Of a stretch of DNA of 26,474 bases, positions 1 to 26,474 are shown piece after piece (position 1 is the stretch's first letter; the number at the start of each line of letters is the position of its first letter). The notes below the pieces were generated by a model. That model had not been told where the DNA came from. It ran no database searches and saw only the letters and a list, made by a program, of their open reading frames with translations. The translations under genes and the position numbers were made by a program. This DNA comes from a virus. The stretch covers positions 1 through 26,474 of IMG/VR virus record IMGVR_UViG_3300034064_000660; one strand, 5' to 3'.

Positions 1-1
1 T

Positions 2-1750
2 AATTTAGGTAGGTCTGTTTCTCAAATTGGATCATCATCACAAGGCGGATTTAAAAAAGTAGAAGATTCTACAAGAGGTGCTGGTAGAGCATTAACAAGT
101 CTTTCTCTTGTTGCTCAAGATTTACCATTTGGTTTTATTGGTATTCAGAATAACTTACCAGCATTAATTCAAACATTTGGAGAGTTACAAAGAACATCTG
201 GGGGAGTAAAAGGAGCATTAGGTCAGTTAGTATCTTCAATAAGTGGACCAGCTGGTTTATTTTTTGCATTTAGTGCAGCAACTGCTGGAGTAACATTTCT
301 TGTACAAAAATATGGATCATTAGGAAATGCAATAGATGCTATATTTTCTAAAAATGAAAAACTAACTTTAAGCATACAAGAAGCTGCTAAAAGCTATAAA
401 GAATTTCAAAAAAGTGTTAGGGATTCTAACGATGTAATAAATCAAGAATCAGCAACAACATCTGGTCAAATTGCAAGAGTTGAAGCATTATCAAATGTTA
501 TAAAAAACTCTAATACATCTTATGAAAATCGTAAAAAAGCTATATCTGACCTACAAAGTATAAGTGAAGATTTTTTTGGTACATTAAATTCAGAAAAATT
601 AAATTTTGAAGAATTAGAAAAAGCGGTAAAAAACTATACAGCATCTATTGTTCAAGCAGCCATAACAAAAGGATTTGAAGATGATATTGTATCTACAAAT
701 AAACAATTAGTTGCACAACAAAAATTATTAAAGAAATTAGCCGAAGAAGTAAAAGTTGCAAGAGCAGCTCCTATACAAATACAAGGTATAGAGGGTAGAA
801 GAGAAGATTTAAGATTAATTAAAGAAGCGGAAAGTAGATACAATGCACAAAAAGTTGTTGTAGATAATTTGAAATCTTCTTTAAAAGAATTAAATACTGA
901 AATAAATAAAAGTGTAACAGAACAAGTTAATTTACAAAAAAATGTAGATAACACTACTGAGTCTTTAAAAAAACAAGGTACTGCTACAAAAGGACCAGAA
1001 GTAGATAAAGAGTGGGAAAGAATGCAAGGATTGATTGCAAAATCAAACCAAAGACTTGCTGAATATTATGCAAAACAATTACAGATACAAGCAGACAAAA
1101 ATCTGCAAAATAAATTAAAAGAAGATGCAGAAGCATATAAATTGCTTGAGCAATCAGTACTTGGTGCTAACGAAGCAAATGCAGAATTTGGTATAGGATT
1201 ACAAAATCAAATTCAAGCAATAGATACTACTTATGCAAATGCAACAATAGCAACTGGAGAAATTATACAAAGGTTTAGAGATGCACAAATGTCTGGTGCA
1301 AATGAATTTGCTCGTCTAAAACAACAAGCATCTGAATTTGATGAATTAAAATCAACAATAGAATCAAACTTAACAAGACCATTTAGGGACTTTTTTGATG
1401 ATTTGTTGACAAATGGTAAGATGTCGTTTGATAGTTTTGCTGAACTTGCAAAAGACGCTTTAAAAAGAATAGCTGCACAACTTATAGCAACTGGATTGGC
1501 GCAATTATTGGCAAATATTTTAAACCCAGCTGGAGCAGCAGCATCAGCAGCAGTTGCGTCAAGTAAAGGAGGTGGAATATTTGAAATATTTAAAAATATA
1601 CTTGGAATAAAAAGTGTTGCAGCACCATCATTTGGTGGTGTTGGTGGCGGTCCAATGCAGATGGCTGGTGCGGTGAATTTAACTTTAAGAGGTAGTGATT
1701 TAGTGGCATCTATAAATAGAACAAATTCAACAATAAACAGAGTTGGCTAA
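2..1750 (+). CDS. Tail tape-measure protein, C-terminal part (5' end outside window)
   Basis: The frame is open from the left edge for 582 residues, so the true start lies outside. It would set tail length and occupy the tail tube before DNA ejection. Visible features are a hydrophobic, membrane-like stretch near residues 79-101 (GPAGLFFAFSAATAGVTF), a long polar, Lys/Glu/Gln-rich helical region with coiled-coil character (about 115-450), and a Gly/Ala-rich hydrophobic C-terminus (about 485-560) ending in LTLRGSDLVASINR, an ending I associate with Bacteroidota phage tape-measure proteins. The gene is strongly AT-rich compared with the fibre genes downstream. It overlaps the next gene by 8 nt. 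The call rests on composition, architecture and tail-gene context rather than on a catalytic motif. Confidence 0.82.
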   Translation, partial: NLGRSVSQIGSSSQGGFKKVEDSTRGAGRALTSLSLVAQDLPFGFIGIQNNLPALIQTFGELQRTSGGVKGALGQLVSSISGPAGLFFAFSAATAGVTFLVQKYGSLGNAIDAIFSKNEKLTLSIQEAAKSYKEFQKSVRDSNDVINQESATTSGQIARVEALSNVIKNSNTSYENRKKAISDLQSISEDFFGTLNSEKLNFEELEKAVKNYTASIVQAAITKGFEDDIVSTNKQLVAQQKLLKKLAEEVKVARAAPIQIQGIEGRREDLRLIKEAESRYNAQKVVVDNLKSSLKELNTEINKSVTEQVNLQKNVDNTTESLKKQGTATKGPEVDKEWERMQGLIAKSNQRLAEYYAKQLQIQADKNLQNKLKEDAEAYKLLEQSVLGANEANAEFGIGLQNQIQAIDTTYANATIATGEIIQRFRDAQMSGANEFARLKQQASEFDELKSTIESNLTRPFRDFFDDLLTNGKMSFDSFAELAKDALKRIAAQLIATGLAQLLANILNPAGAAASAAVASSKGGGIFEIFKNILGIKSVAAPSFGGVGGGPMQMAGAVNLTLRGSDLVASINRTNSTINRVG

Positions 1751-4193
1751 AGCAGTAAAATATAGAGTAGAATTTTTTAGCAAAGAAGGAACTTTGTGCC
1801 AAGTTGACTTTCGTTATGAAGGTTATACTGCTGGTATAGTGAATTACTTAGATGGTGGTTCAAAACCATTTGTATTAAGAGAGTTTAATACTGATGATAA
1901 TTTATTTAAACCAATTAGACCACTTCTTGCTGAAATACAAATAGTAACTAATTCATCATCTGTTAGCATAGATGATTTTTTGGCTGACCAAGATACTGAT
2001 ATTGAAGTAAGATTTACGTATAATAGTGTTATTTATTGGAGTGGATTTGTTCTTCAAGATGATTTTCAAGAAAGCTATGAGGACCAAAATCATATATTAA
2101 CAATAACTGCAACAGAGGCATTAGGTTCATTAAAAGACAAAAGCCTAACAAATAATGGTGCTGAAATACTTGATATGTCAACACCATTACAATTTATTGA
2201 GTATTGTTTACAAGATACTTCTAAGCCACTTACAAATTATACAATAGTTAATAACTTGTATCATACAAGTATGTCAACTACACTTCCTGACACATCTTTA
2301 AGTCAGGCAAAGTTAGATCCAAGAACATTTGAAATATCACCACGAGAATACGAAAATTGTTATACTGTTCTCGAAAGAATAAACACATCATTTAATCAGA
2401 CGATATTCCAATATGAAAATAGATGGTATATAAATAGATTAGAAGATTTATATACAAATGGTAACATCAGAGGTTATGATGTTATCAGTACAGTAACAAC
2501 AACATTTAATAGAAGATTTGATATTGAGGTTGGTGAAAATAGTGAAGTGAAACCGATTGCACCACAAATGCTTAGGTTTATCAATCGTAAACCTAAAGAA
2601 ACAATAGTAAGGTTTAATTTTGAAAGACTTGCAGAGGTAATAAAAAATAGTTCATTTTCAAGAGGAGCTATAACTGCAACATTACCTACTCAAAAAGAAT
2701 ATGAGATTGATAATTGGACTTTAATTAGTGGTAATCCAATCAGTTATTCAACAAGTGCTGATGGCACTTCTGTTAGAATAGAAACATATCAATCAAATAT
2801 TGGTCCTATTATAGATAATTATATAACAGTTCCACAAACATTTAATGCATCTACTGGTAATAACCAAGCTATAATGTCAGAGCCAATAGATGTAAACTTT
2901 GGTGAAAAAATTAGGATTAGTGCAGAGACTAAATACAATATTGAATTTACAAGTGGATCTGCTGCCTTTCCACAAGCTACATTTTATGTTTATTTAGATG
3001 GTAATGCTGGTACAGACTATTTACTTGATGAAAATGGTCAATGGAAAACATTAACATCAATTTGGGCAGTAGAATTGCCATACAAAGAATCTGACAATAT
3101 TATAGCTGCTGATTGGAATACAATAGAGGTAGAAGCAGAGCCTTTACCTGATAATGGTGTATTAAAAGTATTTTTAATATGTCCAGAACTACCAACAATA
3201 GGTAATCAAATTAGGTATTTTAAAAACTTTGAATTTGAAATACTTAATAGAATTGATGGTTTTCAAGTAGGTTTAACTGCGGTTGAGTGTAAGTTTATTA
3301 AAACTAATGATATTAAGTTTAATAATAATTACGATTTATATATAAGTGATTTTATATCAGAATCATATAAAGGTTTGATATACGAAAATGATGGTACAAC
3401 ACCAACTGATTTTGAATGGTATAGATTTAGATATAGTGGTGAAAGACAATCATTTAAAAAACAAAACGCAATATCTTATTGGTCACACAATAGATATGAT
3501 AGAGATAAGGTAGATGCAAGTTTTTATGGGTTAACTTGGAATGATGCTGGTACTGCACGAACAATAGGATTGCTAAATACTATCAAACTTGTTGATGATT
3601 TGCCTAACAAAATATTTTACATATCTAATCTAAAAGAAATTGACTTTTATAATGCAACTTGGAGTTGTACTATTGAAGAGATTTGGGATGAGTCAAGAGA
3701 TGGTGCAGCTGGTCCAAATAGATCATTAACATTAAATACAAGAATTGGAACATATAATAATATTACAACTGTTCCCTATAATGCATCTACAAATAGTGAT
3801 TTTGTTGTGGCTGCAAATAACCTAATTATTTATCAAGGAGCAGAGCCAATAACAGAAAGTTTAACAATTAGCTTGAGTGGAAATTTTATTTCATATATTG
3901 GCGCAACACCAGTTCTTGTAGAGTTTTATGTAAAGCAAAATGGTACAACAATTAAGACTCAAGCATTTACAATTAGCGGTGCTGCCCCATTCCCATTTAC
4001 CGTAAATTTATCACCTACTGGAACATATACAATCAACCCTAACGACCAATTTGAGGTAAGTTTTGATGCGACTGAGGTAGGTAAGGATATTACTTCTATA
4101 CAGTTTACAAGTGGTACATTTAATGTAAGCAGTTATAACGTACCAAATACTTTAAACTACGATAATTATATTGAAAAATATATATACAAATAA
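1743..4193 (+). CDS. Tail-tip / baseplate hub-like structural protein
   Basis: This is an 816-residue protein directly after the tape measure, where siphophages encode distal-tail and tail-associated proteins. The start is the TTG at 1743, overlapping the tape-measure stop; the following residues AKAVKYRVEFFSKEG begin a beta-rich fold. The N-terminal ~130 residues look like a ring-forming distal-tail domain, and the remainder is a long series of beta-rich segments with many Asn, Thr, Tyr and Ser and no signal peptide. The last ~120 residues resemble an immunoglobulin-like or carbohydrate-binding beta sandwich. I see no enzyme motif. The role is inferred from position and composition; it could also carry receptor-binding modules. 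Confidence 0.6.
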   Translation: MAKAVKYRVEFFSKEGTLCQVDFRYEGYTAGIVNYLDGGSKPFVLREFNTDDNLFKPIRPLLAEIQIVTNSSSVSIDDFLADQDTDIEVRFTYNSVIYWSGFVLQDDFQESYEDQNHILTITATEALGSLKDKSLTNNGAEILDMSTPLQFIEYCLQDTSKPLTNYTIVNNLYHTSMSTTLPDTSLSQAKLDPRTFEISPREYENCYTVLERINTSFNQTIFQYENRWYINRLEDLYTNGNIRGYDVISTVTTTFNRRFDIEVGENSEVKPIAPQMLRFINRKPKETIVRFNFERLAEVIKNSSFSRGAITATLPTQKEYEIDNWTLISGNPISYSTSADGTSVRIETYQSNIGPIIDNYITVPQTFNASTGNNQAIMSEPIDVNFGEKIRISAETKYNIEFTSGSAAFPQATFYVYLDGNAGTDYLLDENGQWKTLTSIWAVELPYKESDNIIAADWNTIEVEAEPLPDNGVLKVFLICPELPTIGNQIRYFKNFEFEILNRIDGFQVGLTAVECKFIKTNDIKFNNNYDLYISDFISESYKGLIYENDGTTPTDFEWYRFRYSGERQSFKKQNAISYWSHNRYDRDKVDASFYGLTWNDAGTARTIGLLNTIKLVDDLPNKIFYISNLKEIDFYNATWSCTIEEIWDESRDGAAGPNRSLTLNTRIGTYNNITTVPYNASTNSDFVVAANNLIIYQGAEPITESLTISLSGNFISYIGATPVLVEFYVKQNGTTIKTQAFTISGAAPFPFTVNLSPTGTYTINPNDQFEVSFDATEVGKDITSIQFTSGTFNVSSYNVPNTLNYDNYIEKYIYK

Positions 4194-4825
4194 TGGCAGA
4201 TACATTAAAAGCGGAAGGGTTAGTTATAGCAGCTATGGGTACTGGCAATAATGTCTATCCATTTGCTTGTGCAACTAATTCTTCTATTACAATAAGTGGT
4301 GAGACATTAGAGATAGCTACTATTTCTAATAACTCATTTAGGTCGTTTGTAACCGGTAGGCAGTCATTCACGGTTAGTGGGTCTGGACTCGCAAAAATGA
4401 CCGAAACAAGTATGAATGGTATCAATTTTTTTGATAACTTTATAACTGGTACGAATACAAAATTTAAGTGCTTTTTAGACTTAATTGACAATCAGAATAA
4501 CTATCAGTCTTATGAATTTTATGTAATTATTACATCACTTACATTAGACTCTACTTATGGCTCTTTCCCTACATACTCTTATACTTTACAAGGAGCAAGT
4601 CCTATAACTGATACACTTATTAGGGATCAAGATGTTGTGGCAAGTGGTAAGGTGACTGCTGCGGCTGGTTCTGAACCTGGAGGCATTTACAAACTTGTGG
4701 CGGTTGGTTATGGTGGCAAATGGTACTTTAACTATACGGTTACTCTTGATGGAGCAACCCCAATAATTAACTTGGGTAGCGCATTAAACGGAACGACTGT
4801 AACACACGCATATACGGCAATATAA
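4193..4825 (+). CDS. Tail tube-like protein with extra C-terminal domain
   Basis: This 210-residue protein starts at an ATG sharing its A with the upstream stop (TAATG), so it is probably translationally coupled. Residues ~30-70 (ISGETLEIATISNN, then FVTGRQSFTVSGSGL) resemble the core of TP901-1-type major tail proteins, where a strand with Glu-Thr-Leu is followed by a G-R-x-S-x-x-x-S-G-x-G-L segment. About 60 further residues at the C-terminus look like a separate beta domain. Major tail proteins usually precede the tape measure, so this one may be a distal tube or tail-tip paralogue rather than the main tube subunit. The tube fold is a by-eye assignment. Confidence 0.5.
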   Translation: MADTLKAEGLVIAAMGTGNNVYPFACATNSSITISGETLEIATISNNSFRSFVTGRQSFTVSGSGLAKMTETSMNGINFFDNFITGTNTKFKCFLDLIDNQNNYQSYEFYVIITSLTLDSTYGSFPTYSYTLQGASPITDTLIRDQDVVASGKVTAAAGSEPGGIYKLVAVGYGGKWYFNYTVTLDGATPIINLGSALNGTTVTHAYTAI

Positions 4826-4836
4826 AAATCAATAAT

Positions 4837-4995
4837 ATGAAACAAATGATGGAAAATGTAAAGACAAGCCTTTTTGGTGCGGTAGCTGGACTACCAGTAA
4901 TTTGGGAAGGTGCAATGGCTAATGATTGGAAAATGGTCTTAGCTGGTCTTGGAATGCTTTTAGTGGGCATTTTTGCAAGTGACGCTAAAAAGTAA
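4837..4995 (+). CDS. Small membrane protein, holin candidate
   Basis: The predicted protein has 52 residues, starting MKQMMENVKTSLFGAVAG and ending in a short charged tail (ASDAKK). It has two hydrophobic segments, around residues 11-22 and 33-47, separated by a short polar turn with NDWK. The gene lies 11 nt after the tube-like gene and 3 nt before another small membrane protein. Size, hairpin topology and charged C-terminus are compatible with a small class II holin. No holin stands beside the endolysin at 10.9 kb, which makes this one of the best candidates in the window, but sequence alone cannot prove it. Confidence 0.5.
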   Translation: MKQMMENVKTSLFGAVAGLPVIWEGAMANDWKMVLAGLGMLLVGIFASDAKK

Positions 4996-4998
4996 GAG

Positions 4999-5220
4999 AT
5001 GGAGCAAGGGGTGATTGTGACGATTATTATTCAGACTATTGCATTTGCAATGGCTTTGTCGAAGATGTTTACGGATATGAAGATTAAGCTTAGAGAACTT
5101 GATCTTCGTGTCCGCACCCTTGAAAAGAAGGAAGATGAGATAGGAGAGAAATTAGGGAAGATTTTTGACGCTTTGCAAGACATTAAATTGGAATTAAAAG
5201 ATAAAGCAGATAGATTATGA
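4999..5220 (+). CDS. Membrane-anchored coiled-coil protein, holin-associated candidate
   Basis: This 73-residue protein has an N-terminal hydrophobic segment (residues ~5-22, VIVTIIIQTIAFAMAL) followed by a highly charged helical region (residues ~28-72) with heptad-like Leu/Ile spacing. That architecture, one membrane anchor plus a cytoplasmic or periplasmic coiled coil, is the mirror image of XhlA-type proteins, which work with holins. The stop overlaps the next start (ATGA). The neighbouring 52-residue membrane protein suggests a two-component pair. An alternative is a small structural or assembly factor of the tail. Confidence 0.5.
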   Translation: MEQGVIVTIIIQTIAFAMALSKMFTDMKIKLRELDLRVRTLEKKEDEIGEKLGKIFDALQDIKLELKDKADRL

Positions 5221-5555
5221 TACCAGAATTTAATTTAATGCCCATTCGCCAAGGAGATACATACGTTCTCCCTTTGTCATTTTGGGAGGATGAGTGCGAG
5301 ACCACCGCTTTGGATGTCACCACTGATGTATTTAAGCTAATGGCTAAAAATAGTGCTGGTGTCACACAATTTACTTGGGATAATGGTGCATTTGTAGTTG
5401 GGCAGCCAAATGAACGCACAGTTACTTTAACTGCTGCTACAACGGCTGGTTATACTGCTGGGGAGTACAAGTACGACCTACAAGTAACTACCGCAACTGG
5501 GACTTATACTTGGATGCAAGGTTATATTCAAGTGCAATCGCAAATAACATCATAA
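5217..5555 (+). CDS. Baseplate upper protein-like small beta protein
   Basis: This 112-residue protein begins MIPEFNLMPIRQGDTYVLPL. An N-terminal 'rQGDTy' strand followed by two beta repeats with LTAATTAGYTAGEYKYDLQV near the end recalls the N-terminal domain of BppU-like baseplate proteins and Ig-like adaptor domains that link fibres to the tail. The start overlaps the previous stop by 4 nt, and its own TAA shares its last A with the next ATG. Direct placement ahead of three fibre-like genes supports an adaptor role. I see no catalytic residues. Confidence 0.45.
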   Translation: MIPEFNLMPIRQGDTYVLPLSFWEDECETTALDVTTDVFKLMAKNSAGVTQFTWDNGAFVVGQPNERTVTLTAATTAGYTAGEYKYDLQVTTATGTYTWMQGYIQVQSQITS

Positions 5556-6205
5556 TGGTTATTAAGGTTAGTTATACAACAACGCAGCCTATTATTAGGG
5601 TTACGGACACATCAAGCAATATAATTGTAAAAGTTGTGCCTCCGAGTCCTATTTATATTAAGGCTGGTAGCAATGGCGGAGGAGGAGCAGTTGACTCGGC
5701 TCTTACTTTGCTTCAATATGTCCGCAACCAAAGTGGTGCTACAATGACCAAAGGGACTGTTGTGTATATTAGTGGAGCAACTGGTAATACCGCAACCATT
5801 AGCAAGGCTATTGCCACAACTGATGGCACATCTGCGCAAACACTTGGGTTATTAAAGGATGATATTACAAACAACGGCTTCGGATATGTTGTGGTGTTTG
5901 GTAAAGTAAGTGGACTTAACACAAGTGCCTATGACGAAGGCAATCAATTATATTTATCACCAACGGTAGCTGGTGGTTACACAACCACTAAGCCTTATGC
6001 TCCTTATCATTTGGTGTATATAGGGATAGTGACAAGATCACATCCCAATCAAGGTACTATCGAGGTAAGGGTGCAAAATGGCTATGAGATGGATGAGTTG
6101 CACGATGTGGCGGCTCAAAACCCATCTGATGGTGATGTGATACAATATGTGGCAAGTACGGGATTATGGACAAAGACTTCATCAATTAATTTTGGTACCT
6201 GGTGA
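5555..6205 (+). CDS. Tail fibre / decoration-like protein
   Basis: The ATG at 5555 (sharing A with the upstream stop) is preferred over an earlier in-frame ATG at 5510, because that one lies inside the preceding gene. The 216-residue product has an N-terminal beta segment, a poly-Gly linker near residues 38-44 (GSNGGGG), then a domain with QYVRNQSGATMTKGTVVY and GNQLYLSP typical of Bacteroidota phage fibre-associated proteins. It ends in DELHDV...NFGTW. The last three residues GTW recur at the end of the next gene. The stop overlaps the next start (GTGA). Confidence 0.55.
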   Translation: MVIKVSYTTTQPIIRVTDTSSNIIVKVVPPSPIYIKAGSNGGGGAVDSALTLLQYVRNQSGATMTKGTVVYISGATGNTATISKAIATTDGTSAQTLGLLKDDITNNGFGYVVVFGKVSGLNTSAYDEGNQLYLSPTVAGGYTTTKPYAPYHLVYIGIVTRSHPNQGTIEVRVQNGYEMDELHDVAAQNPSDGDVIQYVASTGLWTKTSSINFGTW

Positions 6206-8112
6206 GAATTAACAAATCACTCATAACATATATCCCAACGAGTGGTGCTGGTAGTGGTACGGTCACCTCCGTAGCAATGACCGTGCCAAGCGGTGTATTT
6301 ACAATCCTTGGCTCACCAATCACTTCGAGTGGAACGCTACAAGTTGGGTTAGTTAATCAGTTAGCCAACACGGTATGGTGTGGGCCAACAAGCGGTGCGG
6401 AGAGTGTGCCTACATTTAGGGCATTGGTGAGTGATGACATACCTAACCTAAGTGCAAGTAAAATCACAAGTGGCACTTTAGGAGTAGATAGAGGTGGCAC
6501 GGGTGCGGTAACATTAACTGGTGTGTTATTTGGCAATGGCACAAGTGCATTTACGGGTATTGCCTCGACAACGGCTAATCAAATGCTAAGGGTCAATAGT
6601 GCGGGGACTGGGTACGAGTGGTTCACACCTGACTACCTTAGTAACGTAATGACCTCTCTTGGCGATATGATATATGGCAATGCAGTAGGATTGCCAGTAA
6701 GAAGGAGTGGGAATGTAACCACAACAAAAATGTTCCTTAGCCAGACTGGTGATGGGACAAGTAGTGCTGCTCCAGTTTGGAGTGTAGTTACGGCAAGTGA
6801 TGTGGGAGGTGTGCCAACGAGTAGGCAGTTAACTATAAATGGTACAAGTTATGACCTTTCGGCTGATAGATCGTGGAGTGTAGGAACAATCACATCATTG
6901 ACTGGTGAAGCAACTGCAAGTGGAACGGGTGCAGTAGCGGTAACGCTTACAAATAGTGCGGTTATAGGTAAGGTGCTAACTGGGTTAAATACAAGTGGTG
7001 GAGGAACGATAGTATCAACTGATAGTATCTTACAAGCCTTTGGAAAAGTGCAGAACCAAATATCAGCTTTAGTAGGTGGGGTGATGTACGAAGGCACTTG
7101 GAACGCATCTACTAATAGTCCAACAATTACATCAAGCGTAGGTAACAAAGGCGACTATTATGTTGTAAGTGTTGCTGGTTCTACAACGATTGACGGCATT
7201 AGCGATTGGAAGGTAGGTGATTGGATTATTTTCAATGGCTCTACTTGGCAGAAAGTAGATAACACAGATTTAGTAAGTTCGGTCAATGGTTATACTGGTG
7301 CGGTTGTTTTAACTACTTCAGACGTAGCAGAGGGAACGGCTTTATACTTTACAAACACAAGAGCGCAAAACGCAATCACTCTTACAACAAGTGGAACAAG
7401 TGGTGCGTCAACATATAGTGGAGGTACTCTAAACATACCTAACTATTCTTTAAGTGGTTTGGGTGGAGTGCCATCAACAAGAACTTTAACTATAAATGGA
7501 ACGAGTTTTGATTTGAGTGCAGATCGCACTTTTTCAGTAGGCACTGTGACAAGTGTGGCTCTTAGTGTGCCAACTGGGTTAAGTGTAAGTGGCTCTCCTA
7601 TTACAACAAGTGGCACTCTTGCTATAAGTTTAGCGAGTGGATATAGCATCCCTACAACAACATCACAAACAAATTGGGATGCGGCATATAATGACAAGAT
7701 TAATAGTGCTGCGGTAACGGGTACTACTACTAAAACCCTAACCCTCACTCAACAAGATGGCGGCACTATAACTGCCTCTTGGACTGACATCAACACCGAT
7801 GCAGTTACGAGTGTGTTTGGAAGGACTGGTGCGGTGGTTGCGACAAGTGGTGACTACACAACGGCTCAAGTAACGGAGAGTGGGAACCTTTACTACTTAG
7901 ACTCAAGAGCAAGGGCAGCTATAAGTTTAACCACAACGGGTTCGAGTGGCTCGGCAACATATAGTAGTAGCACGGGTGTATTGAACGTACCAACATACAC
8001 GGCAAGTGGATTGGGTGCGGTTCCAACAAGTCGCACAATCACCATCAATGATGTGGTGTTTGATTTGTCGGCAAATAGATCGTGGAGTGTGGGGGATTAC
8101 GGTACCTGGTAA
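6202..8112 (+). CDS. Repetitive tail fibre protein
   Basis: This 636-residue Thr/Ser/Gly-rich fibre starts at a GTG that overlaps the upstream TGA by 4 nt. It has at least two kinds of internal repeat. One begins GTVTSVAMTVPSG and recurs as GTVTSVALSVPTG (around residues 20 and 447). The other is VPTSRxLTINGTSYDLSADR (residues ~204, 423 and 607). A segment with GGVMYEGTWNAST (around residue 293) and phrases such as GYTGAVVLTTSDVAEGTALYF look like trimeric beta-helical fibre domains. There is no S74 chaperone motif; the C-terminus ends in YGTW. It probably forms a shaft that displays the following receptor-binding protein. Confidence 0.7.
   Translation: MRINKSLITYIPTSGAGSGTVTSVAMTVPSGVFTILGSPITSSGTLQVGLVNQLANTVWCGPTSGAESVPTFRALVSDDIPNLSASKITSGTLGVDRGGTGAVTLTGVLFGNGTSAFTGIASTTANQMLRVNSAGTGYEWFTPDYLSNVMTSLGDMIYGNAVGLPVRRSGNVTTTKMFLSQTGDGTSSAAPVWSVVTASDVGGVPTSRQLTINGTSYDLSADRSWSVGTITSLTGEATASGTGAVAVTLTNSAVIGKVLTGLNTSGGGTIVSTDSILQAFGKVQNQISALVGGVMYEGTWNASTNSPTITSSVGNKGDYYVVSVAGSTTIDGISDWKVGDWIIFNGSTWQKVDNTDLVSSVNGYTGAVVLTTSDVAEGTALYFTNTRAQNAITLTTSGTSGASTYSGGTLNIPNYSLSGLGGVPSTRTLTINGTSFDLSADRTFSVGTVTSVALSVPTGLSVSGSPITTSGTLAISLASGYSIPTTTSQTNWDAAYNDKINSAAVTGTTTKTLTLTQQDGGTITASWTDINTDAVTSVFGRTGAVVATSGDYTTAQVTESGNLYYLDSRARAAISLTTTGSSGSATYSSSTGVLNVPTYTASGLGAVPTSRTITINDVVFDLSANRSWSVGDYGTW
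6811..8094 (+). repeat. Three diverged copies of a 25-codon fibre repeat
   Basis: Copies lie at 6811-6885, 7468-7542 and 8020-8094. Each encodes a VPxSRxxTIN...DLSAxR..SVG unit. Key constant residues are Pro2, Thr8, Ile9, Asn10, Asp15, Leu16, Ser17, Ala18, Arg20, Ser23, Val24 and Gly25. The DNA has drifted but the protein pattern holds, which fits selection for a structural repeat. Confidence 0.8.
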
Positions 8113-8147
8113 GACGCATAGAGTTAAAATAAGATAATACAAGATAT

Positions 8148-10502
8148 ATGGCAAATACATTAAGATTTAAAAGGGGTTTAGCGAGTGGGATTCCTACGGC
8201 TGCGGCTGGTGAGCCACTATTCACAACCGACACCTTTGACCTTTATATAGGCAACGGAACGACTAACACTCGCTTCCAAAAGTACATTGCTTCGGGTGCG
8301 ACTACGCAAATCCTTCGTGGTGATGGTAGCTTATACACATTCCCTTTGGCTATTAGTTCACCGAGCAATGGTCAAGTACTAAAATACAACGGCACAAATT
8401 GGGTCAACGATAGTGATGCGGGGATAACGGGGAGTGGTTCGGCTGGTCAAGTTGCATACTTTACTGGTGCGACAACACAAGCATCTTCTGTAAATTTATT
8501 TTGGAATTCAGCTAATAGTACATTAGGTATTGGTACAAATAATCCAACAACCAGATTGTATGTTACAAGTGGAAGTGCTAACACAACTTTTGATAGCGGT
8601 ACTCTTACTGATGCAAGATTAGAGTTTAGAAGGGCTGGTACAAGAATAGGTTATTTAAACTGGGATAGTGGTGTAGTAACCTTACAAGCCGATAGCGGTA
8701 ACTATCTTGGCTTAAATGCTGGTGGTTCTGAACGTGCAAGAATATTCGCCACTGGCAACTTCGGTATCGGCACTGGTGCGACCGATTCGGGCGAGAAGCT
8801 ACAAGTGACGGGGAATGCTAAGATAACGGGTTCATTGGGAATTGGCGACACTGCAACATATTTTTTAGATATACAAAAAAATGGTAGCAATAGTTCCGTA
8901 GTACAAAGAATAAAAAATACTGGTACAAGCACCAATGATGATGCTTTACTATATTTTAGCACTCAAGGAAGTAGAGATTTTAGTATTGGTTTAGATAGAA
9001 GTAGTGGTCTTTTTAATTTTACTGGAGGAGCCGCTTCTGTTAGTTCAAATATTTATTTATCAATAGATGCAATATCTGGCAATCTCGGTCTGGCAGTGAC
9101 TCCGAGTGCGTGGAGTGGTACAAATGCATTCCAAATTAATCAAGGAAATTTTAGAGGTGATGCTGGAGCAGTTGGTATATCGCATAATGCGTTTTATAAT
9201 GGTAGTTCTTTTATATACCAAACAAGTACAGTTGCAACTGACTATTATCAACAAAGTGGCAAACACGTTTGGCAAACAGCTGGTAGCGGTACTGCTGGAA
9301 ATGCCATCACCTTCACCCAAGCAATGACACTTGATGCGAGTGGGAACTTAGGATTAGGAATTACGATTCCTACCCAAAGATTACATGTATCTGGCAATGC
9401 ATTATTTACTGGCTATGTGGAATCAAATTCAGGTGTATATTTTAGTGGTAATGTAAGTGGTCCATTTATTTGGGTTAGAGATAATTACAGTTTACGTTTC
9501 GGTACTAATGATACAGAAAGAATGCGTCTTACCAATCTCGGCAACCTACATATAGGAACATTCTCATCCGATAGCGGAGAGAAACTCCAAGTCAACGGCA
9601 CTGCGAAGATAACGGGTGCGACAACGATAGGTGGGAATTTAACAGTAAATTCTGGTAATAATATAAATTTACAAAATGCTTCTGCTAACTCTACATTATC
9701 AATATATAATAGTGGAGCAAGTGGTTCTTCTATTTTAAATATCAACTCGACTATATTAGCTACAAATAATTTAAACAATGTATACGCAATAAACTCAAGC
9801 GGTGCTAACTATGGATTTATAATAAACGAATCTTCAACATCTTTTTCATTAGGATATGGACCAACATTGACTACAAAAGGAACTGCTGCATTAACTTGGA
9901 ATACATCAGGTGCGGTAACAATAGCTTCAAACCTCACAGTTGACACCAACACATTGTTCGTTGATGCGACAAATAATAGGGTGGGGGTTTTAACTACTAC
10001 ACCATCAGAGCCTTTACACGTTGCTGGTAATATATTAATTAGCGGTGTAAACTCGTTCAAGATGCGTAACCTTGCTGGTACGGATGTGAATGTGATTAGA
10101 GCAGTAAGTGGCGGTACAAGTGTCCTAAGCACTGCAACTCTTGGAAACAACATTGCAATAGGTACACAATCTGCTCACGACTTTTTACTATGCTCAAGTG
10201 ATACTGAAAGAATAAGATTATCAAGTTCTGGATGGTTTTCACATACAACTGCAACAAATCCTTCTTCATCTGTAACTGATTCTTATGTTCAATACTCGGC
10301 TGACGTAACCGCTGGTAACGCTGCTCCTCACTTTAGAACGGAGAATGGTGCGGTGATAAAGTTGTACCAAGAGACAACTGCGGTAGGTAACTCTACTATA
10401 AGTCTTGGAGGTGGTAATGCGGTTCTTGATGATACGGAGTTTGACGGGTACACACTTAGACAAATCGTAAAAGCCTTGCGTAATCAAGGTATATTAGCTT
10501 AA
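8148..10502 (+). CDS. Receptor-binding tail fibre with Mtd-like N-terminal module
   Basis: This 784-residue fibre starts with MANTLRFKRGLASGIPTAAA followed by EPLFTTDTFDLYIGNG. That pattern is seen at the N-terminus of major tropism determinant-type and hyaluronidase-like fibre proteins, where it attaches the fibre. The body repeats short beta-helix signatures: LGIGTNNPTTRLYV, FGIGTGATDSGEKLQVTG, LGLGITIPTQRLHVSG, LHIGTFSSDSGEKLQVNG and VGVLTTTPSEPLHVAG. It ends with DGYTLRQIVKALRNQGILA, a helical end common on fibres of this host group. GC-richer repeat blocks alternate with AT-rich variable blocks, suggesting mosaic exchange. No reverse transcriptase is visible nearby, so diversity-generating retroelement action is not supported. 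Confidence 0.72.
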   Translation: MANTLRFKRGLASGIPTAAAGEPLFTTDTFDLYIGNGTTNTRFQKYIASGATTQILRGDGSLYTFPLAISSPSNGQVLKYNGTNWVNDSDAGITGSGSAGQVAYFTGATTQASSVNLFWNSANSTLGIGTNNPTTRLYVTSGSANTTFDSGTLTDARLEFRRAGTRIGYLNWDSGVVTLQADSGNYLGLNAGGSERARIFATGNFGIGTGATDSGEKLQVTGNAKITGSLGIGDTATYFLDIQKNGSNSSVVQRIKNTGTSTNDDALLYFSTQGSRDFSIGLDRSSGLFNFTGGAASVSSNIYLSIDAISGNLGLAVTPSAWSGTNAFQINQGNFRGDAGAVGISHNAFYNGSSFIYQTSTVATDYYQQSGKHVWQTAGSGTAGNAITFTQAMTLDASGNLGLGITIPTQRLHVSGNALFTGYVESNSGVYFSGNVSGPFIWVRDNYSLRFGTNDTERMRLTNLGNLHIGTFSSDSGEKLQVNGTAKITGATTIGGNLTVNSGNNINLQNASANSTLSIYNSGASGSSILNINSTILATNNLNNVYAINSSGANYGFIINESSTSFSLGYGPTLTTKGTAALTWNTSGAVTIASNLTVDTNTLFVDATNNRVGVLTTTPSEPLHVAGNILISGVNSFKMRNLAGTDVNVIRAVSGGTSVLSTATLGNNIAIGTQSAHDFLLCSSDTERIRLSSSGWFSHTTATNPSSSVTDSYVQYSADVTAGNAAPHFRTENGAVIKLYQETTAVGNSTISLGGGNAVLDDTEFDGYTLRQIVKALRNQGILA

Positions 10503-10523
10503 TAAACAAAAAAACAAAACAAA

Positions 10524-10778
10524 ATGGCAAAAATTCAACCAATCGAGTTTCCTTTAGAAGGAATCGCAACAACTTTAGAAGTTACATTACTACCTTTCAA
10601 AACAAGTGATGTGACTGCTTCAACTTACAATAGGCTTTTAACTGATGATAACAAAGAAGTTATCCCAGCTTGGAATTATGCAATGACAGAGGAGCAATTT
10701 GCTGCTTGGGGTCAAGATAATAGTGTAGTTGATGACTATGTAGCTGCGGATAAGGGATTAGTGATTGTAAGCGAATAA
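10524..10778 (+). CDS. Small conserved-looking protein after the tail fibre, function unknown
   Basis: This 84-residue acidic protein begins MAKIQPIEFPLEGIATTLEV, and its middle contains WNYAMTEEQFAAWGQD. It has no signal peptide or membrane segment. It sits 21 nt after the fibre gene with an A-rich leader, so it belongs to the same late operon and may be a small fibre- or virion-associated protein. I do not recognise the family. Confidence 0.6.
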   Translation: MAKIQPIEFPLEGIATTLEVTLLPFKTSDVTASTYNRLLTDDNKEVIPAWNYAMTEEQFAAWGQDNSVVDDYVAADKGLVIVSE

Positions 10779-10784
10779 ACTAAA

Positions 10785-10818
10785 TTTGGTAATTATCTAA
10801 ATATTTTATATAACTTTA
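10785..10818 (+). promoter_or_regulatory. Weak Bacteroidota-type promoter candidate for the lysis genes
   Basis: TTTG at 10785-10788 and TAACTTTA at 10811-10818 are 22 bp apart. The second box misses the final G of TAnnTTTG. It lies in the only short gene-free gap of the late operon, ahead of 10835. Confidence 0.35.
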
Positions 10819-10834
10819 CAATAAATTTAAAACT

Positions 10835-10969
10835 ATGGACATTAAAGAACTCAAGGCTCAAGCCTACGATCTACTCGCTCAAATGGAGTACATCCAAAAG
10901 CAATTAGCAGAAACAAATCAGAAAATCGCTGAGGCAATGCAGAAAGATGCTGAACAAACTGCACAATAA
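10835..10969 (+). CDS. 44-residue coiled-coil peptide overlapping the endolysin gene
   Basis: It starts at an AACTATG context and encodes a very regular, charged amphipathic helix: MDIKELKAQAYDLLAQMEY..., then KQLAETNQKIAEAMQ. Hydrophobic residues are spaced as in a coiled coil and there is no membrane segment. The last 23 nt overlap the endolysin start in another frame, suggesting translational coupling. Similar short coiled-coil proteins are common in Bacteroidota phages; the function is unknown. Confidence 0.6.
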   Translation: MDIKELKAQAYDLLAQMEYIQKQLAETNQKIAEAMQKDAEQTAQ

Positions 10970-11543
10970 AATCCCCATACAAGTCCTTAATGAGTTAGGT
11001 GATGTGATGAAGCAATTTAACATCACCAACTCGTTTAGGCTTACTCACTTCTTAGCACAAGTTGCTCACGAGAGTGGGAACTTCCGCTATACAAGAGAGA
11101 ACCTCAACTACTCTACCGAAGGACTACTCAAAGTCTTTCCAAAATACTTCGACAAAAATACTGCTCCTCTTTATGCTCGTAAGCCTGAGCAAATCGCCAA
11201 CATAGTGTACGAATCAAGGATGGGCAATGGCAACCGCAATAGTGGCGATGGGTGGAGGTTCAGAGGCAGAGGTTATGTAATGATTACTGGTCGCACCAAT
11301 TACAAAGCATTCTCAGACCATATTGGTGACGCCAACATAATGGTCAATCCTGATCTTATTGCCACAAAATACCCTTTAACATCAGCTGCTTGGTTCTTTG
11401 ACAAGAGAGGCTTGTGGAAGATATGTGATGAAGGGGTAGACCAAAATATAGTCAAGAAAGTTACCTTAAAAGTGAACGGAGGTTACAATGGCATCGCAGA
11501 CCGCCTCTCCAAAACCAATGTCCTATTTAATATATTAGTATGA
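10947..11543 (+). CDS. Endolysin, glycoside hydrolase family 19-type (chitinase/lysozyme-like)
   Basis: The 198-residue protein matches the GH19-like endolysin pattern. HFLAQVAHESGNFRYTREN places the likely catalytic Glu at residue 42; GDGWRFRGRGYVMITGRTNY (residues 100-119) is the conserved substrate-cleft block; SAAWFFDKRGLW and VNGGYNGIADR follow. It would cleave peptidoglycan glycan strands at lysis. There is no signal peptide, so it needs a holin for export. It is followed without a gap by a spanin-like lipoprotein gene (start overlaps the stop by 4 nt), forming a lysis cassette. Confidence 0.85.
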   Translation: MLNKLHNKIPIQVLNELGDVMKQFNITNSFRLTHFLAQVAHESGNFRYTRENLNYSTEGLLKVFPKYFDKNTAPLYARKPEQIANIVYESRMGNGNRNSGDGWRFRGRGYVMITGRTNYKAFSDHIGDANIMVNPDLIATKYPLTSAAWFFDKRGLWKICDEGVDQNIVKKVTLKVNGGYNGIADRLSKTNVLFNILV

Positions 11544-11968
11544 GATATTTAATGATTTTAGCATTACTTACGTCTTGCGTAACTACTAAACGGATTGAAA
11601 GGTATTTAGAAAAAAACCCTCAAGAGATTGAGAAAGTTTTTATTACCAATGATGTCCACGATACAACACTAATTGTCAAGGATTCCTTGACAGTTGAACG
11701 GATTACCGACTCATTCTACACTTGGTTTGCTGATACGCATTACATAGATAGAGTGCGCATAAAGAAGGTATTAGAGCCTTGCAAGGATAGTATCATTATA
11801 GTATCAAAGCGAATATATACGGATAGGTACAAGAAAGTTTATGAGGCTGCAAAGAAGAACATCGAGGCAAATGATAAGATGCTTAAATGGTGGAGGAAAG
11901 GGGCATTGCTAACTTGGGCGTGGATAATACTTATTTGTGGTGTGATTTATATCATCAAACGTAGATGA
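11540..11968 (+). CDS. Probable unimolecular spanin (u-spanin)
   Basis: This 142-residue protein has an N-terminal lipoprotein signal with lipobox LTSC (MRYLMILALLTSC, Cys13), a long charged periplasmic-type region with no other hydrophobic segment, and a C-terminal transmembrane helix (residues ~119-138, ALLTWAWIILICGVIYII) ending in basic KRR. An outer-membrane lipoprotein end plus an inner-membrane anchor in one chain is the defining layout of T1-type u-spanins, which fuse the inner and outer membranes at the last lysis step. Direct linkage to the endolysin supports this. An alternative is a Rz/Rz1-like fusion of other origin. Confidence 0.7.
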   Translation: MRYLMILALLTSCVTTKRIERYLEKNPQEIEKVFITNDVHDTTLIVKDSLTVERITDSFYTWFADTHYIDRVRIKKVLEPCKDSIIIVSKRIYTDRYKKVYEAAKKNIEANDKMLKWWRKGALLTWAWIILICGVIYIIKRR

Positions 11969-12990
11969 AAAAAAGCGACATAGTTAAGGAGTATTTGGCG
12001 TTATACCCAACAATGAAAGGGTTGACTCTTGCTAAGAAGATTTACGAAGAAAATAAAGAATTATTTGATCACGTTGAGAATGCGAGAAAACTAATTAACT
12101 ACTATCGTGGATTGTCTGGTTATGGAGATAGAAAAAAGCTAAAGAATAGAACATACCAAGTTGCTCCAAATTACGACACAACAAAAACCAAAATGGAGAA
12201 AATCCAAACAAGTGCGAAAGTCCTTATCCTCGACATTGAGACCGCACCCATTAGTGCTTACGTTTGGGGGATTTGGAATCAGAACGTGGGAACGCATCAG
12301 ATTAAGAGTGACTGGTTCTGCTTGACGTGGGCAGCAAAGTGGTTGTTTGAAGATAAGGTGTATAGTGCCAAACTAAAGCCAGAGGAAGTAGCCAACCAAG
12401 ATGACAAGAGGATAATGGAGGGGATTTGGAAGTTGGTAAATGAGGCTGATATTGTCATAGCACATAACGCAGTCAAGTTTGACATCCCTCGACTTAATTC
12501 AAGATTCATCATAAATGACTTATGTCCTCCCCTTCCGTATCAAATTATCGATACTTTGACTCATATTCGTAGGCAATTTGGGTTTACGTCTAATAAATTA
12601 GACTATGTTAACAAGTTGCTGAACCTGGAGCGTAAAAAAGAGACATCTTTTGAGTTGTGGGATAATTGTATGAAAGGGGATAGGAAGGCACTCAAAGAGA
12701 TGGAGGAGTATAACGTACAAGATGTACGCATACTTGAAGAGACTTATTTGCAAATTAGACCTTGGATCAAACCTCACCCAAATATGGGGTTATTCATATT
12801 GGATGAAACCGAGCATAGATGCCCTTCTTGTGGGTCTAATGAACTTGAGGCACAAGGCAAATGTTATAACACGAGTGCTAACATTTACGAGTTGTTTAGA
12901 TGTGGGAATTGTTCAAGTATATCAAGGAAAAGGCTTGGTGCTGCTACAATAAAACAAAAGCGACATCTTCTAATACCTACCGCCAAATGA
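11965..12990 (+). CDS. DEDDy-type 3'-5' exonuclease with C-terminal zinc ribbon
   Basis: The 341-residue protein has an RNase H-like exonuclease core: LILDIETAP gives Asp90 and Glu92, HNAVKFDIPRLN gives Asp173, and YNVQD gives Tyr249 and Asp253, the complete DEDDy set. Residues ~1-60 form a separate helical, possibly DNA-binding region (KSDIVKEYLALYPTMKG). At the C-terminus CPSC (286-289) and CGNC (313-316) make a four-cysteine zinc ribbon. It is similar in layout to YprB/RNase_H_2-type proteins. It starts inside the spanin stop (ATGA). Probable role: nucleic acid degradation, repair or proofreading during phage replication. No polymerase domain is attached. Confidence 0.8.
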   Translation: MKKSDIVKEYLALYPTMKGLTLAKKIYEENKELFDHVENARKLINYYRGLSGYGDRKKLKNRTYQVAPNYDTTKTKMEKIQTSAKVLILDIETAPISAYVWGIWNQNVGTHQIKSDWFCLTWAAKWLFEDKVYSAKLKPEEVANQDDKRIMEGIWKLVNEADIVIAHNAVKFDIPRLNSRFIINDLCPPLPYQIIDTLTHIRRQFGFTSNKLDYVNKLLNLERKKETSFELWDNCMKGDRKALKEMEEYNVQDVRILEETYLQIRPWIKPHPNMGLFILDETEHRCPSCGSNELEAQGKCYNTSANIYELFRCGNCSSISRKRLGAATIKQKRHLLIPTAK

Positions 12991-13259
12991 GGAGGATAAA
13001 AGTATTATATACCAAACTTGGTAAACAAAAGGCTTGGGGATTGGCTCACTCGGATGAGTTGATTGAGATAGACATTCGCCTCAAGGGTCGCAAGGCAATG
13101 GAGATATTGATACACGAGATTTGCCATATTTTAGCACCAGATGATGATGAGGAGGAAGTGATACGCAAGAGTGTCATCCTCACCAAAACCTTATGGCACG
13201 AGGGATATAGGCGAATAGATAACACGGAAGATATACCATTGCAGAATGGTGAACCTTGA
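12987..13259 (+). CDS. Small SprT/HExxH metallopeptidase-like protein
   Basis: The ATG at 12987 overlaps the exonuclease stop (ATGA) and is preferred to an upstream in-frame ATG inside that gene. The 90-residue product contains ILIHEICHILAPDDDEEE with HExxH at residues 43-47, preceded by a beta-rich N-terminus. Acidic residues after the motif could supply a third metal ligand. Size and position suggest a minimal zinc peptidase-like domain; it is too short to be a normal SprT. It is the last gene before a strong terminator. Whether it is active is unknown. Confidence 0.65.
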   Translation: MRRIKVLYTKLGKQKAWGLAHSDELIEIDIRLKGRKAMEILIHEICHILAPDDDEEEVIRKSVILTKTLWHEGYRRIDNTEDIPLQNGEP

Positions 13260-13328
13260 TAAAGTATTCATTACTGATATAAATATCAGCAATTCATATT
13301 TGTTTTAAATACGGTATGGTCAAATTAC

Positions 13329-13358
13329 GCCCTTCGTTTCTACGAGGGGCTTCTTTTT
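13329..13358 (+). terminator. Rho-independent terminator closing the late operon
   Basis: A 9-bp stem (GCCCTTCGT / ACGAGGGGC, one G-U pair) with loop TTCT is followed by TTCTTTTT. It ends transcription after the metallopeptidase-like gene and insulates the Xre promoter downstream. Confidence 0.88.
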
Positions 13359-13394
13359 GCATGAAAGTTCATTGAAAATTCATGCAAATTTGCA
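13358..13394. promoter_or_regulatory. Overlapping palindromes upstream of the Xre promoter (operator candidate)
   Basis: TGCATGAA (13358-13365) and TTCATGCA (13379-13386) form a perfect 8-bp inverted repeat with a 13-nt spacer. The right arm overlaps the 12-bp palindrome TGCAAATTTGCA (13383-13394). Both lie 19-55 bp ahead of the -33 box and could bind a dimeric regulator such as the Xre protein encoded next. Confidence 0.45.
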
Positions 13395-13412
13395 ATATTT
13401 TAACATTTTATT

Positions 13413-13443
13413 TTTGGTAAGTCAAATAATTGTCTTAACTTTG
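13413..13443 (+). promoter_or_regulatory. Canonical Bacteroidota promoter for the early-type operon
   Basis: TTTG (13413-13416), 19 bp, then TAACTTTG (13436-13443), an exact TAnnTTTG. The start codon of the Xre gene lies 24 bp downstream, giving a short leader. Confidence 0.72.
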
Positions 13444-13466
13444 ATGTCTTAACAAATAAGAATACT

Positions 13467-13685
13467 ATGACTGAAATTTTAATTAAAGAGAAACTAAGAG
13501 CATTGCGAGAATCGAAAGGACTATCTCGTGAAACATTATCTAAGATGGCTAATGTAACAATGCAGACTATTTTTAGAGCAGAGACGGGTGGGAATATCAA
13601 TCTTAACAACTACCTAAAAATCATTAATACTTTACAATCCTATGGAGTACATAGCAATACTGGTGATAATGTTAATTACATTTAG
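13467..13685 (+). CDS. Xre/Cro-type helix-turn-helix regulator
   Basis: This 72-residue protein is essentially one HTH domain: IKEKLRALRESKGLSRETLS, then KMANVTMQTIFRAETGG, with the turn around residues 18-36 and the recognition helix near TMQTIFRAE. It is first in its operon with its own promoter and palindromes upstream, so autoregulation or early/late control is likely. Its last 44 nt overlap the next gene. It is too short to carry a dimerisation or cleavage domain, which makes a Cro-like role more likely than a LexA-type repressor. Confidence 0.8.
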   Translation: MTEILIKEKLRALRESKGLSRETLSKMANVTMQTIFRAETGGNINLNNYLKIINTLQSYGVHSNTGDNVNYI

Positions 13686-13974
13686 TGTAATTTTCATCCC
13701 TAATCAATGGGACGTACCAATCAAACCTAAACGCAAACACACCAATACAAAGTTTATCATCCCAGCAGAGTTTTGGGTGGAGTACAACGAGATGTTAAGA
13801 GAAATAAATGATATGACCGAAGGCAATGCAAGAGTGGTGTTTCAAAGATTAAACCAATTAAACGAGAAGTATTGTAGGTTATTTATGAACTACACCTACG
13901 ATGAGAAAATGACTCAATTAATTGAGAAGTACAACGCAAAGATTAATTATTTTCATAACCGCAAAACCAATTAA
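13642..13974 (+). CDS. Membrane-anchored protein of unknown function
   Basis: The 110-residue protein has an N-terminal transmembrane segment (residues ~3-19, YIAILVIMLITFSVIFI), a basic stretch (KPKRKHTNTK) and a soluble helical domain with charged residues. The start lies 44 nt inside the Xre gene, which implies coupled translation. It may be an inner-membrane early protein. I do not recognise the family. Confidence 0.6.
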   Translation: MEYIAILVIMLITFSVIFIPNQWDVPIKPKRKHTNTKFIIPAEFWVEYNEMLREINDMTEGNARVVFQRLNQLNEKYCRLFMNYTYDEKMTQLIEKYNAKINYFHNRKTN

Positions 13975-13976
13975 AA

Positions 13977-14561
13977 ATGGGACTAAATCAAAGTCAAGCA
14001 AAAGGCGTGTTTTTAAGCATCACAAATGGTAAATTAGTAAGACAATTTCCATCAGCAACAGACAAGTCAGTATCTCGTGTTAACAAAATGGGTCGTGAAG
14101 TCCACGAAGAGTTCTATGACTCACTCAGTGGATGGCTTACAGATGTAAAGACCAAGCAGAGTGAGTACGGAAAGCTTTGGGTTATTACCCTTAAAGATGA
14201 GGATAGCTATTTCAATCTTGAGATGAAGTATGCAAGTGGCTATGCCACGTCATTTCTCAAAGCATTACCAAATGCAGAGTTATCGGAAGTCATTACCTTA
14301 TCACCTAAGTTGATTGTAGATGGTGATAAGAAGCAGTCAGTACTTTTCATTTCGCAAAATGGTAAAGGACTCAAGCATTACTGGACCAAAGATAATCCAC
14401 GTGATCTACCACCAATGGTCAAGATTAAAAGGAAAGGAATAGAAGAGTGGGATGACTCTGAACGTATGGAATATTTGGAAGATTATGTAAAAACTGCTAT
14501 CTTACCAAAGATTAAACCTACCCTCTCAGACGTTAACGAGGGAGACGATACACCGTTTTAG
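13977..14561 (+). CDS. Single-stranded DNA-binding-like protein with acidic tail
   Basis: The protein has 194 residues. The body is beta-rich and contains YGKLWVITLKDEDSYFNLEM, compatible with an OB fold. The C-terminus ends NEGDDTPF, very similar to the acidic DDDIPF-type tip through which bacterial SSB recruits partners. It is followed by the RNA elements and a RecB-like nuclease, and lies in the same region as the other replication genes. Function is inferred mainly from the tail and context; a recombination annealing protein is the main alternative. Confidence 0.6.
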   Translation: MGLNQSQAKGVFLSITNGKLVRQFPSATDKSVSRVNKMGREVHEEFYDSLSGWLTDVKTKQSEYGKLWVITLKDEDSYFNLEMKYASGYATSFLKALPNAELSEVITLSPKLIVDGDKKQSVLFISQNGKGLKHYWTKDNPRDLPPMVKIKRKGIEEWDDSERMEYLEDYVKTAILPKIKPTLSDVNEGDDTPF

Positions 14562-14577
14562 TGTTTGGGTTGTATTC

Positions 14578-14626
14578 GGGGGTTGCGAAGGTTCGCATTT
14601 AGGGATAGAGTCCCACCCCATCTTTT
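14578..14626 (+). ncRNA. Predicted structured RNA with a three-way junction
   Basis: An outer stem GGGGT (14579-14583) / ACCCC (14615-14619) encloses two perfect hairpins: GCGAA-GG-TTCGC (14585-14596) and GGGA-TAGAG-TCCC (14602-14614). ATCTTTT follows. It begins 16 nt after the SSB-like stop. It may be a 3'-UTR stabiliser, a terminator-like element or a small RNA. Confidence 0.45.
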
Positions 14627-14680
14627 AACTTTTCATTTACGTAATTATAAATATATTAGTGTTTCATTAGTGTAGCATAC

Positions 14681-14710
14681 GACCTGATGTTTCTACATTG
14701 GGTCTTTTTT
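14681..14710 (+). terminator. Rho-independent terminator just before the tRNA-like gene
   Basis: A 10-bp stem (GACCTGATGT / ACATTGGGTC, two G-U pairs) with loop TTCT is followed by six T. It lies 6 nt ahead of the tRNA-like gene. The loop and its flanks are the same as in the 13329 terminator. Confidence 0.82.
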
Positions 14711-14716
14711 AAACTT

Positions 14717-14838
14717 AGTCAGGTGGCGAAATTGGTAAACGCAAGATGTTGGCGCATCTGTAAGTACATCATCATTCTATGTTTATTGATGTAAAAAAGA
14801 GAATGATTTACATGTTGGTTCGAATCCAACCCTGACTA
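14717..14838 (+). tRNA. Unusual class-II-like tRNA (tRNA-Leu-like body, anticodon uncertain)
   Basis: The acceptor stem AGTCAGG / CCTGACT (14717-14723, 14831-14837), D arm GCG-AAATTGGTAAA-CGC (14726-14742, with GG) and T arm GTTGG-TTCGAAT-CCAAC (14814-14830) are perfect and match Leu/Ser-type spacing. The discriminator is A; CCA is not fully encoded. Two parts are abnormal. The anticodon stem AGATG/CATCT closes a six-base loop, TTGGCG, which would read GGC (Ala) if U33 is the second T. The variable region spans 54 nt (14760-14813) instead of about 10-20 and can form long alternative hairpins. The acceptor lacks the G3:U70 pair of tRNA-Ala. It may be functional, a decoy, or decayed. Confidence 0.7.
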
Positions 14839-14852
14839 CAAAACTTTTAACT

Positions 14853-15605
14853 ATGAACAATTATACTATTGACTTGAACAAAAACAGAATTGAGTTTCTC
14901 GACTCACGTTTTTATGCCACACCTAGTGGTGGCTATGTCCCTTCGGTCACAACAATCTTAGAATGCTTCCCAAAGGGTGCAGAGTTTTACAAATGGCTCA
15001 AAGAAATGGGTGGTGATGCCGACACCATCCGTGATGAGGCTGGTCGTAGAGGCTCTAATGTCCACGCATTGACCGAGAGGTATGACGATGGAGAGGAGGT
15101 ATCTTATTTGGACCATAATGGCTTCCCAGCGTATAAGAATTTAGAATGGGCAATGTTTGAAAGGTATGTTGACTTTTGCACTACCCACAAGCCAAGCATT
15201 GAGATGATGGAAGCACATTTTGTGAGTGAAAAATTAGGTTTTGCTGGAACTTTAGATAGGGTAGTGACCCTAAATGGTAAGAGGATATTATTGGATATCA
15301 AGACATCAAATAGTGTGCAAGATAGCTATTGGTTGCAATTATCCGCTTATTACGAGTTGCTGAGTGAGATTGCAACGGATGTCAAAAGCATTGATGAGGT
15401 AGGTATCTTATGGTTAAATGCCAAGACCCGTACAACTGGTAAAGGTGGTGCAATACAAGGAGTAGGTTGGCAGTTAATCACCAAGCAGATTAGTGAGGTG
15501 TTAAGCTATTGGACATTATTCCAAGCAACCCATCAACTATGGCTATATATGAACGAGACAACCAAACCAAGACAATTATCTTACACTTTAAAACATAAAA
15601 AGTAA
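14853..15605 (+). CDS. PD-(D/E)XK (RecB/Cas4-like) nuclease
   Basis: The 250-residue protein has the RecB-family nuclease signature: RRGSNVHALTE (His71), Glu120, LGFAGTLDRV (Asp135), LLDIKTS (Asp148, Lys150) and YWLQLSAYYELL (Gln162, Tyr166). The spacing is that of phage RecB-like exonucleases. I see no four-cysteine iron-sulphur cluster, so it is not a full Cas4. It may act in recombination or genome processing with the SSB-like protein upstream. It starts in an AACTATG context and shares its stop A with the next ATG. Confidence 0.8.
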   Translation: MNNYTIDLNKNRIEFLDSRFYATPSGGYVPSVTTILECFPKGAEFYKWLKEMGGDADTIRDEAGRRGSNVHALTERYDDGEEVSYLDHNGFPAYKNLEWAMFERYVDFCTTHKPSIEMMEAHFVSEKLGFAGTLDRVVTLNGKRILLDIKTSNSVQDSYWLQLSAYYELLSEIATDVKSIDEVGILWLNAKTRTTGKGGAIQGVGWQLITKQISEVLSYWTLFQATHQLWLYMNETTKPRQLSYTLKHKK

Positions 15606-15814
15606 TGGACTTCATCACCATCGACAACAAAGACACCGTAGTGTATCGCATCGCACATCTACTACGCTCACGCTCTGAGACTGGCATTCGTAAATATGGG
15701 ACAACGCTTGATAGGACTGACCTTGAGGTTAAGCAATGGATTGACCATGCGATAGAAGAGTCGCTTGATCACGCGCTATATTTAATGAAACTTAAAGATG
15801 AATTAAATAAATAA
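15605..15814 (+). CDS. MazG-like / nucleotide pyrophosphohydrolase-related small protein
   Basis: The 69-residue protein contains RKYGTTLDRTDLEVKQWIDH followed by AIEESLDHALYLMKL. A 'KYGtxL...W..HA.EE.lDxxxYL' pattern is common in small phage proteins related to MazG-type dNTP pyrophosphohydrolases, where the E-E-x-x-D residues bind metal. Only one helical half of the fold is present, so it would have to multimerise to be active. It is coupled to the nuclease gene upstream (TAATG). Confidence 0.5.
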   Translation: MDFITIDNKDTVVYRIAHLLRSRSETGIRKYGTTLDRTDLEVKQWIDHAIEESLDHALYLMKLKDELNK

Positions 15815-15817
15815 ACT

Positions 15818-15847
15818 ATGTCACAACAAACGGCAGTAGGATATTAG
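15818..15847 (+). pseudogene. Remnant of the gene at 17375 (first codons only)
   Basis: The leader and first seven codons, AAATAAACTATG then MSQQTAV, repeat the start of the gene at 17375 (AAATAAACTATG, MAQQTAV) with one base change up to the GTAG. It then reads GY and stops at 15845-15847. The rest of the gene is missing. It may be a deletion scar of a duplicated gene or a nine-residue peptide. The 99 nt after it hold only a TAACTTTA box at 15898 without a clear -33 partner. Confidence 0.6.
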
Positions 15848-15946
15848 TAGGTAAAAAAATCAATATTAGTACGCATCTAAATAGCGTGCACTAAAAATAA
15901 CTTTATGTTTTAAAACCTTATGGTGTATAGGCAACCAACAATTATT

Positions 15947-16237
15947 ATGACTTCAGTTTATAAAACAACTACAGAAATAGTTAATGGAGATTACTGTCCA
16001 TTACCTATTGGAATCATCCCCAACCAAATGGGCATTAATCTATCTTCTGTTGCTGGTGTTTCATGGGAAAAGAAAGATGACGGACAATTGATAAGCCTTA
16101 AAATTCATTTCATTCCTCATTATGAAGAAAAGGTGGTAAATAAACATGATGAAGAAGAGCAAGTATTACATGGTTCAGGAAAGACCGAGCAATTTCAAGT
16201 TGATAGTAGATGTACACTAATCAATCAAAATAATTAA
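15947..16237 (+). CDS. Small protein of unknown function
   Basis: I prefer the ATG at 15947 (MTSVYKTTTEIVNGDYCPLP, 96 residues); an in-frame ATG at 15920 would add nine residues. The protein is soluble, beta-rich in the middle (GVSWEKKDDGQLISLKIHFI) and acidic/His-rich near residues 65-80, and it ends TLINQNN. There is no known motif. It opens the run of tiny genes at 15.9-17.8 kb. Confidence 0.55.
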   Translation: MTSVYKTTTEIVNGDYCPLPIGIIPNQMGINLSSVAGVSWEKKDDGQLISLKIHFIPHYEEKVVNKHDEEEQVLHGSGKTEQFQVDSRCTLINQNN

Positions 16238-16239
16238 TT

Positions 16240-16470
16240 ATGGGATACAGAATTATTGAGAGACAAGACAACAAAGGTAGATGGAATTTTATTTGTGAAG
16301 AACACAATGGTAGGCTTTGGACTGAAGCAAAAATATATAAGAAGAATCCATCTTGGTGGGATGTATGAGCTGGTACTCATGTTAGGATTGCAGCATTTGA
16401 TACTCTTGAAGATGCTAAGGCTTTTATAGAAGCACAAAAAGAATTAGAACCTAAGGTACATTACGTTTAA
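16240..16470 (+). pseudogene. Small gene interrupted by an in-frame TGA
   Basis: The ATG at 16240 opens a frame coding MGYRIIERQDNKGRWNF...PSWWDV, stops at TGA (16366-16368), and then continues in the same frame with AGTHVRIAAFDTLEDAKAFI to TAA at 16468-16470. Together the two halves make a 76-codon protein with the length and style of neighbouring genes. The downstream half has no start codon of its own. TGA serves as a normal stop elsewhere in the window (for example 6203, 11541, 12988), so general recoding is unlikely. A recent nonsense mutation is the simplest reading; readthrough cannot be excluded. Confidence 0.7.
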
Positions 16471-16494
16471 AAATAATAATAAAAGAAAAAAACT

Positions 16495-16746
16495 ATGACA
16501 CAACAAAATCAAAGCAAGACAGTAGAACTACCTGAAGAAATAAAAAATGAGGTAATAAAAGATCTTGAAGGTAAAGTTTTTGATATAGAAGAGGAATATA
16601 CAGTACATATTTTGACTCCTAGAGAGCGAGCGAGATTGTGTTTAAAAATTAAACCAGGAGTAAAATTTGCTGCTCATGTTGAAGATAATGAAAAAGTGAT
16701 GGATTATCATAATATTCCCAGATACATTTTACTTGAAAAAAATTAA
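16495..16746 (+). CDS. Small acidic protein of unknown function
   Basis: The 83-residue protein begins MTQQNQSKTVELPEEIKNEV, with a charged helical N-terminus and a central segment with EEYTVHILTPRERARLCLKI. It has no membrane segment and no known motif. It starts at AACTATG. Tyr/Ile-rich residues near its C-terminus (YHNIPRYILLEKN) end just before the next membrane-protein gene. Confidence 0.6.
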   Translation: MTQQNQSKTVELPEEIKNEVIKDLEGKVFDIEEEYTVHILTPRERARLCLKIKPGVKFAAHVEDNEKVMDYHNIPRYILLEKN

Positions 16747-16756
16747 AGAAACAATC

Positions 16757-16927
16757 ATGGACCCAGTGATATTAGCATTAACATCATTTGTAATTTTATT
16801 TTTAGCAGTTAGGTTATATCAACATATTCGTGTGTATTATTTACGATGGAAAGTTAATAAACTTGAACGAGAGATACAACAATTAAGGAATAGAATAAAT
16901 AAAACAAGTAGACTATGGCACATCTAA
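16757..16927 (+). CDS. Single-pass membrane protein with coiled coil
   Basis: The ATG at 16757 is chosen over a TTG at 16733 that lies within the preceding gene. The 56-residue product has a hydrophobic N-terminal segment (MDPVILALTSFVILFLAVRL) followed by a basic amphipathic helix (KVNKLEREIQQLRNRINK) with heptad spacing. Its end overlaps the next gene by 13 nt. It could be a small inner-membrane effector; holin-like or superinfection-related roles are possible but unproven. Confidence 0.55.
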   Translation: MDPVILALTSFVILFLAVRLYQHIRVYYLRWKVNKLEREIQQLRNRINKTSRLWHI

Positions 16928-17154
16928 CATCGATGGAATTATTATTCAAAGAATTCAAAATTCTATCAGAAAATATGAGAAAAGCAGGAGACGAAGCTTC
17001 CGCTAACTTAATTGACTTCCTGTGTGAGAGAAAAGATGCAGCAATCATTGCTGAGAGAGAGCAGCGTATAAAAGATTATAATGCAGGTTATGACGATGCA
17101 CAATGTAATCACATAACCGATGCGGAGAATTATGTTAATGAATCTAAATATTAA
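16915..17154 (+). CDS. Small helical protein of unknown function
   Basis: The 79-residue protein starts MAHLTSMELLFKEFKILSEN and continues mainly helical, with KDAAIIAEREQRIKDYNAGY. Lengths and phrases of this kind recur in Bacteroidota phage early regions, but I know of no function. It starts inside the previous gene in an ACTATG context. Confidence 0.6.
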   Translation: MAHLTSMELLFKEFKILSENMRKAGDEASANLIDFLCERKDAAIIAEREQRIKDYNAGYDDAQCNHITDAENYVNESKY

Positions 17155-17169
17155 TGATAAAGAAAAACT

Positions 17170-17334
17170 ATGATACACAAATTAGTTAAAACCGACAACT
17201 ACTTATTTGTAGTAGTATATGATTCAAACCGTAAAAAAGGTCACCATTATTATGACACCTTTGAAAGAATCATTGCCCACCTTCCACTCAACGGTGCACC
17301 TATAATTGAAGGTGTACTCTTACTACCTGAATAA
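17170..17334 (+). CDS. 54-residue protein of unknown function
   Basis: It starts in an AACTATG context and encodes MIHKLVKTDNYLFVVVYDSN...FERIIAHLPLNGAP...GVLLLPE. A start 'MIxKLVKTxNYLxVV', followed by IIAHLPLN and ending LLLP, is a pattern I associate with small Bacteroidota phage proteins. It is probably a compact beta-rich domain without a membrane segment or catalytic motif. Confidence 0.6.
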   Translation: MIHKLVKTDNYLFVVVYDSNRKKGHHYYDTFERIIAHLPLNGAPIIEGVLLLPE

Positions 17335-17374
17335 GAATTATGGGTGAACACAAATAATGTAAAACAAATAAACT

Positions 17375-17593
17375 ATGGCACAACAAACGGCAGTAGAATG
17401 GTTAGTTGAACAAATGAAAAAAGATTCATATCAAATACTTTTTGGTAAACTTAATGCATCTATTGAAACAATTGAACAAGCCAAAGCAATGGAGAAGGAG
17501 CAGATAATAAAGGCGGCTTGTTATGAACCATTTTTAGGTGACTTTCCAAGAAAAGAAGGTGAGCATTATTACAATAAAATTTATACTAAATGA
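17375..17593 (+). CDS. Small phage protein of the TAVEWLxEQ type
   Basis: The 72-residue protein begins MAQQTAVEWLVEQMKKDSYQ, has a central helix with AKAMEKEQIIKAACYE, and ends in HYYNKIYTK. This three-part pattern is very common in phages and prophages of Bacteroidota, though its role is unknown. A broken copy of its first codons lies at 15818. It starts at AAACTATG and its stop overlaps the next start (ATGA). Confidence 0.75.
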   Translation: MAQQTAVEWLVEQMKKDSYQILFGKLNASIETIEQAKAMEKEQIIKAACYEPFLGDFPRKEGEHYYNKIYTK

Positions 17594-17733
17594 ACAACAA
17601 CTTAAAAGAAGCCTACGACACCATCATAAAAATGATAGATGAGAAAATGAATAGTACAAATATCAATGATTTGTATTATGTCAAAGGATTGTTAGATGCT
17701 CTTAAAATCATAAATGATAAGAAGTATGAATAA
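17590..17733 (+). CDS. 47-residue helical protein, function unknown
   Basis: It starts at an ATG overlapping the previous TGA. The product MNNNLKEAYDTIIKMIDEKM...YYVKGLLDALKIINDKKYE is a charged helical peptide. It overlaps the following membrane-peptide gene by 8 nt, so the three genes look translationally chained. Confidence 0.5.
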   Translation: MNNNLKEAYDTIIKMIDEKMNSTNINDLYYVKGLLDALKIINDKKYE

Positions 17734-17842
17734 ATTAATCGCTTGGACAATTATTGTCATTCTTTGCTTAGTAGTTTGGTTCTTCTTTTTTTATGGAATT
17801 ATTAAATTCTTCCAAGAATGCAGTTGCGAGACTATCAGGTAG
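17726..17842 (+). CDS. 38-residue membrane peptide
   Basis: It encodes MNKLIAWTIIVILCLVVWFF..., almost entirely hydrophobic from residue 4 to 28, with a short polar tail (QECSCETIR). Its final 25 nt overlap the helicase start in another frame. The overlaps on both sides suggest it is translated; the alternative is chance coding in a helicase leader. Confidence 0.45.
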   Translation: MNKLIAWTIIVILCLVVWFFFFYGIIKFFQECSCETIR

Positions 17843-19050
17843 AGTTGTCCGATAAGGCAACTGCGATACTCAAGCAATATGGACTGGTGTATCTTGCTAT
17901 GGAAGTAAGGACTGGCAAGACTTTAACCGCCTTTGCTACGGCTCATAAGTTTGGTGCTAAGAAGATATTGTTTGTGACCAAGAAGAAAGCGATTGATGAC
18001 ATCATTGCACAAGCCAAGAAGTTAGGGTTAGATTTGGAGATTTATGTAACAAATTATGAGCAGTTGCATAATGTCAATGATGAGTTTGATCTTATCATTA
18101 TAGATGAAGCACATAGCCTTGGAGCATTCCCCACACCATCATTAAGAGCAAAAGAATTAAAACGTATATGTAATGGAAAACCAATTATCTTCCTATCGGG
18201 GACGCCCACTCCCGAGAGTTTCTCTCAGATCTTCCATCAGACCTGGGTATCGTCTTTTAGTCCTTTTAAAGATTACAAAAATTTTTATGGGTGGGCAAAA
18301 GATTACGTTGACATACGCAAAAAATTTTTGTACGGTAAAACGATTAATGACTACTCAATGGCAAAAAGAGAACTTATTGAAGAAAAGACGAACCATCTAT
18401 TCCTTGCCTTTACCCAAGAGGAAGCTGGGTTCACGGAACTTGTGAAGGAAAATGTTTTATACGTTAAAATGGAGGATAACACATACAAATTTGCAGAGCG
18501 GCTTAGAATTGATAAAGTTATCACCAACAAGGAAGGAAAGAGTGTTTTAGGTGATACTGCGGTAAAGCTAATGAACAAGCTACATCAGATTTATAGCGGA
18601 TCGGTAATTATAGAAGCGCCAGAGCGAGAGGGTAAGGTGTTTGATTATACCAAAGCAGAGTTCATCAAGCAATATTTCGCTGGGAAGAAAATCGCTATAT
18701 TTTATAAATTCGCAGCCGAGCAAATGGCTATCAAATGGATAATGGGCAAATGCTATGAGGATCCTACCGAGTTTAATAATGCATCTGATGGGTGTTTTAT
18801 ATCGCAGATAGTAAGTGGTAGGGAAGGAGTGAATTTAAGCACGGCTGATGCTCTTGTTTTTTATAATATAGACTTTAGTGCAACATCATACTGGCAAAGT
18901 AGAGCAAGGATACAAACCAAGGATAGGGTAAAAGAGGCGCAAATTTACTGGGTATTTAGTGAGGGAGGAATAGAAGATAAAATTTATAAAGCCGTAATGG
19001 ATAAAAAAGACTATACTTTAGACTATTTTCGTAAAGATTTTAAACTTTAA
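17818..19050 (+). CDS. SF2 DNA helicase, SNF2/DEAD-like
   Basis: The 410-residue protein has a full set of helicase motifs: LRDYQ at the N-terminus (residues 3-7), Walker A EVRTGKT (29-35), DEAH (96-99), SGTP (127-130), and late motifs GREGVNL and QSRARIQTKDR (motifs V and VI). At 410 residues it is compact compared with chromatin-type SNF2 proteins and similar to phage replication or recombination helicases. It heads the replication block with the VRR-NUC and prim-pol genes. Confidence 0.88.
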   Translation: MQLRDYQVELSDKATAILKQYGLVYLAMEVRTGKTLTAFATAHKFGAKKILFVTKKKAIDDIIAQAKKLGLDLEIYVTNYEQLHNVNDEFDLIIIDEAHSLGAFPTPSLRAKELKRICNGKPIIFLSGTPTPESFSQIFHQTWVSSFSPFKDYKNFYGWAKDYVDIRKKFLYGKTINDYSMAKRELIEEKTNHLFLAFTQEEAGFTELVKENVLYVKMEDNTYKFAERLRIDKVITNKEGKSVLGDTAVKLMNKLHQIYSGSVIIEAPEREGKVFDYTKAEFIKQYFAGKKIAIFYKFAAEQMAIKWIMGKCYEDPTEFNNASDGCFISQIVSGREGVNLSTADALVFYNIDFSATSYWQSRARIQTKDRVKEAQIYWVFSEGGIEDKIYKAVMDKKDYTLDYFRKDFKL

Positions 19051-19053
19051 ACT

Positions 19054-19473
19054 ATGCAACAACAACACTTGACTAAGAAACTCGATTGCACGATTAGCTA
19101 CCTAGCAAAGTATTTAGGCTTACAAGATGACTCTTATGAGATTAGAGCAGATGTAGAGGATTTAAGATGCTTTTGGTACTCAGACTACTCAGCTAACCAC
19201 CAACAAGCATATTTTGAGGTTGGTCACACAAGAACTGACTTTTTCGTAAATTTTCAAATACCTTTGGATGAACTCACCCAAGATGAGATTGCAATGTTAA
19301 GTGTTCGATGGGTGTGTTATACGGACAATGACACGTTGTATGGGTCAGTGCCATTCACAACCGACAACAACACAATACCTGAGGTTGAATTTGAAGTGCC
19401 AGTTTTTAATGGGTTAATAGCACCAACAGAATTAATATTTTTCGTTGACCAAGGATGGTTGCAAATTAAATAA
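19054..19473 (+). CDS. Protein of unknown function in the replication block
   Basis: The 139-residue protein begins MQQQHLTKKLDCTISYLAKY and is rich in beta segments with many aromatic residues (FWYSDYSANHQQAYFEVGH). It has no motif I can name and no signal peptide. It follows the helicase after 3 nt and starts in an AACTATG context. Confidence 0.6.
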   Translation: MQQQHLTKKLDCTISYLAKYLGLQDDSYEIRADVEDLRCFWYSDYSANHQQAYFEVGHTRTDFFVNFQIPLDELTQDEIAMLSVRWVCYTDNDTLYGSVPFTTDNNTIPEVEFEVPVFNGLIAPTELIFFVDQGWLQIK

Positions 19474-19475
19474 TT

Positions 19476-19673
19476 ATGACACCGAAAGAAAAAGCATTAG
19501 ATTTATATAATACATATTTTGATTATACAAATGGTGATTATAACTGCAAACAATGTGCAATAATAGCAGTAGATGAAATAAAGCAGCAGTTGATTGAAAA
19601 CCTAAGTAATGACATATCTGCTATTTATGCTATTTACTGGGAAAAAGTAAAACAAGAAATAGAAAAACTATGA
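19476..19673 (+). CDS. Small protein of the 'KQCAxIAVDEI' type
   Basis: The 65-residue helical protein starts MTPKEKALDLYNTYFDYTNG and carries CKQCAIIAVDEIKQQL, a combination repeatedly seen in small Bacteroidota phage proteins. Cys25 and Cys28 form a CxxC that might bind metal. The function is unknown. It overlaps the VRR-NUC gene by 4 nt. Confidence 0.65.
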   Translation: MTPKEKALDLYNTYFDYTNGDYNCKQCAIIAVDEIKQQLIENLSNDISAIYAIYWEKVKQEIEKL

Positions 19674-19942
19674 AAGAAAGTCAACTGCAAACACAGATTA
19701 AAAACCGCCTAACCAAACACGGATGGTTGGTGGTGAAGATTATCTCCTCATCAATGAATGGTATACCAGACCTAATGTGTATTCGCAAAGGTGTGGTGAT
19801 ATTTTTAGAGGTTAAGACCGATGTAGGTGTCGTTGCACCATTGCAAGAATATGTAATGAAGGTCTTAAATAGCCATCAAGTACATAGCAGAGTAGTAAGA
19901 TCAGTAGAAGATATTGATGTATATTGTCATAAAAATGTTTAA
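19670..19942 (+). CDS. VRR-NUC domain nuclease
   Basis: The 90-residue protein consists of a single VRR-NUC domain: Glu3 in KESQLQTQI, GIPD near residues 31-34, FLEVKT near 45-50 (Glu47, Lys49), and QEYV with Gln58. These give the PD-(D/E)XK catalytic set of Holliday-junction-resolvase-like phage nucleases. It is placed between helicase and primase genes and is probably a structure-specific nuclease in replication or recombination. Confidence 0.85.
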   Translation: MKESQLQTQIKNRLTKHGWLVVKIISSSMNGIPDLMCIRKGVVIFLEVKTDVGVVAPLQEYVMKVLNSHQVHSRVVRSVEDIDVYCHKNV

Positions 19943-19945
19943 TTA

Positions 19946-22444
19946 ATGCACACTAAATACTTAGACTTTGGAGTTAATGTTATTGCGGTTAACGACAAGA
20001 AACAAGCGATATTTCCTTGGAAGGAATACCAATCGAGACCGATTAGTAAGCCTGAACTTGAGAAGCAATTAGCAGACCCACGATCCAAAGGAATCGCAGT
20101 AATATGCGGAGCGGTTAGCGGAGGGCTTGAGGTAATTGACATAGATACAAAGTATGAGACGTTCCCTCTTTGGGAACAGATAAAGAGCAAGATACCTGAA
20201 GATATTTTTGCAAAGCTCCACATAGTAAATACAAAGAGCAATGGCTATCATCTCTATTATAAATGCGAGGAGATAGAATGCAACCAAAAGTTAGCACAAA
20301 GGCAGCCAACCGCAGAAGAAAAGTTGCAGAACCCACAAATTAAGACTTACTGCATCATCGAGACAAGAGGTGAGGCTGGTTATGTGGTTGCTCCACCATC
20401 GGAAGGCTACACCATCGTTCAGAAAGGTATTAATATTATTACCATCGAAGAGAGGTCGACCTTGTTTGAAGTGATGCGGTCCTTTAATGAAATAATAGAA
20501 GAGCAGATAATCGAAGCGCATCAGCGACCAAGCACGAAGGATTATGGTGTATCGCCATTTGAGGATTATAATAAGCGAGGTGATGTGTCGGCATTACTCC
20601 AGTCACACGGATGGCAAGTAGTTAAGGAAAATACGGAGAGGGTATATTTTCTTAGACCTGGCAGCAAGGCAGAGCATAGTGGATCATATAATAAGTCACT
20701 TGGCTTGTTTAGTGTCTTTTCAGTTAACACCCCATTTACTCCCCAGAAGGGTTATAGACCCGCTATTGTTTACGCTATACTTGAACATAATGCAGACTAC
20801 AAAAAAGCCGCCAAAGCCCTTCTCGAGCAAGGCTACGGCGAAAAAAAAACCTCAGACCGACTCGAGCGAACTCTTTTTAATAAAAAGCAAAATGGAGCTA
20901 CAAAGGACGAACTGGTATCGCTCCTCGTCCAGTCCCATCGGAAATCTGTCTCGGATGCAACGGAAATGGTAGATAACCTTGAGCAAAGGTGGGGTGAGCA
21001 GATTTGCACATTTTGGGATGTTTCCGAACAAGATAGGCTCACCATCAATAGATACAAGCTACAAGTATTTCTCACCACGGTAGGAGGGTTTAGGCTTTAT
21101 TTCTATGACACCAATAGCACGATTTATAGGTTGGTAAGGATAAAGGATGGTTTTGTAGAAGAGTCCTCCACAGAGCAGATAAAACGCTTTATAAAGGATT
21201 ACATCGATAGGCTACCTGATAGTTTTGATGGTGGAATTACGCCACAAGATCTACTTGAACACATCTATCGTGGTGCTTCGGCTTTATTTAGCGATGCTTT
21301 CTTTGAGTTTTTTGATAGGGCAGATATAAATTTTCTGCAAGACGCACAAGATACTTCCTACTTCCCATTTAAAAATGGTGTGGTGTGTGTGAGTAAAAAT
21401 AAGATAGAACTCAAGACGTATGGTGAATTAAATAAATTTGTTTGGAAAACACAAATCATCGACCACCATATTTATGTTGATGATGGCTCGATTAAATTGG
21501 AAGAGATTGAATATTATAAATTTTTGCATTATATCAGTGGTGAAGAGGCTGAGAGGCTTATGTATGCCATCACACTGATTGGTTATCTTCTTCATACCTA
21601 TAAAGACCCCTCCCGCCCGTTCTCGGTTATTCTTGCTGAAGAGACTGAGAATGAGGCTAATGGAGGAGGCACTGGTAAGGGGATTTTTGTAAAGGCTCTT
21701 GGGCATCTTAGTAACCTGGTTCGTGTTGATGGTAAGAACTTTAAGGTAGATAAGAACTTTGCCTTTCAGAGGGTAGATCTTGATACAAGGATTCTTGCGA
21801 TTGAAGATACTCGTAGGAACGTAGATTTTGAGGGTTTTTATAGCATTATTACTGAAGGAATTACAGTTGAGAAGAAGAATAAGGATGAGCTTTTTATCCC
21901 TTATAAAGATAGTCCCAAGGTTATGTTTACGACCAATTATACCATTCCTAATATGGGCAATCACGCTAAGAGGAGGCAGAAGGTTTTTGAATTTTCGCCA
22001 TACTTCGGAGCTGGTAAGACCCCTGAAGATGTGTTTGGACATAAATTATTTGAAGATTGGGATAAGGATGAGTGGAATAGGTTTTTTAATTTGATGTTCA
22101 ACTGCGTTCAAATCTACCTTGAAAGTGGGGTTTTGGCAGTCGAAAATTCGGATAAATTGCTTCGCAAACAAGTCCGTGTCCAGTTCTCAGAGGAGTTTTT
22201 AGAGTACTTTTTGGGGGTCATTGAAGAGAAGGGAGTGTGGATAAGTAAGGAGCAAATGTATAATGATTTTTTAAATATGACGGGTTTTGAGAAGAAAGAA
22301 TACTCGATGAAAAGGTTTTCAAAGGCGATTGACGAATCGTGTACTATTTTAAAAATCGTGTACCAAAGTACGCGATCGAAGGCTCATAATAACAAAAAAT
22401 GTGTGAAGTTTGTAGAGACTGATTTGATAGAACAAGTATTATGA
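19946..22444 (+). CDS. Primase-polymerase / SF3 (D5-like) helicase
   Basis: The protein has 832 residues. The N-terminal prim-pol domain has the AEP motif VIDIDTK (Asp65, Asp67), NTKSNGYHLYY (His102), and ETRGEAGYVVAPPS (around 139-151). The middle (~215-300) resembles a primase C-terminal linker domain. The C-terminal SF3 helicase has Walker A NGGGTGKG (572-579), Walker B ILAIEDT (Glu620, Asp621) and sensor MFTTNY (Asn664). It would make primers and unwind DNA at the origin. Its last ~100 nt carry two to three copies of the origin-like repeat, so gene end and putative origin overlap. Confidence 0.9.
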   Translation: MHTKYLDFGVNVIAVNDKKQAIFPWKEYQSRPISKPELEKQLADPRSKGIAVICGAVSGGLEVIDIDTKYETFPLWEQIKSKIPEDIFAKLHIVNTKSNGYHLYYKCEEIECNQKLAQRQPTAEEKLQNPQIKTYCIIETRGEAGYVVAPPSEGYTIVQKGINIITIEERSTLFEVMRSFNEIIEEQIIEAHQRPSTKDYGVSPFEDYNKRGDVSALLQSHGWQVVKENTERVYFLRPGSKAEHSGSYNKSLGLFSVFSVNTPFTPQKGYRPAIVYAILEHNADYKKAAKALLEQGYGEKKTSDRLERTLFNKKQNGATKDELVSLLVQSHRKSVSDATEMVDNLEQRWGEQICTFWDVSEQDRLTINRYKLQVFLTTVGGFRLYFYDTNSTIYRLVRIKDGFVEESSTEQIKRFIKDYIDRLPDSFDGGITPQDLLEHIYRGASALFSDAFFEFFDRADINFLQDAQDTSYFPFKNGVVCVSKNKIELKTYGELNKFVWKTQIIDHHIYVDDGSIKLEEIEYYKFLHYISGEEAERLMYAITLIGYLLHTYKDPSRPFSVILAEETENEANGGGTGKGIFVKALGHLSNLVRVDGKNFKVDKNFAFQRVDLDTRILAIEDTRRNVDFEGFYSIITEGITVEKKNKDELFIPYKDSPKVMFTTNYTIPNMGNHAKRRQKVFEFSPYFGAGKTPEDVFGHKLFEDWDKDEWNRFFNLMFNCVQIYLESGVLAVENSDKLLRKQVRVQFSEEFLEYFLGVIEEKGVWISKEQMYNDFLNMTGFEKKEYSMKRFSKAIDESCTILKIVYQSTRSKAHNNKKCVKFVETDLIEQVL

Positions 22445-22649
22445 TACAAAAAGTAGATTTGGGTACACGATTTTGGTCTTGGGTACACGATTGGTACACG
22501 ATTAGTACACGATTAAAACGTTGATTATCAGTGCTAGTACACGATGTACACGATTTTTCTATGTTTTTTCTATGCCCTCCTTTTTTTTGGCAAAAAAATA
22601 TAGGAGTGGGTGGAGTAAGGAAAATCGTGAAAATCGTGTAATCGTGTAC
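22335..22649. repeat. GTACACGATT iteron-like cluster, replication-origin candidate
   Basis: Perfect forward copies start at 22463, 22483, 22494, 22505 and 22546; near copies start at 22537 (9/10) and 22368 (8/10). Perfect reverse copies (AATCGTGTAC) start at 22335, 22354 and 22640; near copies start at 22632 and 22623. Spacings of about 11, 20 and 9 bp place several copies on one helix face. The cluster lies at the end of the primase-helicase gene and in the 322-bp gap before the DnaA-like gene, together with two AT-rich hairpins. Confidence 0.78.
22577..22606. other. Long AT-rich hairpin inside the iteron region
   Basis: CTCCT plus seven T (22577-22588) pairs with seven A and AGGAG (22592-22606); the loop is about 4 nt and there is a TAT bulge in the right arm. 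It separates the forward from the reverse repeats and may be a strand-opening site. Confidence 0.5.
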
Positions 22650-22652
22650 CCA

Positions 22653-22670
22653 GCAATTTTTTAAAATTGC
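22653..22670. other. Perfect AT-rich inverted repeat after the last iteron
   Basis: GCAATTTT (22653-22660) and AAAATTGC (22663-22670) with a TT centre. No long T tract follows, so an origin or regulatory structure is more likely than a terminator. Confidence 0.45.
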
Positions 22671-22723
22671 TTTGTACTCGGTTTTCACTAATATTTGTAA
22701 TAAGGTTTTTTGTTATCTTTATA

Positions 22724-22739
22724 TTGATAGTTATCAACA
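22724..22739. promoter_or_regulatory. Inverted repeat with DnaA-box-like sequence
   Basis: TTGATA-GT-TATCAA (22724-22737) is a perfect inverted repeat. TTATCAACA (22731-22739) differs from the DnaA box TTATCCACA at one base. It lies 28 bp before the DnaA-like gene, and a weak TTTG/TATCTTTA promoter pair (22694, 22714; only 16 bp apart) lies just upstream. Confidence 0.45.
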
Positions 22740-22766
22740 TTTTAAATTATTTTAAAAAGTATATAT

Positions 22767-23156
22767 ATGGTTAATTTAAGTAATGTAATGGAAGCGGTAG
22801 TTGAGGTAAGTGGTGTACCATCTTATCAGGTTATTGGGAAGAGTAGAATGAGAGAGATTGCAATGGCGAGGCATTTGTTTTGCTATATGGCTCGAGTGCA
22901 TACCAATGCTTCACTTTTGGCTATTGGGGAGTTTTTGTCGGGAAGGGACCACGCAACGGTGATGAACTCAGTCAAGGTATCAAATGATATGATCGACACC
23001 GATTATGGGGTTTTTGTCGATATGGTTAATGAATGCTCGAACCATATTACCAAGAATTGGAAACAAGATTTCACTTTTAGCGTAACAATACCTTACGGGG
23101 TAGAGTACACCAAAGTGAAAGCTGCACTGGAGGTTTTTGGTGTGGAAATAAAATAA
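22767..23156 (+). CDS. Free-standing DnaA domain-IV-like DNA-binding protein
   Basis: The 129-residue protein matches the C-terminal DNA-binding domain of DnaA: SRMREIAMARHLFCYMAR (residues 26-43), then LLAIGEFLSGRDHATVMNSV (50-69), with the GRDHATV signature at 59-65 that contacts the DnaA box. It lacks the AAA+ ATPase and the N-terminal domains; about 55 extra residues follow (HITKNWKQDF...). It sits just downstream of the iteron cluster and a DnaA-box-like site. It may bind the phage origin, recruit host DnaA or the phage helicase, or occupy host DnaA boxes. Confidence 0.82.
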   Translation: MVNLSNVMEAVVEVSGVPSYQVIGKSRMREIAMARHLFCYMARVHTNASLLAIGEFLSGRDHATVMNSVKVSNDMIDTDYGVFVDMVNECSNHITKNWKQDFTFSVTIPYGVEYTKVKAALEVFGVEIK

Positions 23157-23166
23157 TTTTATGGGG

Positions 23167-23314
23167 TTTTTGTCAACCACATTAGAAAGTTTTTGGTACA
23201 CAAGATTTTTGTCCGACATAGATTTTTGTCTATGGGGTTTTTGGCGGATCTATCCGAAAATGGCGGTCGGGGTTTTTTGGCAATATTGTTCACTACGTTC
23301 ACAATAGATTTTTG
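23167..23314 (+). repeat. Seven direct TTTTTG elements in a gene-free stretch
   Basis: TTTTTG occurs at 23167, 23190, 23206, 23223, 23238, 23274 and 23309, usually preceded by GG or GA and followed by G or T. Spacings are about 15-36 bp. This is the first half of the 346-nt gap 23157-23502, which I consider non-coding. Confidence 0.6.
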
Positions 23315-23319
23315 GCAGT

Positions 23320-23362
23320 ACCTAAGTACACCTAATTAGGTGCCATTAGGTATGCAATACCT
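23320..23362. repeat. Cluster of ACCTAA/TTAGGT palindromes
   Basis: ACCTAA (23320), the 14-bp palindrome CACCTAATTAGGTG (23329-23342), TTAGGT (23346) and the inverted repeat AGGTAT-GCA-ATACCT (23348-23362) are packed into 43 bp. This looks like a multi-site operator or origin element. From 23363 to 23490 I see only AT-rich sequence, with one TATCAACA at 23442. Confidence 0.55.
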
Positions 23363-23490
23363 TTGCAACATATTGCGAAAATATATCAATTAATTATAAG
23401 GCTATTTTTAGGCTTATTAAGGGCTTTTATTTCTTAGGCATATCAACATATTACTTTTGCTTTAATTTGTCTCAAATTGGCTTAAAATTG

Positions 23491-23509
23491 CATCTAATTA
23501 AATTAGATG
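23491..23509. other. 19-bp palindrome at the end of the minus-strand operon
   Basis: CATCTAATT-A-AATTAGATG spans the stop codon of the minus-strand gene 23503-23727. On the minus strand it is followed by CAATTTT, so it may be a weak terminator for that operon. Confidence 0.45.
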
Positions 23510-23727
23510 TTATTCAAGCTGCAAAATTTATCAAAATAAGCATCTTCCTGAGCTTGTATAAATTGCTTTGTGCATATTGCTTCATTCTGTTGATCCTGGT
23601 AGGCTTTATATTCCTTTGAATGTATTGAATAAGCTTTTTTTCCGTCCAATAGGATCAATTCACCTGGTAAAATAACGCGCAATGTTCCCGCGCATTTAGT
23701 TTTGAATTTGTTTGTAATAATTCGCAT
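23503..23727 (-). CDS. Small protein of unknown function, minus strand
   Basis: The ATG at 23727 (MRIITNKFKTKCAGTLRVIL) is preferred to an upstream ATG at 23760 that lies inside a terminator hairpin. The 74-residue protein has a beta-rich N-terminus with PGELILLDGKKAYSI and a charged helical C-terminus rich in Gln, Tyr and Asp. One Cys sits where related-looking proteins often have a zinc site, but no pair is visible. It is the last gene of the minus-strand group and is separated from it by a terminator. Confidence 0.6.
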   Translation of the reverse strand: MRIITNKFKTKCAGTLRVILPGELILLDGKKAYSIHSKEYKAYQDQQNEAICTKQFIQAQEDAYFDKFCSLNNI

Positions 23728-23748
23728 AAAATTGAAATTTTGGTAAAT

Positions 23749-23779
23749 AAAAAACCACATAAATTATGTGGCTTTTTTT
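23749..23779. terminator. Bidirectional terminator
   Basis: CCACATAA and TTATGTGG (23755-23771) form an 8-bp stem with a one-base centre. A T tract follows on the + side (23773-23779) and an A tract (T on the minus strand) precedes it at 23749-23754. It ends the GP88-like operon and would block + strand readthrough. Confidence 0.8.
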
Positions 23780-23796
23780 CGCATATTAAATGCTCA

Positions 23797-23856
23797 TCAG
23801 TTTACCTTTGATTTATCGAAAATTTCAGTAATTAACTCTAACATACTTTTATCCAT
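23797..23856 (-). CDS. Possible 19-residue peptide
   Basis: ATG at 23856, 5 nt after the GP88-like stop, encodes MDKSMLELITEIFDKSKVN, a short amphipathic helix. It is inside the operon and before its terminator, but the length makes chance coding quite possible. Confidence 0.3.
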   Translation of the reverse strand: MDKSMLELITEIFDKSKVN

Positions 23857-23861
23857 AAAAT

Positions 23862-24614
23862 TTAATTTATTACAAAGTTTGAAATTTGCTTTTTTGCTTT
23901 ACCTTTAGCAATTAACCCAACAATACAATTTGCCGGATCAAATATTCTAAGGTCTGACAAATCGCCGTTAATTACTTGCAAACCTTTGTAAGTTGAGGGT
24001 AATTCGTTGCGGAATACCACTGCAATATTTGCACCTAATTTCATTGCTTGATCCACTGTCTTATCATTGCACTCAGAGCGGGAAAAAGTTAAATGATAGG
24101 ATGTGTTTTTGTACTTTTTTACGTGGTTAATGTTTTTAGTATAGTCGTAAAAAATTAGATCGCTATAGAATTCATCTAAAAAGTTAATCCCTGTATACCT
24201 AAGCAATAACCCTAAATGATCGACGTCGCTTGTCCCGTTTAAACGTATAGCAATATTTTTATTTTCTGTTATTGCTTGGTCGTGTATCTTTAATAGTTCG
24301 TTTCCTAATTGCAAATAAAACGCTTCGCGTTCGTCGCGCCAAAATTCTGTCTTTCTTATTCGTCCTTTTTGTACATTGCTAAATGCTCCGCGACCTGCAG
24401 TGTACAAACATACCTTTTCACATTCTGGTGAAGCAAAGGGACAAAGATTAATACCTTGAACTGTTCGAGCTGGTGCAAGGTATAAAATGAATGTTTTTAG
24501 TTCGTTTTTACTTGTCTTGGCGTTACTTTTACCAGGGCTTAATAAATTAGCAATTTTAGTTTTTTTAGTCTTATTGCGTCCTGCATCTGCAATAGTTGTG
24601 AAATTTTGTTTCAT
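23862..24614 (-). CDS. GP88-family phage protein
   Basis: This 250-residue protein resembles 'Gene product 88', known from mycobacteriophages, by its order of motifs: LCPFASPECEKVCLYTAGRG (Cys58, Cys65, Cys69), RIRKTEFWRDEREAFYLQL, RLNGTSDVDH (124-133), FYDYTK (155-160) and GLIAKGKAKKQ near the end. Conserved Cys, Asp and Lys residues suggest a metal- or nucleotide-dependent enzyme, but I know of no established activity. It is the largest gene of the minus-strand operon and starts in a CTACACAAAATG context. Confidence 0.75.
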   Translation of the reverse strand: MKQNFTTIADAGRNKTKKTKIANLLSPGKSNAKTSKNELKTFILYLAPARTVQGINLCPFASPECEKVCLYTAGRGAFSNVQKGRIRKTEFWRDEREAFYLQLGNELLKIHDQAITENKNIAIRLNGTSDVDHLGLLLRYTGINFLDEFYSDLIFYDYTKNINHVKKYKNTSYHLTFSRSECNDKTVDQAMKLGANIAVVFRNELPSTYKGLQVINGDLSDLRIFDPANCIVGLIAKGKAKKQISNFVIN

Positions 24615-24635
24615 TTTGTGTAGTTTTAGTATGTT

Positions 24636-24728
24636 TTATAATTGCTCAACAATATTGATAATTTTGAGCGCTGTAATTAATACAATAAAAAATAAAATTA
24701 GTGTTAGTGTACTTTTGCGAATTCTCAT
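24636..24728 (-). CDS. 30-residue membrane peptide
   Basis: The ATG at 24728 shares its A with the upstream stop (TAATG on the minus strand). It encodes MRIRKSTLTLILFFIVLITA, then a short polar tail ending NIVEQL: a basic N-terminus and one transmembrane helix. It resembles the 27-residue peptide at 24967 in length and layout. Overlap with the gene before it makes real translation likely. Confidence 0.5.
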   Translation of the reverse strand: MRIRKSTLTLILFFIVLITALKIINIVEQL

Positions 24729-24946
24729 TAGTAATTTATTTTAATTGTTTTGTTTGTTGGTACTTCGCGCGCTTGCAATTTATAAATTTTATGATCTTTT
24801 GCAAATTCAATGAATCTTTGTAGTTCAGCTTCATTTAATAAACTTGCATAAATTAAGTTATTGACTTGCCAACCTTGGTTTACGTCGATAGCTTTAAATT
24901 TTTTTTGCTTGTCAAACTTTGCGTAAATTCTGTAAAAAGTGTTCAT
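24728..24946 (-). CDS. Small protein of unknown function, minus strand
   Basis: The ATG at 24946 (MNTFYRIYAKFDKQKKFKAI) is chosen because the longer form starting at 24985 would run into another gene. It follows CTACACAAATG, nearly the same leader as the GP88-like gene. The 72-residue protein has a beta start, DVNQGWQVNNLIYAS in the middle and a helical segment EAELQRFIEFAKDHKIYKL. It looks like a small single-domain protein common in Bacteroidota; the function is unknown. Confidence 0.65.
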   Translation of the reverse strand: MNTFYRIYAKFDKQKKFKAIDVNQGWQVNNLIYASLLNEAELQRFIEFAKDHKIYKLQAREVPTNKTIKINY

Positions 24947-24966
24947 TTGTGTAGTTTTTAAATTGA

Positions 24967-25050
24967 TTAAAAAATAATGTTCCAATTATACAAGTTGATT
25001 AATACAATTGCAGTGAAGATTAAAGCTGTAATAAGTAGTGACTTTTTCAT
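24967..25050 (-). CDS. 27-residue membrane peptide, first gene of the minus operon
   Basis: It encodes MKKSLLITALIFTAIVLINL and a short end NWNIIF: a Lys-rich start and one hydrophobic helix. It lies 23 bp after a canonical minus-strand promoter, with an A-rich leader. Size and charge pattern are like small phage membrane effectors or hydrophobic toxins, but no function can be assigned. Confidence 0.5.
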   Translation of the reverse strand: MKKSLLITALIFTAIVLINLYNWNIIF

Positions 25051-25072
25051 GTGTTTAATTGTTTTGTTTAGA

Positions 25073-25105
25073 CAAATATAATATGATAAGATAATACTAA
25101 CCAAA
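25073..25105 (-). promoter_or_regulatory. Canonical Bacteroidota promoter, minus strand
   Basis: On the minus strand TTTG (25105-25102), 21 bp, then TATATTTG (25080-25073), an exact TAnnTTTG. It drives the accessory operon 25050 to 23797 leftwards. Confidence 0.7.
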
Positions 25106-25197
25106 ATTATTTTAACTATTTTTATATATTTCTTTAATTAATCTTTAATTAGTTAGTTTTCAACATAGTATTGATAAGTAATTATAACAAATAATTT

Positions 25198-25224
25198 GGT
25201 TAATTAGTAATTTTAGGTTAATTA
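25198..25224 (+). repeat. Two direct GGTTAATTA repeats next to a start codon
   Basis: GGTTAATTA at 25198-25206 and 25216-25224 are 18 bp apart and abut the ATG at 25225. They lie in the 174-bp divergent gap 25051-25224, where I find no clear + strand promoter. Confidence 0.55.
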
Positions 25225-25440
25225 ATGACAAAGAAAGGCTTTTACATATCTAAGCAAAGGAAAGGCGAAATAGTGTTAAACATAAATGCGCCTGACTTTA
25301 TCGAGTATTTAAATACAATTAATAAGGTTAACGGGTGGTGTAAATTCAGGATCTACGAAAGGGAAAAACCAGCTTCGAACGGGTTGACTCATAATATGGA
25401 ATTGATCCAATACAAGGAAGAAATAAAAGAAACTATTTAA
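25225..25440 (+). CDS. Small protein upstream of the terminase genes
   Basis: The 71-residue protein begins MTKKGFYISKQRKGEIVLNI and contains GWCKFRIYEREKPASNG, giving a basic, beta-rich fold without membrane segments. It is divergent from the minus operon. I do not recognise a domain; the position suggests an accessory or packaging-associated early protein. Confidence 0.6.
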   Translation: MTKKGFYISKQRKGEIVLNINAPDFIEYLNTINKVNGWCKFRIYEREKPASNGLTHNMELIQYKEEIKETI

Positions 25441-25472
25441 ACAATAAGTGTTTATTCAGATTATATCAGTTT

Positions 25473-25778
25473 ATGGAAGCAAAGCAAGATGAACCAATAA
25501 AGAAAAAGAACGGAGGCGCAAGACCAGGAGCGGGAAGAAAGCGCAAGATGGAAGAACACGAACTGATTGAGCGACTTTATCCCATGGCTGAAACGGCTTT
25601 TCGTGTATTGAATGAGAAGATCGCACAAGGTGACATGAAAGCAATACAGATCTTTTGCAGTTATTTTATCGGCTTACCAACTCAAAAAATAGAAAACAAA
25701 ATCGAGGGCCAATTAAACAGCGTGAAGATAGACGTAGTCAAGCCGCAAATAGTGAAAGAAGAAGTAATGTGTAACTAA
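25473..25778 (+). CDS. Terminase small subunit-like protein
   Basis: The 101-residue protein has the N-terminal signature KKNGGARPGAGRKRKM, typical of small-terminase and related phage DNA-binding proteins, followed by helices EHELIERLYPMAETAFRVLN and AIQIFCSYFIGLPTQKIENK. Position 270 bp before the large terminase gene supports a role in recognising phage DNA for packaging. It is short for a complete subunit, so it may be a minimal form. Confidence 0.7.
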   Translation: MEAKQDEPIKKKNGGARPGAGRKRKMEEHELIERLYPMAETAFRVLNEKIAQGDMKAIQIFCSYFIGLPTQKIENKIEGQLNSVKIDVVKPQIVKEEVMCN

Positions 25779-25784
25779 CTGAAT

Positions 25785-25809
25785 ATAAATAGATTAACTC
25801 TCTATTTAT
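25785..25809. other. Hairpin in the gap between terminase genes
   Basis: ATAAATAG (25785-25792) pairs with CTATTTAT (25802-25809) around a 9-nt loop. The 270-nt gap 25779-26048 otherwise holds a purine-rich stretch with repeated GTGG (25843-25865), no convincing gene, and a promoter candidate at 25940. Confidence 0.4.
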
Positions 25810-25939
25810 CATAATATACCTTATAAGCAAATAGACTGACAAGGTGGCAAAAGTGGTGTAAGTGGTTGATAATGAGCAAGATACGATGAGGAGGTACATA
25901 AGAAAACGAAACCAGACCGAGGCGGGGTAAGTTAACAAA

Positions 25940-25972
25940 TTTGGTAGCAACTTTTTCAGTATCTAACTTTTG
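25940..25972 (+). promoter_or_regulatory. Bacteroidota-type promoter candidate for the large terminase
   Basis: TTTG (25940-25943), 20 bp, then TAACTTTTG (25964-25972), one base longer than the exact TAnnTTTG. The terminase start codon is 76 bp further on. Confidence 0.5.
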
Positions 25973-26048
25973 ATATATACGATGACACCCTTTTATACCA
26001 TACTTTTCAAACTCAAAATAGTAAACTAAAATTTTAATTTTCCGTAAA

Positions 26049-26474
26049 ATGGATGCAACACTTAAAACTAACAAGATATTTGAGATACTAACGGAGTCTG
26101 ACAAGAGGATAACGGTAATGCAAGGAGGTTCTCGTAGTGGTAAGACTTATAACATACTTATTTGGTTTATTGTAAAATTATTACAAGAGAACGGAAAGAC
26201 CTTAACGATTGTGAGGCAATCGCTTCCGAGCATTAAGGGTACTGTTCTACGTGACTTTATAGATATACTTTCCCGTCTTGGCATTTATAGTGAGGACAAT
26301 CACAACAAGACGGACCAGATTTATTCTTTGAATGGCAATATAGTGGAGTTTGTATCGGCAGATCAACCTCAAAAGATTCGTGGTAGAGCGAGGCAGTATT
26401 TATTCTGCAATGAGGCGAACGAATTGACTTATGAGGCTTGGATGCAGTTGATTATGAGAACTGAGGGTAAGATA
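26049..26474 (+). CDS. terL: Terminase large subunit, N-terminal part (cut by window end)
   Basis: 142 residues are visible. MQGGSRSGKTYNILIWF contains the Walker A motif GGSRSGKT, VRQSLPSIKGTVLRDF follows as in PBSX/P22-type terminases, and YLFCNEANEL is the Walker B region with the catalytic Glu. The ATPase would power DNA packaging; the nuclease domain lies beyond the window. The start ATG follows an A-rich leader. Confidence 0.92.
   Translation, partial: MDATLKTNKIFEILTESDKRITVMQGGSRSGKTYNILIWFIVKLLQENGKTLTIVRQSLPSIKGTVLRDFIDILSRLGIYSEDNHNKTDQIYSLNGNIVEFVSADQPQKIRGRARQYLFCNEANELTYEAWMQLIMRTEGKI

Follow-up and report, generated by a model that had tools for sequence, protein, structure and literature searches.

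The question raised by the locus at 14717–14838 on the plus strand of this 26-kb virus record is what purpose is served by an RNA that has the outline of a tRNA and, where an anticodon loop belongs, the six bases TTGGCG followed by a 54-nt variable region. We refer to the whole 26,474-nt stretch of DNA as the window. These features, described in an earlier sequence-only reading of the window, are all present in the sequence. That reading overlooked that the element belongs to a large and apparently undescribed family of phage RNAs built as modules, in which the shell is constant and the middle hypervariable.

A tRNA shell around a conserved fold

The Rfam tRNA model RF00005 matches exactly 14717–14838, scoring 43.3 bits against a gathering score of 29, and the A at 14838 reads as the discriminator; ARAGORN called no tRNA over this interval. 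The free fold of the element is better than that of all but 1 of 200 dinucleotide shuffles (z −3.0). The 5′ acceptor strand AGTCAGG (14717–14723) pairs at 7/7 positions with CCTGACT (14831–14837), and the D arm, GCG-AAATTGGTAAA-CGC (14726–14742), reads as the tRNA-Leu type; the T arm is GTTGG-TTCGAAT-CCAAC (14814–14830). The earlier description of the acceptor, D and T arms as perfect and Leu/Ser-like fits the sequence, the body being Leu-like. A 7-bp acceptor, a D arm, a T arm with a TTC/A elbow and the standard tertiary pairs are present as in a decoding tRNA; a 5-bp anticodon stem closing a 7-nt loop with U33 is absent, the loop having 6 nt in the window and in its family. The view of the element as a class II body without a normal isoacceptor identity was upheld. 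Between the D and T arms lie an anticodon-like arm, AGATG-TTGGCG-CATCT (14744–14759), and the variable region (14760–14813), which is composed of two helices followed by nucleotides 47–48, here AT (14812–14813). The helices are GTAA/TTAC (14760–14763 with 14808–14811) and ATCATTC/GAATGAT (14771–14777 with 14801–14807), the latter extendable as ATCATTC(T)/(A)GAATGAT. All of these parts are on the plus strand, as are the neighbouring features.

The upstream gene (13977–14561, 194 aa) has no match in Pfam or PHROG and ends in an acidic C-terminal tip, DDTPF, as found in single-strand DNA-binding proteins; judged from this tip alone, its product may be SSB-like. A terminator-like hairpin with a T run was read from the sequence just upstream of the element (14681–14710), and it recurs in nearly all close relatives, with or without the tRNA-like RNA. 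The downstream PD-(D/E)XK exonuclease gene (14853–15605; PHROG 298 exonuclease, 1.6e-38; Pfam PF12705) has its start codon 15 nt past the 3′ end of the element. The host of the window phage is likely a member of the Bacteroidota, because the isolate sequences closest to its DNA-polymerase exonuclease gene are those of Bacteroides and Cellulophaga phages, and those closest to the N-terminal part of its primase-polymerase are of Cellulophaga phages. The best single match of the primase-polymerase is an unclassified environmental phage.

Selection on the fold was assessed in an alignment of five sequences, comprising the window element, L006/L047, and L021, L024 and L067, which were added by pattern scans. 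Over this alignment, 96.9% of cells in the structure given above are paired. Fifteen of the 44 pairs are altered on both sides, a number matched by 0/500 shuffles, and 0–1 double-sided changes were left when the partner was slid by 1–3 columns as a control. The covarying parts are the acceptor (4/7 pairs altered on both sides), the D-loop hairpin, the anticodon-like stem, the lower variable helix and the T stem (3/5 pairs). In L067 the anticodon-like stem AGATG/CATCT is replaced by GAGTA/TACTC; the loop TTGGCG is invariant in all five members. The long-arm fold was likewise conserved in the comparison of relatives that the sequence-only reading had proposed: GTAA/TTAC and ATCATTC/GAATGAT are kept together in 5/5 members, the former with a compensatory A-U to G-C change (GTGA/TCAC) and the latter with an invariant sequence. 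That reading had offered a second, mutually exclusive fold of the variable region, ATGTAAA/TTTACAT, which also exists in the sequence but is not kept, since only 63% of its cells are paired and 5/7 of its pairs are broken in some relatives. A pseudoknot between the loop and the variable region, TTGGC/GCCAA, is possible in L021 and L067, and in L024 with one G-U pair; it is not claimed for the window, being broken there and in L047 (76% of cells).

The gene order SSB-like gene, element, exonuclease gene is common to the window, L047, L021 and L067. Between the window and L021, DNA identity is 79% in the element and 67% in the exonuclease gene (61% in protein); the SSB-like genes give no blastn match and have 52% protein identity. 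Taken together, the covariation, the invariant loop and helix, and the greater conservation of the element DNA relative to its neighbour genes indicate that the window family is under purifying selection on its RNA fold.

Relatives at the same locus were compared using nineteen IMG/VR loci retrieved via the exonuclease gene, whose identity to that of the window is 90–100% in 17 of the 19, 66% in L018 and 40% in L020. In the interval before this gene, L006 has the RNA of the window, and the RNA of L012 is different but shares the tRNA shell. The others have neither type of RNA there, and several of those without a tRNA-like RNA have other short elements at the site. The D loop of the window element is without a hairpin, whereas that of L006 (and L047) contains an extra hairpin of 8 bp; the middle of L006 is that of the window. 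L012 and L006 have their shell in common, hairpin included, and their middles are wholly different. This sharing of a middle with the window and of a shell with L012 indicates that shell and middle move independently at the window's own locus.

Other sequences recur at this site. A repeated short unit, TTATGCCTAAAATTGTCACTGCGGTGACTAAATT, fills the intergenic site before the exonuclease gene in L007, L008, L009, L012, L014 and L016. A hairpin motif, TGAC-N2-stem-GGAAAGAC-stem (e.g., GATGACTGCTTGGAAAGACAAGCA), stands shortly upstream of many tRNAs and tRNA-like genes (seen in L021, L077, L071, L109 and L078) and also before the exonuclease gene in L010/L017/L019, which are relatives without the tRNA-like RNA; it is possibly a processing or transcription signal.

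Constant shells and exchangeable middles in viral genomes

IMG/VR was scanned with patterns for a hairpin-bearing D arm, for a looser version of it and for a plain 5′ shell, GTCAGGTGGCGNAATTGGTANACGC, and elements were taken from the pattern matches whose 3′ half fitted. Pairing of the acceptor and T stem was required, so that pairing rates are conditional on this requirement. Because the D arm and, in one scan, some of the acceptor were set by the patterns, constancy of the 5′ shell is partly by construction; the argument for a class rests on features outside the patterns, namely the T arm, nucleotide 48, A73, C74 and the acceptors that were left free. At least 238 elements were found in IMG/VR. 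Among the matches listed, the T arm, which lay outside both search patterns, is GGTTCGAATCC-like in nearly all elements, nucleotide 48 is T in 216/238 (A15-T48 in 201, C48 opposite G15 in 2), and A73 and C74 occur in 86% and 96%, respectively. In the D-hairpin set, in which the pattern left the acceptor free, 18 different acceptors occur, nearly all with a matching 3′ strand. A class of RNAs with a constant tRNA shell therefore exists, the shell consisting of a Leu-type D arm, a T arm, an acceptor and, mostly, an A15-U48 pair and A73-C74. The window element itself has the acceptor, D arm, T arm, elbow contacts and A73-C74 end of a tRNA, and selection has maintained them.

Forty-two pattern matches were left out at first extraction. 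About two dozen were chance matches of the looser D-hairpin pattern in coding sequence, and most of the remainder belong to the class but have short middles or bulged acceptors or run into the end of a contig. The match in L140 is an ordinary tRNA-Leu and was rejected as a member.

Elements with the AGTCAGG shell stand in phage tRNA arrays among canonical tRNAs that have acceptors of their own, and large phages have up to about ten elements each beside their canonical tRNAs. About a dozen such model matches occur within 14 kb of L167 and ten across 91 kb of G417; a few of the model matches are canonical tRNAs. In L299, the D arm of the element is nearly identical to that of an adjoining ordinary tRNA-Leu. 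Among the matches listed, 180/238 elements are on the strand of the nearest open reading frame, and several lie 10–20 nt before an ATG. A search for a shared partner protein near the elements yielded none, the commonest family of open reading frames being present in just 19/152 contigs.

The segment between the D and T arms, which we call the middle, is folded, hypervariable and 20–140 nt long. Among the matches listed, blastn grouped the middles into 193 clusters, the largest with 5 members. The 179 distinct middles listed were compared with chance for remnants of an anticodon arm: a 5-bp stem with a 7-nt loop at the anticodon position was present in 3 (1.1 expected), 6-nt loops at that position in 9 (1.5 expected; partly the window family), and a 5-bp partner for the anticodon-stem strand at any position in 43–48 (32–37 by chance). 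An intron in the anticodon loop was rejected for the class, since removing the insert restores no canonical arm in most middles. Canonical tRNAs were examined with ARAGORN in 12 contigs with tRNA arrays, where 145 tRNAs have 126 distinct acceptors, and T33 is present in 137/137 of those without a shell acceptor. The middles are nevertheless structured, with a mean fold z of −0.93 over the 179 listed, and the strand before nucleotides 47–48 is partnered in 92 of these, as against 27 expected. In a second family of middles (L180, L076, L192, L116 and L151), the stem standing where an anticodon stem would be covaries, and its loop TTATAG could pair with CTATAA of the variable region, an invariant pseudoknot candidate. 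In a third (L073, L160, L125 and L233; compare L226 and L290), the middle can be read by eye as a putative H-type pseudoknot. The same middles recur with acceptors and D loops that differ, and from phage to phage they adjoin unrelated genes. An exchangeable structured domain thus replaces the anticodon arm and variable region in the element. Antisense matches of the middles to their own contigs are at chance level, the longest exact match averaging 9.28 nt versus 9.34 nt in shuffles, and a protein-binding or structural domain is thus more likely than a guide to the phage's own transcripts. The reverse exchange is seen in L122 (13030–13101, minus strand), where a tRNA in the AGTCAGG shell has a fully normal Lys (TTT) anticodon arm.

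Several individual elements depart from the common plan or have recurrent neighbours. In L112, L115 and L143 the acceptor is bulged, or what seems to be an additional hairpin segment separates the T arm from the 3′ acceptor strand; at about 480–720 (minus strand) of L277, a T arm plus an acceptor-like helix is nested in the D loop of one element, and in L280/L238 a T-arm-like hairpin lies inside a middle. The sequence GGGAGGCTACTGCCAGAGTGTAGCAAA directly precedes the tRNA-like RNA in L024, L068, L073, L074 and L078, and elements preceded by it often follow the gene of an ERF recombinase or a C-terminal sequence resembling it (in L073, a Pfam ERF match). A structured sequence, CGCACGGCAACC...GGCAATGCGAA...CTCACNGTGCGTAGGTAA, occurs inside the AGTCAGG shell at L071 9783–9935 (minus strand), and it occurs once free, downstream of the element in L073/L074. 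A non-coding block, GTACCCATAC..GACGATGGGCTAA.TAAGATACAA.TTCCG...GAGTAGAATGC, lies between tRNA-like genes in L152/L220 and L071, flanked in L152 by the closing repeats CTCAAG/CTTGAG.

Beyond IMG/VR, the hairpin-bearing shell pattern was found in 0 of 84,980 bacterial and archaeal genomes, and the plain shell in only three MAG contigs among them; the plain shell was also absent from a sample of 394 other genomes belonging to the same phylum as the Chitinophagaceae MAG. Blastn searches of INPHARED with the window element, the D-hairpin shell and a full element yielded no true member among isolate phages. A 3′-shell query reached an uncultured 735-kb phage (LR756501), which has an element with an AGTTAAG/CTTAACT shell (L304:2917–3026) and, by model score alone, three further class-model matches. 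A match in the crAss-like genome cr4_1 was rejected, as it read as the 3′ end of a tmRNA-like sequence missing from the annotation; at about L303 2307–2525 this deposited genome has what looks like an unannotated tmRNA. The isolate Tenacibaculum phage pT24 has two tRNA-Undet genes with a class I tRNA fold and a 9-bp arm with a 3-nt loop. They are not members by shell, but they show that tRNA shapes lacking an anticodon do occur in a phage of this host phylum that can be cultured. The nearest isolates indicate that the carriers of the class are mainly Bacteroidota phages. No description of the class was found in a search of the open-access literature other than preprints.

Possible functions

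We infer that the element probably mimics tRNAs for a purpose other than protein synthesis, and a tRNA shape that changes quickly, occurs in several copies and does not decode is easier to reconcile with a decoy or inhibitor than with translation. Our leading proposal, held tentatively, is that the element is a non-decoding tRNA mimic with an exchangeable payload, its likeliest use being as a decoy or inhibitor in trans. The element would be transcribed with its neighbours, released by RNase P together with the tRNA 3′ machinery, and completed with CCA like the canonical tRNAs of the phage, the tRNA ends allowing this processing, CCA addition and binding by elbow-recognising proteins. Being unable to decode, it would use the shell to present the middle to proteins that act on tRNAs. 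The shell would engage a tRNA-recognising partner, which could be a tRNA-cleaving defence nuclease or toxin, a synthetase or some other enzyme acting on tRNA, and the target would be determined by the middle, which evolves fast. Such an arrangement would account for the presence in one phage of several copies whose middles differ, and for the exchange of middles among shells. Action in trans is favoured because the same middle adjoins unrelated genes in different phages; the frequent position of elements just before start codons (window, L180, L125 and L160) also fits a cis role. Two published accounts provide a precedent, in that retron-Eco7 and Septu cut tRNA-Tyr in the variable loop and phage tRNAs counter both (PMC11555353, PMC13096335), and the Septu authors propose there a decoy or supplement role for phage tRNA (PMC13096335). 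A broader and more doubtful proposal is that phages, for which the nearest isolates point mainly to Bacteroidota hosts, maintain arsenals of natural RNA effectors built on a tRNA scaffold, in which the constant shell would provide processing, stability and targeting to tRNA sites and the exchangeable, fast-evolving middle would inhibit a particular host defence or factor. By analogy, and with the same doubt, the logic of such effectors might be compared to that of modular anti-defence proteins, but made of RNA.

The element could alternatively act in trans outside counter-defence, either charged by LeuRS or occupying a synthetase, EF-Tu or a tRNA-modifying enzyme, and thereby shift host translation or amino-acid signalling. 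LeuRS and SerRS in several bacteria are known not to need the anticodon, and the near identity of the Leu-type D arm to that of the tRNA-Leu adjoining it in L299, together with the prevalence of A73 among the matches listed, is consistent with such a role; a fixed job in translation, however, needs neither a hypervariable middle nor several middles per phage, and we regard this alternative as rather unlikely. Punctuation in cis, whereby RNase P and the 3′ machinery cut the tRNA shape, set the 5′ end of the downstream mRNA and insulate it from upstream transcription, would account for the 15-nt spacing to the exonuclease start codon, the excess of listed elements on the strand of the nearest open reading frame and the several that lie 10–20 nt before an ATG. 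It leaves unexplained the selection on the middle (the invariant TTGGCG and ATCATTC/GAATGAT, and the covarying stems), and it is improbable given that the same middle stands before unrelated genes, that many elements cluster within tRNA arrays and that most close relatives have the same genes without the element.

Mobile or recombination cassettes, in which near-identical tRNA ends serve as homology for swapping short inserts and the RNA is of little use, would account for such ends in many phages and in several copies per genome, for presence or absence at one locus among phages with 90–99% identical exonuclease, and for the recombination of shells and middles. We give this little credence, as half of the D-hairpin set has differing, covarying acceptors, the middles keep their structure through compensatory change, the tertiary pair 15-48 is kept, and the element outlasts the divergence of its neighbouring genes. 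That the 43.3-bit RNA is a decoding tRNA, whether its 6-nt loop reads alternative or shifted codons or its anticodon loop or variable region contains an intron, is very unlikely. One AGTCAGG-shell gene does have a normal Lys anticodon arm (L122), but excision of an intron restores no arm in most middles, a 7-nt loop is found in just the 3/179 listed middles noted above, and the window open reading frames use the standard code. The alternative-decoding tRNA of the sequence-only reading is accordingly unsupported, nearly all of the 179 listed middles being without a canonical anticodon arm; its suggestions of a decoy and of a tRNA with an inserted element are both still reasonably tenable. Least probable by far is a decaying tRNA-Leu, for which the odd loop, the long variable region and absence from most close relatives might speak. 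Compensatory changes in every variable stem and a loop invariant over wide divergence refute it, in agreement with the earlier argument from perfect stems. Relatives have the same RNA with compensatory changes, another RNA in a tRNA shell or nothing, and not an ordinary tRNA-Leu with random indels.

Relation to known RNAs

Phage tRNA-Leu (RF00005) resembles the class in its acceptor, D and T arms, elbow, A73-C74 end and place among phage tRNA genes. The class differs in having no 7-nt U33 anticodon loop, a hypervariable middle and an optional D-loop hairpin, and in that one acceptor is common to many different RNAs per genome. tmRNA also has tRNA-like ends and an insert at the position of the anticodon arm, but class members have no tag ORF, a real D arm and inserts of 20–140 nt; no covariance-model or ARAGORN tmRNA match was found at the window element, and ordinary tmRNAs occur separately in some element-carrying phages. 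YrlA and other bacterial Y RNAs (RF02553), which contain a tRNA-mimicking module, are known for a Ro60-binding stem. At the gathering threshold the window element matches tRNA only, and the sole YrlA signal (15.7 bits against a gathering score of 69) sits at a neighbouring tRNA-like RNA in L024. The Bacillus cereus pseudo-tRNA tRNA-Other is likewise a tRNA-like RNA serving outside translation; as described (PMC3399842), it differs in being one gene that has a Trp anticodon and is believed to form part of a larger regulatory RNA, with no modular family. The phage tRNAs that counter retron-Eco7, Septu, PrrC and PARIS are similarly tRNA genes under pressure from tRNA-cleaving defences, some of them variable-loop cutters, but they are functional decoding tRNAs that replace lost tRNA, whereas class members presumably do not decode (PMC11555353, PMC13096335). 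GOLLD RNA (RF02032) is a structured RNA among phage tRNA genes that forms homo-oligomers; it is about 400 nt in the Rfam model and without a tRNA shell (PMC12286853). In L201, a GOLLD RNA (1293–1710, 262 bits) directly adjoins class members in a phage tRNA array.

The architecture of a constant tRNA shell and an exchangeable middle, with many per genome, appears to be new and is set apart from YrlA, tmRNA and GOLLD; on a stricter view the class could be a further type of pseudo-tRNA. If the class is what it seems, it would account for a share of the undetermined or misassigned tRNA calls in phages, since ARAGORN misses the elements or gives them spurious isotypes. In that case, phages use the tRNA as a general RNA scaffold, as engineers do, for many folded payloads, and a new group of non-coding RNAs would be available to examine for counter-defence activity. 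The purpose of phage tRNA genes would also become directly testable, with RNAs that resemble tRNAs and probably do not decode.
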